Shown here in pieces: positions 1 through 64,000 of a stretch of DNA of 64,000 nucleotides; position 1 is the first letter of the stretch, and every line of letters starts with the position of its first letter. The stretch lies in assembly GCF_900217815.1 (NCBI RefSeq), contig NZ_OBMT01000001.1:496001-560000 (forward strand), read 5' to 3'. The DNA comes from Rhodobacter maris. GTDB taxonomy: Bacteria > Pseudomonadota > Alphaproteobacteria > Rhodobacterales > Rhodobacteraceae. The position numbers were made by a program, and so were the translations under genes. Below the pieces are notes generated by a model. That model worked only from the letters and a program-made list of their open reading frames with translations, ran no database searches and was not told where the DNA came from.

Positions 1-463
1 GGGTTCCCTGCGCAAAGATCACCAGCTGCCCGCCCGCGAAACGCTCGTTCTTGGCCTGCGTCAGCATCGCCTTGATCGCCGCGCCGCGTTTGCCGCGGTC
101 AACCGGGATGCAGCCGATCAGCCAGGCGTACCAGCCCACGAAGGGGGTCCAGACCAGCTCCTTCTTCATGATGAACTTGCCGCGCGGAATCGCCGAATAG
201 ATGATCAGGATGTCAAAGAAGCTCTGGTGCTTGGCGGCAATCAGCACATCGCCGCGTGGTACAGCGCCGCGAACCTCGCTTTTCAGCCCGACGATCCAGC
301 GTGCGGAGAACCGCACCCAGAGGCAATAGCCGCGGCAGACATGAATCGCCGCGGAACGCCCGCCAATCAGCGCATAGGGCAGGCCGCAGACCGCGAAGAG
401 CATCAACATCAGATACATCTGCACATTGAAGAAGAGCGAGCGCAGATATTGCCAAACGATCAT
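1..463 (-). CDS. plsC: 1-acyl-sn-glycerol-3-phosphate acyltransferase, partial (3' end beyond window)
   Basis: Transfers an acyl chain to lysophosphatidic acid to make phosphatidic acid at the inner membrane. The visible 154 residues start MIVWQYLRSLFFNVQ with a hydrophobic N-terminal segment. They carry the acyltransferase motif I HX4D as KHQSFFD, motif II as IPVDRGKRG, and the beginning of motif III as FAQGT, where the window ends. The ATG overlaps the ftsX stop by one base (TGATG), so it is probably translationally coupled to ftsEX. Identification is firm; the C-terminal third is not visible. Confidence 0.93.
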   Translation of the reverse strand, partial: MIVWQYLRSLFFNVQMYLMLMLFAVCGLPYALIGGRSAAIHVCRGYCLWVRFSARWIVGLKSEVRGAVPRGDVLIAAKHQSFFDILIIYSAIPRGKFIMKKELVWTPFVGWYAWLIGCIPVDRGKRGAAIKAMLTQAKNERFAGGQLVIFAQGT

Positions 464-1356
464 CAGCGGATTCCTCTGAGCATGCGCAGCGCGGCGGCGC
501 GGGTGGCGACAAAGGCCACTACCGCGGCAAGGGGCGGCAGCGCAAGCGGCCAGAGCCAGCCCGCACCGGCAAAACCAAGCCCGGTCAGAAAGCCGCCCGC
601 CTGATCGGCCGAAGGCAGAAGTGCCACCGCCCCCATGCCGAGCAATGTCCCGAGTGCTGCGCCCGCAAAGCCGCGCTGCGTAAAGCGGCGCACGAAGGCC
701 CCGGCGATAAATCCGTCTTTCGCGCCAACGAGCCGGAGCGTGCGGATCACCTGCCCGTTCGCGGCCAGCGCGGCCTGCGCGGCCAGCGTGATCAACCCGG
801 CCATCGCGCCACCGATCAGCACCAGCGAGAGCCAGCCCAGCAGCCGCAGCTTGCCCGCAGCCGCCACCAGCGGGCGGCGCCAGCGGGTGTGGTCGTCGAG
901 CACCGCGCCGGGCGCCTCCGCCGCTAGCCGCAGACGGAGCCCCTCGGCATCGATCCCCTGTGCGGTCTCGGTGATCTCGATCAGCTTCGGCAGCGGCAGC
1001 GCCTCGACCGGCAGATCGGGGCCAAACCAGGGATCGAGGAGCTTGCGCATTTCCGCATCGTCGAGCGGGCGATACCTCTCGATCCCGGGCGTGGTGGCGA
1101 GCGCATCCAGCACCGCGCGCAACTGCGCCTCGATCTGCTCTGGCGGCGCGGAGATGCGGATTGTTGCGGACCGCGCCAGCGCATCCGACCAGCGGTCCGC
1201 CAGCCGCCCAGAGGCGAGCGAAAGCGCGAGCGCAAACACCGCAAGGAATGCCATTGCCGCGGCGGTGAGCACGGTGAGGTTGGCGGTAAAGCCAGTGGGC
1301 GGCACGATCCGGTCAAAGGTCGAACGCTCATGGCTCAAGGGGTTGAAGCGCATCAC
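463..1356 (-). CDS. ftsX: Cell division protein FtsX (ABC permease-like)
   Basis: Membrane partner of FtsE that couples divisome ATPase activity to activation of periplasmic peptidoglycan hydrolases. The 297-residue protein has the FtsX layout: a cytoplasmic N-terminus, TM1 near residues 28-48, a periplasmic loop of roughly 110 residues, then three TM helices near 172-195, 225-245 and 260-285. The start overlaps the end of ftsE by four bases (1353-1356), and plsC overlaps its stop. Sequence conservation in FtsX is low, so the call rests on topology plus the adjacent ftsE. Confidence 0.92.
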   Translation of the reverse strand: MMRFNPLSHERSTFDRIVPPTGFTANLTVLTAAAMAFLAVFALALSLASGRLADRWSDALARSATIRISAPPEQIEAQLRAVLDALATTPGIERYRPLDDAEMRKLLDPWFGPDLPVEALPLPKLIEITETAQGIDAEGLRLRLAAEAPGAVLDDHTRWRRPLVAAAGKLRLLGWLSLVLIGGAMAGLITLAAQAALAANGQVIRTLRLVGAKDGFIAGAFVRRFTQRGFAGAALGTLLGMGAVALLPSADQAGGFLTGLGFAGAGWLWPLALPPLAAVVAFVATRAAALRMLRGIR

Positions 1357-2024
1357 AGATCCGCCCCTGCAAGTTGCAGCCTGCGGTTCGCGATCCTGAG
1401 TACCCGCGCCGAGACCTGCGCTTTCGTCTGCCGGATCAGGTTCAGATCATGCGTGGCGATCAGCACCGTCTTGCCCATCTTGTTGAGCTGCACGAGGAGC
1501 GACAGGAGCCGCAGCGACATCTCCCAGTCGAGGTTGCCGGTGGGCTCATCGGCGAGGATCACCTCGGGCGACATGATCACCGCGCGCGCCAGCGCCGCGC
1601 GCTGCCGCTCACCGCCCGAGAGTTGCGCGGGCAGCGCATCCATCTGCGCTTTCAGCCCGACCCAGGCCAGAAGCTCGGTCAGCGCTTGCGCGTCGATCGG
1701 CCGTCCCGCGACGGTCAGAGGCAGCGCCACGTTTTCGGCCACAGAGAGATGATCGAGAAACTGACAATCCTGATGCACAACGCCGATGCGCTGACGGATC
1801 TGCGCGATATCGTCGCGGCTCATGGTACGCGCATCCTGCCCGTAAAGGCCCAGAAACCCCGCCGAAGGCAGCAGTTCTGCATAGCAAAGTTTCAGGAAAG
1901 TGGTTTTCCCCGCCCCCGAGGGCCCCGTAAGAAAATGGAACGAGCCCGGCACAAGCTTGAGCGACATCTCCGCGAGCAACTCGCTCCCGCCATAGCCCAC
2001 GGCGACATCCTGCAACTCGATCAC
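1353..2024 (-). CDS. ftsE: Cell division ATP-binding protein FtsE
   Basis: ABC-type ATPase that works with FtsX at the division septum. The 223-residue protein shows Walker A GPSGAGKTT (about residues 36-44), signature LSGGERQRAALARA, Walker B VILADEPTGNLD and a switch histidine in LIATHDLNLI. Length and order match FtsE. It is the first gene of a minus-strand ftsE-ftsX-plsC unit; the divergent zinc-ribbon gene starts at 2159. Confidence 0.95.
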   Translation of the reverse strand: MIELQDVAVGYGGSELLAEMSLKLVPGSFHFLTGPSGAGKTTFLKLCYAELLPSAGFLGLYGQDARTMSRDDIAQIRQRIGVVHQDCQFLDHLSVAENVALPLTVAGRPIDAQALTELLAWVGLKAQMDALPAQLSGGERQRAALARAVIMSPEVILADEPTGNLDWEMSLRLLSLLVQLNKMGKTVLIATHDLNLIRQTKAQVSARVLRIANRRLQLAGADL

Positions 2025-2158
2025 GCCTGATCCTCCTTCGCACCCGTTTTCCGGGCGACATCCAATCCACTCAAACGCTTGGAGTTTGTTAGCGGGCTTG
2101 CTACAACATGTTTAGAGATAATGCCAGAATGGCAAAGGCAGGGCGAGGCGAACGAACC

Positions 2159-3643
2159 ATGCGGCTGATCTGCCCGAGATGCGGGGCGCAATATGAGGTA
2201 GATGACTCGGTCATTCCCGCCTCAGGGCGCGATGTGCAATGCTCCGGCTGCGGCCAGACCTGGTTTCAACCCAGTGCCGCCATGATCGCCGGGGCAGAAC
2301 GTTCCGTGCCAACGCCGGATGCAGAGGCAGCGCCGCCATCCGGGCCAGCCGATGGCCCGCCGATGGCACCGGAAGATCCGGCGCCCGAAGAATACGAAGA
2401 AGATTACGAACTGCCCGCGCCCGCCGCCGCGATCAACTGGAGCGACGCGCCGGAAGAGGATGCGCCCAACGAGCAAGATGCCGCGCTGGCGCCCGAGGCC
2501 GCCCCCCCGCCGACGTCGGAGCCCGCCCCAGAAACGATGGCCGTGCCGGATCCTGAGGCGGTGACAGAGCCCCCCGAGGGGATCGATGCCTCGATTGCGG
2601 CGCTGATGCAGGAGGCCGCCCCCGCGCCCCCGGAAATAGCCCCCGTTCTCGAGACGCCCCCTGCCGAAGCGGCATCTTCCACGATGGAGGAGCCGGCAGC
2701 AGACACTGACCCGCTCGACGGGAGCGCCTCGCCCTATGATCCGCCGGAACGGCCTGCCGCGGCCCCCTTGGTCGATGCCGAACCGGTCGTCTCGCGGCGC
2801 CCCGAGCCAAAACGCTACGAGCCGCCCCGCCCCGATCCCGGGCCCTCCATGCCCCCGCGCGCCGAGGCGGATCTGGGTCCGGCGCCCCGGGTGGGGGTAG
2901 TGCCGCGCCGCGCAATTGACGCGAACCTGCTTGCGATCCTGCGCGAGGAAGCCGAACGCGAGGCCGCCGCGCGTCAGGCCGAAGGCCAGCGGCTCGAAAT
3001 GCAAGAGGAGATGAACCTTGAGCCCGCGGCCCCCCCGCGCAGGCCCGCGGCGAAGCCCGCGCCCCCGGAGGTGTCCCCTGAGGTGCAGCATGAGGCTGAA
3101 ACCGAACCGGAGGCCGCCCCCGAACCTGCCAAGGTTGTCGCACCAGCTCCCCCGCCGCAAGACCCGCCTTCCCTGCGCGCCGCGCCGCAGGAACCACTGC
3201 GCCCCGCACGTCCGACGCCCGATTTTAGCGATCTCAACTCCGAGGATGCGGATGAGGATCCGGCCCCGGACGAGACCGATCCGGAAGAGACTGCTCCGGC
3301 GGCCAGCGCCCGGGTGGCGCGGCGCCAGCGTCTGCCCGATATCGAGGAAATCAATTCCACGCTGCGGGCCAGCGCCGATCGCGGCCGCGACCCCGCCGCG
3401 CTTGGCTCCCGCCCGGCGGGAGCGCGCGGGAGCGCGGGATTTCGCTTCGGCTTTTCGCTCATTGTAGTGATCGCCGCGGGACTTCTGGCGCTTTATGTGT
3501 TCGCGCCGCGCGTTGCTGAAGCGGTGCCGGATCTACAACCCGCCCTTGCCACCTATGTGGCGCTCGCAGATACCGCGCGGCTCTGGCTCGACGACAGCCT
3601 GCGCCTGGTGACCGAGAAACTCGGCCAGACCCCTGCGAACTGA
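2159..3643 (+). CDS. Zinc-ribbon (MJ0042-type) membrane-anchored protein
   Basis: The first 35 residues form a finger with two CxxC pairs (ICPRCGAQYEV and VQCSGCGQTWF), typical of the MJ0042/zinc_ribbon_5 domain. A long acidic Pro/Ala/Glu-rich linker runs from about residue 45 to 390. One TM helix follows near 430-450 (FSLIVVIAAGLLALYVF), then a short C-terminal tail. An in-frame ATG at 2108 exists, but 2159 is chosen because the finger begins immediately with MRLICPRCG, as in homologues, and a purine-rich stretch (gggcgaggcg) precedes it. Function is unknown; homologues are common in alphaproteobacteria next to ftsEX. Confidence 0.8.
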   Translation: MRLICPRCGAQYEVDDSVIPASGRDVQCSGCGQTWFQPSAAMIAGAERSVPTPDAEAAPPSGPADGPPMAPEDPAPEEYEEDYELPAPAAAINWSDAPEEDAPNEQDAALAPEAAPPPTSEPAPETMAVPDPEAVTEPPEGIDASIAALMQEAAPAPPEIAPVLETPPAEAASSTMEEPAADTDPLDGSASPYDPPERPAAAPLVDAEPVVSRRPEPKRYEPPRPDPGPSMPPRAEADLGPAPRVGVVPRRAIDANLLAILREEAEREAAARQAEGQRLEMQEEMNLEPAAPPRRPAAKPAPPEVSPEVQHEAETEPEAAPEPAKVVAPAPPPQDPPSLRAAPQEPLRPARPTPDFSDLNSEDADEDPAPDETDPEETAPAASARVARRQRLPDIEEINSTLRASADRGRDPAALGSRPAGARGSAGFRFGFSLIVVIAAGLLALYVFAPRVAEAVPDLQPALATYVALADTARLWLDDSLRLVTEKLGQTPAN

Positions 3644-3676
3644 TCCTGCCCCTAACCCTTCCCGGGGCCGCGCCGA

Positions 3677-6223
3677 TCAGCGTGGTGCGAAACTGTCAAG
3701 CAGGCGGCGCAGGTAGTTGCGCTCGGCCTCGGGGCGGCTGCGTTCGGCGGTGCGGCGGCGGATCTCTTCCAGAAGATCGCGGGCGCGGCGGTAGACATCC
3801 TCGCCCTGCAGCATGTTGCCTTCGCTGCCAATCTGGCTGCCCTCGCCGGTGGCGCGACCGAGCGGGTCGCGCGGCAACATCCGCGTGCCCTGCCCGCCCG
3901 TCGCATCGCCCGCGCGCTGCTGGCCGAGATCGCCTTCGCCCCGCGTGCCGTCTGCGTTTTCTCCCGCAAAGGCTTCTCCGAGTTGACGCATGCCCTCGCG
4001 CAAGGCCTCGATGGCATCGGCCTGCCCGTCGATCGCCCGGCCAATATCCCCCCGTCGCAGCGCTTCCTCGGCGCCGTCCATGGCGCGGCCCGCCTCGTCG
4101 AGCGCCTGCCGCCCGGCCTCGGCCGCCTCGCCGCCAAGCCGCGGCATCAGCCCCTTCTGGCGCTCAAGCTCGCGGCGCAACGCGTGTTGGCGCCCCGCCA
4201 GATTCGCGCCGGGGTCTCCCTCGGCACCACCCGCGCCCGTCTGCGGGTCTTCGCCGCCGGCGCCACCGCCCGGCGGGCGCTGCATCTGGCGGAAAGCATC
4301 ATCTGAAAGCTGTTGCTGGTCGCGCAGGGTCTGACCCAGATCCTGCATCGTCTGCCCGCCCGGACCGCTCCCCGACCCCCCCTGGCCCTGCGTGACCTTC
4401 ATGTTCTCCATCATCCGCGCGAGTTGATCGAGGAGTTCCTGTGCCTCTGCCATCCGCCCCTCTTCCATCAGCTTCTGGATCTGGTCCATCAATGCCTGGA
4501 TCTGGTCACCGGTGATCTGCTGGCCGGGGTGCTGCTGGCCGAATTGCGGTCCTTGTTCCTCCTGCCGGGAGCGCTCCGCGAGCATCTCGATATAGCGGTC
4601 GGTCGCCTCTTTCAGCTCGGCCATGAGCTTCGCAATCTCGTCTTTCGAGGCCCCGTTGCGGATCGCCTCGCTCAGCCGTGCCTGCGCTTGCTGCATCGCC
4701 TCAAGCGCATCGGCAAGACCTCCATCCTCAAGCAGTTCCGCCATTTGCCACAGGATCCCCGCAACCGCGTCGCGCGCCTCCTGGGTGAGAGACACAGCCT
4801 CGAGTTGCTCGACGACCCCATGCAGCACCTCGACCATTTCCTGCGCCGGAAACGTGTCTTCGGGCCGATTGAGAAGCGCGCGCAGGATCTGGGCCGAGCG
4901 CGCAGCATTGGCACGCGACCACAAAAGATCGCGGCGCAACTCGATCAGCGCCGCTGCGCGCGGGTCGAAGAAACGCCGGCCGGGCAGATCGAAAGTTTCC
5001 GTCGCGCTCTGCCCGGTCTGGCCACGCCCGTCCTCCACCTCAAGGGTGAGCTTGACGGGCAGGTTCGCCCAAGGATGCTCGGAGACATCCTCGACCAGCG
5101 TCTCCGCAAAAGTGGCGCGTGAGCCCGAGATCGGCAGCGGCAGGTCAAACACGAGATCGGCGCGCGGCTCGGGGGCCACCGAGAGCCCGAACCGGCGGTC
5201 GACCGCAGCAAGATCAAGGGAGATCGTCGCATGGCCGCGCACCACGCCGTAATCATCGGCCGCAGAAAAGGGTTGAGCCATCTTGCCGTCGGCCCGCCGT
5301 TCGGCCAGCGCGGGCAGATCGACGGCGGGCGGGGCGTCCGGCGCGACAGTCACGGCAAAGCGCCGCCCCATCGGCCCGCCCAGCTCGATGATCCCTGAAC
5401 GCACGGCGGTGAAATCGCGGCTCTGCACTTCGGTGCCCGCGGTCTCTGCGGGCGCATCGGCGGGCGGTGCGGCCGGGCTCGAGACAGTTTCCGTGAACGG
5501 CACGGCCCCCGGGGCACCATAGAACCGGAAGGCAAGGCGCGTGCCCTCGGGAAGCGTGAGCCCCTCCCCCACGACGCCGTTGAGATAGATCCCGGGTCGC
5601 CCGGTGTAACGCGGCGGCTCCGCCCAACCCTCCCAGGCGGGCCCCATTGCGGCTTCCGCAGACCCCGGCGCGCCGGGCGGCGTGACGGGGGCGAAGAGCG
5701 CATAAGGCGTGCCGAAGACGAGCGCCAGCGCCAGCGCCGTGAGGGCGGAAAGCCTGAGTGCGAACGGGTCGCGCGGGGCAAGATCAGGCGCGGGAGCGGG
5801 CGCGCGGGCGGCGGCGGCGGCGGCGGCCATGCGCCCCAGATGCACGGCCCAGAGGGCACGGCTCGCCGGGTCGTTGACGCCCAGCGCAAGCGCGTCAGTC
5901 AGCGCCGAGAGCGGGCGGCCCGGCAGCGTGGCATCAAGGCGCGCAATCGCATCGGCGCGCGAGGGCCAACGAAACCGGCGTAGCGCGGGCGCGCCAAGCA
6001 CGATGACACAAAAGATCAGCGCCCCCCCCGCAAGCCCGCGCTGATCGGGGGCAATCAGGCGCCAGAGCCCGAAGGAAAGCGCGGCGAAACAGAAGGCCAG
6101 AAAGCTCAGAAGCGGCCAGAAGGCGCGCAGCGCCCGCTCCAGCACCAGACCGGCCCGAGTGAGCCGCAAGGGCCGGGCCAGCGGGGCGAGCGGGTCGCCC
6201 GGGAGGGGCGGCGGCGGCGTCAT
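3677..6223 (-). CDS. TIGR02302 / DUF4175 family membrane protein
   Basis: An 848-residue protein of the alphaproteobacterial low-complexity family TIGR02302. Two hydrophobic segments lie near residues 35-55 and 58-80, and another near 160-178. A long extracytoplasmic-looking central region follows. The C-terminal half is a Gln/Glu/Met/Ala-rich, helical region (QEEQGPQFGQQHPGQQ, QGQGGSGSGPGGQ, RRGDIGRAIDGQADAIEALR). The molecular role is not established. It is convergent with the zinc-ribbon gene (33 bp apart) and starts 27 bp after the lysA stop, suggesting cotranscription with lysA. Confidence 0.85.
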   Translation of the reverse strand: MTPPPPLPGDPLAPLARPLRLTRAGLVLERALRAFWPLLSFLAFCFAALSFGLWRLIAPDQRGLAGGALIFCVIVLGAPALRRFRWPSRADAIARLDATLPGRPLSALTDALALGVNDPASRALWAVHLGRMAAAAAAARAPAPAPDLAPRDPFALRLSALTALALALVFGTPYALFAPVTPPGAPGSAEAAMGPAWEGWAEPPRYTGRPGIYLNGVVGEGLTLPEGTRLAFRFYGAPGAVPFTETVSSPAAPPADAPAETAGTEVQSRDFTAVRSGIIELGGPMGRRFAVTVAPDAPPAVDLPALAERRADGKMAQPFSAADDYGVVRGHATISLDLAAVDRRFGLSVAPEPRADLVFDLPLPISGSRATFAETLVEDVSEHPWANLPVKLTLEVEDGRGQTGQSATETFDLPGRRFFDPRAAALIELRRDLLWSRANAARSAQILRALLNRPEDTFPAQEMVEVLHGVVEQLEAVSLTQEARDAVAGILWQMAELLEDGGLADALEAMQQAQARLSEAIRNGASKDEIAKLMAELKEATDRYIEMLAERSRQEEQGPQFGQQHPGQQITGDQIQALMDQIQKLMEEGRMAEAQELLDQLARMMENMKVTQGQGGSGSGPGGQTMQDLGQTLRDQQQLSDDAFRQMQRPPGGGAGGEDPQTGAGGAEGDPGANLAGRQHALRRELERQKGLMPRLGGEAAEAGRQALDEAGRAMDGAEEALRRGDIGRAIDGQADAIEALREGMRQLGEAFAGENADGTRGEGDLGQQRAGDATGGQGTRMLPRDPLGRATGEGSQIGSEGNMLQGEDVYRRARDLLEEIRRRTAERSRPEAERNYLRRLLDSFAPR

Positions 6224-6250
6224 CTCACCTTTCCGGGCTCCGGGAAAAGC

Positions 6251-7516
6251 TCAGAGCCACACCGGAATGCTATCGCGCCCGAGCATTTCCTCAAAGCTCG
6301 GTCTTTGGCGGATGACAGCGAAGTGATCCCCCTCGACCAGAACCTCGGGAATGAGCGGGCGGGAATTGTATTCCGAGGCCATCACCGCGCCGTAAGCCCC
6401 CGCCGAGCGGAAGGCGACCAGATCGCCCGGCGAGAGCGGCGTGATCTCGCGCCCCTTCGCGAAAGTGTCGCCGGTTTCGCACACCGGGCCAACCACGTCG
6501 AAAGGCGCGGGCTCGGTGCCGGGCTGCGCCTCGATCACCGGCACGATGTCATGATGCGCGCCATACATCGAGGGCCGCACCAGATCGTTCATCGCCGCGT
6601 CGAGGATGAGGAAATTGCGCCCCTCGCCTTCCTTCAGATAGATCACCGAAGAGACCATCACCCCGGCATTGCCGGAAATGAGCCGCCCCGGCTCGATCTC
6701 GATCTCACAGCCGAGATCCCCCAGAACGCGTTTGATCATGGCGCCGTAATCGGTGGGCAGCGGCGGCGCGTCGTTTGAGCGGGTGTAGGGAATGCCCAAG
6801 CCCCCGCCGAGGTCGAGCCGGCGAATGTCATGGCCATCCTCGCGCAGGGCAAGGGTCAGCTCGCGCACCTTGGTGAAAGCCGCCTCAAAGGGCGCGAGCT
6901 CTGTGAGCTGGCTGCCGATATGCACATCGACCCCGACCACGCAAATGCCCGGCAGCTTTGCCGCCTCGGCATAGACGGCGCGAGCCTTCGCGATAGGGAT
7001 GCCGAACTTGTTTTCCGATTTTCCGGTGGCGATTTTCTCATGCGTTTTCGCATCGACATCGGGGTTCACACGCAGCGCAATCGGCGCCGTTACCCCGAGC
7101 GCGGTGGCAATCTCCGAAATCGCGCGCAGTTCCGGCTCGCTCTCGACGTTGAATTGCCGGATGCCGCCGGTGAGGGCAAGGGCAATCTCCTCGCGGGTCT
7201 TGCCCACACCGGAGAACACGATCCGCTCGCCCGGCACGCCCGCGGCTTTGGCGCGGCGGTATTCGCCCCCCGACACCACATCCATCCCGGCGCCGAGATT
7301 GCCCAGAAGCTTGAGCACGGCGAGGTTCGAATTTGACTTGATGGCAAAGCACACAAGGTGGTCCGTACCCTCGAGCGCCTCGTCAAAAAGCCGAAAATGC
7401 CGCGTCAGCGTGGCGGCGGAATAGACATAGAAGGGCGTGCCGACAGCGGCAGCAATTTCGGGAATTGCCACGTCCTCGGCATGCAAGACGCCGCCCCTGT
7501 AGAGAAAATGATCCAT
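6251..7516 (-). CDS. lysA: Diaminopimelate decarboxylase
   Basis: PLP enzyme (fold III) that decarboxylates meso-diaminopimelate to L-lysine, the last step of lysine synthesis. The 421-residue protein has the PLP lysine in CFAIKSNSN, the HIGSQL motif, the EPGR phosphate-binding motif, the CETGD motif contributed to the partner active site, and the C-terminal SAGAYGAVMASEYN. An open frame extends upstream to 7783, but ATG 7516 (MDHFLYRGG) matches the normal family N-terminus. It lies downstream of argH and two lipoprotein genes on the same strand, which makes a small amino-acid biosynthesis cluster. Confidence 0.96.
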   Translation of the reverse strand: MDHFLYRGGVLHAEDVAIPEIAAAVGTPFYVYSAATLTRHFRLFDEALEGTDHLVCFAIKSNSNLAVLKLLGNLGAGMDVVSGGEYRRAKAAGVPGERIVFSGVGKTREEIALALTGGIRQFNVESEPELRAISEIATALGVTAPIALRVNPDVDAKTHEKIATGKSENKFGIPIAKARAVYAEAAKLPGICVVGVDVHIGSQLTELAPFEAAFTKVRELTLALREDGHDIRRLDLGGGLGIPYTRSNDAPPLPTDYGAMIKRVLGDLGCEIEIEPGRLISGNAGVMVSSVIYLKEGEGRNFLILDAAMNDLVRPSMYGAHHDIVPVIEAQPGTEPAPFDVVGPVCETGDTFAKGREITPLSPGDLVAFRSAGAYGAVMASEYNSRPLIPEVLVEGDHFAVIRQRPSFEEMLGRDSIPVWL

Positions 7517-7590
7517 TGCGCCCCTCACGACCGTTTCGCGCTTCCTAGCGCTTCGGGGGGGCCAAGGAAAGCCGCGGCGCGCGCGCAGGC

Positions 7591-7803
7591 TCAGAATCCC
7601 GCCGAAAGGCCGAGCCAGCCGAGCTTGGTGCCGACATAGCCGTGCCCCGAGCTGTTCAGCCCCACCCGCACCGGGCCCACCCCCGAGGACGCGGAGGTGC
7701 TGACATCGCCCGAGGGGCTGGCATGGACATGGGCGCGCGGGCTCGAACAGGCGGCGAGCGCCGCGCAAAGGAGGGCAAGACACAAAGCCCCGTGCCCGGC
7801 CAT
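7591..7803 (-). CDS. Small lipoprotein of unknown function
   Basis: A 70-residue protein with a signal peptide ending in a lipobox (LAAC at residues 16-19), giving a predicted mature lipoprotein of about 52 residues. The mature part is Ser/Gly-rich (ASPSGDVSTSASSGVGPVRVG). Function is not recognised. The start lies two bases after the stop of another small lipoprotein, between argH and lysA. A spurious frame cannot be excluded, but the lipobox and spacing favour a gene. Confidence 0.7.
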   Translation of the reverse strand: MAGHGALCLALLCAALAACSSPRAHVHASPSGDVSTSASSGVGPVRVGLNSSGHGYVGTKLGWLGLSAGF

Positions 7804-7805
7804 GC

Positions 7806-7955
7806 TCAGAGGTTTCCGCCCACGCCGAGGGTGACCTCGCCGCTCAGGCTCACCCCCGCCGGGGGCGTGTCGTTCTGCCCGGGCGGTTGCGGCGGGCCGT
7901 CAACACCGCAGGCGGCGAGCAAAGCAAGCGGGAACGCGAAAACGAGGATGCGCAT
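7806..7955 (-). CDS. Very small lipoprotein downstream of argH
   Basis: A 49-residue protein starting MRILVFAFPLALLAACG, a compact signal peptide with lipobox LAAC at residues 13-16. The mature segment is Pro/Gly-rich and ends SGEVTLGVGGNL, resembling the Gly/Val-rich tail of the next lipoprotein. A strong ribosome binding site (ggaggt, 5 nt before the ATG) supports translation. The start is 12 bp after the argH stop and the stop is 2 bp before the next gene. It may be a fragment or paralogue of its neighbour. No function is assigned. Confidence 0.7.
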   Translation of the reverse strand: MRILVFAFPLALLAACGVDGPPQPPGQNDTPPAGVSLSGEVTLGVGGNL

Positions 7956-7967
7956 GAAACCTCCGGT

Positions 7968-9365
7968 TCAGCCCAGAAGCCCCTTCCAGCGCGCCACCTG
8001 GGCGCGGACCTGATCGGGGGCGGTGCCGCCGTAAGATTGCCGCGACGCGACCGAATTGTGAACCCCGAGCACGGCATAAACGCTCTGATTAAGCGCCGGA
8101 TGCACCTCATGCATCTCCGCCAAGCTCAGGTCGGGCAGATCGCAGCCCTTTTTCTCGGCCAGCGCCACGAGCGTGCCAGTGACGTGGTGGGCATCGCGGA
8201 ACGGCAGCCCCGCCTCGCGCACCAGCCAGTCGGCCAGATCGGTCGCGGTGGAAAATCCGTTCGCCGCCGCCGCCTCGAGTTTCTCGGTGTTGACCGTCAG
8301 ATCGGCAATCATGCCGGTCATCGCGGCAAGCGCCAGCATCAGCGTATCTGCGGCATCAAAGACCTGTTCCTTGTCTTCCTGCATGTCCTTGGAATAGGCG
8401 AGCGGCAGCCCCTTCATCACGGTGAAGAGCGCCACCGCCGCGCCGAGCACGCGGCCAATTTTTGCGCGGATCAGCTCGGCCGCATCGGGGTTGCGCTTTT
8501 GCGGCATGATGGACGAGCCCGTCGACCATTTGTCCGACATCGACACGAAGCGGAACTGCGCCGAGGACCAGATCACCAGCTCTTCCGCCATCCGGCTCAG
8601 GTGCACCGCGCAGATCGCGGAGGCCGAAAGGAATTCAAGCGCGAAATCACGGTCCGAGACGGCATCGAGGCTGTTGGCGGCGGGGCGGTCAAAGCCCAGC
8701 GCCGCGGCGGTCATGTGCCGGTCGATGGCAAAGCCGGTGCCCGCAAGGGCCGCAGCGCCGAGCGGGCATTCGTTCATCCGCTTGCGGGCATCTTCAAAGC
8801 GCGAGCGGTCACGCGCGAACATCTCGACATAGGCCATCATGTGATGGCCAAAGGTCACCGGTTGCGCGGTCTGCAAATGCGTGAAGCCCGGCATCACCCA
8901 GCCCGCGCCCTTCTCGGCCTGCGCGACGAGCACCTTCATCAGCGCGGTGAGCGCCTCGATGGCGGCATCGGCCTGATCGCGCACCCAGAGCCGGAAATCG
9001 GTCGCCACCTGATCATTGCGGCTCCGTGCCGTATGGAGCCGCCCCGCAGGCTCGCCGATGATCTCCTTCAACCGCGCCTCGACATTCATGTGAATGTCTT
9101 CGAGCGCGGTCGAAAACGGGAAATCCCCGGCCTCGATCTCTGACAAGACCGTGAGAAGGCCTTCCCCGATCGCTTCGGCGTCTTTATTGCTGAGGATGCC
9201 TGTGGCGGCGAGCATCGCCGCATGGGCCCGGCTGCCGCGGATATCCTGCGCATAGAGCCGCTTGTCGAACGAGATCGAAGCGTTGATCGCCTCCATGATC
9301 GCGTCCGGACCGGCGGCGAAGCGCCCGCCCCACATGGCGTTCGAGGATTTCGTGTCGTCGGTCAT
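7968..9365 (-). CDS. argH: Argininosuccinate lyase
   Basis: Splits argininosuccinate into arginine and fumarate, the last step of arginine synthesis. The 465-residue protein has the fumarase-superfamily signature [12 protein letters not shown] around residues 280-291, [17 protein letters not shown] near 110, and the normal length. ATG 9365 ([16 protein letters not shown]) is preferred over an upstream start at 9392 because homologues begin just before the WGGRF motif. It diverges from the thioredoxin-like gene with only 25 bp between start codons. Confidence 0.96.
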
Positions 9366-9390
9366 GATCTGGCCCTTCGTCGGAGGCAAC

Positions 9391-9936
9391 ATGCTGCGGT
9401 TGATCGTCCTTTATACGGCGCTTGCGCTGAGCGCAAATATCGCGGCCGCGGCCGATCTGGCCCCGCTGCGCATGGGCGAGATGAAAAAGCTCGCGGTGTT
9501 CAGCGCGCCGCTCGCCGCGCCCACCCTCCCCTTCACCGACGAGGCAGGAAACAGCCGCAGCCTCGCGGATTATCGCGGCAAGGTGGTGCTTTTGAACCTC
9601 TGGGCGACCTGGTGCGCGCCCTGCCGCAAGGAAATGCCCGACATCGAGGCGCTCGCGGCCAGCGAGAACGGCGCGGATTTCGTGGTATTGACGGTGGCTG
9701 CAAGCGGGCGCGACACACCCCAGAAAGTGGCCAGTTTCTTCGAGCGGGCGGGGGTGACCCACTTGCCGCGCTTCATCGACGCGACCGAACGGCTCGCGCG
9801 CGCTTTCGGGCTTGTCGGCCTGCCCGCAACGATCCTGATCGACCGCCGGGGTCAGGTGGTGGCGCAGCTCATGGGCCCGGCCGACTGGTCGAGCCCGGAA
9901 GCGAAAGCCGTGATCGCGGCCCTGCGCGCCAATTAA
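9391..9936 (+). CDS. tlpA: TlpA-family thiol:disulfide oxidoreductase
   Basis: Periplasmic thioredoxin-like reductase, typically involved in cytochrome oxidase or cytochrome c assembly. The 181-residue protein starts [21 protein letters not shown], a cleavable signal peptide, followed by an AhpC/TSA-Redoxin fold. The active site is [13 protein letters not shown] (CxxC) and a cis-proline region is [14 protein letters not shown] ggagg site at 9382-9386 fixes the ATG at 9391; the longer open frame from 9262 is antisense to argH. The tlpA name follows the family and is not a proven orthology. Confidence 0.88.
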
Positions 9937-9951
9937 GGGCGCGCTCGCCGC

Positions 9952-11187
9952 TCAGACGCGGTCACCGCGCAGGAAAGAGTTCATCGCCGAGCCGATTTCC
10001 TCCGAAAGGCGCATGATCGATTCGAGCCGCTTCTTGATGTCGTCATGGAAGATATCGAGTTGATCGATCGTGGCCGAAAGCCCGCCGCTGGTCTCACGCA
10101 TCCGCCCGCATTCGACGCGGCCGAGCACCCGGATCGTATCGAGCCCCAGCATCTGGCGGCGGATCTCCGCGCTGGACCGGCTCAGCCCGTCGGCATGGCT
10201 TACCGCCTGCTCCATGGCCTCACGGGTGGCGCGGCGGGTGTTTTCCTCAAGCTTCTGCAACAACACGCGCTCGTGATCCCAGTCGATTCCCTCGACCGGA
10301 TCTGCCTCCGCGAAATTCGCGTTCATCTCCGAGAGCACCCGATTCGAGCCAAGCAGGAAGAGCGCCCGCGCCGCCTGCCGCGACACCCGGTCGCACAGAT
10401 TGTCGCGCCCGGCCACGAAGCTGCGCAACCGCTCCGAGATCACCATCGAAGACGCCTTGTAATTTTCCGAAATTGCCGAGACCGGCCCGCCCGAAGGTTC
10501 GAGCCGCGAGGCGACGATGCGCATGTTGTTGGGGATCGACTGCAGCGCCTCGAAGCTGCGCAGGAGCTTCATCTGCTCCTGGGTGACCTGCTCGAGAGCT
10601 TTGTTCATCTCGATCAGCCGCGAGGTGCGCGGATCGGCAGGGCGGCCGAGCTTCTTGTCGCGCGCCGCGAGCTCCTGCCCGAGCGCGAAGGCCATATAGC
10701 TCGTGTAACTCGAAAACCCCTCGCTCGCGGCGATTGCGCGCAATTCGTTTGCGCTCAGCTCCGGGTCAGTATTCTCGCTGCGGTCGCGCGCGGAGATGCG
10801 GGCATAAACATCGCGGATGCGCTCGAAGAGCGCCGTCGAAGGCCGCAACCGGACCGACAGGAAACCGTCTTCAACCGGCATCAGTACCGCAAAAACCCAG
10901 TAATGATCGCCATTGGCGCAGCGGTTCTTCACGTAGGCGCCCATCGGATGGCCTGCGCCCAGCGCACTCCACAGGATCCGGAACACGCCGCGCGGGGTGT
11001 CGGGATGGCGCACGAGCTTGTGGGGGGCGCCCAGAAGCCGGTCCCATTCAAACCCGGAAACACGTCGGAACACCTCGTTCCCGGCCAGGATCACGCCGCG
11101 TTTGTCGGTGCGCGAATAGAACAACTCGTCGAAGCCGAAAAGCGCTTCGCCCTCTTGCATGCGGGAGATATCGGTCTGACTGGTCAT
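9952..11187 (-). CDS. Aer-like PAS-domain sensory protein (cytosolic)
   Basis: A 411-residue protein whose N-terminal 130 residues form a PAS domain of the aerotaxis-receptor type (TDKRGVILAGNEVFRRVSG, APHKLVRHPDTPRGVFRILW). The remainder is helical. No TM segment and no canonical methyl-accepting signalling hairpin (EIGxxIxxIxxIAxQTNLLALNA) are visible, so it probably signals through another partner. It is divergent from an EAL protein across a 174-bp intergenic region with a CtrA-like motif, which suggests joint control of motility or c-di-GMP behaviour. Confidence 0.75.
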   Translation of the reverse strand: MTSQTDISRMQEGEALFGFDELFYSRTDKRGVILAGNEVFRRVSGFEWDRLLGAPHKLVRHPDTPRGVFRILWSALGAGHPMGAYVKNRCANGDHYWVFAVLMPVEDGFLSVRLRPSTALFERIRDVYARISARDRSENTDPELSANELRAIAASEGFSSYTSYMAFALGQELAARDKKLGRPADPRTSRLIEMNKALEQVTQEQMKLLRSFEALQSIPNNMRIVASRLEPSGGPVSAISENYKASSMVISERLRSFVAGRDNLCDRVSRQAARALFLLGSNRVLSEMNANFAEADPVEGIDWDHERVLLQKLEENTRRATREAMEQAVSHADGLSRSSAEIRRQMLGLDTIRVLGRVECGRMRETSGGLSATIDQLDIFHDDIKKRLESIMRLSEEIGSAMNSFLRGDRV

Positions 11188-11307
11188 GGTGTCCTGAGGC
11201 GATGGTTAACATGACCCGTTCTAAAGCACCGCCGTTACCGAGGGGTTTATGATCCTTTGGGTGCCACAAATTTTGCGATTAACCATCAAAGCGGAAGCCT
11301 TTGTAGC

Positions 11308-11322
11308 TTAATCTCTTCTTAG
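11308..11322 (+). promoter_or_regulatory. CtrA-like binding site upstream of the EAL gene
   Basis: TTAA-N7-TTAG (bases 11308-11311 and 11319-11322) matches the alphaproteobacterial CtrA full-site consensus TTAA-N7-TTAA at seven of eight positions, about 43 bp before the EAL start codon. The same intergenic region also holds a perfect 9-bp inverted repeat GATGGTTAA (11201-11209) / TTAACCATC (11279-11287). Occupancy by CtrA is inferred from sequence only. Confidence 0.45.
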
Positions 11323-11364
11323 CCCCGCTCCGCCATTGTGCCGAAGATACGGAAGGAGTGGATG

Positions 11365-12207
11365 ATGTCCAAGCGCCCTGACTCTCTGCATGACCCGATT
11401 GCGCTCTCGGATGCGAGCCCTCTGCATTTTGCGGTGTCCCAACGGGATCGCGACACCCTTTCGATGGTGGCCGGAGCGGTCGAGCGGCGCGACGTGGTCC
11501 TGGCATTCCAGCCGATCATCCAGACCCGCCACCCCGAACGGCCCGCCTTTTACGAGGGGCTGATCCGGGTGCTCGACGACAACGGGCGGGTGATTCCGGC
11601 GAAGGATTTCATCGATACGATCGAAACCACCGAACTCGGCCGCAAGATCGATTGCCTCACGCTCGAAATGGGGCTGATGTCGCTCACCGAAGACCCGACA
11701 TTGCGGCTCTCGGTGAACATGTCGGCGCGCTCGATCGGCTATCCGGAGTGGAGCCGCACCCTGCAACGCGGGCTGGCGGCGGACAGCTCGGTGGCCGAGC
11801 GTCTGATTCTCGAAGTGACCGAAAGCTCGGCGATGGCGATGCCCGAACTCGTCTCGGTTTTCATGCAGGACATGCAACTCAAGGGCGTGGCCTTCGCACT
11901 CGACGATTTTGGCGCGGGCTATACCTCGTTCCGCTATCTGCGCGAGTTCTACTTCGACATCCTGAAGATCGACGGCCAGTTCATCTCTGGCATCGCGCGC
12001 AATCGCGACAATCAGGTTCTGACTCATGCGTTGATGTCGATCGCGCAGCATTTCGAAATGTTCACCGTTGCCGAAGGCGTGGAAAGCGCCGATGATGCGG
12101 CTTGGCTCGCCAATGCGGGCATCGACTGCATGCAGGGCTTTTATTTCGGCGCACCGACGATCATGCCGCCGTGGAAAGTACCGACGGCGAAGCAGGCGCG
12201 CGCCTGA
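11365..12207 (+). CDS. EAL-domain protein (c-di-GMP phosphodiesterase-like)
   Basis: A stand-alone EAL domain of about 280 residues. Motifs in order: YEGLIRV (EGL in place of EAL), LSVNMSARS, LEVTESSAM, FALDDFGAGYTSFRYL, LKIDGQFI, VAEGVES and QGFYFG. The metal- and general-base-linked Glu, Asn, Asp-Asp, Lys, Glu and Gln positions all appear present, so hydrolysis of c-di-GMP is plausible despite EGL. Tandem ATGs at 11362 and 11365 follow the site aggag (11354-11358); 11365 gives the better 6-nt spacing. It diverges from the PAS gene and is followed by a terminator. Confidence 0.85.
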   Translation: MSKRPDSLHDPIALSDASPLHFAVSQRDRDTLSMVAGAVERRDVVLAFQPIIQTRHPERPAFYEGLIRVLDDNGRVIPAKDFIDTIETTELGRKIDCLTLEMGLMSLTEDPTLRLSVNMSARSIGYPEWSRTLQRGLAADSSVAERLILEVTESSAMAMPELVSVFMQDMQLKGVAFALDDFGAGYTSFRYLREFYFDILKIDGQFISGIARNRDNQVLTHALMSIAQHFEMFTVAEGVESADDAAWLANAGIDCMQGFYFGAPTIMPPWKVPTAKQARA

Positions 12208-12219
12208 CCGCAGGCGAGA

Positions 12220-12244
12220 CGGGCCGACAAGGCGGCCCGGTTTT
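12220..12244 (+). terminator. Rho-independent terminator after the EAL gene
   Basis: CGGGCCG (12220-12226) pairs with CGGCCCG (12233-12239) across a 6-nt loop and is followed by gTTTT. It lies 13 bp after the EAL stop and separates this gene from phaA. Confidence 0.75.
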
Positions 12245-12394
12245 GTGATATATCCCGCAAACGTCTGCGCAAGAAAATTGCGCGCAGGCCTTCCAATGTT
12301 GTCAAATCTGCTTGACCTCCCCCTTTCTTCGGGCATGCTGCACGGCGGCGAAGGGTGCCTTCTGGCGCCTGCAATCCTGTGAGGAGGGGAATTC

Positions 12395-13570
12395 ATGACC
12401 AATGTCGTCATCGTCTCGGCGGCGCGTACCGCCGTGGGCAGTTTCAACGGCGCTTTCGCGAACACGCCCGCGCATGATCTGGGCGCGGCGGTGATCGAGG
12501 CCGTGGTGGCGCGCGCGGGCATCGACAAGGCCGAGGTGTCGGAAACGATTCTGGGCCAGGTGCTGAGCGCGGGGCAAGGCCAGAACCCGGCGCGTCAGGC
12601 CCATATCAAGGCCGGCCTGCCGATCGAATCGGCCGCCTGGGGCATCAACCAGGTCTGCGGCTCGGGCCTGCGCACGGTGGCGCTGGGCGCCCAGCACATC
12701 CAGCTTGGCGATGCCGATATCGTCGTGGCCGGTGGTCAGGAGAGCATGTCGCTTTCGCCCCACGTCGCGCATCTGCGCGCGGGCACCAAGATGGGCGACA
12801 TGAAGATGATCGATTCGATGATCAAGGACGGGCTCTGGGATGCCTTCAACGGCTACCACATGGGCCAGACCGCGGAGAATGTCGCCGCGCAGTGGCAGAT
12901 CAGCCGCGAGATGCAGGACGCATTGGCGCTTGCCTCCCAGAACAAGGCCGAAGCCGCGCAAAAGGCTGGCAAATTCACCGACGAGATCGTTCCCTTTACG
13001 GTCAAGACCCGCAAGGGGGACATCGTCGTCGATGCCGATGAATACATCCGCCACGGCGCCACGCTCGAATCGATGCAGAAGCTGAAGCCCGCCTTCATCA
13101 AGGATGGCACCGTCACCGCGGGCAATGCGAGCGGCATCAACGACGGCGCGGCCGTGGTGCTTCTGATGACCGAGGAAGAGGCTGCCAAGCGTGGCCTGAC
13201 GCCGATGGCGCGGATCGCCTCCTGGGCCACCGCCGGGCTCGACCCCTCGATCATGGGCTGCGGGCCGATCCCGGCCTCGCGCAAGGCGCTTGAGAAAGCA
13301 GGCTGGACCGCCGCCGATCTCGACCTGATCGAGGCGAACGAGGCCTTCGCCGCGCAGGCCTGCGCGGTCAACAAGGACATGGGCTGGGATACCGCGAAGG
13401 TGAACGTCAACGGTGGTGCCATCGCCATCGGTCACCCGATCGGCGCCTCGGGCTGCCGCATCCTCAACACCCTTGTCTTCGAAATGAAACGTTCGGGTGC
13501 GAAAAAGGGCCTCGCAACGCTCTGCATCGGCGGCGGCATGGGCGTGGCGATGTGCCTCGAAGGGCTTTGA
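12395..13570 (+). CDS. phaA: Acetyl-CoA acetyltransferase (beta-ketothiolase)
   Basis: Condenses two acetyl-CoA to acetoacetyl-CoA, the first step of polyhydroxybutyrate synthesis. The 391-residue thiolase has the nucleophilic cysteine in [11 protein letters not shown] (near residue 88), the GGQESMS loop, [17 protein letters not shown] and the second cysteine in [11 protein letters not shown]. Length and motifs match biosynthetic thiolases. A gaggagg ribosome binding site precedes ATG 12395. phaB follows 116 bp downstream after a long palindrome. Confidence 0.96.
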
Positions 13571-13611
13571 TTGCCCCCTGCGACATTATTTTTCTGCAAA
13601 TGCGAAAAACG

Positions 13612-13634
13612 GGCGCGCAACAATGTTGCGCGCC
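13612..13634. promoter_or_regulatory. 23-bp palindrome between phaA and phaB
   Basis: GGCGCGCAACA (13612-13622), one central A, and TGTTGCGCGCC (13624-13634) form a perfect palindrome, followed by an AT-rich stretch tcaattctttt. Just upstream lies a second imperfect dyad TTTTTCTGCA / TGCGAAAAA (13590-13608). The palindrome could be an intercistronic terminator/attenuator that lowers phaB expression, or an operator for a PhaR-type regulator. Sequence alone does not decide between them. Confidence 0.6.
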
Positions 13635-13686
13635 TCAATTCTTTTCGGTAACAGCATTTCAAAGGGATCTTTGATTAGGAGGAATC

Positions 13687-14409
13687 ATGTCCAGGGTTGC
13701 ACTTGTCACCGGGGGCACGCGCGGCATCGGCGCCGCTATTTCGATGGCGCTGAAGGAAGCGGGGTATACGGTCGTTGCCAACTATGCCGGCAATGACGAA
13801 GCGGCGCGTGAATTCACCCATGTGACCGGCATCAAAACGGTGAAATGGTCCGTGGCCGATTACACCGGTTGCGAGGACGGCATCCGCCAGATCGAAGACG
13901 AGGTCGGCCCGATCGATGTGCTCGTCAACAACGCTGGCATCACCCGCGATGCGCCGTTCCACAAGATGAGCCGCGAGCAATGGGATCAGGTGATCGGCAC
14001 CAACCTGAACGGGCTCTTCAACATGACCCATCCGCTCTGGAACGGGATGCGGGAGCGCAAGTTCGGCCGGATCATCAACATCTCCTCGATCAACGGCCAA
14101 AAGGGCCAGTTCGGTCAGGTGAACTATTCCGCGGCCAAAGCGGGCGACATCGGCTTCACCAAGGCGTTGGCGCAAGAGGGCGCGCGCTCGGGCATCACCG
14201 TGAACGCGATCTGCCCGGGCTACATCGCCACCGAGATGGTGATGGCGGTGCCGGAGAAGGTGCGCGAATCGATCATCGCGACGATCCCGGTCGGCCGACT
14301 TGGCGAACCGGACGAAATCGCCCGCACCGTGGTCTTCCTCGCCTCCGATCAGGCGGGGTTCATCACCGGCGCCACCTTCACCGTGAACGGCGGCCAGTAT
14401 CTCACCTGA
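13687..14409 (+). CDS. phaB: Acetoacetyl-CoA reductase (NADPH)
   Basis: Reduces acetoacetyl-CoA to (R)-3-hydroxybutyryl-CoA for polyhydroxybutyrate. The 240-residue short-chain dehydrogenase has the cofactor motif GGTRGIG (residues 9-15), NNAG, the catalytic Ser in NISSINGQKGQFGQ, and YSAAKAG with the Tyr/Lys pair. FTVNGGQYLT at the C-terminus is characteristic of PhaB. An aggaggaatc ribosome binding site precedes the ATG. The polymerase phaC is not in this window. Confidence 0.96.
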   Translation: MSRVALVTGGTRGIGAAISMALKEAGYTVVANYAGNDEAAREFTHVTGIKTVKWSVADYTGCEDGIRQIEDEVGPIDVLVNNAGITRDAPFHKMSREQWDQVIGTNLNGLFNMTHPLWNGMRERKFGRIINISSINGQKGQFGQVNYSAAKAGDIGFTKALAQEGARSGITVNAICPGYIATEMVMAVPEKVRESIIATIPVGRLGEPDEIARTVVFLASDQAGFITGATFTVNGGQYLT

Positions 14410-14431
14410 TTTGCCCTTGGCAAATCACCCG

Positions 14432-14457
14432 GAGGCCCGCATCTTGCGGGCCTCTTT
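14432..14457 (+). terminator. Terminator after phaB
   Basis: A nine-base-pair stem GAGGCCCGC (14432-14440) / GCGGGCCTC (14446-14454) with loop atctt is followed by TTT. A preceding perfect dyad GATTTGCC / GGCAAATC (14408-14426) overlaps the phaB stop and may act with it. Confidence 0.8.
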
Positions 14458-14472
14458 GCTTTCGGGGGGCAT

Positions 14473-15336
14473 ATGTCGCGCACTCAGGCCACGGTGATCG
14501 GTTTTTCGGCGGTAGCGCTCTGGGCGCTTCTGGCGCTTTTCACAGTGGGCACGGCGCCCGTGCCGCCCTTGCAGCTCAATGCGCTCTGCTTTGCGCTTGG
14601 TGGCGCCATCGGGCTTATCTGGGTGGCGACAACCGATGGCTTCGCGGTGCTGCGCCAGATCTCCTGGAAGGTCTATGCCTTCGGCACGGCGGGGCTGTTC
14701 GGCTACCACTTCCTCTATTTCTCGGCGCTGCGCCTTGCGCCCCCCGCCGAGGCCAGCCTCATTGCCTATCTCTGGCCCCTGCTGATCGTCGTCTTCTCGG
14801 GGCTTTTGCCGGGCGAGACGCTCAAGCGGCTCCACATCCTCGGCGCGCTTGTGGCCTTTGCCGGGGCCGCGCTGATCGTGGCGCGCGGCGGCATCGCCGC
14901 CTCGGCGACTGCACTGCCGGGCTATGGGCTCGCGCTTCTCTGCGCGCTGACATGGTCGAGCTATTCGCTGATCTCGCGCCGTCTGGGCTCCGTGCCCACC
15001 GCCGCCGTGGCCGTGTACTGCCTGCTCACCGCCGCGCTCTCAGGCCTCGCGCATGTCGCGCTCGAAGAGACGGTCTGGCCCGCCTCTCCGCTGGGTTGGG
15101 GCGCGGTGATCGCGCTTGGCCTCGGGCCGGTGGGGCTGGCCTTCTACACATGGGATCTGGGGGTCAAACGCGGCGATATCCAGATGCTCGGCACGGCCTC
15201 TTATGCGGCGCCCTTGCTCTCGACGGTGGTGATGATCGCTGCGGGGAAGGCGGCGGCAAGTCCGGTTCTGGTACTCGCCGCCGCGATGATCGCCGCGGGG
15301 GCCTTTCTGGCCGCTCTTGGCAGCCGGTCCGGCTAG
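14473..15336 (+). CDS. DMT/EamA-family transporter
   Basis: A 287-residue inner-membrane protein with about ten hydrophobic segments arranged as two EamA repeats (roughly residues 5-138 and 148-283), the drug/metabolite transporter layout. Characteristic stretches are SLIAYLWPLLIVVFSGLLPG at the end of repeat one and GLAFYTWDLGVKRGDIQMLG in repeat two; the latter resembles YddG-like amino-acid exporters. The substrate is not predictable from sequence. It follows the phaB terminator, so it probably has its own promoter. Confidence 0.85.
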   Translation: MSRTQATVIGFSAVALWALLALFTVGTAPVPPLQLNALCFALGGAIGLIWVATTDGFAVLRQISWKVYAFGTAGLFGYHFLYFSALRLAPPAEASLIAYLWPLLIVVFSGLLPGETLKRLHILGALVAFAGAALIVARGGIAASATALPGYGLALLCALTWSSYSLISRRLGSVPTAAVAVYCLLTAALSGLAHVALEETVWPASPLGWGAVIALGLGPVGLAFYTWDLGVKRGDIQMLGTASYAAPLLSTVVMIAAGKAAASPVLVLAAAMIAAGAFLAALGSRSG

Positions 15337-15397
15337 GACCACGCAAGGCCCAAACGCTTCTTCACGCTTGACCGGGGGCGCCCGGTCGAAGCTGCCG

Positions 15398-15571
15398 TTA
15401 GACCGCCGCACCCTCGAGCTTGGCGATTTGTTCCTTGAGCCGCAATTTCTGCTTTTTCATCTCCGAAATCTGCAGATCGTTGAAGCTCGGAGTGCGCAGC
15501 GCAACTTCGACCTCCTCCGACAGAGCCTCATGTTTTTTGCGAAGTTCAGCGATATGCGAACCCACGGACAT
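15398..15571 (-). CDS. YdcH/DUF465 family small protein
   Basis: A 57-residue, highly charged helical protein (MSVGSHIAELRKKHEALSEE, then DLQISEMKKQKLRLKEQIAKL) typical of the DUF465/YdcH family, which forms short coiled-coils. It starts at ATG 15571 after the purine-rich site gaggaga. Function is unknown. It lies convergent with the DMT transporter, 61 bp beyond it. Confidence 0.85.
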   Translation of the reverse strand: MSVGSHIAELRKKHEALSEEVEVALRTPSFNDLQISEMKKQKLRLKEQIAKLEGAAV

Positions 15572-15702
15572 GGCAGTCTCCTCTCTTGTCTCGGTAAGAG
15601 AAGTGCATCACGTTTTTTGCGTTTTGTCACGCTCTTGTCGTGATCACAGGCGATAATGTGCCTTCATGGTGTGGGATTTGTTGCCATGCCCTCGCCGCAG
15701 CC

Positions 15703-16467
15703 TCAGAGTGCGAGCGGCAGGGCTTCGCCGTTGCGCAAGATTGCCTGCGCCGCTTCCGTCAGATCCTCGGCATCGCCGCCATGTGCTGCTTTTGCGTGCA
15801 GGATGAAGGGGGCGAGAAGCTGGAGCCGCCCTTTGCCCCCCTTGCGCGCCCGCACCACGATTCGCCCTGCCGCGCGGCCCGCGCGCGGCGCGATCGGCAA
15901 TACCGAGATCGACCCGCCTCCCGTGCTCAAGGCACCGAGCGCCTCCGCCAGCCGATCGGCATTCTGGATCATCGTCAGCCAGCCGCCGGGAGAAAGCCGC
16001 CGGAAGCCCGCTCGCACCCAGTCGGAGAGCGGCGTCGCCTCGCGCTGCGCCCGCTCGCGGCCCGCATCTGCCGCAGCCGTGCCCGAGGCCGGGGTGAAAT
16101 AGGGCGGGTTGGCAATGACATGGTCAAAGCTCATGCCCCGGAGCGGGCCGGGCATCTGCGCCAGATCCCCTTCAAAGACTTCGAGCGCGATCCCGTTTGC
16201 CGCCGCATTGCGCCGCGCCAGATCGGCATATTCGGGCTGCAATTCCAGCCCCGAGAGCCGCAGACCCGTCACCCGCGCACCAAGGCAAAGGCTCGCCACC
16301 CCCGCCCCGCAGCCCAGTTCCAGCACCGCCTGACCCGGGCGCGCGTCGCAGGCCGCGGCCAAGAGCACCGGATCCATCGCCGCGCGATAGCCCGCGCGCG
16401 GCTGCAGCACCGTCAAACGGCCATCCAGAAACCGGTCCGCACTGCAGTCCTCGGGCGCGAACATCAT
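15703..16467 (-). CDS. trmN6: tRNA1(Val) (adenine(37)-N6)-methyltransferase-type methyltransferase
   Basis: A 254-residue SAM-dependent methyltransferase with motif I LELGCGAGVASLCLG and the N6-adenine catalytic motif VIANPPYF, as in TrmN6/YfiC. The N-terminal CSADRFLDGRLTVLQPRAGYR segment matches the family substrate loop. The start overlaps the upstream DUF2007 gene by four bases (16464-16467). The exact tRNA target is inferred from the family. The downstream 130 bp up to ydcH shows no gene. Confidence 0.82.
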   Translation of the reverse strand: MMFAPEDCSADRFLDGRLTVLQPRAGYRAAMDPVLLAAACDARPGQAVLELGCGAGVASLCLGARVTGLRLSGLELQPEYADLARRNAAANGIALEVFEGDLAQMPGPLRGMSFDHVIANPPYFTPASGTAAADAGRERAQREATPLSDWVRAGFRRLSPGGWLTMIQNADRLAEALGALSTGGGSISVLPIAPRAGRAAGRIVVRARKGGKGRLQLLAPFILHAKAAHGGDAEDLTEAAQAILRNGEALPLAL

Positions 16468-16676
16468 TCCTCCAGCAGGTCATTGTCGCGCAGAATCGCC
16501 TGCGCCATGAACAGATCCGCATCGGCCACCATCAATCTGCGCGGCAATATGCCGAGGCTGCCATCAAGAATGCTCATGTGGACGTCGAGTTCAAAGACCG
16601 TTATATCCTCGCCCTCAAGAAGGGCCGTTGCCAGGGCGAGTTTGACCGGGTCCGTGGTGCGCAGAAGCTCTTTCAT
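16464..16676 (-). CDS. DUF2007 domain protein
   Basis: A 70-residue protein covering one DUF2007 domain (putative signal-transducing protein): MKELLRTTDPVKLALATALL, then DITVFELDVHMSILDGS and DADLFMAQAIL. No catalytic residues are apparent. The gene is translationally coupled to the methyltransferase downstream (ATGA overlap) and diverges from the polyprenyl synthase gene. Confidence 0.85.
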   Translation of the reverse strand: MKELLRTTDPVKLALATALLEGEDITVFELDVHMSILDGSLGILPRRLMVADADLFMAQAILRDNDLLEE

Positions 16677-16737
16677 GCACTCGACTTAAGGGGAGCATCC
16701 GCTGCTTGTCGAGCCGAAGAATTGGGAAGGAAGACCG

Positions 16738-17739
16738 ATGAGCCTCGACGGCAAGGCCACGAAGCCGCACGAGCGCCTGGCGCAGGCGCTCTCCGATGAC
16801 ATGGCGGCGGTGAATGCGCTCATTCGCGAACGGATGAGTTCAGAGCACGCCCCCCGCATCCCAGAGGTTACGGCGCATCTGATCGAGGCGGGCGGCAAGC
16901 GGCTCCGCCCGATGCTGACGCTCGCCGCCGCGCGGGTGCTGGGCTATGAGGGCCCCTATCATGTCCACCTCGCCGCAACGGTCGAGTTCATCCACACCGC
17001 CACGCTGCTGCATGACGACGTGGTCGACGAGAGCGGCCAGCGCCGCGGCCGCCCCACCGCGAACCTTCTGTGGGACAACAAATCCTCGGTGCTGGTGGGG
17101 GATTATCTCTTTGCCCGTTCGTTCCAGTTGATGACCGAGACGAACAACATGCGGGTGATGGACATTCTCGCCAACGCCTCGGCAGTGATCGCCGAGGGCG
17201 AGGTGTTGCAGCTTACCGCGGCGCAGAATCTCGCCACCACCGAGGATGTCTATCTGCGCGTGATCCGCGGCAAGACCGCGGCACTCTTCTCGGCGGCAAC
17301 CGAGGTGGGCGGGGTGATCGCGGGCGGCACGGACGCACAGATCAAGGCGCTTTACGATTACGGCGATGCGCTCGGCATCGCCTTCCAGATGGTCGATGAT
17401 CTCTTGGATTACGGCGGCACCGCGGCCGAGACCGGCAAGAACGTCGGCGACGATTTCCGCGAACGCAAGCTGACGATGCCGGTGATCAAGGCCGTGACGC
17501 AATCGGATGCAGAAGAACGCGCGTTCTGGAAACGGGTGATCGAGAAGGGCGAGCAGCACGAGGGCGATCTTGAGCACGCGCTCGATCTCATGGCAAAATA
17601 CGGCACGCTCGAGGCGACGCGCCGCGATGCGATCGGCTGGACCGACACCGCGCGGGCCGCGCTGGCAAAACTCCCCGGGCATCCCCTGCGCGACATGCTC
17701 GACGATCTGGCCGATTTCGTCGTCGAACGGGTGCGCTGA
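16738..17739 (+). CDS. ispB: All-trans polyprenyl diphosphate synthase (quinone side chain)
   Basis: Elongates farnesyl diphosphate with isopentenyl diphosphate to the long prenyl tail of ubiquinone. The 333-residue protein has the first Asp-rich motif in LLHDDVVDES, the second in QMVDDLLDY, GGKRLRPML for diphosphate binding and GDDFRERKLTMPVI near the C-terminal third. Chain length (probably decaprenyl or octaprenyl) cannot be fixed here. A ggaaggaag site precedes ATG 16738. Confidence 0.92.
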   Translation: MSLDGKATKPHERLAQALSDDMAAVNALIRERMSSEHAPRIPEVTAHLIEAGGKRLRPMLTLAAARVLGYEGPYHVHLAATVEFIHTATLLHDDVVDESGQRRGRPTANLLWDNKSSVLVGDYLFARSFQLMTETNNMRVMDILANASAVIAEGEVLQLTAAQNLATTEDVYLRVIRGKTAALFSAATEVGGVIAGGTDAQIKALYDYGDALGIAFQMVDDLLDYGGTAAETGKNVGDDFRERKLTMPVIKAVTQSDAEERAFWKRVIEKGEQHEGDLEHALDLMAKYGTLEATRRDAIGWTDTARAALAKLPGHPLRDMLDDLADFVVERVR

Positions 17740-17754
17740 ACGCGCAGGGCGCGC

Positions 17755-19404
17755 TCAGTGACCCGGTGGCGCCACCGGCTTCAGCAGAACGAAAGTGGGA
17801 GTGCGCAGCTCCTCCTCCAGCGTCCATCCCGCCGCTTCCACAGCCTTGAGGAATTCGGCGCGCGACGGTTTCGAGACGGCGCAAAGCGGCACGAGCAGGT
17901 GATCGGCCGCGGCGAGCCCCGGCGTTCCGCCGTAATACCAGGGCGCCGCCCCCTCGATCGGGGGGAACGGCCCGAAGAGCCAGAGCCCGGAAAAGAGATC
18001 CGCCACCAGCACCCTTGCGCCGGCGTAGCCTGCCGCGGTCAGGTCTTTCGCCGCAGTCTCGAACAAGGCGCCATAGCCGGTAACGAGTTCGCATTCGGGC
18101 AGCGGCATGCCGTTGAGCGTGACCTGCCCGGCTCGCGCGGGCAGCTCGGCACCAAAGGCGGCATAGGGCTGGCCGGAGCCATCGGCCGCCATCGTCTGCG
18201 TGACCCCATGGACACGCCGCGCTTGCGCCCACAGGTCCGCATCCTGCGGGCGCGCGGAAAGATAGACGACCGTTCCCTCGCGATGCGCGAGCGCCTGGCG
18301 CAACGGGCTCCAGGCAAGGTTGAGCGCAGGCCCCGCAGCGAGAATCAACGCCCCCGCCCCGGTCACCGCCAGCGCATCGCGCAGCCGCCAGCCGAAGCCG
18401 TTCGTAACTGAGCTTTCCGGCCGCAGCATCAGCGCAAGAAGGCCGAGCAGAACCAGCCACTGCGGATCATTGCCAAAATTCTGGTAGGTGACATAGACGA
18501 AGGCCGGCGCCAGCCCGAAGAGGCCCAGCCCAGCGGCCTTCGCGCCCCCCTGCCGCAGGAAGATCACCGTGACGAGGAGCAGAAGCGTGGCGCAGATATA
18601 GCGCGGCGCGGTGAGCAGCGTGCCAAGGCTGACACCGGGGGCGGCGCGCTCTTTCGAGGCGGCCACCGTCATCAGATCATGCAGATAGCCCTGCCAGAAC
18701 GTCACCCCCAGAAGCCCCGTGAGCGCGAGCGCAAGCGCGAGCCCGGTACCAAACGCCACCACGAGCGTGCGCAGGTCGTGCCGCGCAAGGAGCGCCACCA
18801 CCACCGCGGGAGCAAAGGCCATGAAATACGTCACCTTGATCACCGCCATCAGGGCCAGCATCGTGCCGATCAGCGCGCCATCGAGCCCCGGTCGACGCGC
18901 CCCGCGCGGTTCGAGAAGCGCGAGCGCCACGGCGACATAAGCGAGCGCCCAGCCCCAGCGGTTGTAATGCATGGCGAGCGAATTGGCGGGCAGCGTCTCG
19001 CCATGCACAAGTGCGAGGCAGAGTGTGAGCCCATAGCCCGCAAAGAGCCAGGCAAGCCCGCCCGTGAACCGCGAGGCGGCCGCGCGCCAGATCGGCCCGA
19101 AAAGGAGCACCGCGGCAAAGGTTTGCGCAGCCAGAAATGCATGGCCGAAGCCGAGTCCGAGCTTTGCAAAAACCACAATCGGCCAGAGCGCGCCAATGCC
19201 GATCGGCGTCATGAAATCGCGATGCGGCCACTGCCCCGCCTCTGCCATCCGCGCGACGAGATCGGCCAGATGCAACGCGTCACCCTCGTGTTGGGAGATC
19301 ACCACAGCCCCGGGCCAAAGAGGCGCGAGCGCGAAAACGAGCGTCAAAACCGCCATACCAAGGCCGAGCGCCTTCGCATTTGTCGCATCATTCCGCCCCG
19401 CCAT
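17755..19404 (-). CDS. Polytopic membrane protein, GT-C glycosyltransferase-like
   Basis: A 549-residue protein with an N-terminal TM helix and about eleven TM segments to residue 365, then a soluble C-terminal domain of about 180 residues. After TM1 the loop ISQHEGDALHLADLVARM is acidic, and HRDFMTPIG follows, the position where GT-C enzymes carry their catalytic acidic residue. No specific family was recognised and the donor is unknown. The open frame runs on to 20814 through the antisense of the ATPase gene; ATG 19404 after ggagaggcgagg is the best start. Confidence 0.65.
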   Translation of the reverse strand: MAGRNDATNAKALGLGMAVLTLVFALAPLWPGAVVISQHEGDALHLADLVARMAEAGQWPHRDFMTPIGIGALWPIVVFAKLGLGFGHAFLAAQTFAAVLLFGPIWRAAASRFTGGLAWLFAGYGLTLCLALVHGETLPANSLAMHYNRWGWALAYVAVALALLEPRGARRPGLDGALIGTMLALMAVIKVTYFMAFAPAVVVALLARHDLRTLVVAFGTGLALALALTGLLGVTFWQGYLHDLMTVAASKERAAPGVSLGTLLTAPRYICATLLLLVTVIFLRQGGAKAAGLGLFGLAPAFVYVTYQNFGNDPQWLVLLGLLALMLRPESSVTNGFGWRLRDALAVTGAGALILAAGPALNLAWSPLRQALAHREGTVVYLSARPQDADLWAQARRVHGVTQTMAADGSGQPYAAFGAELPARAGQVTLNGMPLPECELVTGYGALFETAAKDLTAAGYAGARVLVADLFSGLWLFGPFPPIEGAAPWYYGGTPGLAAADHLLVPLCAVSKPSRAEFLKAVEAAGWTLEEELRTPTFVLLKPVAPPGH

Positions 19405-19506
19405 CCTCGCCTCTCCGCATATTTTCCCATTTTTGGCCACAATAGCCGGGCAGTTTGGCGCTGTTAATCCCGTTGCGACACCAGAGCCCAGGGCCAAGAG
19501 ACTTCC

Positions 19507-20817
19507 ATGAACATGATCGCCCAGAACGTGCTGGCCCCGCCAGTTCCGCGCAGCCTCGCCGAGACCGGGCTCTCGACCGTGCTGCTGCGCGACATTCTTT
19601 TGAAGTCGATGTTTCGCACCAATGCCGATACCGCCTCGCATCTGGCACGCATCATCGCGCTGCCGCTCATCCTGACGCAGGAGCTGATCGATCTTGGCCG
19701 CATCCAGAAACTGATCGAGGCAACCGGCACGCTGCATGCCAATTCGGGCGGCGAGATGGGCTATCAACTGACGGACGGCGGCAAGGCGCGCGCGCTCGAT
19801 GCGCTCGCCCAGTCCGAATACTACGGCGCCGTGCCGGTGCCGCTCTCGGAATATTCGGCGCAGATGAAGCGCCAGTCGATCCGCAACATCCAGCTCACCC
19901 GGCCGCAACTGACCCATGCGATGGGCCATCTGGTGCTGCCGCCGATGCTGATCGACCAGCTTGGCCCGGCGGTCTCTTCGGGGCGCTCGATCCTGATGTA
20001 TGGTCCGCCCGGCAACGGCAAATCCTCGATCTCGAACGGGATCCGCGACGCGATCGGCGACCGCATCTATGTGCCCCGCGCGGTCGCCTATGCCGGTCAG
20101 GTGATCACCGTCTACGATCCGATTGTGCACAACGCCGTCCCAGAGGCGGAGGACGACCCGACGAGCCTGCGCAAATCCGGCAACCGCTTTGACCAGCGCT
20201 ATGTCTATTGCGACCGCCCGACCGTGATCACGGGGGGCGAACTCTCGCTCGACATGCTCGATCTCACCTACAACCCGACCGCGCGTACCTATACCGCACC
20301 CTTGCAGATGAAGTCCTCGGGCGGCGTCTTCATCGTCGACGACCTTGGCCGTCAAGCCGAGCCGCCGCAAAAGCTCGTCAACCGCTGGATCGTGCCACTT
20401 GAGGAAAGCCGCGACATCCTCGCGTTGCAATCGGGCGAGAAGTTCGAGGTGCCGTTCGACACGCTGGTGATCTTTTCGACCAACTTCCACCCGAACCAGA
20501 TCTTCGACAAGGCGGCGCTGCGGCGGATCTTCTTCAAGATCAAGATCGACGGGCCGAACCAGTCCGATTACCTCAAGATCTTTTCGCTGGTGGCAAAAAA
20601 GCGTGGCGTGCCGCTGAACGAAAAAGCCCTCGTGCATCTGCTGAAAGTGAAATATCCGACGATCGGCAACGTTTACGCGAATTATCAGCCGGTGTTCCTG
20701 ATCGACCAGATGATGGCGATCTGCGATTTCGAAGGCATCCCCTATCAGATGAGCCCCGAGCTGATCGACCGCGCCTGGGCGAACATGTTCGTGCGGGAGG
20801 AAGAGATCCAGCACTGA
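19507..20817 (+). CDS. AAA-type ATP-binding protein of unknown role
   Basis: A 436-residue protein with Walker A GPPGNGKSS (near residue 176) and a Walker B/sensor region GGVFIVDDLGRQ and LVIFSTNF. An arginine-rich stretch AALRRIFFKIKI follows in the second half. The N-terminal 150 residues (MIAQNVLAPPVPRSLAETGL and a winged-helix-like ELIDLGRIQKLIEATG) are not a known catalytic domain. Homologues are conserved in alphaproteobacteria as predicted ATPases with chaperone-like features. It diverges from the GT-C-like membrane gene across 102 bp, so the two may be functionally linked. Confidence 0.75.
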   Translation: MNMIAQNVLAPPVPRSLAETGLSTVLLRDILLKSMFRTNADTASHLARIIALPLILTQELIDLGRIQKLIEATGTLHANSGGEMGYQLTDGGKARALDALAQSEYYGAVPVPLSEYSAQMKRQSIRNIQLTRPQLTHAMGHLVLPPMLIDQLGPAVSSGRSILMYGPPGNGKSSISNGIRDAIGDRIYVPRAVAYAGQVITVYDPIVHNAVPEAEDDPTSLRKSGNRFDQRYVYCDRPTVITGGELSLDMLDLTYNPTARTYTAPLQMKSSGGVFIVDDLGRQAEPPQKLVNRWIVPLEESRDILALQSGEKFEVPFDTLVIFSTNFHPNQIFDKAALRRIFFKIKIDGPNQSDYLKIFSLVAKKRGVPLNEKALVHLLKVKYPTIGNVYANYQPVFLIDQMMAICDFEGIPYQMSPELIDRAWANMFVREEEIQH

Positions 20818-20835
20818 GCGGCCGGGGCGCGGCCT

Positions 20836-21690
20836 TCAGGCGCCGTCACGCAACTCGGGCAGATCGAGCGCGAGCACCCGCGGCGCATGGCTGCGCGAGA
20901 CCGGTATCTGCGTGCCATCGTAAAGCATCAGCGCGTATTTGCCGCGCTCCCGCGAGAGCCCGAAGATCGCCTCACGGGCGACCCAGTGCGAGCGATGCAC
21001 CTGCAGTCCCTCGACACCTTCGGTCTCTGCCATCGCATCGGCAAGCCGCATCAGCAGGCTCTCGTTGCCGAGGGTGGTGAACACCTTGACGTAATGATCC
21101 TTCACCTCCAGACGGATCAGCGCGCCACGTCGCGTCGCGGACAACCGCGCAAGCAGCCGCACTTCCGGCTCGGCTTCGGGAACCGCGGCCAGCTGCCCCG
21201 TCGCGAGCGCTGACACAGCGTCGAGCGTGGTCTCGACGGAGGCTGGTCCGGCACTGCTGTGCCATTCGGGCCGCACCGGCTCGAACTTCTCCCCGAGCAG
21301 ATGCCGGAAACTCGAGAATACCATCGAGACCACAAAGATATTGACCGCCAGCTCGATCAGCCCCGGCACCGACCGCAGCGGCGCCCCCGTCAGCCGTGCC
21401 AGGAGATGAAAAAACGGCGCCAGCACCACCGCCGACAATACCGCGATCAGCGGCACCTCCGGCCAGTAGCGACGAAAGCCGAGGTAATCCCGCACCAGAA
21501 CCCGCAACGCGGTCCCGACCATGATCCCGGCCGCCACCAGCGCTGGCCAGAGCAGGATCCGGTTGAAGAGGCTCAGCCCGCTGGTTCCGAACGGGGCTCC
21601 CGCCACCCCGAGAATCGAGATCAACACCCAGGCGATGGGTACGATTGGCAGACCAAGCGCCTTCAGATAGGACCGAAAAAATGCTTTCAT
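20836..21690 (-). CDS. Membrane-anchored LytTR-family transcriptional regulator
   Basis: A 284-residue protein with four hydrophobic segments in the first 150 residues (VPIAWVLISILGVAGAPFG, ILLWPALVAAGIMVGTALRV, VPLIAVLSAVVLAPFFHLLA, IELAVNIFVVSMVF) and a C-terminal LytTR DNA-binding domain (about 180-280: LIRLEVKDHYVKVFTT, LQVHRSHWVAREAI, QIPVSRSHAP). There is no receiver domain, so sensing is presumably by the membrane part. ATG 21690 (MKAFFRSYLK) is preferred to 21777, but neither has a strong ribosome binding site. It is convergent with the AAA ATPase gene. Confidence 0.8.
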   Translation of the reverse strand: MKAFFRSYLKALGLPIVPIAWVLISILGVAGAPFGTSGLSLFNRILLWPALVAAGIMVGTALRVLVRDYLGFRRYWPEVPLIAVLSAVVLAPFFHLLARLTGAPLRSVPGLIELAVNIFVVSMVFSSFRHLLGEKFEPVRPEWHSSAGPASVETTLDAVSALATGQLAAVPEAEPEVRLLARLSATRRGALIRLEVKDHYVKVFTTLGNESLLMRLADAMAETEGVEGLQVHRSHWVAREAIFGLSRERGKYALMLYDGTQIPVSRSHAPRVLALDLPELRDGA

Positions 21691-21810
21691 CACTACAGGC
21701 CCGCGGCCAGTTTTCGCCACGCGCTCCCCAATATTACCCCAGCATCGCTCGTTAACTTGCGATCCGTGATCACGCAATGGTCAAGATGCCTCGGGGAGCG
21801 GCCCGGCTAT

Positions 21811-22701
21811 TCAGGCTGTAAGCCCCTCGGGTTCGGCCAATCCATGCGCGCGACAGCAGGCGGTGAGCGTATTGGCGAGCAGGCAGGCGATGGTCATCGG
21901 CCCCACCCCGCCCGGCACCGGGGTGATCGCGCCCGCCACCTCGACGGCGGAGGCAAAATCGACATCGCCGACGAGCTTCATCTTGCCGTCGCGTTCGATC
22001 CGGTTGATGCCGACGTCGATCACCGTCGCGCCCGGTTTCACCCAGTCGCCCGGAATCATCTCAGGCCGGCCCACGGCGGCCACGAGAATATCGGCGCGCT
22101 TGCAGACCTCGGCGAGGTTCTTCGTGCGCGAATGCGCGATCGTCACGGTGCAGCTTTCGGCCAGCAGAAGCTGCGCCATCGGCTTGCCGACGATGTTGGA
22201 GCGCCCCACCACCACCGCATCAAGCCCGGAGAGCGAACCCAGATGGTCGCGCAGCATCATCAGGCAGCCCAAGGGCGTGCAGGGCACCATCGCCTTTTGC
22301 CCGGTGCCGAGCAGCCCGACGTTCGAGATATGGAAGCCATCGACATCCTTGGCCGGGTCGATCGCGTTGATCACCAGATCACTGTCGAGATGCCCCGGCA
22401 GCGGCAGCTGCACGAGAATGCCATGCACGGTGGGGTCGGCATTGAGACGCGCGATCAGCGCCAAGAGATCGGCCTCCGAGGTGGCCGCATCGAGCTTGTG
22501 CTCGAAGGAGTTCATCCCGACTTCGCGGGTCTGGATGCCCTTGTTCTTCACATAGACCTGGCTTGCCGGGTCTTCGCCCACCAGCACCACCGCGAGGCCG
22601 GGGGTGAGCCCGCTCTCCTCTTTCAGCCGCGCCACATGGGTCGCGACCTGCGCCCGCACATCGGCCGCGAAGGCCTTGCCGTCAATCCGTTTCGCGCTCA
22701 C
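21811..22701 (-). CDS. folD: Methylenetetrahydrofolate dehydrogenase/cyclohydrolase
   Basis: Interconverts 5,10-methylene-, 5,10-methenyl- and 10-formyl-tetrahydrofolate in the cytosol. The 296-residue protein has the catalytic lysine in SQVYVKNKG, the QLPLPGHLD segment, [16 protein letters not shown] and the C-terminal [16 protein letters not shown]. The start is GTG 22701 ([11 protein letters not shown]), eight bases after gggag, matching homologues better than the upstream ATG at 22752. It lies with fhs, the other C1-folate gene, on the same strand. Confidence 0.95.
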
Positions 22702-22714
22702 ACCGAACTCCCTG

Positions 22715-23020
22715 TCAGTCTTCCTTGCCCAGAACCCGCTCCTCGCGGGCAATTGACCACTCCACGATCAGCCGCCAGATCGTCTCGATCAGCGCCGGGT
22801 CGAGCCCCTGCGCTTCGGCTTCGCGCATCGCGTTGCGCACGACTTCCTCGACCCGTGCCTCGATACGCGCGGGCAGCCCTTCACCGGGCTTGAGCTGGGC
22901 GGCGCGGTCGATCAGACGCGCACGGTCGGCCATCAGCGCCACGATCTGCGCATCAAGCGCGTCGATCTCGGCGCGCAGGGCGGCCATCGAGGGGATTTGA
23001 GAGGGCTCTTTCATCGACAT
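22715..23020 (-). CDS. Chorismate mutase type II (AroQ fold)
   Basis: A 101-residue all-helical chorismate mutase domain: [20 protein letters not shown] forms helix 1 with the conserved Arg, followed by [13 protein letters not shown] (catalytic Arg/Lys region) and [17 protein letters not shown]. It would convert chorismate to prephenate; isochorismate-pyruvate lyase activity (PchB-like) is an alternative for this short form. It lies 13 bp upstream of folD. The window has a second, differently diverged copy at 47261. ATG 23020 is chosen; 23014 is equally possible. Confidence 0.82.
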
Positions 23021-23092
23021 GTTCCGCTGTTTCGCCTTGCCCCTATCGCATCTTGCGCAGTTCATCTCAACCCCGGCGCCGCCCGGCCCGGT

Positions 23093-24766
23093 TCAGAACA
23101 ACCCCTCTATCGCGCCCGTCGCATCAAGCCCGATCGTCTCGGCCGCGGGCACCCGCGGCAGGCCCGGCATCGTCATGATCTCGCCGCAGATCGCCACCAC
23201 AAATCCCGCCCCGGCGCTTAGCCGCACCTCGCGCACCGGCACCACATGGCCCTCGGGCGCGCCGCGCAGGCTCGGATCGGTCGAAAAGGAGTATTGCGTC
23301 TTCGCCATGCAGATCGGCAGATCGCCATAGCCCGCCGCTTCCCAGGCCTTGAGCTGGGCGCGGATCTGGGGCGCCGCCACGACCTCGCCCGCATGGTAGA
23401 TCTTCATCGCAATCGTCTCGATCTTCTCGAAGAGCCCCATCGCATCGGGATAGAGCGGCGCGAAGCGGCTCGGCTGCTCCGTGAGCGCGACGACCTTGCG
23501 GGCAAGCTCCGCCGCCCCGGCCCCGCCTTCGGCCCAGTGATGGCACAGCACCGCCTCGCAGCCCTGCGCGGCAACATAGTCCTGCACCGCGGCAATCTCC
23601 GCCTCGCTATCGGCGTCGAAATGATTGATCGCAACGACGACCGGCACGCCAAAGCCCCGCGTATTGGCGATATGGCGGCCAAGGTTTGCACAGCCTGCCG
23701 TGACCGCGGCCACATTCTCGGCGCCGAGATCGGCGCGCACCACACCGCCGTTCATCTTGAGCGCCCGCACCGTGGCAACGATCACCGCCGCCGCGGGGCT
23801 GAGCCCCGCCTTGCGGCATTTGATGTCGAAGAATTTCTCCGCCCCGAGATCGGCGCCAAAGCCCGCTTCCGTCACCACATAATCTGCGAGCCGCAGCGCC
23901 GCGCGGGTGGCGATGACCGAATTGCAGCCATGCGCGATATTGGCGAAAGGCCCGCCATGCACAAAGGCGGGCGTGTGCTCGATCGTCTGCACGAGGTTGG
24001 GCTGCATCGCCTCGCGCAGCAGCACCACCATGGCACCATCAGCCTTGAGATCGGCGCAGGTGACGGGGCGGCGCTCGAAATCGGAGCCGATCACGATCCG
24101 CCCGAGCCGGGCCTGCAGGTCGGCAAGATCCGTGGCAAGGCACAGGCAGGCCATCACTTCGGAGGCCACCGTGATGTCAAAACCGGTCTGGCGCGGAAAG
24201 CCGTTGCCGGGCTCGCCCAGCCCCACCACGACATCGCGCAAAGCGCGGTCGTTCATGTCGAGCACCCGGCGCCAGACCACGCGGCGGGTGTCGATGCCCA
24301 GATGATTGCCCCAGTAGATATGGTTGTCGATCATCGCGGCAAGCAGGTTGTGGGCCGCGGTGATGGCATGGAAATCACCGGTGAAATGCAGGTTCATGTC
24401 TTCCATCGGCACGATCTGCGACAGCCCGCCGCCCGCCGCTCCGCCCTTCATGCCGAAGTTCGGGCCAAGCGAAGCCTCGCGGATGCAGATCGCCGCGCGC
24501 TTGCCGATATGGGAAAGCGCATCGCCCAGCCCCACCGTCGTCGTGGTCTTGCCCTCGCCCGCAGGCGTCGGATTGACCGCGGTGACGAGGATGAGCTTGC
24601 CCTCGCCGCGCCCCTCGAGGCCCTTGAGGAAGGCCGCATCCACTTTCGCCTTGTCGCGGCCATAGGGGATGAGCGCATCTTCGGGGATGCCGATCTTCGC
24701 GCCGATCTCTGCCATCGGGCGGCGCGGCGCGGCGCGGGCGATCTCGATATCGGATTTCATCGTCAT
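23093..24766 (-). CDS. fhs: Formate--tetrahydrofolate ligase
   Basis: ATP-dependent synthesis of 10-formyl-tetrahydrofolate from formate. The 557-residue protein has the P-loop-like [57 protein letters not shown] and the C-terminal [19 protein letters not shown] 24766 follows aaggag; an open frame extends to 24823 but lacks a better site. With folD 390 bp downstream it supplies one-carbon units, and it could assimilate formate. Confidence 0.96.
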
Positions 24767-24893
24767 GGGTCTCCTTACCCCTTGCCCTGGCTGGAACCCT
24801 GACGCCTGCGACATCAGGAACACTATCGCGCTCCCCTACCCCCGGCGCGGCGCGATTGCGACCCCCCTTGGCGAGAATGCGCCAGTGCAAACC

Positions 24894-24921
24894 AGAAAGC
24901 CGGGACGAATCCCGGCTTTCT
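24894..24921 (-). terminator. Terminator after ftsH
   Basis: A perfect 12-bp dyad AGAAAGCCGGGA (24894-24905) / TCCCGGCTTTCT (24910-24921) with a 4-nt loop, 26 bp beyond the ftsH stop on the minus strand. A T-rich tract follows. It separates ftsH from fhs. Confidence 0.85.
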
Positions 24922-24947
24922 TCGCAACGTTTCGCTGTGGCTCCGGC

Positions 24948-26849
24948 TTAGGCGCCCGGTTCGGGCGCGATGCCGGGCTTGGTGGCCGGCTTGGTGCGTG
25001 GCAGCGAGGTGACGGTGGGCAAGCTGCCCGAGGGGCGCGCCTCGTCATCGTCATTGCCGAGCGGCTCGCCCGCCATCACCTTGCGGATCTCGTCGCCGGT
25101 GAGAGTTTCATATTCCAGAAGGCCCTGCGCCAGCCGCTCCCATTCCTCGCGGTTTTCCTCGATGATCCGGCGCGCGTCGATGTAGCCCTGTTCGATGAGC
25201 CCGCGCACCTCGTCCTCGATCAGTTCCTTGGTCTTGGTCGAGACCGAGAAGCCGCCGGTATTGCCCTGATAGCCCTCATGCGCCTCGGAATAGTCGATGT
25301 TGCCGACCTTGTCGGACATGCCCCAGCGCATCACCATCGCCCGCGCAATCGCCGAAGCCTGCATGATGTCGCCCGCCGGGCCGTTCGAGACATGCTCTTC
25401 GCCCCATTTCAGGATCTCGGCCGCCTTGCCCGCCATGGTCATGGCGATCTTCTGCTTGGCCTCGTCCTTGTGGTAGTTGAGCTTGTCCATTTCGGGCAGC
25501 GAGACCACCATGCCAAGCGCCTGGCCGCGGGGAATGATCGTCGCCTTGTAGACCGGGTCGCATTTGGGCAGCTTCAGCCCGACGACGGCGTGACCGGCCT
25601 CGTGATAGGCGGTCATCTCCTTCTGTTCGGGGGTGAGCACCATCGAGCGGCGCTCGACACCCATCATCACCTTGTCTTTCGCATTCTCGAAATCATCCAT
25701 GGTGACGAAGCGCCGGCCCACACGCGCCGCCATCAGCGCCGCCTCGTTGACAAGGTTGGCAAGGTCCGCCCCGGAAAAGCCCGGCGTGCCGCGGGCGATC
25801 ACGCGCAGGTCGACATCGGGCCCGGTCGGCACCTTGCGGGCATGAACGGTAAGGATCTTCTCGCGGCCCTTGATGTCGGGGTTCGGCACATGGATCTGCC
25901 GGTCAAACCGGCCCGGGCGCAACAGCGCCGGATCGAGCACGTCCTTGCGGTTCGTCGCGGCGATGATGATGATGCCTTCATTCGCCTCGAACCCGTCCAT
26001 CTCGACCAGAAGCTGGTTCAGCGTCTGCTCACGCTCGTCATTGCCACCGCCGATGCCCACACCGCGGGCCCGGCCCACCGCGTCGATCTCGTCGATGAAA
26101 ACGATGCAGGGCGCGTTCTTCTTCGCCTGATCGAACATGTCGCGCACGCGGGACGCGCCGACGCCGACAAACATCTCGACGAAGTCGGAGCCCGAGATGG
26201 TGAAGAAGGGCACGCCCGCCTCGCCCGCAATCGCGCGCGCCAGCAGGGTTTTCCCGGTGCCGGGCGGGCCGACGAGCAGCGCGCCTTTCGGGATCTTGCC
26301 GCCGAGACGGGAGAATTTCTGCGGGTTGCGCAGGAATTCGACGATCTCCTCAAGCTCTTCTTTCGCCTCGTCGATGCCAGCGACATCGTCAAAGGTCACC
26401 CGGCCATGCTTTTCGGTCAGAAGCTTCGCCTTGGACTTGCCAAAGCCCATCGCGCCGCCTTTGCCGCCGCCCTGCATGCGGTTCATGAAGAAGAACCACA
26501 GCCCGATCATGATCAGGAAGGGCAGCCAGACGCCGAGGATCGACATCAGGCCGGATTGCTCCTGCTTGACCACATTCACCGCAACACCCTTCGAGATCAG
26601 ATGCTCGGCGATCTCGTCGGATTGCGGCTTGACGGTGGAGAAATTGTTGCCGTCCCCATCCTGATAGCGCACGTCCTCGCCATCGAGCTGCACCTGTTTC
26701 ACATCGCCGTTGTCGACGGCGGCAATGAAATCGGAATAGGACACTTGCCGCGCGTTGAGCGGGCCTTGGCCATTGCCGAGCAGGTTGAACAGCACCAGGA
26801 TGAGCACGAAGAGCAGGGCCCAGAAAGCCAGGTTGCGCGCGTTGCCCAA
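24948..26849 (-). CDS. ftsH: ATP-dependent zinc metalloprotease FtsH
   Basis: Membrane AAA protease for quality control and regulated proteolysis. The 633-residue protein has TM1 at about 5-23, a periplasmic domain, TM2 near 105-122, Walker A GPPGTGKT, Walker [13 protein letters not shown], the second-region-of-homology arginines ([11 protein letters not shown]) and the zinc motif HEAGH. The start is TTG 26849, preceded by a near-perfect ggaggt ribosome binding site. It lies downstream of tilS, the common proteobacterial order. Confidence 0.97.
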
Positions 26850-26930
26850 GAGATACCTCCAAAGAAAGACAGGGCACCGCCCCGGGAGGCGATGCCGTTG
26901 CCAGTGAAAATAGGGATTAAGTGCCGAGGT

Positions 26931-28220
26931 TCAACGCCTGATTAGCGCATTCGCAAAACTGCCGCGCACAATCCGGGCCTTCCAACCGTTTTCGAGCCCC
27001 GCAAGCGGTGCCGCTACGAGCGTTTCGCCACGCCAGACGCCCGGCGAGGCCAGAGCGGAAGGCCGCGGCAGCCCCGCCGCGCGCCAGGTCTGGGCTTGTT
27101 TGAGCCCCGCCTCGCCCAGCGCAGCAATTTCAAGGCCCGGCGCCTCGGGGCCGGAGAGTATCCAGCGATCCCAGACCTGCCCCGAAGGCACCCTGAGCCC
27201 CGTCACGGCCCCGGCCTCGCGGGTGATGCGGATCGCTTCATCCCCGACGATGAGGCGGCAACCATGCAACGTGCTGTCGCGCCGAGTGCGCCAGTGGGTC
27301 AGGAAGTCGAGCACCTTTGCGGCGCGGGGCGGATACTCTGCGCCCGAGACCCAGCCAAGCGCGGCATTGATCAGCCGCCGTGCGGTCTCCGGATCGAAGA
27401 TATTGCGGAAGGCCTGCGCCTCGATCAGCACATCGCCCGCGTCTTCCCGCACATGCGCGGCGGCGAGCCGCTGCAGCGAGAGGCTCACTGCCTGCTCCGC
27501 CATCGCCAGATGGCCGACGACGGCGGTGATCTTGTCGGCGCTGAGCCCGAGCGGCGCGAGCATCGCCAGCGCCTGCCGGGCCCGCACCCGCTCGAACTGC
27601 GGGTTCTGGTTCGAGGGATCCTCGACCCAGCCGATGCCCTGGCGGCCCAGATATCCTCGCAGGTCAGCCCGGCTCTGGCCGAGGAAAGGCCGAAGCCAGA
27701 GCACCTCTTCTTCCACGAATGCTTCGCGCATGCCCGAGAGCCCCTCGAGCCCGGCCTCGCGGGCTAGCCGCATCAGGAAGGTTTCGGCCTGATCATCGGC
27801 GGTATGGCCCAGTGCCACCACACGAATGCCCCGCCCGCGCGCCCAAGCGCCGATGAGCCTGAGCCGCGCGCGCCGCGCCGCATCCATCAGGTTGCCCTCG
27901 GCGCGGCTGCCATCCCAACTCAGCTTGGTGAAGGGAATACCACGATCGGCACAGAACCTGGCCACGAAAGCGGCTTCCGCCGCCGCCTCGGGGCGCAACC
28001 CGTGATCGACGGTCACCGCAGCGACCGCGTGGAGCTGCGAGAGCAGCGCAAGCGTCGCCATCGAATCAGACCCTCCGGAAACGGCCACGCCGATCCGGCC
28101 CGGCTTTGGAAGGTACAGATTCAGCACCGCCTCGGCCGCCCAGAACAACGCCCCATCTTCGGGCGGAACGGTTCCGGCCTCAAGCGCGGCGCGCAGCGCC
28201 TCCGGAGGCGTCTCGGTCAC
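26931..28220 (-). CDS. tilS: tRNA(Ile)-lysidine synthetase
   Basis: Modifies the CAU anticodon of tRNA-Ile2 to lysidine so that it reads AUA. The 429-residue protein has the PP-loop VSGGSDSMA near residues 47-55, VDHGLRPEA, GHTADDQAETFLMRL and TilS-type C-terminal domains. The start is GTG 28220, overlapping the cpoB stop by four bases, so it depends on translation of the Tol-Pal operon. ftsH follows after 81 bp. Confidence 0.94.
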   Translation of the reverse strand: MTETPPEALRAALEAGTVPPEDGALFWAAEAVLNLYLPKPGRIGVAVSGGSDSMATLALLSQLHAVAAVTVDHGLRPEAAAEAAFVARFCADRGIPFTKLSWDGSRAEGNLMDAARRARLRLIGAWARGRGIRVVALGHTADDQAETFLMRLAREAGLEGLSGMREAFVEEEVLWLRPFLGQSRADLRGYLGRQGIGWVEDPSNQNPQFERVRARQALAMLAPLGLSADKITAVVGHLAMAEQAVSLSLQRLAAAHVREDAGDVLIEAQAFRNIFDPETARRLINAALGWVSGAEYPPRAAKVLDFLTHWRTRRDSTLHGCRLIVGDEAIRITREAGAVTGLRVPSGQVWDRWILSGPEAPGLEIAALGEAGLKQAQTWRAAGLPRPSALASPGVWRGETLVAAPLAGLENGWKARIVRGSFANALIRR

Positions 28221-29053
28221 CGGCAGCCGAGCGCGGCCTGCGCCGCGCCGACCTGCCCCGCCGCACCGCTGCCCGGAAAGCGCGCGGGCACTTCGGCCAA
28301 CGTCGCGCAGGCTTCGGTCTGCTGGCCAAGCGCGCCCAGCGCCTTGCCCAATTCCAGAAGGTTGTCGGCGGCACGCGGCCCCTCGGGCGCGGCCGAGAAG
28401 GCATCGAGCCAGGCGCGGGCAGCATTGGGCACATCGCCCGCCTTGTTCAGCGCCGCGCCACGCAGATAGCCCGCGTCATCGGTCAGGGGGCCGCCCGGAT
28501 AGGTCGCGGCAAAGGTCTTAAAGAGGTCCGCAGCGGCGCGAAAGTCACCTTGATCGAGCACCCCCTTGGCCCGATCAAAGTCTGCTTGTTCGTTCATTGC
28601 CAGATTACCACCCGAGCCCGCCGCAACGGAACTCGGCGCGGGCGCGGTCACCGCATCCGCCGTGGTCGCCGCGCCGCCCAGGGGTTGCGCCTGCCCGACC
28701 GTCGCCGGATCGCAGCCCTGTTCCATCTCGCAGATCCGGAACTCCAGATCGCCGACCCGGTTCGTGCCGTCTTTCACCACCTGCTCGACCCGGTTCTCGA
28801 GCGCCTCGGTGCGGGAGGTGAGCCGGGTAAGCTCGGCCTCCATCGTATCCATGCGTTGCAGCGCCGAGGCGCCGCCCGCAGCCTGCATCCCCTGCGCGCC
28901 CGAAGCCACAAGCTCGGCGCGCAGGCTCTGCAATTGCCCCGACAACTGCGCGAGTTCCGCGCGGATGTCGGCCAGCGTTTCGGCACCGGCGGGCATGGAC
29001 ATCGCCAGCGCAAGCATCGCCGCTTCCGCGGCCTGTCGCATCCCCCGCCGCAT
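28217..29053 (-). CDS. cpoB: Cell division coordinator CpoB (YbgF)
   Basis: Periplasmic TPR protein that coordinates septal peptidoglycan synthesis with Tol-Pal outer-membrane constriction. The 278-residue protein has a signal peptide (to about MPAGAE, residue 25), an N-terminal coiled coil (LADIRAELAQLSGQLQSLRA and MDTMEAELTRLTSRTEALE), a low-complexity linker, and C-terminal TPR repeats (FDRAKGVLDQGDFRAAADLF, AGYLRGAALNKAGD). It sits 4 bp after pal and overlaps tilS. Confidence 0.92.
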   Translation of the reverse strand: MRRGMRQAAEAAMLALAMSMPAGAETLADIRAELAQLSGQLQSLRAELVASGAQGMQAAGGASALQRMDTMEAELTRLTSRTEALENRVEQVVKDGTNRVGDLEFRICEMEQGCDPATVGQAQPLGGAATTADAVTAPAPSSVAAGSGGNLAMNEQADFDRAKGVLDQGDFRAAADLFKTFAATYPGGPLTDDAGYLRGAALNKAGDVPNAARAWLDAFSAAPEGPRAADNLLELGKALGALGQQTEACATLAEVPARFPGSGAAGQVGAAQAALGCR

Positions 29054-29057
29054 CGGC

Positions 29058-29576
29058 TCAGCTCCCCGCGCCGAGCGAGATCACGGTGACGGCGCGGCGG
29101 TTCTTCGAATAACATTCCTCGCTCGAGCAGACCGCAAGCGGGCGCTCCTTGCCATAGGAAACGGTGCGCAGGCGCGCGCCCGACACCCCTTGCGAGATCA
29201 GATATTCCTGCACTGCGCTGGCGCGACGGGCCCCGAGTGCGAGGTTGTATTCGCGCGTGCCCTGTTCGTCGGCATGACCTTCGACGATCGCGGCATAGTT
29301 CTGATGCGCGTTGAGCCATTGCGCCTGCCCGGAGAGGATCGAGCGGGCTTCATCGGTCAGCGTCGACTGGTCGACGACGAAATGCACGGTGTCGCCCACT
29401 GTGGCGGAGAAATAGGCGGGCGAGTTCGGGTCGTTGATCGAGCCCTGCGAGATCGCGCCGTCGCCGAAGGCGCCGCCCGGATCGACCACGCCGTTCGCGC
29501 CGTTCTTGGAGGGGTTGTTGCAGGCCGCCAGCGCGATCAGCGCAAGGCCCATGGCCGCTTTGGTGACAAGATGCAT
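29058..29576 (-). CDS. pal: Peptidoglycan-associated lipoprotein Pal
   Basis: Outer-membrane lipoprotein that binds peptidoglycan and TolB. The 172-residue protein has signal peptide MHLVTKAAMGLALIALAAC with the lipobox cysteine at 19, and an OmpA-like C-terminal domain (IVEGHADEQGTREYNLALGA, RLRTVSYGKERPL) containing the diaminopimelate-binding Asp/Arg signature. It follows tolB after 65 bp. Confidence 0.96.
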   Translation of the reverse strand: MHLVTKAAMGLALIALAACNNPSKNGANGVVDPGGAFGDGAISQGSINDPNSPAYFSATVGDTVHFVVDQSTLTDEARSILSGQAQWLNAHQNYAAIVEGHADEQGTREYNLALGARRASAVQEYLISQGVSGARLRTVSYGKERPLAVCSSEECYSKNRRAVTVISLGAGS

Positions 29577-29641
29577 GGTTTACCGCCTTTGGTTCATTTG
29601 CCCGTTCGGGTCACAGTATCAGGTTTGTCCGGGGATGGGAA

Positions 29642-30958
29642 TCAGGGCAGAAGCGGGCCCCAGCTCGGGTCCGACGCGCCGCCGACACCCTCGATGGCCT
29701 TCAGGTTCCGCCCCGAAATATCGACCGTGTAGAGCTTCGCGCCGCCCGCGGCGCCGGGGCTCTCGCGGGTGAACATGATCACCCTTCCGTTCGGCGACCA
29801 GGTCGGGCCCTCGTCGAGGAAGGACGCCGTAAGCAGCCGCTCTTCCGAGCCATCGGTGCGCATCACACCGATGAAGAAACGCCCGCCCGCCTGTTTGGTG
29901 AAGGCGATCAGGTCCCCCCGCGGCGACCACACTGGCGTACCGTAGCGCCCCTCGCCGAACGAAATCCGCACCGGCTCCCCGCCGCTTGCGGGCATCACAT
30001 AGATCTGCTGCGTGCCGGAGCGGTCGCTTTCAAACACCACGCGCGAGCCGTCCGGGCTGAAATCGGGCGCGGTCTCGATGGCCGGGGAATTGGTCAGCCG
30101 CTCGGCGCCGCCGCCCGAGACCGACATCCGGTAAAGGTCGGTATTGCCGTTTTGCTCGAGCGAATAGATCACCGAGCCGCCATCGCGCGAGAACCGCGGC
30201 GAGAAGGTCATCGTGCCGGGGGTTTCCGGCAGAAGCTGGCCCGCGGCATTGCCGACATTCATCATCTTGATGCGCGGGAAGCCGGTCTCGAACGTGGTGA
30301 AGAGAATCCGGTCGCCCTGCGGTGCAAAGCGCGGCGCAAGCACGATGGTTGAGCTGTCGGTCAGATAGCTGATATTCGCGCCATCGTAATCCATCACCGC
30401 GAGGCGTTTTTGCCGTTTGTCTTTTGGCCCGGATTCGGAGACGAACACGACCCGGCTGTCAAAATAGCCGCTCTCGCCGGTGATGCGCGCATAGATCACA
30501 TCGGCCACCTTGTGCGCGAGGCGGCGCCAGCTTTGCGGGCTCGCGGCGAGTTGCTGGCCATCGCCGAGTTGCGCGCCGGAATAGATGTCGAAAAGGCGGA
30601 ATTTCACCACCACCTTGCCACCCGAAAGCCCGACCGAGCCGGTGATCAGCGCCTGCGCGTTGATCGCCTGCCAGTCCGGATAGCTCACCGGCGTCTCGAA
30701 GCTCGCGAAGCGCTGGATATGCGCGCTTTCCGGGATCTCGCGGAAGAGCCCGGTGCCCGAAAGGTCGGCCGCGATCACGCGCGTGATGTCCGAGGTGAGC
30801 CCCCCCGCGCCCTCGTTGATGAAGGTCGGCAGCGCATAGGGCAGCGGCTCGATCACCCCTTCGTCGATCTCGATATGCAGCGGCCCCTGCTGCGCCGCCG
30901 CCAGTCCCGTCGTCATCATCAGCGCCGCGACTGCGGCCAATATCCAACGCACCATCAT
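29642..30958 (-). CDS. tolB: Tol-Pal system beta-propeller protein TolB
   Basis: Periplasmic component that cycles between Pal and TolA. The 438-residue protein has a signal peptide (cleavage near LAAAQQ, residue 22), an N-terminal domain with [12 protein letters not shown], and repeated propeller blades ([53 protein letters not shown]). Length is normal. It lies 94 bp after tolA. Confidence 0.96.
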
Positions 30959-31052
30959 CCTACCTCGCCGGGCTTTCGCCCCTGTCTAACGTCTGTTCAG
31001 GCCCGCGGTTCATCACAAGCGCCTGAGGCGCCCGTTTTGCCCCGGGGCCGTG

Positions 31053-32279
31053 TCATTTCATCCGCATCTTCGACGGGTCGAAGACGATCTCGATCTGCTG
31101 CCACCAGCCATATTTTTCCGCCGGCAACGGGAAGCCATCGGAGCCGCAGCGAATGATCGCGCGGCGCGCCGCCTCGAAGGCCTGTTTCGCCGCCGCCTCC
31201 GAGCCGCCCGTGTAGCCCGCCATCTTGATCGACGCGCTCACCGGATGGCCGTTTTCCTGCATGTCGACCCGCACCGTGACCGAGGTGCGCATCGCCTCCG
31301 AGGAGAGCGCGCCCACGTTCCAGCAGGCCTTCACATCGACGATCAGCGCTTCCTTCTCGCCCGCCGTCACGGGCGGGCCGTTCTTGGCAATGCCGAGCCC
31401 GCCGGTGCCGGTGCCGCTGTCCTCGGCCATCGCTTCGGCAAGGGCATCAGCCACCGCATCCGAAGACGTGGGTTTCGACGCGGCGGGTTTGGCCGGTTTC
31501 GCCGGTTTGGCGGGCGTTGCCGCCGCCGTCGCGGTTTCGGAGGGCGTGGCCGGTTTCGGCGCATCCGGTTTGGGCGGGGTCGGCTTGGTGCGCGGCCGGG
31601 GCGAGGATTTCGGCGCCGAGGTCGTCGGCTTTTCCTCGGCCTCGGTGGCTTCCGTCACGATCTCGGTGGTCGCCTCGGGGGGCGCTGCCTCTTCTTTCGG
31701 CTCCTCGACCGGCTTTTCGGGCTCGGCGGTCTCCTCGGGTTTCGTCTCGGCCACGGCGGTATCGGAGACTTTCGCATCCGGGGCGGGCGCTTCCGACGGC
31801 GTCGGCGCCACCCGCATCGCGGGTTTCGGGCGTGGCCGGGGCGAGAATTCGGGCGCATCGGTATCTTGCGGCTCTTCGACCGGCGGCATCATCGAGGGCG
31901 GCACTTCCGTCACCTCGGCGGGCGGCGTGGGCTCGGTCAGATCGCTCATGTCGGGCACCGCCTCAGCCTCCGGCGGCGTGGCGGGTTTTTCCGGCGGCAC
32001 CGGCGTTTCCGGCACGGCCTCGGGGGTCGGCTCCTCGGGCGCGGGCGCCTCTTCGGCGGGCACTTCGGGCTGCTCGGGCGGCGCTTCGCCCGCCTTCGGC
32101 GCGGCGGCCTGAAGGGCTGCGAATTCCGCCTCGGAAATCATGCCCGCGGGCTTCACCTCCACCGGTTCGGTTGGGGTGGGCGGAAACAGCCATGTGCCGA
32201 TGAGCGCCCACAGGATCACCGCGGCATGCAGCGCCGCCGAGACCCCCGTGCCGATCTTTTCCGCCCGATCCATGCGCAT
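31053..32279 (-). CDS. tolA: TolA-like envelope protein (TonB-type C-terminus)
   Basis: Links the TolQR motor to Pal/TolB across the periplasm. The 408-residue protein has a cytoplasmic start MRMDRAEKIG, one TM helix near 14-31 (AALHAAVILWALIGTWLF), a long Pro/Glu/Thr/Lys-rich extended region (about 40-300), and a compact C-terminal domain with VDVKACWNVGALSSEA and VRVDMQENGHPVSA, as in TolA/TonB C-domains. The Pro-Glu stalk replaces the Ala/Lys helical stalk of E. coli TolA. It lies 7 bp after tolR. Confidence 0.9.
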   Translation of the reverse strand: MRMDRAEKIGTGVSAALHAAVILWALIGTWLFPPTPTEPVEVKPAGMISEAEFAALQAAAPKAGEAPPEQPEVPAEEAPAPEEPTPEAVPETPVPPEKPATPPEAEAVPDMSDLTEPTPPAEVTEVPPSMMPPVEEPQDTDAPEFSPRPRPKPAMRVAPTPSEAPAPDAKVSDTAVAETKPEETAEPEKPVEEPKEEAAPPEATTEIVTEATEAEEKPTTSAPKSSPRPRTKPTPPKPDAPKPATPSETATAAATPAKPAKPAKPAASKPTSSDAVADALAEAMAEDSGTGTGGLGIAKNGPPVTAGEKEALIVDVKACWNVGALSSEAMRTSVTVRVDMQENGHPVSASIKMAGYTGGSEAAAKQAFEAARRAIIRCGSDGFPLPAEKYGWWQQIEIVFDPSKMRMK

Positions 32280-32286
32280 GATGCGC

Positions 32287-32772
32287 TCAGTTCCCTGCTG
32301 GCGTGTTGCCCGTCAGCGACGGCCCACCCGGGTCGGTGACAAGGATGATGTCATTGAAGCCGCCCGCATTAAGCGCGCCCATCACCTGCACCACGCGGGC
32401 ATATTCGATACCGCCATCGGCGCGCAGATAGACCTTGGTGCTGTCGCGCTCGGCGGCAATCGCCTTGAGCCGGTCGACAAGTTCGCCCTCGGGCACTTCG
32501 GTGTTCATCAAGGAGACCTTGCCATCGACCTGAAGCGAGACCGCAAGCGGCTCTTCCTGTTCGGTCGGCACCGCCTTGGCCGCGGTTTTCGGCAACTCCA
32601 GCGGCACGCCCACCGTCATCATCGGCGCTGCCACCATGAAGATGATCAAGAGCACCAGCATCACGTCGACCATCGGCGTGACGTTGATCTCGGCCATGGC
32701 GGCATGTTTGCCCTTGCCACCCCGGCGGCGCCGCGATCCGCCCCCGCCGCGTTTCATCACCCCCGCGCCCAT
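32287..32772 (-). CDS. tolR: ExbD/TolR family protein
   Basis: Inner-membrane, peptidoglycan-interacting subunit of the TolQR proton motor. The 161-residue protein has a basic start (MKRGGGGSRRRRGGKGK) and one TM helix INVTPMVDVMLVLLIIFMVAAP, with the essential Asp in VDVMLVLLIIF. The periplasmic domain contains VYLRADGGIEYARVVQVMG. It is 3 bp downstream of tolQ. Confidence 0.95.
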   Translation of the reverse strand: MGAGVMKRGGGGSRRRRGGKGKHAAMAEINVTPMVDVMLVLLIIFMVAAPMMTVGVPLELPKTAAKAVPTEQEEPLAVSLQVDGKVSLMNTEVPEGELVDRLKAIAAERDSTKVYLRADGGIEYARVVQVMGALNAGGFNDIILVTDPGGPSLTGNTPAGN

Positions 32773-32775
32773 CGC

Positions 32776-33471
32776 TTACGCGTCCAGTTGGCGCGAGAGG
32801 ATGGTGGAGAATTCGTCGGCAAAAGCCTCGTAGCCCGAGGTGATCTTGTCGGCATCCGACGAGAGCTTGTTATAGGCGACAACCGCCGGAATGGCGGCGA
32901 TGAGGCCGATCGCCGTGGCGACAAGCGCCTCTGAAATGCCGGGCGCCACAACGGCGAGCGAGGTATTTTGCGAGATCGCGATTTCCTCGAAGGCAACCTT
33001 GATCCCCCAGACCGTGCCGAAAAGGCCGATGAAAGGCGCCGTCGAGCCCACTGTGGCGAGGAAGGAAAGGCCCGCGTTCAACCCCTCGCCCTCTTTCGCG
33101 ATCGCCACATCCATCGAGCGCTCGATCCGCGCCTGAGCGCCGGCGATCAGCTCGCCATCGTGGCGGTGGCTGCGGCGCCATTCGAGCATGCCTGCTGCGA
33201 AAATGCGCTGGCTCGCGCCATCGGGCGCCGGGCCGATCTGGTCGAACAGCTCATCAAGCGGCTCTCCCGACCAGAAGGCGCGGTCGAAGGCATCGGCCTC
33301 GAGCCTTGCGGCCCGGAAGGAAATATATTTGCGGATGATGATCGACCAGGACCAGAAACTGGCGAAGGTAAGCACGATCATCACGAGTTTGACGGTCAGC
33401 GAGGCGCGCAGAAAAAGTGCAAGCAAGGAGAAATCCATCTCCTGCGCCATCGCAAGGGTTTGCTGATCCAT
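32776..33471 (-). CDS. tolQ: Tol-Pal system proton channel subunit TolQ
   Basis: Three-TM subunit of the TolQR motor. The 231-residue protein has TM1 near 18-40 (LTVKLVMIVLTFASFWSWSI) and the conserved pair of TM segments TVGSTAPFIGLFGTVWGIK and ATAIGLIAAIPAVVAYNKL. The GTVWGI and AIPA motifs are diagnostic of the MotA/TolQ/ExbB family. It opens the tolQRAB-pal-cpoB transcription unit. The 111 bp between it and ybgC holds no gene but an AT-rich candidate promoter region. Confidence 0.96.
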   Translation of the reverse strand: MDQQTLAMAQEMDFSLLALFLRASLTVKLVMIVLTFASFWSWSIIIRKYISFRAARLEADAFDRAFWSGEPLDELFDQIGPAPDGASQRIFAAGMLEWRRSHRHDGELIAGAQARIERSMDVAIAKEGEGLNAGLSFLATVGSTAPFIGLFGTVWGIKVAFEEIAISQNTSLAVVAPGISEALVATAIGLIAAIPAVVAYNKLSSDADKITSGYEAFADEFSTILSRQLDA

Positions 33472-33582
33472 GGGTCACTGCTCTCATACGGGCCGCGTTT
33501 CGGGCCTCATTAGCAGTGATTCTACCGCATATTGAGGGGGGGCGCCATAACTTCTCCGTCATTTCGGAGCGCGCCCGCCCCT

Positions 33583-33984
33583 TCAGTGCAAAGGCGGGGC
33601 CAGTTTGCGGCGCATCTCGGCCGGAAGGCGTGCCGCCGCTCCGGCTTCCGTCAGGCAGACAATGGTGACAGTGGCGGCAAAAAGCTTCTCTGTCCCGCGC
33701 CAGACCCCTTGTTCCACAATGAAACGCGCGCCCGTCTCGGCGACAAGCTCGGTGCTTACAGTCAGCGCGTCGTCGAATTTCGCGGGTTTGAGATAATCCG
33801 CCTCAACGCGGCGCACGGCAAACACGAGCCCCTGATCACGTTTGAGTGCGACCTGATCGACACCGAGGTCGCGCACCCATTCCGAGCGCCCCCGCTCGAT
33901 GAACTTGAGGTAATTGGCGTAATAGACGATGCCCGCGAGGTCGGTATCCTCGTAGTAAACACGGATCGGGAAGTCGTGGCGCAT
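33583..33984 (-). CDS. ybgC: Tol-Pal-associated acyl-CoA thioesterase YbgC
   Basis: Hot-dog-fold thioesterase. The 133-residue protein has the 4-hydroxybenzoyl-CoA thioesterase motif YYEDTDLAGIVYYANYLKF with the catalytic Asp, then ERGRSEWVRDLG. It hydrolyses short acyl-CoA or acyl-ACP in other bacteria. The ATG overlaps the stop of the upstream 216-residue gene by one base, and tolQ follows 111 bp downstream. Confidence 0.93.
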   Translation of the reverse strand: MRHDFPIRVYYEDTDLAGIVYYANYLKFIERGRSEWVRDLGVDQVALKRDQGLVFAVRRVEADYLKPAKFDDALTVSTELVAETGARFIVEQGVWRGTEKLFAATVTIVCLTEAGAAARLPAEMRRKLAPPLH

Positions 33985-34634
33985 CAGGCTTCTCCCATCG
34001 CGGCAACGCGGGCCGCCAGGCGCAAGGCATGGCTCGGATCGCGCGCCACCGCAGGCAGCACCGGGTCATAGGCGGCGCGGATCACCGCCGCCACATCGGG
34101 GCGCACCACGGCAAGGCCGCGTGCCTGCGCAAGGGGCGCGTGGGCGGCAAAGGCGTTCTCGCCCCAGGTCAGGATCATCTGCACCGCTAGATTGAGCGCA
34201 ATCGTGTCGGCGGGCACTTCGTCGAGCGCCGGGTCCATGCGGATGAAGCAAAAGCAGGCCCGGATCGCCCCCTCGGTATCGAAGCGGAAGGTGCGGTATT
34301 GCCGCGCGCCCGCATCGTCGAGCCGGGCCACAACATCTTGCAGCCCGTCGATCATCTGGTCGAGGTTGGGCACCTCGAGGAGTTCCTGCCAGTCACGGAA
34401 AAAGAAAACCATCAGGTTGGCGCCGATCTCCATGTCGGTCTCGGCCATCCGCGCGCCTGCCATCACCGCAACCGCCTCAATCGCACCCTTGACGGTGGTG
34501 AGCGTCGCCGCATCGACGCCAAAGACGATCGGTACGATCGGTCGCCCCCAGCGCGCGCAGAGATAGGTGCCATCCGCCCCGGTGAAAAGCGATCCAATCT
34601 CTTCGGGCCCCGGCATATCGTTCGGTTCCGTCAT
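33984..34634 (-). CDS. Conserved hypothetical protein upstream of ybgC
   Basis: A 216-residue soluble protein without signal peptide or TM segments. It is rich in hydrophobic beta/alpha stretches (RPIVPIVFGVDAATLTTVKGAI, EIGANLMVFFFRDWQELLE, FRFDTEGAIRACFCFI). The family is not recognised. One-base stop/start overlap with ybgC (TGATG) indicates coupling to the envelope operon. No catalytic motif is apparent. Confidence 0.75.
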   Translation of the reverse strand: MTEPNDMPGPEEIGSLFTGADGTYLCARWGRPIVPIVFGVDAATLTTVKGAIEAVAVMAGARMAETDMEIGANLMVFFFRDWQELLEVPNLDQMIDGLQDVVARLDDAGARQYRTFRFDTEGAIRACFCFIRMDPALDEVPADTIALNLAVQMILTWGENAFAAHAPLAQARGLAVVRPDVAAVIRAAYDPVLPAVARDPSHALRLAARVAAMGEA

Positions 34635-34761
34635 CCGATCCCCCTCTGCTCATGCCAGCCTAGGACATCGGGCCCGGATTGGCAAACCGCTGCGTTCAGA
34701 AAGGCGCCCCGGAGCGCCACCGCGGCCAGCGCGTGGCCCCCATTTCCGTGCCAGACCGGGG

Positions 34762-36330
34762 TCATGCGTTCGCCCGCGGCGCCTCCTGCGCCATGAACGC
34801 CGCCACCGCCGAAATCTCTTCCGCCGTCATCCGCAAGCCCAGCTTCGTGCGCCGCCAGAGCACATCCTCGGCCGTTTGCGCCCATTCGCGCTGGATCAGC
34901 CAGCGCAATTCGGCCTCCGTAAGCCCCGCGCCGAAATCGCGGCCGAGTTCCGGAGCACGTCTGGCCGCCCCGAGCAGATCGAACGCCTCGGTGCCATAGG
35001 CATGGGCCATGCGCAGCGCCCGTGCCTCGCCGAGGAACGGATAGCGGATCCGGAGCCGCTCGGTGAGCGCGCGCGCACCATAGCCAAAAGCGCCCCCCGG
35101 CAAGGGCACGCCCGCGGTCCAGCCCGGTTTCAGCCCCGGGAAATGCGGCGCAAGCCGGTCGAGCGCAGCCTCGGAAAGGCGCCGGTAGGTGGTGATCTTG
35201 CCGCCGTAGATATTGAGCAGAGGGGCGTCATCCGAATCGAGATGAAGCACATAGTCGCGCGATGCCGCGGTGGCCGATTTCGTGCCGTCATCATAAAGCG
35301 GCCGCACCCCGGCAAAACTCCAGACCACATCTTCGGCCGAGATCGGCTGTTCGAGATAGCCATTGGCGAAAGCGATCAGATAATCCCGCTCTGCCTCGGT
35401 GCAAGTGGCCGTCGCGGGGCTCGCCTCGTGCGCGACTTCGGTGGTGCCGATCAGGGTGAAATCCTGCTCGTAGGGCAGAAGAAAAATGATCCGCCCGTCA
35501 CGCCCCTGCAGAAACAGCGCCCGGTCATGCGCGAAAAGCCGCTTCGTGACGATATGCGCGCCGCGCACAAGGCGCACCTTGGCAGGCGACCGGCCATGGA
35601 GAATGCCCGTGAGCACCGCATCCGCCCAGGGCCCGGTGGCATTGACGAGGGCGCGTGCGTGATGCGTGGCGGGGCCGTCAGGCCCCTCGGTGCGGATCTG
35701 CCAGTGATCGGCCAGGCGCGTGGCGCCTACCACCTTTGTGCGGGTCAGCACCTCGGCGCCGCGGGCGGCGGCATCGCGGGCGTTGAGCACGACAAGCCGG
35801 GCATCGTCGACCCAGCCATCGGAATATTCCCAACCTTTGCGGAAACCGGGTTTGAGCCCCCAGCGGATCCTGCCCTTGGTGAGATCGATCCGTTTCGTGC
35901 CGTCAAGGCTGCTCTTGCCGCCGAGATGGTCATAAAGGAAAAGCCCGAGCCGAAGGAGCCACGCGGGGCGGCGCCCCTTCCACCAGGGGGCGACATGCCC
36001 GAGCAGGCGGCTCGTCGGCGTTGCCGTGTCGAACCGCATCTGCGGGTCATAGGGCAGCACGAAGCGCATCGGAAAGGCAATATGCGGCATCGCCTTCAGC
36101 AGAATCTCGCGTTCGGAAAGCGCCTCGCGCACCAGCTTGAACTCGAAATAGTCAAGATAGCGCAGCCCGCCGTGGAAAAGCTTCGAAGAGGCCGAAGACG
36201 TGCCCTGCGCCAGATCCCCCTGTTCGGCGAGCCGCACCTTGAGCCCGCGCCCCGCCGCATCGCGCGCAATGCCGCATCCGTTCACCCCGCCGCCGATCAC
36301 GAACAGATCGACCCGTTCCGGTTCCGCCAT
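34762..36330 (-). CDS. glpD: Glycerol-3-phosphate dehydrogenase (aerobic, FAD)
   Basis: Oxidises glycerol-3-phosphate to dihydroxyacetone phosphate at the inner membrane and feeds electrons to quinone. The 522-residue protein has the N-terminal FAD motif VIGGGVNGCGIARDAAGRGL, SSKLFHGGLRYLDYFEF, TKVVGA, ATGPWAD and the C-terminal DAO_C domain. ATG 36330 follows ggagagg; the open frame continues to 36687 without support. It is divergent from ileS; the 275-bp gap contains only presumed promoters. Confidence 0.95.
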   Translation of the reverse strand: MAEPERVDLFVIGGGVNGCGIARDAAGRGLKVRLAEQGDLAQGTSSASSKLFHGGLRYLDYFEFKLVREALSEREILLKAMPHIAFPMRFVLPYDPQMRFDTATPTSRLLGHVAPWWKGRRPAWLLRLGLFLYDHLGGKSSLDGTKRIDLTKGRIRWGLKPGFRKGWEYSDGWVDDARLVVLNARDAAARGAEVLTRTKVVGATRLADHWQIRTEGPDGPATHHARALVNATGPWADAVLTGILHGRSPAKVRLVRGAHIVTKRLFAHDRALFLQGRDGRIIFLLPYEQDFTLIGTTEVAHEASPATATCTEAERDYLIAFANGYLEQPISAEDVVWSFAGVRPLYDDGTKSATAASRDYVLHLDSDDAPLLNIYGGKITTYRRLSEAALDRLAPHFPGLKPGWTAGVPLPGGAFGYGARALTERLRIRYPFLGEARALRMAHAYGTEAFDLLGAARRAPELGRDFGAGLTEAELRWLIQREWAQTAEDVLWRRTKLGLRMTAEEISAVAAFMAQEAPRANA

Positions 36331-36605
36331 GCGCCTCTCCTTTTTCCCTGGCGGGATCATGGCGCTTTGGCCGCGATTGGCAAGCCGCGGAAACACAATT
36401 TTCCGCGCCGCGGCATGGAGGCCTTGCGCGCCCGCCCCTTCGCGCTTGCCCGGCCCCGCGGCCAAGCCTATAAGGCCGCCATGACCGGGCTTTGCTTCAT
36501 ACATCGAATTACCGGCCCGGCGCTCTGACGCGTCAGGGTTGCCGGGACCACATGAGAGCCAGCCCCGGGCGCATTGGCGCCCCCTCCAGCCTGAATGGAT
36601 ATGAG

Positions 36606-39509
36606 ATGAGCGCCGACACGCCCGAAACTTCCGTCGATTACCGCGAGACTGTTTTCCTGCCCGAGACCGAATTCCCGATGCGCGCAAACCTGCCCGCCCG
36701 CGAACCCGAATGGCTCGAGCGCTGGGCCCGGATCGGCATCTATGACCGGCTGCGCGAAAAGGCGGGCCGCCCCGCCTTCGTGCTGCATGACGGCCCTCCT
36801 TACGCCAACGGGCATCTGCACATCGGCCATGCGCTGAACAAGACGATCAAGGACATCATCGTGCGCAGCCATCAGATGATGGGCTTTGACAGCCGCTATG
36901 TGCCCGGCTGGGACTGCCACGGCCTGCCGATCGAATGGAAGATCGAGGAACAATACCGCGCCAAGGGGCTCAACAAGGACGATGTCGACACTGTCGCCTT
37001 CCGGCAGGAGTGCCGCCGCTTCGCTCAGAGCTGGGTTGATACCCAGCGCGAGGAATTCAAGCGTCTCGGGATCACCGGCAAGTGGCAAGACCCTTATCTG
37101 ACGATGGATTACCACGCAGAGGCCGTGATCGCCGAGGAGTTCATGAAATTCCTGATGAACGGCACGCTCTATCAAGGCTCGAAGCCGGTGATGTGGTCGC
37201 CCGTGGAAAAGACGGCGCTGGCCGAGGCGGAAGTGGAATACCACGACCACACCAGCCACACGATCTGGGTGCGGTTCAAGCCGCGCAAGGGGCTTGAGGG
37301 CTGCACTGTGGTGATCTGGACCACCACGCCCTGGACGATCCCGCAAAACCGTGCTGTCGCCTATGGCCCCGAGATTGCCTACGGCCTCTACGAGGTGACC
37401 GGGCGCCCGGAGCAAAGCACTGCCATCATCGGCGAGCAGCTTGTGTTGTCGGATGCGCTCGCGGCGCAAGTCATGGCTGCCGCGAAACTCGATGAAGCGA
37501 TGTATCGCCGCCTACGCGATGTGCCGGCTTCCGAGTTCGAAGGCGTTGTCCTCGCCCATCCCTATGCGGGGATCGAAGGCGGCAACGGCGAATGGGAGTT
37601 CGACGTGCCGATGCTGCCGGGCGATCACGTGACCGACGATGCGGGCACGGGCTTTGTGCATACCGCGCCGAGCCATGGCGATGACGACTATCAGCTTGGC
37701 CTGAAGTTCGGCCTGAAGATGACCTACAACGTCGAGCCCGATGGGACTTACCGCGCTTCGCTGCCGGTTTTTGGCGGGCAGGCGATCATCGAGCCCGATG
37801 GCAAGGATGGCCCGGCCAACGTGTCCAACATCAAAGCGCTGCATGCGCAAGGCGCGCTTCTGGCAAAGGGCAAGCTGAAGCACTCCTACCCGCATTCTTG
37901 GCGCTCCAAGGCGCCACTGATCTATCGCAACACGCCACAATGGTTTGCCGCCATCGACCACAAGCTCGCGGACGGCATGGGCACTTATGGCGACACGATC
38001 CGCACGCGCGCACTCTACTCGATCGAGGAACTGGTGCAGTTCACCCCCCCGGCCGGGCGCAACCGCCTGCATTCGATGATCGAGACTCGCCCCGACTGGG
38101 TTCTCAGCCGTCAACGCGCCTGGGGCGTGCCATTGACTTGCTTCACCAAGAAGGGCGCGCAACCGACTGACTCGGATTTCCTCTTGCGTAACGCAGAGGT
38201 CAACGCCCGTATCTCCGCCGCGTTCGAAACGGACGGCGCGGATGTCTGGTATACGCCGGGCTTTAAGGAAAAGATGCTCGAAGGCATCGCCAACCCGGCG
38301 GAATACACTCAGGTCTTCGACGTGCTCGATGTCTGGTTTGACAGCGGCTCGACCCATGCTTTCGTGCTGCGCGACCGCGCGGATGGCACCGAGGATGGCA
38401 TCGCAGATGTTTACATGGAAGGCACCGACCAGCACCGCGGCTGGTTCCATTCCTCATTGCTGCAAGCCTGCGCCACCAAGGGGCGTGCTCCGTATCGCAA
38501 TGTCGTGACGCATGGCTTCACGCTCGACGAGAAGGGCATGAAAATGTCCAAATCGATCGGCAACACCGTGGCCCCGCAACAGGTGATCGATGAATACGGG
38601 GCCGATATTCTGCGGCTCTGGGTGGCGCAGTCCGACTACACGGCGGATCAGCGCATCGGACCGAAGATCCTCAAGGGCACCGCCGACAGCTACCGGCGTT
38701 TGCGCAACACGCTGCGCTTCATGCTCGGCGCGCTCGCGGGCTACAGCGAGACCGAGGCCGTGGCCCCCGAGGCGATGCCGGAGCTGGAACGCTGGGTGCT
38801 GCACCGGCTTGCCGAACTTGATGAGACGGTGCGCGCGGGCTACACCGCCTATGACTTCCAGGGCGTGTTCCAGAGCCTCTTCACCTTCTGCACGGTGGAC
38901 CTTTCGGCCTTCTATTTCGACATCCGCAAGGACGCGCTTTATTGCGACGGGCCGGAAAGCCCGCGCCGCCGCGCCACGCGCACGGTGCTGGACCTCTTGT
39001 TCCACCGGTTGACGAAATGGCTCGCGCCGATGCTGCCCTTCACGATGGAAGATGTCTGGCTCTCGCGCTTCCCGGGCGCGGAGAACTCCGTCCACCTCGA
39101 AGATTTCGCCGAAACGCCGAAGGCTTGGCTTGCGCCGGAGCTGGCGGCGAAATGGGAGGGCATCCGCCGCGCACGGCGCGCCGTGACCGCAGCGCTCGAA
39201 GTGCAGCGCACCGCCAAGGTGATCGGCGCGAGCCTTGAGGCGGCCCCGGTCGTGCATGTCGAGGATGCGGGCCTTGAGGCGGCGCTGAAATCGGTCGAGT
39301 TTGCCGATATCTGCATCACTTCGGACCTCATCCTGACCACGGACCCGGCGCCCTCGGAAGCCTTCCGCCTGCCCGAAGTGCCGGGCGTGGCCGTAGTGTT
39401 CGAGACCGCGAGCGGCGCAAAATGCGAGCGCTGCTGGAAGATCCTGCCCGATGTGGGCAGCCATGCCCATGCGCAGACCTGCAAACGCTGCAACGACGTG
39501 CTGGGCTGA
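36606..39509 (+). CDS. ileS: Isoleucyl-tRNA synthetase
   Basis: Class Ia synthetase that charges tRNA-Ile. The 967-residue protein has HIGH as HLHIGHALN (near residue 68), the editing (CP1) domain with WTTTPWTIPQNRAVAYG, KMSKS as MKMSKSIGNTV (near 645), and a C-terminal zinc finger CERCW...CKRCNDVLG with four cysteines. The start ATG 36606 (MSADTPETSVDY) was chosen over 36492 because homologues start close to the YRETVFLP segment. A strong terminator follows. Confidence 0.96.
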   Translation: MSADTPETSVDYRETVFLPETEFPMRANLPAREPEWLERWARIGIYDRLREKAGRPAFVLHDGPPYANGHLHIGHALNKTIKDIIVRSHQMMGFDSRYVPGWDCHGLPIEWKIEEQYRAKGLNKDDVDTVAFRQECRRFAQSWVDTQREEFKRLGITGKWQDPYLTMDYHAEAVIAEEFMKFLMNGTLYQGSKPVMWSPVEKTALAEAEVEYHDHTSHTIWVRFKPRKGLEGCTVVIWTTTPWTIPQNRAVAYGPEIAYGLYEVTGRPEQSTAIIGEQLVLSDALAAQVMAAAKLDEAMYRRLRDVPASEFEGVVLAHPYAGIEGGNGEWEFDVPMLPGDHVTDDAGTGFVHTAPSHGDDDYQLGLKFGLKMTYNVEPDGTYRASLPVFGGQAIIEPDGKDGPANVSNIKALHAQGALLAKGKLKHSYPHSWRSKAPLIYRNTPQWFAAIDHKLADGMGTYGDTIRTRALYSIEELVQFTPPAGRNRLHSMIETRPDWVLSRQRAWGVPLTCFTKKGAQPTDSDFLLRNAEVNARISAAFETDGADVWYTPGFKEKMLEGIANPAEYTQVFDVLDVWFDSGSTHAFVLRDRADGTEDGIADVYMEGTDQHRGWFHSSLLQACATKGRAPYRNVVTHGFTLDEKGMKMSKSIGNTVAPQQVIDEYGADILRLWVAQSDYTADQRIGPKILKGTADSYRRLRNTLRFMLGALAGYSETEAVAPEAMPELERWVLHRLAELDETVRAGYTAYDFQGVFQSLFTFCTVDLSAFYFDIRKDALYCDGPESPRRRATRTVLDLLFHRLTKWLAPMLPFTMEDVWLSRFPGAENSVHLEDFAETPKAWLAPELAAKWEGIRRARRAVTAALEVQRTAKVIGASLEAAPVVHVEDAGLEAALKSVEFADICITSDLILTTDPAPSEAFRLPEVPGVAVVFETASGAKCERCWKILPDVGSHAHAQTCKRCNDVLG

Positions 39510-39532
39510 GCCGCTCGGATCTCGCTCCCCTG

Positions 39533-39555
39533 AGGGCGCCTTCGGGCGCCCTTTC
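39533..39555 (+). terminator. Terminator after ileS
   Basis: AGGGCGCC (39533-39540) pairs perfectly with GGCGCCCT (39545-39552) around a TTCG tetraloop and is followed by TTTC. It begins 24 bp after the ileS stop. Confidence 0.8.
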
Positions 39556-39719
39556 GCTTGCGCGGCTGGCGGCAAAATCGCGGGGGCAGGGTCCGGGCGA
39601 CGCAACCGCGCGCAGTCCCGCGCCCCACCGCCGCGTCCCACTTCCGTGCCGTGACGCTGGGTTCCGCTTTGCCTCATCCCTCGCGCGGGGCAAGATTGCC
39701 CGAACGAGGGAGGCACCAG

Positions 39720-40490
39720 ATGCGCTATGACACGATCCGCTACGATTTCGCCGATGGGCTGGCCGTCATCACGCTTGAGCGCCCCGAAGTGATGAACGCG
39801 CTCAACGCGGCGATGCGGGCCGAACTCACCGGCGCCCTCGCCCGCGCGAGCACGGAGGCACGCGCCGTGGTGCTGACCGGCTCGGGCCGCGCCTTCTGCG
39901 CCGGACAGGATCTGAACGACGGCTCGGCGATCGAAGATCTCGAAACGCTGTTGCGCACCGAATACGACCCGATGCTGCGCGCCATCACCGAGGCGCCGGT
40001 GCCGGTGATCGCCGCGGTGAACGGGGCGGCGGCGGGGGCCGGCGCCAATCTGGCGCTCGCCGCCGATGTGGTGATCGCCACGCACTCGGCCGCCTTCCTG
40101 CAGGCCTTCACCCGGATCGGCCTGATGCCCGATGCGGGGGGCACCTGGACCCTGCCGCGGCAGGTGGGGCTCGCGCGGGCGATGGGAATGGCGCTTTTCG
40201 CCGAAAAGATCAGCGCCGAGGACGCGGCCCGGATCGGGCTGATCTGGGAAGCGGTTCCCGATGCCGATTTCGAAGCGCATTGGCGCACGCGGGCGATGCA
40301 GCTCGCACAGGGGCCAACTGCGGCCTATCGCGCAGTGAAAGAGGCGCTTCGGGCAAGCTTTGGCAACGATCTGGGCGCACAGCTCGCGCTCGAGGCACGG
40401 TTGCAAGGCGCTTTGGGGCGCAGCGCCGATTGCCGCGAAGGGGTGGCTGCCTTCCTCGAAAAGCGCCCCCCACGCTTTGCCGGCGCCTGA
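39720..40490 (+). CDS. Enoyl-CoA hydratase/isomerase, PaaG-like
   Basis: A 256-residue crotonase-fold enzyme. Oxyanion-hole segments GRAFCAGQDL and NGAAAGAGANLALAADVVIA are present. The segment MPDAGGTWTLPRQVGLARAM carries the Asp of PaaG-type isomerases (2-(1,2-epoxy-1,2-dihydrophenyl)acetyl-CoA isomerase) rather than the usual hydratase Glu. No other phenylacetate genes are nearby, so the physiological substrate is open. The ATG follows gagggagg; an open frame from 39558 has no such site. Confidence 0.85.
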   Translation: MRYDTIRYDFADGLAVITLERPEVMNALNAAMRAELTGALARASTEARAVVLTGSGRAFCAGQDLNDGSAIEDLETLLRTEYDPMLRAITEAPVPVIAAVNGAAAGAGANLALAADVVIATHSAAFLQAFTRIGLMPDAGGTWTLPRQVGLARAMGMALFAEKISAEDAARIGLIWEAVPDADFEAHWRTRAMQLAQGPTAAYRAVKEALRASFGNDLGAQLALEARLQGALGRSADCREGVAAFLEKRPPRFAGA

Positions 40491-40542
40491 GCGGCATCCG
40501 CGCGCTTGCCCGCCTCCGCGCTCCGCGCTAGGCAGGGCGGGC

Positions 40543-40628
40543 GCGGGCGTGGCGGAATGGTAGACGCATGGGACTTAAACTCCCTCGGAGGCAACTCCAT
40601 ACCGGTTCGAGTCCGGTCGCCCGCACCA
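40543..40628 (+). tRNA. tRNA-Leu (anticodon TAA)
   Basis: The 7-bp acceptor GCGGGCG (40543-40549) pairs with CGCCCGC (40618-40624). Discriminator A is at 40625 and CCA is encoded at 40626-40628. The anticodon loop contains TAA (within gacttaaactc), the variable arm is long (class II: ctcggaggcaactcca), and the T-loop is GGTTCGAGTCC. All these match leucine tRNA reading UUA. Confidence 0.95.
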
Positions 40629-40708
40629 GCCGCTTCACGCCGTGAGGATTCCGCGCTTGCCCCGCCCCGCCGCCACTCCTAAACCGGGTCAAGCCCGGAG
40701 GAGGAGCC

Positions 40709-42499
40709 ATGGCCCGCAGACCACAAACCCCGCTCGAAGAGCGCCCGAAAACACGCCGCGTTGCCGGGCTGAGGGGCCTCGCCCCCTTTCTCGCCCCCTA
40801 TCGCGGGCTTGCCCTCGCCACGCTTGCAGCCCTCGTGCTCACCGCCTGCGTCACGCTGATCCTGCCCGTTGCGGCGCGTCGCGTGGTAGACAGCTTCCAG
40901 TCCGGCGGCGAACTGCTCGATGAGTATTTCCTCGCCGCCCATATCATCGCGATCTTGCTCGCCGTCGGCACCGCCACCCGCTACTGGCTGGTGACGCGGT
41001 TTGGCGAGCGCGTTGTTTCCGATATCCGCAAGGCCGTGTTCGACCGTGTGATCGGGCTCTCACCTGCCTTCTATGAGAAGATCCTGACCGGCGAGATCAT
41101 CTCGCGCATCACCACCGACACCACGCTGATCCAGTCCCTGATCGGCTCCTCTGTCTCCGTCGCGCTGCGCAATATCCTGATCCTCGCAGGCGGGCTCTTC
41201 ATGTTGCTCCTCACTTCGGCCAAGCTGACCGGGCTCGTGCTCCTGATCGTGCCGCTCGTGATCGTGCCAATCATCGTCATGGGGCGCAGGCTGCGCCGGC
41301 TCAGCCGCGAAAATCAGGACTGGATAGCCTCCTCCTCCGGCTCGGCCTCGGAGGCGCTCAGTTCCGTGCAGACGGTGCAGGCCTTCACCCATGAGCCGCG
41401 CACCCGGAGCGCCTTTTCCGAGGTGACCGAGAAGGCCTTCACCGTCGCTTCCGCCCGCATCACCATGCGCGCGGTGATGACGGCGGTGGTGATCTTCCTC
41501 GTCTTCGCGGGCATCGTCGGCGTGCTCTGGATCGGCGCGCGTGACGTACGCGAAGGGCTGATGTCGGTGGGTGAACTGGTTCAGTTCGTCATCTATGCGG
41601 TGATGGTGGCCGCCGCGGTGGGGGCGCTGAGCGAGATCTGGGGTGAGCTTTTGCGCGCTGCTGGGGCGACCGAGCGACTCGTCGAACTCCTCGGGGCGGA
41701 GGATCAGGTGCGCGACCCGGAGCGCCCCGAGGCGCTGCCGATGCCCGCAAAAGGCGCCATCGCCTTTGAAAACGTCACCTTCCACTATCCGTCGCGGCCC
41801 GAGATGTCGGCGCTCGACAATGTCAGCCTCGCCATCGCACCGGGCGAGACGGTGGCGCTGGTCGGCCCTTCCGGGGCGGGAAAAACCACGATCATCCAGT
41901 TGATCTTGCGGTTCTATGACCCGGAAACCGGGCGCGTGACGATTGACGGCCACGACCTGCGCCGCCTCAAGCGCGCCGAGTTCCGCCGCGCCCTGGCGCT
42001 TGTGCCGCAAGACCCGGTGATCTTTGCGACGACCGCGCGCGAGAACATCCGGTTCGGTCGCCCGGAGGCGAGCGATGCCGAGGTGGAGGCGGCCGCGCGC
42101 GCCGCCCATGCGCTCGACTTTCTGCAGGCCCTGCCGCAGGGGTTTGACACCTATGTGGGCGAGCGCGGCGTGATGCTTTCGGGCGGGCAAAAGCAGCGCA
42201 TCGCCATTGCCCGCGCGATCCTGCGCGATGCGCCGATCCTGCTGCTTGACGAGGCCACCTCGGCGCTCGATGCCGCCTCCGAGCGCGCGGTGCAGGCCGC
42301 CGTGGACGAGATGCGCGCCACCCGCACCACGCTCATTGTGGCGCACCGGCTCGCCACGGTGAAGAAAGCAGACCGGATTCTGGTCTTTGACCATGGCCGC
42401 ATCGTCGCGCAGGGCACGCATGAGAGCCTTGTTGCCGAGGGCGGGCTCTATGCCGAACTGGCGCGGCTGCAATTCACCACCGGGGGGCTCGCGGACTGA
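40709..42499 (+). CDS. ABC exporter with fused membrane and ATPase domains (MsbA/LmrA-like)
   Basis: A 596-residue half-transporter. The six-TM ABC_membrane domain covers roughly residues 25-320. The nucleotide-binding domain has Walker A ALVGPSGAGKTT (near 385), signature LSGGQKQRIAIARA, Walker B ILLLDEATSALD and the H-loop IVAHRLATV. It is probably a homodimeric lipid or drug exporter; the substrate is undetermined. ATG 40709 follows ggaggag. It begins 80 bp after tRNA-Leu. Confidence 0.88.
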   Translation: MARRPQTPLEERPKTRRVAGLRGLAPFLAPYRGLALATLAALVLTACVTLILPVAARRVVDSFQSGGELLDEYFLAAHIIAILLAVGTATRYWLVTRFGERVVSDIRKAVFDRVIGLSPAFYEKILTGEIISRITTDTTLIQSLIGSSVSVALRNILILAGGLFMLLLTSAKLTGLVLLIVPLVIVPIIVMGRRLRRLSRENQDWIASSSGSASEALSSVQTVQAFTHEPRTRSAFSEVTEKAFTVASARITMRAVMTAVVIFLVFAGIVGVLWIGARDVREGLMSVGELVQFVIYAVMVAAAVGALSEIWGELLRAAGATERLVELLGAEDQVRDPERPEALPMPAKGAIAFENVTFHYPSRPEMSALDNVSLAIAPGETVALVGPSGAGKTTIIQLILRFYDPETGRVTIDGHDLRRLKRAEFRRALALVPQDPVIFATTARENIRFGRPEASDAEVEAAARAAHALDFLQALPQGFDTYVGERGVMLSGGQKQRIAIARAILRDAPILLLDEATSALDAASERAVQAAVDEMRATRTTLIVAHRLATVKKADRILVFDHGRIVAQGTHESLVAEGGLYAELARLQFTTGGLAD

Positions 42500-42625
42500 G
42501 CCCTTCACGCGGCGTCAGGCCGCGCGATGACGTGACGTTTCGTCGCCCCTCGGCCTTGCCCGTAGGCGCAGGATTTCGCAAAGTGACGGGCAGGCTCGCG
42601 GAGGAACGGGCCGGGGAGGACCAGC

Positions 42626-44518
42626 ATGACCGAGACTTTTGCGACCGTGGCCGATCGCGACCGCGTTGAAGCCCAGATGCCATGGGAAGAGCGCGACCGG
42701 GCGCTGACGATGTATGAGTTCCTGACCCGGGTCAAACAGCGCCACGGCACCCGCCCGGCACTGAGCTTCCAGATCACCTCCGGTCCGAAAGACCCGGCCG
42801 TCACCTGGACCTGGGATCAGGTTCATGCCCGGGTGACGCAGGCCGCGAACCTGCTGCGCAGCCTCGGTGTGAAGGAGACGGACACCGTCGCCTACCTCCT
42901 GCCGAACTGCCTTGAGACCGCGGTGGTGCTGCTTGCCGGCTCGGTTGCGGGGATCGTGAACCCGATCAACCCGCTGCTTGAAGCCGAACAGATCGCCGCG
43001 ATCTTGCGCGAGACCAAGGCGAAGGTGCTCGTCACGCTGAAAAGCTTCCCGAAGACCGATGTGGCGCAAAAGGCCGCCGAGGCGGTGAAACATGCGCCGA
43101 ATGTGCAGGTGGTGCTGGAGGTCGATCTCAATCGCTATCTCACCGGGGCAAAGAAGTTCATCGTTCCCTTCCTGCGCCCGAAGACCCATTTCAAGCATCA
43201 CGCCGATGTCTATTGCTTCAACCTCGCCTGTGACGGCATGCCCGCCGACCGGCTCGTGTTCGAGGATGCGACGGGCGACCGGGTGTCTGCCTATTTCCAC
43301 ACCGGCGGCACCACCGGCATGCCCAAGGTGGCGCAGCACAAATATTCCGGCATGATCTACAACGGCTGGCTCGGCGGCACTTTGCTCTTTGATTACAAGG
43401 ATGTGATGATCTGCCCGTTGCCGCTGTTTCATGTTTTCGCGGCCTATCCGATCCTGATGTCGGCCATTGCCTCGGGCGCGCATGTGGTCTTTCCGACCCC
43501 CGCGGGCTATCGCGGCGAGGGCGTGTTCGACAATTTCTGGAAGCTCGTGGAGCGTTGGCAGGTCACGTTCCTGATCTCGGTGCCCACCGCCATCGCGGCG
43601 CTGATGCAGCGCAAGGTGGATGCCGATATCTCAAGCCTGCGCACGGCGATCTCCGGCTCGGCACCGCTGCCGGTGGAGCTTTACAACCGCTTCAAGGAGG
43701 CGACGGGGGTCGAGATCTGCGAGGGCTACGGGCTCACCGAGGCCACCTGCCTCGTCGCCGTGAACCCGGTTGACGGGGTGAAGAAGGTCGGCTCCGTCGG
43801 CCTGCCGCTGCCCTATTCGCATGTTCGGATCCTGCGCAAGACCGAAGGCGGCTTCACCGAATGCGGCATCGACGAAGTGGGCGAGATCTGCGTGGCCAAC
43901 CCCGGCGTGTTCGAGGGCTCGACCTACACAGAAGTCGACAAGAACCACGACCTTTTTGCCGAAGACCGGTTCCTGCGCACCGGCGACCTCGGTCGGCTCG
44001 ACCCGGATGGCTATCTCTGGATCACCGGCCGCGCGAAAGATCTGATCATCCGCGGCGGCCACAATATCGACCCCGCCGAGATCGAAGAGGCGATGCTCGC
44101 GCATCCCTCCGTCAGCTTTGCGGGCGCGATCGGCCAGCCTGATGCCTTCGCGGGCGAACTCCCCTGCGTTTATCTGGAGCTGATGGATGGCGCGAACGTC
44201 GAGATGGAAGAGCTTCTTGCCCATGCCAAGCGCCACATCCACGAACGCGCCGCGATCCCGAAACATATCGAGGTGATGGCGGAACTGCCGAAAACCGCTG
44301 TGGGCAAGATCTTCAAACCCGATTTGCGCAAGCGGGCCATCACGCGCGTCATCAATGCCGCGCTGACCGAAGCGGAGGTGACGGCGCATGTGCTCGCCGT
44401 CGTTGAGGACAAGAAGCGGGGCCTCGTGGCGCAACTCGCCAGCACCGGCGCGTTTGACGAGGAGAAACTGCGCCAGGTGATGGGGCAGTTCACCGTGCCC
44501 TGGGACTGGGCAGAGTAA
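42626..44518 (+). CDS. Acyl-CoA synthetase (AMP-forming)
   Basis: A 630-residue ANL-superfamily ligase. The P-loop is YFHTGGTTGMPKVAQH (near residue 225), then EGYGLTEATC, TGDLGRLDPDGYLWITGRAKD with the hinge Asp, and the catalytic lysine in KTAVGKIFKPDLR. Activation of a medium- or long-chain acid is likely. The length is slightly above typical FadD. Its stop codon sits inside a palindrome shared with trmD. Confidence 0.87.
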   Translation: MTETFATVADRDRVEAQMPWEERDRALTMYEFLTRVKQRHGTRPALSFQITSGPKDPAVTWTWDQVHARVTQAANLLRSLGVKETDTVAYLLPNCLETAVVLLAGSVAGIVNPINPLLEAEQIAAILRETKAKVLVTLKSFPKTDVAQKAAEAVKHAPNVQVVLEVDLNRYLTGAKKFIVPFLRPKTHFKHHADVYCFNLACDGMPADRLVFEDATGDRVSAYFHTGGTTGMPKVAQHKYSGMIYNGWLGGTLLFDYKDVMICPLPLFHVFAAYPILMSAIASGAHVVFPTPAGYRGEGVFDNFWKLVERWQVTFLISVPTAIAALMQRKVDADISSLRTAISGSAPLPVELYNRFKEATGVEICEGYGLTEATCLVAVNPVDGVKKVGSVGLPLPYSHVRILRKTEGGFTECGIDEVGEICVANPGVFEGSTYTEVDKNHDLFAEDRFLRTGDLGRLDPDGYLWITGRAKDLIIRGGHNIDPAEIEEAMLAHPSVSFAGAIGQPDAFAGELPCVYLELMDGANVEMEELLAHAKRHIHERAAIPKHIEVMAELPKTAVGKIFKPDLRKRAITRVINAALTEAEVTAHVLAVVEDKKRGLVAQLASTGAFDEEKLRQVMGQFTVPWDWAE

Positions 44519-44536
44519 CGCGGCGGCGCGTTACTC
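44513..44536. terminator. Bidirectional palindrome spanning both convergent stop codons
   Basis: GAGTAACGCG (44513-44522) and CGCGTTACTC (44527-44536) form a perfect 10-bp dyad around GCGG. The TAA of the acyl-CoA synthetase (44516-44518) lies in the left arm and the TAA of trmD (44533-44531 on the minus strand) in the right arm. T-rich tracts are short, so termination efficiency is uncertain. Confidence 0.65.
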
Positions 44537-45469
44537 CTTGGCGGTGAACTTCTGCCACAGGTCAGGGCGGCGCGCGCGCGTGAGCGCCGCGCTCATCTCC
44601 CGCCGCCACGCCGCGATCTTCTTGTGATTGCCCGAGGTCAAGACCTCGGGAATCGCGCGGCCCTGCCATTCCGCCGGGCGGGTGTATTGCGGATGCTCTA
44701 AAAGCCCGTTCGAATGGCTCTCTTCGGTCGCGCTGTCGGCATTGCCAAGCACCCCCTCGCGCAGGCGCACCGTGGCATCGAGCACCACCTGCGCCGCAAG
44801 CTCGCCCCCGGTGAGCACAAAATCCCCGATCGAGATTTCTTCGACGCCATAGGCCTCAAGCACGCGCTCATCGACCCCTTCAAACCGGCCGCAGAGAAGT
44901 GTCACCCCTTCGGCGGCGGCAAGGCGGCGGGCGTCCTCCTGCGTGAACGGCTTGCCGCGCGGCGACATGTAGATCACCGGCCAACGGGCGCGGTCCGCAG
45001 GCGTGCCGCGCGCGGCGTCATCAAGCGCCGCCGCCACCACATCGGCGCGCAGCACCATCCCCGCGCCGCCCCCGGCGGGCGTATCGTCAACATTGCGGTG
45101 CTTGCCGATCCCGAACAGACGAAGATCGATCGTCTCAAGCCCCCAAAGCCCGGCCTCAAGCGCCTTGCCGGTGAGGCTGAGGCCAAGAACCCCCGGAAAC
45201 GCCTCGGGAAAGAGCGTCACGATCCGGGCGCGCCAGGCGGCCTTTGCCTCGGCGGTCTCAGCCATCAGATCGCGCGGCCGAACCACCGCGCCCAGCGATG
45301 TCACCACCGAGCGGCTGCCATGCGAGCGCGCGGCCGGTCCCGGCATCGGCACCGCATCCGTGCGCAGCTCTGCGGCAAGATCGAAGGTGGAAAGCTTCAC
45401 AGCGCCCGCTTTGGGCGGGCGCTCCGGCGCGGGGCCGGGCTCTTTCTCGGGGTCTTCGGGCGTGCTCAA
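44531..45469 (-). CDS. trmD: tRNA (guanine(37)-N1)-methyltransferase, N-terminally extended
   Basis: Methylates G37 of tRNAs reading CNN and prevents +1 frameshifting. The catalytic core (from about residue 79, [15 protein letters not shown]) has the SPOUT knot with [54 protein letters not shown] and [15 protein letters not shown] 68-residue N-terminal extension ([17 protein letters not shown]) precedes the usual start; similar SHG...KPRxLM extensions occur in Rhodobacteraceae TrmD. The start is TTG 45469 after gggagag, overlapping the upstream gene by four bases; ATG 45265 is the alternative. Confidence 0.93.
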
Positions 45470-46281
45470 AACGTCTCTCCCTCGGGCGCAATCAGCCCCG
45501 CGCGCTGCAAGACCGCGCGTTTCGCCGCGGCGAGCTCTGCATCGAGCAGATCCACGCGATTGAGCGCGATCAGCTCTTCGGTCACCGCGCGCGGCGGGGC
45601 AACATTGCGCGCCGGCACGGCCACGAACTGATCCTGCACGTCCCGCGGAAGGCTCAGAAAATCAACGAACGGCTGGCCCGCGCCAAAGCGCATGGACGCA
45701 AATTCCGAAACGTCATGGCTGACGACTTTCTGCCCCGGCAGCGCGGCGCAGATCCGCGCGAGCTGCGCGCGCAGCGGCATCTGGTCAAGCCCGGCGCGGA
45801 AGCTCTCCAGATCTTCGCAAAACGGCACAAGCTGATCCTTGCGCGCCTGATGCGCCCAGATGCTCTCGACCCAACTCGCCTGCGCGCGGGTGGAAAAATA
45901 GAGCGTCACCTCGACCGGCCAGTCAAACACCTCGAACGCGGCCAAAAGGGCGGCAATGCTCTCGCCCGCAGCCGGATAAGGCGCCGGATCGAGCCCGAGC
46001 GGCATCGGGCCGAGCAGGTTTTCGGCACTGATGATCAGTCTGCGCTTGGGTCCGAGCGTGAGCCCGGACAAAAAGGCCCGCATCGCCGCCGTGATCGCTT
46101 CGGCGCTCCGGGCATTGCGGGCAAAGCAATGCTCAAAAACGGCATGCGAGACCGCGCGCATTCGTCCGGGCAGCGCAAGGGCCGCCCGCGGCCAGATCAG
46201 TTCGCGGTTTTCGTGCAAAAAGGCCTGCGCCGAGGAGGTGGCGGTTTTATGAAAGCCGAGATGCAGAAACACCTGCATCAT
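45466..46281 (-). CDS. Sulfotransferase-like protein inside the rimM-trmD operon
   Basis: A 271-residue protein with an N-terminal PAPS-loop-like motif [18 protein letters not shown] followed by a Rossmann-like beta-alpha repeat and [14 protein letters not shown], as in distant sulfotransferase or glycan-modifying families. A 3'-phosphate-binding Arg/Ser region may be [14 protein letters not shown]. The acceptor substrate is unknown. It overlaps both rimM (ATGA at 46278-46281) and trmD (45466-45469), so it is translationally embedded in a conserved translation operon. Functional assignment is tentative. Confidence 0.7.
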
Positions 46282-46787
46282 TCAACTTCCTCAGGCGGGT
46301 CGGCGATGATGCGCCCCGCCGTAAGGTCGACCGTGGGCACCACGGCACGGGTAAAGGGCAGCAAAAGCGTGGTCTTGCGCCCGGGCGCGTAGATTTCGAG
46401 AATATCGCCCGCGCCGAAATTCTGCACCGCACGCACCTGACCGATCACCGCGCCGCCGGTATCGCGCACTTCGAGGCCAATCAGATCGGTGTGATAAAAC
46501 TCATCATCGGGCAAGCTCGGCAGCCGGGCACGATCCACCCAGAGGGTGACTCCGCGGAGCGCATCGGCCGCCTCTTTCGTCGCGACGCCCGAGAGCCGCG
46601 CGCCCAGCCCGCCGGTGACCGGGCGGGTGAGTTTGACGGTATAGCTCCCCGCTCCGTCCTCGGTGAAAAGCGGGCCGTAAGCGGCAATGTCTTCGGGCTC
46701 GGTGCAGAAGCTTTTCAGCCGCACTTCGCCGCGCACGCCAAAGGCGCCGGCAATGGCGCCCACGCAGACACGATCCGGTTTCGACAT
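46278..46787 (-). CDS. rimM: 16S rRNA processing protein RimM
   Basis: Assists 30S head maturation through ribosomal protein S19. The 169-residue protein has the N-terminal domain [20 protein letters not shown] and the PRC-barrel C-domain ([35 protein letters not shown]). ATG 46787 follows ggagg directly after the intercistronic hairpin. A longer open frame to 46832 would read through that hairpin. Confidence 0.95.
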
Positions 46788-46804
46788 CACCCCTCCAGAT
46801 GCAC

Positions 46805-46828
46805 AGGCCGGGCATCGCTGCCCGGCCT
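46805..46828 (-). terminator. Intercistronic hairpin between rpsP and rimM
   Basis: AGGCCGGGCA (46805-46814) / TGCCCGGCCT (46819-46828) is a perfect 10-bp dyad with a 4-nt loop, ending 11 bp before the rimM ribosome binding site. It has no strong U tract, so it is more likely an attenuator or RNA-processing/stability element lowering rimM relative to rpsP than a full terminator. Confidence 0.65.
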
Positions 46829-46862
46829 CCAAGTCATAGCGAAACGAGGTTCCTTGCGGAAC

Positions 46863-47216
46863 TCATTCCTCGGCCGGAGCGGCAGCCTTGGCGGCTTTCT
46901 CTTCGGCGCGTTTCTTCGCCTTGTCGCCCGGCTCGGCTTTTTTCATGTTCTTGCGCTCGGTTTTCGGCATCGCCCCGGCGGCTTCAAGGAAGCGGGCCAC
47001 GCGGTCGGTCGGCTGGGCGCCTTGGCCAAGCCAGTATTGCACGCGCTCCATGTCCATTTTCACGCGGTCTTCGCTGTCTTTGGCGAGGAGCGGGTTATAG
47101 GTGCCCAGCTTCTCGAGGAAGCGGCCGTCGCGCGGCATGCGCGAGTCGGACGCGACGATCGCGTAATGGGGGCGCTTTTTCGAGCCGCCGCGGGCGAGAC
47201 GGATTTTCATAGCCAT
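46863..47216 (-). CDS. rpsP: 30S ribosomal protein S16
   Basis: A 117-residue S16 with [41 protein letters not shown] and [20 protein letters not shown], followed by the Lys/Glu/Ala-rich C-terminal tail common in alphaproteobacteria. ATG 47216 follows a ggaga site. It leads the rpsP-rimM-(sulfotransferase-like)-trmD run. Confidence 0.97.
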
Positions 47217-47260
47217 TGTGTATCTCCTTCAGATGGCTGGGTGAGGGCCTTCGGCGGCCG

Positions 47261-47557
47261 TCATTTCTGGAAAGTCTCGTGATGCCGGATAACTTCCGAA
47301 ATCACGAAGGTGAGGAATTTGCGGGCGAATTCCGGGTCGAGATCGGCTTCGCGGGCAAGCTGTTGCAGCCGCTCGATCTGTTGCGCCTCGCGCGCGGGGT
47401 CGGAGGGCGGCAGATCGTGCTCCGCCTTCAGCTTGCCCACGGCTTGCGTCTGCTTGAACCGTTCCGCGAGCGTATAGACGAGGATCGCATCGAGCCGGTC
47501 GATCGAGGCGCGATGTTCGGCCAGAAGCTGTGCGGCGCGGGCGGCGGCATCGCTCAT
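47261..47557 (-). CDS. Chorismate mutase (AroQ type)
   Basis: A 98-residue helical chorismate mutase: LLAEHRASIDRLDAILVYTL (helix 1, Arg), AERFKQTQAVGKLKAEHDLP (Lys) and DPEFARKFLTFVISEVIRHHE. It closely follows the stand-alone monofunctional form of alphaproteobacteria and would give prephenate for Phe/Tyr synthesis. It is the second chorismate mutase in the window. The start overlaps the GNAT gene by four bases. Confidence 0.9.
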   Translation of the reverse strand: MSDAAARAAQLLAEHRASIDRLDAILVYTLAERFKQTQAVGKLKAEHDLPPSDPAREAQQIERLQQLAREADLDPEFARKFLTFVISEVIRHHETFQK

Positions 47558-48093
47558 GCGAGATCCTCCGGTTTCGGATGGCGGTAGACAAGCGCCTCTT
47601 TCTCGCCCGGGAAAGGCTTGGCCGTGGCATCGAGCGTGGCGCCAAGCCGCTCGGCCAACGCGATCGAACGGGCGTTGTCGGGCGCGATATAGCTCACCGC
47701 CGTGTCCCATTTCAGCGTGCGATAGGCGTGGTCGATGGTGGCGCGGGCGGCCTCGGTCATCAGGCCACGGCCCTCATGCATTTCAGACCAGCAGGTCCAG
47801 CCGATCTCGTGCTCGGGCCAGTTGATCGGCGCCCAGGGGCCGGTCATGCCCAGCGCGGCATCGCTTTCCTTGGTGGTGATGACAAAGCTGCCCCAGCCGC
47901 GCATCACCCAGTGGCCGATCACACCGGCCCAGGCACGCCAGGCCTGCGCCTCGTCGATATTGTCCACGGCCCGCACGAAGCGGCCACGCTCGGAGAGCAG
48001 AAAATCGCACCACGCCGGAAAGTCCCGCGCCGCGGGAGCGCGGAGCACGAGACGCGCGGTCTCCAGAACCGGGGTGGGGGACAGAGCGACCAT
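47554..48093 (-). CDS. GNAT N-acetyltransferase (RimJ/RimL-like)
   Basis: A 179-residue acetyltransferase of the Acetyltransf_3 type: ETARLVLRAPAARDFPAWCDF at the N-terminus, DAALGMTGPWAPINWPEHEIGW, and the acetyl-CoA-binding region GRGLMTEAARATIDHAYRTL followed by SIALAERLGATLD. The substrate (possibly a ribosomal protein N-terminus) is not determinable. It starts one base after the ffh stop and overlaps the chorismate mutase gene. Confidence 0.85.
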   Translation of the reverse strand: MVALSPTPVLETARLVLRAPAARDFPAWCDFLLSERGRFVRAVDNIDEAQAWRAWAGVIGHWVMRGWGSFVITTKESDAALGMTGPWAPINWPEHEIGWTCWSEMHEGRGLMTEAARATIDHAYRTLKWDTAVSYIAPDNARSIALAERLGATLDATAKPFPGEKEALVYRHPKPEDLA

Positions 48094-48094
48094 G

Positions 48095-49612
48095 TTACTT
48101 CTTCTTGCCGAGCCCGAGGCCCGAGAGGCCCGGCGGCAGCTTCACGCCACCAAGATTGCCCATGCCGGGCATGGCGCCGGGCAGGCCCTTCATCTGGCCA
48201 ATGGCGCGGGTGGCCTCTTCCATCTTCGCGGGGTCGAGATCATCCTTGCCCGGCAGGCCGCCGAACTTGCCCTGCATCGCGGCCATCGCCTGTTTCAGCA
48301 TGCCGCCTTTCATGTTGCCGAGCTTCTTCATCGTGTCGGCCATCTGCCGGTGCATCTTCAGAAGCTTGTTCAGCTCGGAAACATCAACGCCCGAACCCGC
48401 GGCGATGCGGCGTTTGCGGCTCGCCTGCAGCATCTCGGGGCGTGCGCGCTCCTGCTTCGTCATCGACTGGATCATGGCGATCTGGCGGCGGATGGTGCGG
48501 TCGTCAAAGCCCGCCTCCTCGGCCTGTTTTGCCATTTTCCCCATGCCGGGCATCATGCTCATCACGCCCTGCATGCCGCCCATCTTCATCATCTGCTCAA
48601 GCTGGGACTTCATGTCGTTCATGTTGAACAGGCCCTTCTGGAAGCGCTTGACCATGCGCTCCGCCTGTTCCTTCTCGAACACTTCCTGCGCCCGCTCGAC
48701 GAGGGCAACAATGTCGCCCATGCCGAGGATGCGCCCCGCGATCCGCTCCGCCTCGAAGGTTTCGAGCGCATCCATCTTTTCGCCAAGGCCGACAAAGCGG
48801 ATGGGCTTTCCGGTGGTGGCACGCATCGAGAGCGCCGCACCGCCGCGCCCGTCACCATCCATCCGGGTGAGCACCACGCCGGTGACACCGATCTTGTCGT
48901 CAAACTCCTGCGCCACCTCGACGGCAACCTGCCCGGTGAGGCCGTCGACCACAAGCAGCGTCTCGCGCGGCGAGACCGCATCGCGAACGTCCTGCACTTC
49001 GCGCATCAGCACATCGTCGATCTGCAGACGGCCCGCGGTGTCGAGCAGATAAACGTCGTAGCCGCCCATCGCGGCCTGCGTTTTCGCGCGTTTGGCGATT
49101 TGCACCGCACTTTCGCCCGCCACGATCGGCAGCGTATCAACGCCGATCTGTGTGCCGAGAATGGCAAGCTGCTCCATCGCCGCCGGGCGGTAAATGTCGA
49201 GCGACGCCATCAGCACGCGCTTTTTCTCGCGCTCCTTCAGGCGGCGCGCGAGCTTGGCGGTGGTGGTGGTCTTGCCGCCACCCTGCAAGCCGACCATCAG
49301 GATCGGCGCGGGCGGGTTGTCGATTTTCAGCGTATCGGCGGGCTCTTCGCCCGAGAGCATGGCGACGATCTCGTCATGGACGATCTTCACCACCTGCTGG
49401 CCGGGGCTGATCGACTTTGTCACCTGCGCGCCGGTGGCCTTGGCCTCGACCCGCTTGACGAAATCGCGCACCACAGGCAGCGAGACATCGGCCTCCAGCA
49501 GCGCGGTGCGCACCTCGCGCATCGCGACCTTGACATCCTCGGCCGTCAGCGCGCCCTGTTTCGTCAGTCGCTCGAACACCCCGCCAAGGCGTTCGGAAAG
49601 AGACTCGAACAT
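48095..49612 (-). CDS. ffh: Signal recognition particle protein Ffh
   Basis: GTPase that targets nascent membrane proteins with SRP RNA and FtsY. The 505-residue protein has an N domain (MFESLSERLGGVFERLTKQG), G1 GLQGGGKTTTTAKLA, DIYRPAAMEQL, DTAGRLQIDD and TRMDGDGRGGAAL, and a methionine-rich M domain (KSQLEQMMKMGGMQGVMSMM, ending in a Gly/Leu/Lys tail). ATG 49612 is the family start; the extra 36 codons upstream lie within the structured leader. Confidence 0.97.
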   Translation of the reverse strand: MFESLSERLGGVFERLTKQGALTAEDVKVAMREVRTALLEADVSLPVVRDFVKRVEAKATGAQVTKSISPGQQVVKIVHDEIVAMLSGEEPADTLKIDNPPAPILMVGLQGGGKTTTTAKLARRLKEREKKRVLMASLDIYRPAAMEQLAILGTQIGVDTLPIVAGESAVQIAKRAKTQAAMGGYDVYLLDTAGRLQIDDVLMREVQDVRDAVSPRETLLVVDGLTGQVAVEVAQEFDDKIGVTGVVLTRMDGDGRGGAALSMRATTGKPIRFVGLGEKMDALETFEAERIAGRILGMGDIVALVERAQEVFEKEQAERMVKRFQKGLFNMNDMKSQLEQMMKMGGMQGVMSMMPGMGKMAKQAEEAGFDDRTIRRQIAMIQSMTKQERARPEMLQASRKRRIAAGSGVDVSELNKLLKMHRQMADTMKKLGNMKGGMLKQAMAAMQGKFGGLPGKDDLDPAKMEEATRAIGQMKGLPGAMPGMGNLGGVKLPPGLSGLGLGKKK

Positions 49613-49656
49613 CGTGCCCTCCTGCGCCGCGCACGCGGCCTGAAAAACGACAAGCA

Positions 49657-49727
49657 CACCAGTGGGCGCAACGCGCTGACTGGTGGCGATCCTCGCAAAT
49701 GCGAGGACCGGAGGCCTCATCCTCCGG
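49657..49727 (-). promoter_or_regulatory. Three tandem hairpins in the ffh leader
   Basis: Reading toward ffh on the minus strand there are three perfect dyads. Their arms are CCGGAGG/CCTCCGG (49708-49714/49721-49727), TCCTCGC/GCGAGGA (49690-49696/49701-49707, 4-nt loop) and CACCAGT/ACTGGTG (49657-49663/49679-49685, with an inner GCGC pairing). They end 44 bases before the ffh start. The first two abut without spacer. It may be a 5'-UTR regulatory structure or an RNA-stability element; no known riboswitch was recognised. Confidence 0.5.
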
Positions 49728-50125
49728 GAATCCGAGTCCGTTTATGCGAAAAGTCCCGACGAGTCAACGTTCACGCCATCCGAGTCGTCGTGTCCTGTGC
49801 AATCGACGCTCCATGGGCGCTTGGCCGTCCGGAAACCGGCTTCAAGTATCTTTGGCACCGCGGAGGCGTTGCGCGCAGAGCCCGAGAGGCGCAGCCCGTT
49901 CACGGGCACCTCTAGGAACAGTTTTCCGCTCGCACGCGGCGGAATGGCCATCGGCGCCTGTCCGCGCCCTGGTGGCGCACGGCAATGATCACGAAAGCAG
50001 GGGCTGTACAGGCCGCTCCAGAAAGGCGTTGGTGCGCCACATCAGACTTGCCCGCCAAGCGCGGGAGAAGCGCCGTGAACGGAACGGCCCCCAAACGCGA
50101 ACTTGATGACCAGAGTGATAACCGC
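49728..50125. other. Gene-poor stretch between the ffh leader and tRNA-Cys
   Basis: About 400 bp with no convincing coding frame. It presumably contains the ffh promoter (minus strand). The few short open frames have no ribosome binding site or recognisable protein. No tRNA or SRP-RNA signature was found. Confidence 0.6.
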
Positions 50126-50154
50126 TTGACCATCGCGCCGGAAAAATCTAATCA
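50126..50154 (+). promoter_or_regulatory. Candidate promoter of tRNA-Cys
   Basis: TTGACC (50126-50131) is a good -35 element. A -10-like TAATCA lies at 50149-50154 (17-bp spacing), or TCTAAT at 50147-50152 (15-bp spacing). The tRNA starts 13 bp downstream. Confidence 0.5.
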
Positions 50155-50166
50155 GACCACGCTCTC

Positions 50167-50240
50167 GGCGGGTTGGCGGAGAGGTTACGCAGCGGATTGC
50201 AAATCCGTGAAGACCGGTTCGATTCCGGTACCCGCCTCCA
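50167..50240 (+). tRNA. tRNA-Cys (anticodon GCA)
   Basis: Acceptor GGCGGGT (50167-50173) pairs with ACCCGCC (50230-50236). Discriminator T is at 50237 and CCA is encoded at 50238-50240. The anticodon arm is GCGGA-TTGCAAA-TCCGT with anticodon GCA, and the T-loop is GGTTCGATTCC. The gene is intact at 74 nt. An integrase gene points toward its 3' end, so it is the likely attachment site of the adjacent prophage remnant. Confidence 0.96.
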
Positions 50241-50321
50241 ATACTTTCAGTGACTTAGCACGAGCAGCGCCCTCGATAGTATCACCGAGGGTATCACGTT
50301 TCTGTTCCGTGCCCGTTCTGT

Positions 50322-51317
50322 TCACTGGCGTTTCCCCCGTGCTTTACGGGCGTGCATGATCTGCCGAGCCTCGCCCGCATACTTGCGAACCATCGCGTCA
50401 GTCGTGTGCCCGCTGTAAGCCTTGATTTCTTCATCGGTGCATCCGTGCCACGCCAGTTCCTGCACTCCGCGATAGCGCAGAGCGTGCTGGTCATAGGCTT
50501 CCAGTCCGAGGCGAACGCGCTCTTTGCGCAGCACGGTCGCCATGTAGTGATAGTTCATCGGGTTGCCGTTCCGCTGGGTCAGAATACGACGTGCGGCGAT
50601 CGGCACCGCTCCGAGCCGCGCCTTTTCACGATCGAGCGCAGCCTTGAGTTCAACCGTGCAGGGCAGCACCAACGCCTTGCCGGTCTTGTTCTGGTGAAGC
50701 GTCAGAGAATCACCGTCATAGTCACCCCAAGTGAAATCAACCCAATCCCCGGGGCGCTGGACGCTCCCCACCCCGATCTCGAAGATAAGCCGGGGCAAAG
50801 CCTGTGCCTCAGCACGGAATTTCTCCACAGCCCAATCAGGCCACGGGTGATGCTCTTTCTTGCGATCCGCCGGCGTCTTGAGAGCCCGCACGCCCTTCGC
50901 CGGGTTGCTCTGGATCCACCCCAGATCAATCGCGTGCTCGCAAAGAACCACAAGCATCTGAGGGATGTAGTTCGCAAAGCGGGTGCGATGCGCATTCGCC
51001 TTCTGGGCTGCGATCACGTCGGCGCGCGTCAGCGCTTTCACGTCCCGAGCGCCGATCTTCTCGCGCAGGTATTCCATCACCTTGTCATAGTCGGAGCGGG
51101 TCCGGGGCTTGAGCGAGGTCCACCGATCCGAGGTCCGGTAATCGTCCATGAGTGCGGCCCATGAGGTCTTCGCCTCGAAGTGCCGGCCGGTCAGGATCTC
51201 CCAATACTGCCTGTCAAACGCCTCGGTGCCCTCCGGCGCCGTCATGCGGATCAGCTTCATGCCCTTCTTGCGGAAATAGATGCGGCCGGAAGGGTGCTGC
51301 CAGAGATACTTTTTCAC
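50322..51317 (-). CDS. int: Tyrosine-type phage integrase
   Basis: A 331-residue site-specific recombinase. A SAM-like N-terminal DNA-binding domain lies around TSDRWTSLKPRTRSDYDKVM. The catalytic domain has Arg I in IGVGSVQRPGDWVDF, a beta-hairpin Lys in LHQNKTGKAL, HxxR as QHALRYRGVQELA, the H/W position in YSGHTTDAMV and the nucleophilic Tyr in RKYAGEARQIM. All catalytic residues look intact. Its 3' end is 82 bp from tRNA-Cys, and two GTATCAC repeats (50279-50285, 50291-50297) lie between them. The start overlaps the excisionase-like gene by four bases. Confidence 0.93.
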   Translation of the reverse strand: MKKYLWQHPSGRIYFRKKGMKLIRMTAPEGTEAFDRQYWEILTGRHFEAKTSWAALMDDYRTSDRWTSLKPRTRSDYDKVMEYLREKIGARDVKALTRADVIAAQKANAHRTRFANYIPQMLVVLCEHAIDLGWIQSNPAKGVRALKTPADRKKEHHPWPDWAVEKFRAEAQALPRLIFEIGVGSVQRPGDWVDFTWGDYDGDSLTLHQNKTGKALVLPCTVELKAALDREKARLGAVPIAARRILTQRNGNPMNYHYMATVLRKERVRLGLEAYDQHALRYRGVQELAWHGCTDEEIKAYSGHTTDAMVRKYAGEARQIMHARKARGKRQ

Positions 51318-51523
51318 CAGTCCACACTTCCCATGCCATCGATCGCATCACCTCGGCCGATCATGCGCAGAGCCTCCGCATCCCACCGGAGAGTGCCCGG
51401 AACGATCTCCTGGCCGCGCGGCAGGTGTCCCGCTTCCACATGCGAACGAAATTCCGCAACGCCCATGTCCAGCAGGGCGGCGGCGCTCTTCTCAGTCACA
51501 TAGAAGGGGGTAATGCGGGTCAT
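51314..51523 (-). CDS. Excisionase/AlpA-like small DNA-binding protein
   Basis: A 69-residue protein MTRITPFYVTEKSAAALLDM with a winged-helix-like pattern (AALLDMGVAEFRSHVEAGHL, then TLRWDAEAL) resembling excisionase/AlpA proteins that direct integrase or element genes. The ATG overlaps the upstream gene (51520-51523) and its stop overlaps int (51314-51317), so the three are translationally coupled. The family call is by pattern and position only. Confidence 0.7.
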   Translation of the reverse strand: MTRITPFYVTEKSAAALLDMGVAEFRSHVEAGHLPRGQEIVPGTLRWDAEALRMIGRGDAIDGMGSVDW

Positions 51524-52125
51524 TCTGCTTCCCACCCAAGGAGCTCCTGGCCGATCTCGGCAATCCCCTCGATCGGATAGAAGGCCGAGCGCACAACCCG
51601 CGTGCCTCCGCTGCGCTCCATGGTCTCGGAGCGTTGCATGATCTCGACCTTCTCTTTGACCGTCGAAGCGTCGTGCATGGCGTCGGAAAACGCCCGGTCA
51701 TGATAGATGACCCTGAAATTCTCGTTCTCGATCTGCGCGTTGCCGTTATCCGAAATCCGGATGTTCGCGAGGCCTCCCACCTCGTAAAGCACTTCATGCT
51801 CGAGGCAGTCCACAACCACGTCGAGCAGGGTCTTGTCCGGCTGATGGGCGAAGAGTTCCAGCGGCCCCCAGTTGCATTCGTGATAGGCCGGCAGGAGCCC
51901 CCCAAAGAATTCGACGTCCCTCACCGCCCGGCTCGGCGAGGGGGAGGCGAGAACCGCGATAATCACTCGGGCGGCATCCAGAGCCGTGATGTCCGGGGCA
52001 TTCACGCCTCGGGCACCCGTCGAGAACATGCCGGCATCGCGCAGATATTTCAGATACATGCGCAGCGTCTTTTCTTCGACGCCGAGCATGCAGACCATGA
52101 GGGGGATGAAGGAGACCAGTTTCAT
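51520..52125 (-). CDS. Phage-encoded protein with N-terminal HTH-like segment
   Basis: A 201-residue protein of no recognised family. The first 60 residues (LGVEEKTLRMYLKYLRDAGM) look like a helix-turn-helix that would bind DNA. The rest (LLDVVVDCLEHEVLYEVGGL, NENFRVIYHDRAF) is mixed alpha/beta without motif. It is the first gene of the xis-int transcription unit, and a 23-bp palindrome lies 21 bp before its start, so autoregulation is plausible. Confidence 0.7.
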   Translation of the reverse strand: MKLVSFIPLMVCMLGVEEKTLRMYLKYLRDAGMFSTGARGVNAPDITALDAARVIIAVLASPSPSRAVRDVEFFGGLLPAYHECNWGPLELFAHQPDKTLLDVVVDCLEHEVLYEVGGLANIRISDNGNAQIENENFRVIYHDRAFSDAMHDASTVKEKVEIMQRSETMERSGGTRVVRSAFYPIEGIAEIGQELLGWEAE

Positions 52126-52145
52126 TCCTAATGAATACCTTGCAT

Positions 52146-52168
52146 TTTAGAGGTGCGCCACCCCTAAA
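52146..52168. promoter_or_regulatory. Operator-like palindrome upstream of the xis-int operon
   Basis: TTTAGAGGTG (52146-52155), spacer cgc, CACCCCTAAA (52159-52168): a 23-bp dyad with one mismatch in ten pairs, 21 bp upstream of the ATG at 52125. Position and symmetry fit a repressor operator overlapping the promoter of the integrase operon. Confidence 0.6.
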
Positions 52169-52213
52169 CTACCTTCACGCGATTAGTTACCAACCGTCAT
52201 CTGTACTCGACAG

Positions 52214-52492
52214 TCAGAGCCACCCTCTTCCGGTCGGAAACCAGTTCAGCTCCCCGGCATAGCCGGTCAGGCGGCATTCGTTCGGCCCCATGGGGATGCC
52301 CGGGGCGTCCTGAATGGTGATGGCGTAGCGCTCGACCCCCTCGGGCAGGGTGGGGCGAAAGTGCTGGCGCATCATCTCGGCGATTTCCTCGGCGCGCTCT
52401 TCGAAGCTCAACGCGGGGTGGGCCAGCATGGGCGCGGGAAGGCCGATCAGGCCGAGGGCCGGGGCGGCGGCGAGGAAGCTGCGGCGTTTCAT
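52214..52492 (-). CDS. Small protein with twin-arginine-like signal
   Basis: A 92-residue protein starting MKRRSFLAAAPALGLIGLPA, with an RR-x-F-L motif and hydrophobic stretch compatible with Tat export or a membrane anchor. The mature part is LSFEERAEEIAEMMRQHFRP, then a short beta-rich end. Function is unknown. The ATG overlaps the upstream 63-residue gene (52489-52492). Confidence 0.65.
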   Translation of the reverse strand: MKRRSFLAAAPALGLIGLPAPMLAHPALSFEERAEEIAEMMRQHFRPTLPEGVERYAITIQDAPGIPMGPNECRLTGYAGELNWFPTGRGWL

Positions 52493-52680
52493 GCTCGGGC
52501 CTCCATCAGCTTGCAGGTCTGGCGCAGGGCCGAGCGGATGTAGGCGCGGGCCTCGCGTTCGGTCTGGCTGTAGCCGGTCTGGCGCTCGGTCGCGTCGAGC
52601 GCGAGCGCGAGGCAGTCGTGGATTTCGTTCAGGCGGGCGGCAGGCAAGCCGGGGACGGCTGCCGGAACAGTGTTCGGCAT
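52489..52680 (-). CDS. Small helical phage protein of unknown function
   Basis: A 63-residue protein, mostly helical (AARLNEIHDCLALALDATER, REARAYIRSALRQTCKLMEA). No family was recognised. It starts next to a divergent operator region at 52714-52751 and is coupled to the Tat-like gene downstream. It is probably under control of the XRE protein encoded on the other strand. Confidence 0.6.
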   Translation of the reverse strand: MPNTVPAAVPGLPAARLNEIHDCLALALDATERQTGYSQTEREARAYIRSALRQTCKLMEARA

Positions 52681-52713
52681 TACGGGCTCCGTTGATACAT
52701 GGTCGCGGTTTCG

Positions 52714-52751
52714 CTACAGTGTCTCAACAGTAGATCAAAAATCGCTACTGT
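52714..52751. promoter_or_regulatory. Divergent operator with CTAC(A/T)GT repeats
   Basis: Three heptamers lie between the divergent phage genes: CTACAGT (52714-52720), ACAGTAG (52727-52733) and CTACTGT (52745-52751). The last two are perfect inverted repeats 11 bp apart; the first and third are extended direct repeats TCGCTAC(A/T)GT. They occupy the spot where the XRE protein, whose gene starts at 52780, would be expected to repress both directions. Confidence 0.6.
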
Positions 52752-52779
52752 AAAGCGAAATGAACACGGTGAAGCGAAT

Positions 52780-53013
52780 ATGACGCCTGCACAGTGCCGA
52801 ATGGCGCGATCTGGCCTCGGTATCGGGGTGCGTGAACTCGCGGAAGCGGCGGGGGTTTCGACCAACACGATCACCCGCCTTGAGAAGGGCGAGCCCCTGA
52901 AGGCGCGAACGATCGAGGCAATTCAGTCCGCCCTGGAAGCTGCCGGCGTCGAGTTCATCCCGGAGAACGGCGAGGGTGCCGGGGTGCGGTTGAAGAAGAA
53001 TTCTAACGAATGA
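52780..53013 (+). CDS. XRE-family helix-turn-helix regulator (antitoxin candidate)
   Basis: A 77-residue HTH_3 protein: MTPAQCRMARSGLGIGVREL, then AEAAGVSTNTITRLEKGEPL (recognition helix) and IEAIQSALEAAGVEFIPENG. Such short XRE proteins act as phage repressors or as antitoxins. The ORF can be extended to 52699, but the canonical start of this family is MTPAQCR/MTPEQ at 52780. Its stop overlaps the start of the PemK-like gene (53010-53013), indicating a two-gene operon. Confidence 0.88.
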   Translation: MTPAQCRMARSGLGIGVRELAEAAGVSTNTITRLEKGEPLKARTIEAIQSALEAAGVEFIPENGEGAGVRLKKNSNE

Positions 53014-53438
53014 GCTTAAAATTCCCGCCCAAACCGGGCCTCATTGTCATTTGTGACTACTCTACAGGCTTTCGCGAGCCGGAAATGGTCAAGGAACGGC
53101 TTGCGGTTGTTGTATCTCCGCGCCTTCCGTACCGAGACGGCCTTTGCACAGTCGTCCCGCTCAGCACTACACCTGCGCGCTCTGGCATCAGGTATCAATG
53201 TCGGATCGAATTGCCGACCGCAGCGCCAGAGCCCTACGAAGGGAAAATCAAGTGGGCGAAGTGCGATATGCTCGCCACGTTGGCTTATACCCGTATGAAG
53301 CTCCCCTACACAGGGCGTGACAAAGTGACGGGAAAGCGGAAGTACTTGCAGATCGTTCTTTCGGCCGATGAATTATCCCGTGTGCGCACATCGATGCTGC
53401 ATGCGCTCGGCCTAGAATCCTTGACAAAAGAGGGTTGA
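53010..53438 (+). CDS. PemK/MazF-like growth-inhibitor family protein
   Basis: A 142-residue protein with the PemK/MazF N-terminal pattern: FPPKPGLIVICDYS, a loop, KERLAVVVSPRLPYRDGLCT and VVPLSTTPA, then IKWAKCDMLATLAYTRM and SADELSRVRTSML. In MazF/PemK toxins these segments form the RNase fold (interferase). The length is slightly above typical. Catalytic residues cannot be proved by eye. Overlap with the XRE gene fits a reversed-order toxin-antitoxin or phage regulatory module. Confidence 0.75.
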   Translation: MSLKFPPKPGLIVICDYSTGFREPEMVKERLAVVVSPRLPYRDGLCTVVPLSTTPARSGIRYQCRIELPTAAPEPYEGKIKWAKCDMLATLAYTRMKLPYTGRDKVTGKRKYLQIVLSADELSRVRTSMLHALGLESLTKEG

Positions 53439-53747
53439 CAACGCATATGGGTGTTGTCTGCGCTCGCAGGGTTCTGTGGTGCGCCTCAAGTCCACCCTAG
53501 GGTGGCGGGCCTGTGTAGGATGATACCAAATCCGAATGGTTGACAGCCCTGCCTTCCGAGGCAGGGCTTTCCATTTCTAGCTTAGCAGCTCCGCCAGGCA
53601 CGTGGCTGAATTCGTTCAGAACGAACTTCCGAAGCGCGGTTGAGCGCCGCGCCCGCTATGGGGGACAGGCCGCGCTCTCTCGGGGTTTGCCCACTCGCCG
53701 AGTAACGGGGATGCTGCGCGCCATGAAGCCGCAGGGCGCATCCTGCC
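53439..53747. other. Non-coding stretch of the prophage remnant
   Basis: 309 bp between the PemK-like gene and the portal remnant. It holds a terminator hairpin (53545-53568) and a 7-bp palindrome TTCGTTC-A-GAACGAA (53611-53625). Short minus-strand frames here (for example one starting MARSIPVTRRVGKPRESA) are broken by stops and may be remnants of phage genes downstream of the portal. Confidence 0.5.
53545..53568. terminator. Hairpin terminator downstream of the PemK-like gene
   Basis: AGCCCTGCC (53545-53553) / GGCAGGGCT (53560-53568), a perfect 9-bp stem with loop ttccga followed by TTCC. It ends the XRE-PemK unit about 107 bp after the stop, and could equally serve the other strand. Confidence 0.65.
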
Positions 53748-54590
53748 CTATTCGTCAGCCCAGTCGATGAAGGCCAGCGCGTCCTGCAAGGTCGCGCCCT
53801 CGATCCCGGCTTCCTTCGCTGCCGCCAGCGCCGCGACCATGGTCGAAAGCGCCCGGGCCTTGCCGCCGGCGTCGAAGGCCTGCATCGGGCGCACCACGTC
53901 GATCGACACCATGCCGCCGAGCTTTGCCGTTGCCTCCTCGGCCATCAGCATGGCAATGGGTTGCAGCACCAGCTGCGCCAGATGCCGCTGCGCCTCGCGC
54001 ACCATCGGCCCGGTGGTCGCCGGGTTCTGCAGCCCCGGGAGCACACCGAAGGCCGAGAAGACCGCAGCCTTGGCCTCGCTCAGCACCTTGTCCGCCAGGG
54101 TGCGCGACAGGTCCGGGGAAAGCTGATCGGGGGCCTTCCCAAGCTGCGGGTGCATCCCGGCCCCCACGGCCTGGGCCACGCCCTCGATCACCAGCGCGGC
54201 GCCGCGCCGCCCGCGGAAGCCCGCACGCAGCCCGGCCATGTCCTCGGCCGAGCCCTCGGGGACGGGAATGATCTGCGAGCCCAAGGGGGCATCGTGGAAC
54301 ACGTCCCGCAGGGCGGTTTCCAGCTCGTGCAGAAGCTGTGCCGAAAGCTGCGATCGGCGAAGCGGCGCAGATCCGGCCCAGGGCGTGACGGCATCGCAGC
54401 CAATGCGGAAGTGAAGCACCTCGGCCGCCAGAGCGGTTTCCGAGCGACCGCCCCCAACCTCGGGGATGCGCAGGCGATAGGCTCGCGGCACGCCGTCGCG
54501 GGTGGTCATGTCCCAGTCGGTTGCCGGGATCAGGCGATCACGGATCAGGAAGACAGCTTCGCCCCGCAGCGCCAGTCCGCGCGCGGTCAG
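53748..54590 (-). pseudogene. Phage portal protein, 5'-truncated
   Basis: The minus-strand frame reads 280 residues beginning within LTARGLALRGEAVFLIRDRL, then GVPRAYRLRIPEVGGGRSET, EVLHFRIGCDAVTPWAGSAP, SRTLADKVLSEAKAAVFSAF and ending FIDWADE, a portal-like C-terminal two-thirds. The N-terminal third (roughly 100 or more residues) and any start codon are absent. Upstream of 54590 the frame continues only as antisense to the hydrolase gene. The portal call is by pattern and moderately secure; decay by deletion is clear. Confidence 0.72.
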
Positions 54591-55439
54591 ATGAAACACT
54601 TCATCGCTGAAGACGGCGCAAGGCTTGCCTATCGCGACGAGGGCGCGGGGCTGCCGCTTCTGGCGCTGGCGGGGCTCACCCGTGACGGGCGCGATTTCGA
54701 TTATCTCGCGCATCACCTGCCCCCCGCAGTGCGGCTGATCCGGCTCGACAGCCGCGGCCGCGGCGGGTCGGACTGGACCGGCGCGGACAGTTATACCGTC
54801 GCTCAGGAGGCGCGCGACGCGCTCGCACTTCTCGATCATCTGGGCCTTGCGCGGGCGGCGGTGATCGGCTCCTCGCGCGGCGGGCTTTTGGGCATGGTGA
54901 TTGCCGCCACCGCGCAGCCACGCCTCGCCGGGCTCTGCCTCAACGATGTAGGCCCGGTGCTTGAGCGCGACGGGCTCGTGCGGATCAGCCAATATGTCGG
55001 CCTTGCGCCAAGCGTGCAGACCCTCGAAGAAGCGGCGGAACGGCTGGCGGCGACGATGTCGGGTTTTGACCATGTTCCGCCGCTGCGCTGGGAAGAAGAA
55101 GCCATGCGCCACTACCGGCAACTGCCGGAGGGGCTCGGCCTGACCTATGACCCGGCGCTGCGGATGGCCTTCGAGGCGGCGATGGCCGGGCCCCCGGTGG
55201 ACCTCTGGCCGCTTTTCGACGCCTGCGCGGGGGTGCCGCTCGCGCTGATCCGGGGGGCGCGGTCAGATCTTCTGTCGGCAAAAACTGCCGCGGAAATGTG
55301 CCGTCGCCGCCCTGACATGACCTTTGCCGATGTGCCCGCGCGCGGCCATATCCCCTTTCTCGACGAGCCTGCGGCTACGCGCTGCATCGGAGACTGGCTG
55401 GCCAGGGTGCGCGCCTGCGAGACGCAAAGGGCGGGCTGA
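54591..55439 (+). CDS. Alpha/beta-fold hydrolase
   Basis: A 282-residue hydrolase: MKHFIAEDGARLAYRDEGAG, the oxyanion region LALAGLTRDGRDFDYLA, the nucleophile elbow in IGSSRGGLLGMVIA, DVGPVLERDG, and the C-terminal histidine in PARGHIPFLDEPAATR. The substrate is unknown. The ATG lies exactly at the breakpoint of the truncated portal gene, and no Shine-Dalgarno-like sequence precedes it (gcgcgcggtcag). The original 5' leader was therefore probably replaced by phage DNA and expression may be altered. Confidence 0.85.
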   Translation: MKHFIAEDGARLAYRDEGAGLPLLALAGLTRDGRDFDYLAHHLPPAVRLIRLDSRGRGGSDWTGADSYTVAQEARDALALLDHLGLARAAVIGSSRGGLLGMVIAATAQPRLAGLCLNDVGPVLERDGLVRISQYVGLAPSVQTLEEAAERLAATMSGFDHVPPLRWEEEAMRHYRQLPEGLGLTYDPALRMAFEAAMAGPPVDLWPLFDACAGVPLALIRGARSDLLSAKTAAEMCRRRPDMTFADVPARGHIPFLDEPAATRCIGDWLARVRACETQRAG

Positions 55440-55480
55440 GCGCAAAGCGGCCCGCGCCACCGGGCGCGGTCAGGCTGCCC

Positions 55481-56908
55481 TCACAAGGATGTCTCTGCCT
55501 CGATCCGCGCCGACTGCGCGCAAACCGGCGGATCCGCGGCAGGAGCGGCCGGTTTGACTCGCGCCTCGATCTCGGCATAGAGCAGCCGTGCCACATTCTT
55601 GCCGGTGATCGTCTCGATGCCGCGGAACCCGGGCGAGGAATTGACTTCGAGCACTTTCGCCCCGTCATGGGCGCGCAGCAGGTCCACCCCGGCAACCCCG
55701 AGCCCGAAGGCCCGCGCCGCCTTGACCGCGGCGCTGCGCTCAGCAGGCGAGATCCGCACCGGCTCGCCCGAACCGCCCTGATGCAGGTTGGAACGGAAAT
55801 CCCCCTCCGCGCCGCGCCGCTTCATCGCCGCGACCACTTTGCCGCCGATCACCAGGCAGCGGATGTCTTCGCCCGCCGCCTCGCGCACGAAATGCTGCAC
55901 GAGAAAATTCGCGCGCAGACCGCGGAAGGCGGAAATCACGCTTTCTGCTGCCTTCGTCGTCTCGGCCAGCACCACCCCCTTGCCCTGGCTCGAAGCAATG
56001 AGCTTGACGATCAGCGGCGCGCCGCCGACGAGGGCGATCAGGTTGCGGGTGTCCTTGGGGGAGGAGGCAAAGGCGGTGTCGGGCATGCCGATGCCCGCCC
56101 GCGCGAGGATCTGATGCGCATAAAGCTTGTCGCGCGAGGCGGCGATGCCTTCGGAGCCGTTCACGCAATAGGTGCCGAGCGTTTCGAACTGGCGCACAAC
56201 CGCCGTGCCATAGGGCGTGACCGAGGCGCCGATGCGCGGGATCACCGCATCAAAGCGCGGCAGCCGCTCGCCGTCGTAGCAGACCTCGGGGGCGAGCGTG
56301 TTGATTGCCATGTAACAGCGCGTTGTATCGATCAGATCGACGATATGGCCGCGCGCGCGCCCCTCCTCGACGAGCCGTCCCGTGGTGTAATTGTCTTCGC
56401 GCGACAGCACGGCGATGCGCAGGCTCCGACGGTTTGGCTCCGGGGCGCGCGTCGGCGTGGCATAAAGATCGTAGCTCAGTTCCGGTTGCATCCGGCGCGC
56501 GGTCGGCATGATGGTGATATGGTCGAGCAGGGCCTGCCGCCCGAGCAGCATCCGGCTGGTCATCGTGCCGCGATCGGTCAGGGTCGCCTCGATCGGCCAG
56601 CTCTGCCCGGCCACTTCGATCCGGGTGCGGATCACGAAGCGATGTTCGCTCTCGCCATTCGACGAGGTGACATCTCGCCGATCGACCAGCGGTGCGGCGC
56701 ACCGGACCGCCACATCCGCGCGGCCCGGCACCGGATGCAGCACAAAGCGCACCATCGGCCCGTCCCCCCCGTCGAACGGCGCGATCTCGGCGGCATGGAG
56801 GGCCGAGGTGCGCGCGCCGGTATCCACTTTTGCAAGGATCGCGGGCAGGCCCAGATCGGGCAATGCGAGCCATTCTTCCCAACCGAAGAGCAGGGGGGAG
56901 CTGGTCAT
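55481..56908 (-). CDS. rimK: RimB-like protease domain fused to RimK ATP-grasp ligase
   Basis: A 475-residue two-domain protein. The N-terminal domain (about 1-140) is of the ATP-dependent zinc protease/RimB family (PF05618) with the KVDTGARTSALHA motif and LTDRGTMTSRMLLGR. The C-terminal ATP-grasp domain (about 165-450) is RimK-like: VIPRIGASVTPYGTAVVRQF, LIVKLIASSQGKGVVLAET, GEDIRCLVIGGKVVAAMKRR and EVNSSPGFRGIETITG. RimK adds glutamates to the C-terminus of ribosomal protein S6, and RimB trims or regulates it. Here both are on one chain. ATG 56908 is chosen; the longer frame is unsupported. Confidence 0.87.
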   Translation of the reverse strand: MTSSPLLFGWEEWLALPDLGLPAILAKVDTGARTSALHAAEIAPFDGGDGPMVRFVLHPVPGRADVAVRCAAPLVDRRDVTSSNGESEHRFVIRTRIEVAGQSWPIEATLTDRGTMTSRMLLGRQALLDHITIMPTARRMQPELSYDLYATPTRAPEPNRRSLRIAVLSREDNYTTGRLVEEGRARGHIVDLIDTTRCYMAINTLAPEVCYDGERLPRFDAVIPRIGASVTPYGTAVVRQFETLGTYCVNGSEGIAASRDKLYAHQILARAGIGMPDTAFASSPKDTRNLIALVGGAPLIVKLIASSQGKGVVLAETTKAAESVISAFRGLRANFLVQHFVREAAGEDIRCLVIGGKVVAAMKRRGAEGDFRSNLHQGGSGEPVRISPAERSAAVKAARAFGLGVAGVDLLRAHDGAKVLEVNSSPGFRGIETITGKNVARLLYAEIEARVKPAAPAADPPVCAQSARIEAETSL

Positions 56909-57053
56909 GGACGTTCCTTTCCGAATCTGTCGCCCCTGCCTGCCACGGGATTGTAACGGTTCCGCCCGCGCGGCGGCGCGCGGCGCGAATTTGCGCCGGT
57001 GGATGCCCCTCAAGCGAGGCCCCGCCGCGCCGCGATCACGGCTGCGTGAGGGC

Positions 57054-57080
57054 TGTAACAAAAGGTCGGGTCGCCGCGAA
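57054..57080 (+). promoter_or_regulatory. Candidate ECF (SigF-type) promoter of the bufferin operon
   Basis: TGTAACA (57054-57060) and CGAA (57077-57080) are separated by 16 bp, 50 bp before the bufA start. The pair matches, as I recall it, the GTAAC(C)-N16-CGAA promoter of the Caulobacter SigF/NrsF regulon, and an ECF sigma gene with its NrsF partner is in this operon. A second TGTAAC (56952-56957) lies further upstream without a matching CGAA at this spacing. Confidence 0.6.
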
Positions 57081-57130
57081 ATGCTTGAGGAAGGGCAGAG
57101 AGCCTTTCGGAACCAACAGGGAGACTGACC

Positions 57131-57448
57131 ATGACCGCATCCACCCCCCGCCGCGCATCGCAGCTCACGCTTTGCGCCACGCTCGCCTGTGCGCTTGGCG
57201 CGATGGCGGCCCTGCCTGCCCAGGCCGAAGACATGGAGAAATGCTACGGCGTTGCCCTGGCCGGGCAGAACGACTGCGCCGCGGGTCCCGGCACCACCTG
57301 CGCGGGCACTTCGAAAGTCGATTATCAAGGCAATTCGTGGAAGCTCGTGCCGGCGGGCACCTGCATGACGATGGAACTGCCCGCCGCGGCCGATGGCATG
57401 GCCCGGCATGGCGCGCTGATGCCGCTCGATCGCGATCTCGCCTCGTAA
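57131..57448 (+). CDS. bufA: DUF2282 bufferin precursor peptide (BufA1-like)
   Basis: A 105-residue RiPP-type precursor. The signal peptide ends near residue 32 (ALPAQA-ED). The core has four cysteines at 38, 49, 57 and 78 in the DUF2282 pattern [21 protein letters not shown] and VPAGTCM. In characterised bufferins these cysteines are partly converted to Cu-binding thiooxazoles by the BufB-BufC enzyme before export, giving a periplasmic copper-sequestering protein. It is first in the operon, with an agggag ribosome binding site and a strong hairpin after the stop. Confidence 0.92.
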
Positions 57449-57457
57449 GCCCGCGTC

Positions 57458-57481
57458 GGGGTGCGGGTCCGCCCGCACCTC
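57458..57481 (+). promoter_or_regulatory. Intercistronic hairpin between bufA and bufB
   Basis: GGTGCGGG (57460-57467) / CCCGCACC (57472-57479) with loop TCCG is perfect, and outer G·U and G-C pairs extend it to 57458-57481. It lies 9 bp after the bufA stop and just before the bufB ribosome binding site ggaggt. Such a hairpin after a precursor gene typically stabilises the precursor message or partly terminates it, giving an excess of precursor over enzyme. Confidence 0.7.
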
Positions 57482-57500
57482 CCTTTCCCGGAGGTATCCC

Positions 57501-58358
57501 ATGACCCGTCTTCCCGTCAGCCTGCCCGCTGCCGCAGGGCTCGGCTTCAAGCCGCAGCATTTTGCGCAGATCCGCGCCGATCACGGCCGTGTCGGCTTCT
57601 TCGAGATTCATGCCGAGAATTATCTCGGTGCGGGTGGCCTGCCGCATGCGCAACTGACGGCCTTGCGGGCCGATTACCCGCTCTCGGTGCATGGGGTCGG
57701 GCTCTCGATCGGCGGCGCGGCGCCGCTTGAGCGCGATCACCTCGCCCGGTTGAAGAGCCTCTGTGACCGCTATACCCCCGAGAGCTTCTCCGAACATCTG
57801 GCATGGTCGAGCCATGATGCGGGCTATTTCAACGACCTGCTGCCCCTGCCTTATACCGAGGAGACGCTCGACATTGTCTGCGCCCATGTCGATCAGGTGC
57901 AGGATACGCTCGGCCGGCGGATGCTGTTGGAAAACCCGGCCACCTATCTCCTGTTTGCCGAATCCACATTCCCCGAGACCGAGTTTTTGCGCACCATCGC
58001 CGCGCGTACCGGCTGCGGGCTTCTGCTCGACGTCAACAACCTGTTTGTCTCCTGCACCAATCATCGCCGCGATCCGTGGCAGATGCTCGCCGACTTTCCG
58101 CTCGCGGCGGTGGGCGAGATCCATCTCGGCGGTCACGCCGTGGAGCAGTTGCCCTCGGGGCCGCTTTTGATCGATGCACATGGCAGCCCCGTCGCCGATC
58201 CGGTCTGGGCACTTTGTGCCGAGGTCATCCGTCGCGCCGGGCCGCTGCCACTGCTGATCGAATGGGACAATGACCTGCCCGATTGGCCGGTTCTGGCCGC
58301 CGAGGCCGATCGCGCCACCGCGATGCTGCAGCACGAGGCCCATCATGAACCGGCATGA
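57501..58358 (+). CDS. bufB: DUF692 multinuclear iron oxidase (MNIO; BufB-like)
   Basis: A 285-residue TIM-barrel enzyme of the MbnB/TglH/BufB class that oxidises peptide cysteines with two or three iron ions. Candidate ligands in barrel order are E35-H37-E39-N40 (FFEIHAENY), H64 (LSVHGVG), E98-H99 (SEHLAWS), E144-N145 (LLENPATY), D177-N180 and H188 ([14 protein letters not shown]), E206-H208-H212 (GEIHLGGH), H227 (IDAHGSP) and E254 (LLIEWDND). The length is normal. It overlaps bufC by 14 bp. Confidence 0.93.
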
Positions 58359-59085
58359 CTCAATGCTCGCGCGCTTCAGCGCGGCGCTCGCGGGCGGCGC
58401 CCTGCCCGAGGGGGTTACCGCCTGCGCGCCCGCCGAGGCCGCGCGCCGCTTCGACGTTTATCGCAACAATGTCACCGTGAGCCTCTGCACCGCGCTCGAG
58501 CAGCGCTTCCCGGTCATCTCGCGCCTTGTCGGCGTGGAATTCTTTGCGGCGCTGGCCCGTCACTTCTGCATGGCACATCCGCCGCAAAGCCCGGTGCTGC
58601 ACGAATGGGGGGAGGCCTTTCCCGGATATCTCGAAGCTTGCGCGCCTTTGGCGGGCTATCCCTACATGGGCGACGTGGCGCGGATCGAACTGGCGCGGGG
58701 CCGCGCCTTTCATGCGACCGATGCCGCACCGATTGCCCCCGCGCGGCTGGCTGCGGCCGATCCCGGGACGCTACGGCTGGCCTTGCACCCTTCGGTCTGC
58801 CTGATGCGGCTGGCTACCCCCGCCGTCTCGATCTGGGCCCGCAATCAGCCCGGCGCCGAGGCGCACCCGATCCGCCCCGGCCCAGAAATCGCCTTGATAT
58901 TGCGCGATCGCGCCTATCAGGTGCCGGTCCGCGCCATCTCGTCCGCAGAGGCGAGCCTGATCGCAGCGCTCGGGCGTGGCGCACCCTTGCTGCGCGCCGC
59001 CGCCGAAGTGCCGGACCTTGACCCCACAGAACTGTTGCGCGCGCTGATGCAGGCGGGCGCGCTTTGCGAAAGGGCCGCCACATGA
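58345..59085 (+). CDS. bufC: DUF2063 partner protein (BufC-like)
   Basis: A 246-residue protein with the DUF2063 N-terminal helical domain ([50 protein letters not shown]). A second domain follows ([20 protein letters not shown]) similar to the recognition partner of MNIO enzymes. BufC binds the precursor leader and delivers the core to BufB. ATG 58345 (MNRHDS) overlaps bufB; the frame opens upstream at 58270. The stop overlaps the DoxX start. Confidence 0.88.
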
Positions 59086-59522
59086 CCGCGCTGATCCGCC
59101 TGAACCAGTTTTTCGCCCGGGTGCCGCTCGATCTTGTCAGCCTCGCGCTGCGGCTCTTTCCGGCCTGCGTCTTCCTGCAATCGGGGCGTCTCAAAGTGGA
59201 GGGTCTCACGATCAAGCCCGCCACCTATTACCTTTTCGAGCACGAATACGGGTTGCCCCTGATCCCGCCAGAGAGCGCGGCCGTGCTGGCCACTACGGCG
59301 GAACACGTTTTGCCCGCGTTGTTGATCGCAGGGCTCTTAACCCGGCTCTCGGCGCTGGAGCTGATCGCGATGACGGCGGTGATCGAGATCTTCGTCTACC
59401 CGGAGGCCTGGATCACCCACGGGCTCTGGGGGGCGGCGCTCTTCGCGCTGGTCGTGCTGGGGCCCGGGCGGTTCTCGCTCGACCGGGCGCTCGGGGTCGA
59501 CACCGGGCGCGGGGGGGATTGA
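59082..59522 (+). CDS. DoxX family membrane protein
   Basis: A 146-residue four-TM protein: [55 protein letters not shown] and [18 protein letters not shown]. DoxX proteins are quinone-linked membrane proteins and often follow bufferin genes, possibly linking modification to redox balance. ATG 59082 overlaps the bufC stop by four bases. The role in bufferin maturation is not established. Confidence 0.87.
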
Positions 59523-59628
59523 GGTGGATCTTGCCCTGGCTCCCCCTTCCGCTGCCTCCCGCCATTGCCGCCCAGCCCCGGGATCGGTTAGGATCGCGGA
59601 ACCGAACGTCGCGCGGCCGGAGACGGGA

Positions 59629-60162
59629 ATGGCAGACCACGACGAATGGGCGGATCTTTTGCGGCGCGCCAACGAGGGCGACGGCATGGCGCTGGCGCAA
59701 TTCCTGCGCGCGGTCAGCCCGGCCATCCGCACCATCCTGCGCGCCCGCGGCTCTGCGCTGCCGCGCGATCAGCACGAAGACGTGCTGCAGGAGGTGTTGC
59801 TTGCAATCCATCTGAAACGTCATAGCTGGCGCCCCGACGCCCCGGTCCGCCCCTGGGTGCATGCGATCGCCCGCTACAAGCTGATCGATGCCTGCCGGCG
59901 GCGGGGCGCGGCCATCCATGTGCCGATCGAGCCCTTCGCGGAAGTGCTGGAAGACCCGCATCAGCACCCGCCGCTGGCGGGACGCGATGCGGAGAGACTT
60001 CTGGCCCGGATCGATCCGCGCTCGGCGGCGCTGGTGCGCGCCGTCGCGCTCGAGGGGGACAGCGCCGAGGAAGCCGGGGCGCCGCTCGGCCTCTCGGCGG
60101 GCGCGGCGCGGGTGGCCCTGCACCGCGCGCTCAGACGTCTTGGCCAGATCGTGAAAGGATGA
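59629..60162 (+). CDS. sigF: ECF RNA polymerase sigma factor (SigF-like)
   Basis: A 177-residue ECF sigma factor: region 2 EVLLAIHLKRHSWRPDAPVR, then PWVHAIARYKLIDACRRRG; region 4 EEAGAPLGLSAGAARVALHR. It is predicted to be held at the membrane by the adjacent NrsF protein and released under stress (copper, chromate or oxidants in Caulobacter). It likely transcribes the operon from the TGTAAC/CGAA promoter. ATG 59629 after a ggag site is chosen; GTG 59524 opens the same frame. The 106-bp gap from doxX contains no other gene. Confidence 0.88.
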   Translation: MADHDEWADLLRRANEGDGMALAQFLRAVSPAIRTILRARGSALPRDQHEDVLQEVLLAIHLKRHSWRPDAPVRPWVHAIARYKLIDACRRRGAAIHVPIEPFAEVLEDPHQHPPLAGRDAERLLARIDPRSAALVRAVALEGDSAEEAGAPLGLSAGAARVALHRALRRLGQIVKG

Positions 60163-60166
60163 TGCG

Positions 60167-60808
60167 ATGACCACACCCGATCGGACCGATGCCTTCATCG
60201 AGCACCTTGCGACGCAGCCGGACCCCGCGCCCTTGCGCCCCTCCCGGGTGACGGGGGCCGCCCTTGCAGCGCTGCTGTGCGGCCTTGGTGTGCTTTATGC
60301 GCTCCTTGGCCTGCGGCCCGACCTCGCTCTCGCAATCCGCCAGCCGGTGATCGCGGCCAAGACGCTGGTGCCGCTCCTGCTCGGCCTGCTCGCACTGGGC
60401 GCGGCGTTTGCCAGCGCAAGGCCCGCGCAACATGTCACGCTCTGGCCGCTGTTGCTGCCGCTCGCCGCCGCGTTCGGGCTTTTTGTGGCGCGCGTCCTGG
60501 CCACGTCGCCCGAGCGGATGGTGCCCGAATTGCTCGGCCATACCGTGGGCGCCTGCCTGTTGTCGATCACCGCGCTCTCGCTTGTGCCGCTGGGCCTTGC
60601 GCTCGGCGGTTTGCGCGCGGGCGCCTCGACCCGGCCCGCGCGAACCGGCGCCCTGGCAGGGCTTGCCGTCGGCGCTTTCGCCGTGGTGGGCTATTCCCTG
60701 CATTGCCCCGAGGATTCACCGATGTTCTATGTGCCCTGGTATGGCAGCGGCATTGCGCTGAGCAGCGCGCTCGGGGCGATAGCGGGGCGCTGGCTTCTGC
60801 GCTGGTGA
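60167..60808 (+). CDS. nrsF: NrsF/DUF1109 anti-sigma factor
   Basis: A 213-residue inner-membrane protein with six TM helices after a short cytoplasmic N-terminus (MTTPDRTDAFIEHLA), the NrsF layout. Two cysteines at 130 (GHTVGACLL) and 180 (YSLHCPEDSPMFY) correspond to the conserved pair needed for stress sensing in Caulobacter NrsF. The ATG is 4 bp after the sigma gene stop. It most likely sequesters the sigma factor until metals or oxidants modify the cysteines. Confidence 0.9.
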   Translation: MTTPDRTDAFIEHLATQPDPAPLRPSRVTGAALAALLCGLGVLYALLGLRPDLALAIRQPVIAAKTLVPLLLGLLALGAAFASARPAQHVTLWPLLLPLAAAFGLFVARVLATSPERMVPELLGHTVGACLLSITALSLVPLGLALGGLRAGASTRPARTGALAGLAVGAFAVVGYSLHCPEDSPMFYVPWYGSGIALSSALGAIAGRWLLRW

Positions 60809-60835
60809 GGCCCCGAGGGCTCCGGCGCGCCTTTG

Positions 60836-61735
60836 TCAGAGATCATTCCGGGGCGCGAGATCCCTGCGGATTGCCGCACCATCGCGGCCGGGCGGGGCAC
60901 CGAACATGCGGCGATATTCGCGGCTGAACTGCGACGGGCTCTCGTAACCGATCGCATAACCGACGCGGGCGACATCCGCCGTATCGGCAAGGAGCAGGCG
61001 CCGCGCCTCCTGCAAGCGCAGCTGCTTTTGATACTGCACCGGTGTCATCGTCGTCACCGCCTTGAAATGGCGATGGAAGGTCGCGGGGCTCATCCCCGCG
61101 ACATCGGCGAGCTGTTGTATGTTCAGTTGATCGGCAAAACGCTCGCGAATGCGCGCAATGCTCCGGCCGATCCGCGCCATGTGGCTGCCCGCAAGCCCGA
61201 TTTGGCGCAACACCCGCCCCATCGGACCGTTCAGCAGGAGCCAGGTGATCTCGCGCCGGATCAGCGGAGAAAGAATCGCAATGTCCCGCGGCCGGTCGCA
61301 AAGGTCCAGCAATCGGTACAGAGGATCCGTGAGCTCCGTCGCGAACTCATGCACCGCGAGTGCAGGATGTGCCGGGATGTCCTCAGCTTCCCCGAGTTCC
61401 AGCAACAGTTCGGAAATGGTCGCGGGATCGAGCGCGAGGCTGAAGGCCAGATAGGGGCGCTCCGCTGTCGCGCGGGTGATCTCGGCGCGGATCGGCACTT
61501 CCATCGAGGCGATCAGGCATTTTCCTTCATCATAGCGAAAAGCGCGATCGCCGAGCATGCTGGTCTTCGCTCCTTGCACGACGACGCAGAGCGAGGGGCG
61601 GTAAACCGCATGGATCGGCCCGGTTGGAACCGAAACCGAGGTCAGATGGAGCCCATCAATCGGGGTCTCCCGGCCATATCTTTGCCACAGGCGGGCAATC
61701 ACATCTCTGAGACGGGCAAGATCGTCGTTTTCCAT
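60836..61735 (-). CDS. AraC-family transcriptional regulator
   Basis: A 299-residue regulator. The N-terminal domain of the AraC_N type has GPIHAVYRPSLCVVVQGAK and FRYDEGKCLIASMEVPIRAE. The C-terminal double HTH has LNIQQLADVAGMSPATFHRH, FKAVTTMTPVQYQKQLRLQE and VARVGYAIGYESPSQFSREY. It diverges from the aldo/keto reductase gene 174 bp away, with palindromes between them, and probably activates it. ATG 61735 is chosen inside a much longer open frame. Confidence 0.88.
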   Translation of the reverse strand: MENDDLARLRDVIARLWQRYGRETPIDGLHLTSVSVPTGPIHAVYRPSLCVVVQGAKTSMLGDRAFRYDEGKCLIASMEVPIRAEITRATAERPYLAFSLALDPATISELLLELGEAEDIPAHPALAVHEFATELTDPLYRLLDLCDRPRDIAILSPLIRREITWLLLNGPMGRVLRQIGLAGSHMARIGRSIARIRERFADQLNIQQLADVAGMSPATFHRHFKAVTTMTPVQYQKQLRLQEARRLLLADTADVARVGYAIGYESPSQFSREYRRMFGAPPGRDGAAIRRDLAPRNDL

Positions 61736-61772
61736 GGCGTGAAATCTAGCATCGCAACGTCTGCCAGCGCAG

Positions 61773-61885
61773 CCCGCAATCTGCGGGAATGAGAGAATCG
61801 GGCAAGAATTCGCGAGGATCGGCGTGGCGACCGAAGGCGGGGCGGCCCTATCTTCCCTCATGCCGGCGCCTGTGTGCTCCGGCAT
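61773..61885. promoter_or_regulatory. Two palindromes in the AraC/reductase intergenic region
   Basis: CCCGCA-ATC-TGCGGG (61773-61787) and ATGCCGG-N12-CCGGCAT (61860-61866/61879-61885) are perfect inverted repeats between the divergent genes, the second 24 bp before the reductase start. They are candidate AraC-type or other operator sites. Confidence 0.45.
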
Positions 61886-61909
61886 GCCTCTGACACAAAG
61901 GAATAGAAC

Positions 61910-62947
61910 ATGCGCTATCGCACTCTCGGTCCGAGCGGCCTTCTGGTGTCCGAACTCTGTCTCGGCACGATGACCTTCGGCGGCACGGACGGCATGTGGG
62001 GCCAGATTGGTCAATTGCGACAGGACGAGGCGGACAGCCTGGTCAAAACCGCGCTCGACTCGGGCATCAATTTCATCGACACCGCCAATGTCTATGCGGG
62101 CGGCGAGAGCGAGCGGATCCTTGGGCAGGCGCTGCGCAATCTCGGCATTGCCCGCGACGATGTGGTGATCGCCACCAAAGTGCTCGGCCCGATGGGCGAG
62201 GGGCCGAATGCGCGCGGCGCCTCGCGCGCGCATATCCTCGCCCAGGCGAAGGCGAGCCTCGGGCGGCTGGGGCTCGATCATATCGACCTCTACCAGATCC
62301 ACGGCTTCGATCCGCTCACCCCGATCGCCGAAACGCTCGAAGCGCTCGACACGCTCGTGCGGCAAGGCCATGTGCGCTATATCGGCCTGTCGAACTGGGC
62401 CGCCTGGCAGATCGTCAAAGCGGTGGGCATCGCCGAGGCGCGCGAGCTGGCGCCGATCCTGTCGTTGCAGGCCTATTACACGCTCGTTGGCCGCGATCTC
62501 GAGCGCGAAATCGTGCCGATGCTGCAAAGCGAAGGGATCGGGCTGATGGTCTGGAGCCCGCTTGCGGGAGGGTTCCTCTCGGGCAAATACACCGGCACCA
62601 CGTCCACGACCGAAGGTCGCCGGACCAGCTTCGACTTCCCGCCCGTCGATCTGGCCCGTGGGGATGCCGTGATCGCGGTGATGCGCGAGATTGCCACAGC
62701 CCGGGGCTGCAGCGTGGCGCAGGTGGCGCTTGCCTGGCTCCTGCATCAGCCGGTGGTGACATCCGTGATCGTGGGCGCCAAACGGGTCGAGCAGCTGCAA
62801 GACAATATCCGCGCCACCGAAGTGCATCTCTCGCCGGATGACCTCGCGGCCCTTGATACGGTGACGCATCTCCCGGCCGAATACCCGGGCTGGATGCTCG
62901 AACGTCAGGCCCAGTATCGCGCGTCCTTCGCCACGTCAAAGCGCTGA
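61910..62947 (+). CDS. Aldo/keto reductase
   Basis: A 345-residue NADPH-dependent reductase of the AKR family. The tetrad residues are visible: Asp/Tyr in NFIDTANVYAGGESERILG, Lys in VVIATKVLGPMG and His in DLYQIHGFDPLTP. The C-terminal NADPH site is QPVVTSVIVGAKRVEQLQDN. It likely reduces reactive aldehydes or ketones. It is divergent from an AraC regulator and ends in a strong hairpin. Confidence 0.93.
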   Translation: MRYRTLGPSGLLVSELCLGTMTFGGTDGMWGQIGQLRQDEADSLVKTALDSGINFIDTANVYAGGESERILGQALRNLGIARDDVVIATKVLGPMGEGPNARGASRAHILAQAKASLGRLGLDHIDLYQIHGFDPLTPIAETLEALDTLVRQGHVRYIGLSNWAAWQIVKAVGIAEARELAPILSLQAYYTLVGRDLEREIVPMLQSEGIGLMVWSPLAGGFLSGKYTGTTSTTEGRRTSFDFPPVDLARGDAVIAVMREIATARGCSVAQVALAWLLHQPVVTSVIVGAKRVEQLQDNIRATEVHLSPDDLAALDTVTHLPAEYPGWMLERQAQYRASFATSKR

Positions 62948-62958
62948 AATGCGCGAAG

Positions 62959-62984
62959 CGCCCGCCCGCATGCTCGGGCGGGCG
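62959..62984 (+). terminator. Hairpin terminator after the aldo/keto reductase gene
   Basis: CGCCCGCCCG (62959-62968) / CGGGCGGGCG (62975-62984) is a perfect 10-bp stem with loop CATGCT, 11 bp after the stop. The following T tract is weak (GTTGG). Confidence 0.65.
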
Positions 62985-63339
62985 GTTGGCAAACGCCGGA
63001 AGCCGCCGGGCATGTGACGCTGCGGCGTTCATCCGGGATGGGCGGCGCGCTGTCGTGGCGCGCCACCAGCGCGACGGCGGCCGTTTTCGGCTAGCGGAAC
63101 CGCGTTGCGCCCGGTCCAGATCCCTTACAAAGGCCCTGAGTCGAATCCCTCCGGGGGCACATATGCGCGGCCGTCAACCCCCCTTTGTGGCGGAGCGTGC
63201 CCGTTTTGGAAAGCCCGCCCGGAAAACTTGGTTAAAAGGCGATGTTTTTTGCCGTTCGGCATTAAAGACCCGACAATACATTGCGCTGCATTTTCAACAT
63301 GTAATCTGAAAATGACATCGACATCGGGAATCCTGTTCC
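62985..63339. other. Gene-free stretch with a base-composition change
   Basis: 355 bp without a credible gene. It contains a tRNA-3'-end-like fragment (63139-63160). From about 63190 to the right the sequence is clearly richer in A and T than the preceding genes, with runs such as aaaacttggttaaaaggcg and gatgttttttgcc, and may hold the promoter for the SMR-like gene. Confidence 0.5.
63139..63160 (+). other. tRNA 3'-end-like fragment
   Basis: Bases 63139-63160 read AGTCGAATCCCTC followed by CGGGGGC and AC. This has the order expected for a T-loop, the 3' strand of a T-stem, a 7-nt acceptor 3' strand and a discriminator A. No 5' acceptor partner, D-arm or anticodon arm is present upstream, so it is at best a fragment, such as an attachment-site remnant. 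It coincides with a change in base composition. Confidence 0.3.
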
Positions 63340-63666
63340 ATGCGATCCTACTTTATCCTCCTGGGCATTGTTGCTTTCACCATCCTGGGAGACTACGCGC
63401 TCAAATCCGCAGCGTTGCGCGCCTCTCCTTTTGCAACGACATGGTTTGCGGGTGGTGCGCTGCTCTATGCCCTGACGGCTCTGGGATGGGTCTGGCTGAT
63501 GCAGACCCAGAACCTCGCACAGATCGCCGTCCTCTACAGTTCCGCAACGATCCTCGGGCTGACCGCGGTAGGTGTCGCCTTCTTTGGCGAGACGCTTTCG
63601 CTGCGGCAGGTCGTCGGGCTCGGCGCCGCGCTGTTCTCCGTGCTCGTCATGGAAGCCGAAGCCTGA
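63340..63666 (+). CDS. Small 4-TM membrane protein (SMR/EamA-like)
   Basis: A 108-residue protein with four hydrophobic helices (YFILLGIVAFTILGDYALK, WFAGGALLYALTALGWVWLM, AQIAVLYSSATILGLTAVGV, QVVGLGAALFSVLVMEAEA). The length and the Gly-rich helix 3 resemble small multidrug resistance or short EamA proteins. The conserved membrane Glu of SMR transporters (helix 1) is not present; an Asp at about residue 15 lies nearby. The substrate is unknown. Base composition is more AT-rich than upstream. Confidence 0.7.
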   Translation: MRSYFILLGIVAFTILGDYALKSAALRASPFATTWFAGGALLYALTALGWVWLMQTQNLAQIAVLYSSATILGLTAVGVAFFGETLSLRQVVGLGAALFSVLVMEAEA

Positions 63667-63701
63667 AAACGTAAACGAAAAATTAACCAAGAGGTCCCAC
63701 G

Positions 63702-64000
63702 ATGCTCTTAGTGAAACACTATGTTGCACAAAGCCCGATCCATGGTTTGGGAGTCTTCACGAAAGTGCCGATCCACGCGGGCGAAACGGTCTGGAGGTTT
63801 GATCCGATGTTCGATGTGGACATCCCGGCTGCAGCCCTTGAACATTTCCCCGCCGAGGCGGTCGAAACTGTCTTGCGCCATGCCGAGTACATTCCGCATC
63901 TGGAGACATTCCGCCTCGGCAATGACGGCGACATGTTCATGAACCACAGCGACCAGCCAAGCCTGATCGATTGTGGCGAGGAGATGATTGCCGCCTTTGA
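63702..64000 (+). CDS. SET-domain protein, partial (right edge)
   Basis: The visible 99 residues contain the N-terminal SET-domain signature SPIHGLGVFTKVPIHAGETV and the NHS region GDMFMNHSDQPSLIDCGEEM, which bind S-adenosylmethionine and substrate lysine in SET methyltransferases. The rest of the domain is beyond the window. An aagagg site precedes ATG 63702. It lies 35 bp after the SMR-like gene and may be cotranscribed with it. Confidence 0.8.
   Translation, partial: MLLVKHYVAQSPIHGLGVFTKVPIHAGETVWRFDPMFDVDIPAAALEHFPAEAVETVLRHAEYIPHLETFRLGNDGDMFMNHSDQPSLIDCGEEMIAAF

Follow-up and report, generated by a model that had tools for sequence, protein, structure and literature searches.

Rhodobacter maris, a near relative of R. 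capsulatus and R. aestuarii, carries predicted genes for a bufferin together with genes for an ECF sigma factor and a membrane anti-sigma factor. This arrangement raises the question of how the bufferin genes are switched on, and whether the sigma factor acts alone.

The locus encodes a predicted Buf1 bufferin operon

The six genes listed in the initial annotation are all present, on the plus strand and with open reading frames, at 57131-60808 of the window (the whole 64-kb stretch of DNA analysed). Profile searches place every product over a Pfam gathering cut-off. The gene bufA (57131..57448, 105 aa) encodes a DUF2282 bufferin precursor (PF10048, 91.1 bits; cut-off 22.4), bufB (57501..58358, 285 aa) an MNIO bufferin maturase of the DUF692 type (PF05114, MbnB_TglH_ChrH, 347.1; cut-off 25), and bufC (58345..59085, 246 aa) a DUF2063 partner protein (PF09836, 86.6; cut-off 27.2). 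They are followed by a gene for a DoxX-family membrane protein (59082..59522, 146 aa; PF07681, 56.7; cut-off 23.6), by sigF for the ECF sigma factor (59629..60162, 177 aa; Sigma70_r2, 31.6; cut-off 24; TIGR02937, 46.2; cut-off 42.9) and by nrsF for the membrane anti-sigma factor (60167..60808, 213 aa; PF06532, 156.1; cut-off 26.8). BufB also scores 377.9 with the NCBIfam bufferin maturase model NF050167, over its cut-off of 310. The bufC product is under the cut-off of the NCBIfam HvfC equivalog model (59.8; cut-off 142), SigF lies just under the gathering cut-offs of the Pfam sigma-70 region 4 models, and NrsF misses the NCBIfam AntiSigF_NrsF equivalog cut-off (82 versus 300 bits), although the Pfam family is the same.

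The genes had been described as tightly packed. This is true of bufB-bufC-doxX, which overlap by 14 and 4 bp, and of sigF-nrsF, which are 4 bp apart, but not of bufA-bufB (52 bp) or of doxX-sigF (106 bp with the ATG at 59629 as the start of sigF). Genome-wide profile searches at an E-value of 0.001 find a single DUF2282 gene, a single MNIO gene and a single NrsF gene, which agrees with the earlier view that the organism makes one bufferin. Family scores and the maturase cut-off both identify the locus as a predicted Buf1 bufferin operon with SigF/NrsF, a kind already described. The operon itself is one more member of a large class, and its promoter is the more interesting part.

Neither minus-strand neighbour, an AraC-type gene (60836-61750) and a RimK/zinc-protease gene (55481-56953), has a family link to bufferins. 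A hairpin between bufA and bufB (57440-57505) was considered as an attenuator and rejected (z = -0.73; 44 of 200 shuffles fold equally well or better).

A SigF-type promoter precedes bufA but not sigF

Promoter elements upstream of bufA did not feature in the initial annotation. By its match to the Caulobacter motif, we place a SigF-type promoter, GTAACA-N16-CGAA, at 57055..57080 on the plus strand. Its core, GTAAC-N17-CGAA, is exact, and the site is one base off the full Caulobacter motif GTAACC-N16-CGAA. The core alone is not a rare signal in the genome, with 4 matches compared to 20 for the reversed control. One of the 4 matches is the bufA site itself. Of the three others, two (L003 and L005) were inspected by eye and rejected as SigF targets, there being no bufferin, DoxX or sulfoxide-reductase gene in the ORF lists around them.

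The site was then compared across 81 loci, the best 80 of 334 related loci plus the window. A simple rule sorts them into 17 embedded, 8 embedded-with-insert and 24 divergent loci and 32 without sigF, the last figure being an upper bound because some pieces end at contig ends (for example L078 and L086). One embedded call, L111 from Zoogloea, depends on a sigF score that is weak (22). Among these 81 loci, a SigF-type site with at most one mismatch lies upstream of bufA in 16/17 embedded, 8/8 embedded-with-insert, 17/24 divergent and 5/32 sigF-less loci; the corresponding means after single-base shuffles are 0.36, 0.06, 0.54 and 0.68 loci. Upstream of sigF itself, in the same set, such a site is found in 22 of the 24 divergent loci and in none of the 22 Rhodobacterales embedded loci (25 embedded minus L109 and L115, which are rhizobial, and L111), over the entire doxX-sigF stretch. 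The reversed motif gives no exact match in any group and, with one mismatch, hits 3/32 sigF-less bufA and 2/24 divergent sigF regions. At eight other spacings, there is no exact match at bufA; at divergent sigF there are two at spacing 12 and one at spacing 15. What is new here is the combination, in this gene order, of an exact predicted SigF-type promoter before bufA with a sigF that has none of its own. The two rhizobial embedded loci, L109 and L115, each have a one-mismatch SigF-type site at sigF.

A possible, weak sigma-70-like basal promoter of sigF, TTGCCG-N18-TAGGAT (59565..59594, plus strand), was picked out by eye in a three-species alignment. A sigma-70 consensus scan of 56900-60950 reported no promoter, this one included.

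In a BufABCD tree of 46 chosen rows, which exclude the Roseobacteraceae loci L102 and L103, the embedded Rhodobacterales loci and six interspersed sigF-less loci form one clade of 28 (support 100/99). An 81-row tree of BufB only separates the window trio from the remaining embedded loci at weak support (94/51); on it, the embedded label has to change seven times. We used the BufABCD tree, which joins the trio with the other embedded loci (100/99).

A CenR-like box lies directly upstream of the bufA promoter

Four base pairs upstream of the SigF -35 element is a second feature, the near-palindrome TCACG-N4-CGTGA within TCACGGCTGCGTGAG (57036..57050, not assigned to a strand). We scored the window with a matrix built from 31 published CenR sites. 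The minus-strand reading of TCACGGCTGCGTGAG has the top score, 16.0, among 127,972 strand-positions, and its plus-strand reading scores 10.5 (rank 26). A score of at least 12 is reached upstream of bufA in 55/81 loci (best 80 of 334 plus the window) versus 2/81 bufB-coding pieces, and in 1/214 control pieces upstream of other long ORFs of the same loci. The 15-bp box of the CenR regulon in Rhodobacter sphaeroides (PMC9275681) likewise adjoins the -35 element on its upstream side; of the 31 published sites, 28 have this position and 28 are co-directional. Motif and position together point to CenR, an essential envelope response regulator, as the putative binder of the bufA dyad. Searches limited to the open-licence literature found no paper linking CenR to bufferins.

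The dyad was counted at promoters that have a SigF-type site and enough upstream sequence, which are 47 bufA and 24 sigF rows from the best 80 of 334 loci plus the window. The dyad (at least 8 of 10 bases) is present at 40/47 bufA promoters, in 30 of these 40 exactly 5 nt from GTAAC, and at only 1/24 sigF promoters. The seven bufA promoters in this set that lack it belong to some Paracoccus, rhizobial and methylocystacean loci. This two-part layout is compact and conserved across more than 10 genera, and the contrast between bufA promoters, which carry the box, and sigF promoters, which do not, is ready-made.

The nearly fixed distance to the -35 element could mean that the dyad is an extended part of the promoter, or an UP-like feature with no regulator of its own, and that the operon is under plain SigF/NrsF control as in Caulobacter, where SigF explains induction. 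We consider this unlikely: the SigF-type promoters of sigF do almost entirely without the dyad, it persists before bufA in sigF-less loci (those of Pseudovibrio and Rhodovulum, for example) that have no SigF-type site there, and it fits an independent, published CenR motif.

The genome contains 13 OmpR-type regulators, and one of them, encoded at L137, agrees with the description of CenR at Asp 11-13, 51 and 56 (positions that depend on the start codon chosen). The gene of this CenR candidate has TCACCCTTGCGTGAG upstream of its own start (matrix score 14.7), a property that is not unique, as scores of at least 12 occur upstream of 4 of the 13 regulator genes. Two of these four, which we take to be CusR/CopR-like, have the upstream boxes TTACAAATTTGTGAT (15.2) and TGACGTGGTCTTTAC (12.6). 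The presence of boxes at these genes keeps a copper-responsive OmpR-family regulator as an alternative owner of the dyad, in which case two separate metal inputs would act on the bufferin genes. Their boxes are TTACA-type, in a similar frame and near their own starts, and bufferin function is copper-related. However, they read TTACA...TGTGA and TGACG...TTTAC, whereas the bufA box reads TCACG...CGTGA, which matches the published sites of cenR (ACACGAGCGCGTGAG) and RSP_2718 (TCACCTCCTCGTGAG) and the box of the CenR candidate itself. We consider ownership by a CusR/CopR-like regulator unlikely. Caulobacter UzcR was rejected as the owner: compared by eye, the dyad does not match its half-sites, which a review gives as CATTAC-N6-TTAA.

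Other published CenR targets score low in this genome (9.3 upstream of tolQ; 4.3 and 6.7 at two msrA-family genes), suggesting that these targets carry over poorly to R. maris.

A model for control of the bufferin operon

Based on these sequence features, we suggest that the Buf1 operon is driven by SigF/NrsF and probably receives a second input at the dyad, with CenR, or an OmpR-family relative of it, as the most likely source. In the resting state, inner-membrane NrsF would hold SigF. By analogy with Caulobacter, copper or another thiol-reactive metal would free SigF by acting on the conserved NrsF cysteines, and SigF would then transcribe bufABCD-sigF-nrsF from the SigF-type promoter upstream of bufA. 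Transcription from this one promoter would put the sigma factor and its inhibitor on the message of their own product, a positive loop that carries its own brake. CenR or its relative would bind the dyad, which lies a few bases before the -35 element, and help RNA polymerase at bufA. As known in relatives, BufB and BufC would convert precursor cysteines to thiooxazoles, and the exported peptide would buffer periplasmic copper.

More tentatively, bufferin synthesis in Rhodobacterales and their neighbours may be jointly controlled by metal-released SigF and by CenKR, the essential two-component system of the envelope. Of these two layers, that of CenR would be the wider, because the box also precedes bufA in loci lacking sigF. 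Under such joint control, the state of the envelope would set the gain of the copper-buffering peptide system. If true, metal-stress and cell-envelope stress responses would be linked through the bufA promoter.

The initial annotation described a precursor with four cysteines; BufA has six, of which Cys 38, 49, 57 and 78, downstream of the apparent signal peptide, are each kept in 81/81 rows (best 80 of 334 loci plus the window). For this putative Sec-type signal, a hydropathy scan shows a hydrophobic stretch at residues 12-30, and AQA-E was read by eye. In the same 81 rows, the His/Asp/Glu/Asn set of BufB is invariant. It is very unlikely that the peptide is unmodified or serves a purpose other than copper (other metals, oxidants), given the invariance of all four cysteines and the MNIO core residues and the score of BufB over the maturase cut-off, even though the related gig cluster also responds to gold and silver and, in the main text of a 2025 MNIO survey (PMC12452194), the authors expect non-copper roles for many such peptides.

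NrsF, previously described as a six-TM protein with two cysteines, shows five clear membrane segments in a simple hydropathy scan; Caulobacter NrsF has been described with six. It has three cysteines (38, 130 and 180), and two of them are conserved, Cys130 in 44/45 and Cys180 in 45/45 aligned NrsF rows.

Comparison with known systems

The gene content of the locus is that of the Buf1 clusters described in the main text of the survey (PMC12452194), according to which sigma factor and NrsF genes occur in Buf1 but not in Buf2 clusters. Neither 'promoter' nor 'two-component' appears as a word in that main text. For the CenR regulon (PMC9275681), Table 1 contains no operon annotated as bufferin, DUF692 or DUF2282, some entries being hypothetical, and the word DUF692 is absent from the main text.

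The Buf1 cluster of Caulobacter crescentus/vibrioides, CC3252-CC3257, comprises the same six families, and both organisms have a SigF-type promoter before the DUF2282 gene and an NrsF with two conserved cysteines. In Caulobacter, NrsF releases SigF under chromium stress, and replacing its cysteines derepresses the regulon. The regulon is induced by chromium, cadmium and also copper, and mutating sigF makes the cells sensitive to copper. A role in oxidant defence, which the initial annotation had offered beside copper, receives a mixed answer from Caulobacter: with four oxidative agents, two regulon genes rise no more than twofold, but sigF is required for survival of peroxide in stationary phase.

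The two organisms differ in arrangement. The Caulobacter sigF genes, CC3253-CC3252, form a separate operon beside CC3254-CC3257. This operon has a SigF-type promoter of its own and, judging from gene numbering and operon order, is divergent from the bufferin genes, whereas in R. maris all genes are on one strand and sigF has no such promoter. To contrast regulators inside the operon with regulators elsewhere, as had been done, overstates the difference, since they adjoin the bufferin genes in Caulobacter and Buf1 clusters are reported with both. Overall, the earlier interpretation is partly supported, and its gene-level observation is confirmed. Caulobacter also has a second SigF-driven cluster, CC2907-CC2905, where R. 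maris has its one DUF2282 gene.

The bufferin operon and its conserved residues

The genes bufA-bufB-bufC-doxX-sigF-nrsF all lie on the plus strand of the window (57131-60808). They encode a DUF2282 precursor (105 aa), an MNIO enzyme (285 aa), a DUF2063 protein (246 aa), DoxX (146 aa), an ECF sigma factor (177 aa counted from the ATG at 59629) and NrsF (213 aa). In a profile search, all six exceed the Pfam cut-off of their own family, which bears out the initial annotation of these families on one strand; BufB is also above the NCBIfam bufferin-maturase cut-off. The intergenic distances, from bufA to nrsF, are 52, -14, -4, 106 and 4 bp. The genes had been described as tightly packed, which holds for the -14, -4 and 4 bp junctions but not for the gaps of 52 and 106 bp. 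Among the matches listed, the closest BufB proteins are from R. aestuarii (85% identity) and R. capsulatus (84%). In the R. maris genome (3.83 Mb, 57 contigs), DUF2282, MNIO and NrsF have one match each at E 0.001; the single DUF2282 match agrees with the earlier proposal of one bufferin in this organism.

We compared the window with the best 80 of 334 related loci. Across these 81 loci, Cys 38, 49, 57 and 78 of the precursor never vary. BufB likewise has a set of invariant His, Asp, Glu and Asn residues, including H64, H99, E144, D177, N180, H208, D225, H227 and E254. Iron ligands of MNIO enzymes are presumably among them. BufB has matches to solved chains in this family, among them 3bww and MbnB 7dz9. 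In NrsF, Cys130 is kept in 44 of 45 rows and Cys180 in all 45. They seem to be the counterparts of C131 and C181 in Caulobacter NrsF, whose replacement leads to higher regulon expression (PMC3511200).

Relation to the Caulobacter system

In Caulobacter, SigF is inhibited by NrsF (CC3252) and drives CC3254-CC3257 and a second cluster, CC2907-CC2905, from the promoter motif GTAACC-N16-CGAA (PMC3511200). Copper raises the whole SigF regulon, including sigF itself, and a sigF mutant shows copper sensitivity (PMC8224329). A related peptide carries thiooxazoles, with a shift of -4 Da per cysteine (PMC13097082), and a 2025 survey reports genes for the sigma factor and NrsF in Buf1 clusters (PMC12452194). 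Given the Caulobacter data and this survey, the R. maris operon is of a known kind. The regulators had been described as inside the operon "rather than elsewhere", a contrast that does not fit the Caulobacter arrangement described in PMC3511200: there, sigF-nrsF is an operon of its own adjoining the SigF-driven CC3254-CC3257, whereas in R. maris it follows doxX on the same strand.

A SigF-type promoter and its gene order

A SigF-type core, GTAACA-N16-CGAA, is present at 57055-57080, and bufA starts 50 bp downstream. The R. maris genome contains four copies of the degenerate core GTAAC-N17-CGAA versus 20 of its reversed control, so core matches alone carry little meaning; the support for this putative site is its conservation. 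Allowing one mismatch, a site precedes bufA in 16/17 loci with sigF-nrsF embedded in the operon, 8/8 embedded loci with extra genes between doxX and sigF, 17/24 divergent loci and 5/32 loci without sigF. No exact match at eight other spacings was found upstream of bufA.

In divergent loci, sigF has its own SigF-type site in 22 of 24 cases. Scanning the whole doxX-sigF stretch in Rhodobacterales embedded loci gave no such site in any of 22, suggesting that SigF would amplify itself there only through the bufferin transcript; two rhizobial embedded loci have a one-mismatch site at sigF. In a tree built from BufABCD for 46 of the 81 rows, all 22 embedded loci and six interspersed sigF-less ones form one clade of 28 (support 100/99), and the embedded order thus probably arose once in Rhodobacterales. 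A weak sigma-70-like element at 59565-59594, read by eye in a three-species alignment and not reported by a consensus promoter scan, may be the source of basal SigF.

A dyad upstream of the -35 element

Directly 5' of the -35, a conserved block, TCACGGCTGCGTGAG (57036-57050), stands out when the locus is aligned to those of R. capsulatus and R. aestuarii. Of the 47 bufA promoters that have a SigF-type site and sufficient upstream sequence, 40 match the dyad TCACG-N4-CGTGA at 8 or more of its 10 bases, in 30 of these exactly 5 nt from GTAAC; only 1 of 24 sigF promoters has it. Eight of the ten dyad positions hold 0.45-1.27 bits of column information and the remaining two 0.15 and 0.23, compared with at most 0.33 bits in columns -40 to -21. 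Six perfect copies of the dyad are present in the R. maris genome versus one of the reversed control. The dyad is also kept in some sigF-less loci, such as those of Pseudovibrio and Rhodovulum. In two sigF-less Rhizobium-type loci (L075 and L083), bufA is preceded by both elements, the SigF-type site with one mismatch and the dyad at 10 nt from GTAAC; no sigF was found within the fetched piece, and these promoters are possibly controlled in trans.

CenR as the candidate regulator

ChIP-seq of CenR, an essential envelope response regulator, identified 31 sites in R. sphaeroides with the consensus TGA-N8-TGA (PMC9275681). Of these, 28 directly precede the -35; among the 31 are ACACGAGCGCGTGAG from cenR and TCACCTCCTCGTGAG from RSP_2718. 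With a matrix built from these 31 sites (leave-one-out scores -7.5 to 15.0), the bufA element has the top score of all 127,972 strand-positions in the window, 16.0 in the minus-strand reading; its plus-strand reading scores 10.5 (rank 26). Upstream of bufA, the shuffle p is at most 0.05 in 62/81 loci, and the score is at least 12 in 55/81, versus 2/81 bufB-coding pieces and 1/214 pieces upstream of other long, mechanically called ORFs in the same loci. Of the 13 OmpR-type regulators of R. maris, one (L137) has the residues described for CenR (Asp 11-13, 51 and 56), and TCACCCTTGCGTGAG lies upstream of its own gene.

Speaking against CenR, scores of at least 12 are found upstream of four of the 13 OmpR-type regulator genes, two of them CusR/CopR-like, and R. 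maris tolQ reaches only 9.3 and the two msrA-family genes 4.3 and 6.7. CenR is therefore the best candidate for the dyad, as judged from motif and position, rather than its proven owner. Literature searches by motif strings and for CenR with bufferin (whole-word match on bufferin) listed no paper, and among the papers listed for the family names with Rhodobacter none concerned a SigF and CenR-like pairing; as far as searched, this pairing appears undescribed.

Nine other CenR-like dyads are found in the R. maris genome. Four (L120, L121, L122 and L126) outline a candidate envelope regulon, lying 40-204 bp upstream of genes for a TrkH-type transporter, a possible outer-membrane protein that has no NCBIfam match, a Met-rich EF-hand protein and MreB. 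No clear envelope theme emerges from the remaining five (L118, L119, L124, L125 and L127).

Proposed mechanism

Combining the genes, promoter sequence, conservation and gene-order contrast observed here with the NrsF inhibition, SigF promoters, copper phenotype and thiooxazoles known in relatives, we propose that metal stress would free SigF from NrsF. SigF, aided by CenR bound just upstream, would then transcribe all six genes as a single transcript. BufB and BufC would modify the precursor, the exported peptide would buffer copper, and newly made NrsF would close the loop.

Inserted genes and neighbours

Eight loci of one Rhodobacter-group lineage (L047, L049, L050, L054, L056, L058, L066 and L079) carry additional genes between doxX and sigF. 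In L047 (8039-9175), the one in which families were checked, they encode a membrane protein of the DsbD/CcdA type and an exported thioredoxin with a CSTC motif; a 236-aa frame, the length of the former, is present in all eight. These proteins might serve to maintain the cysteines of NrsF or of the bufferin in the reduced state. Two genes appear split over two frames, either by frame breaks or by sequence errors: sigF in a Paracoccus marcusii contig (L061, 7551-8592) and nrsF in one from a Paracoccus sp. (L059, 8015-9225). In the window, a minus-strand gene divergent from bufA (55481-56953) fuses ATP-dependent zinc-protease and RimK ATP-grasp domains, and an Rfam 'ffh' RNA match (60.3 bits) lies at 49649-49700, also on the minus strand.
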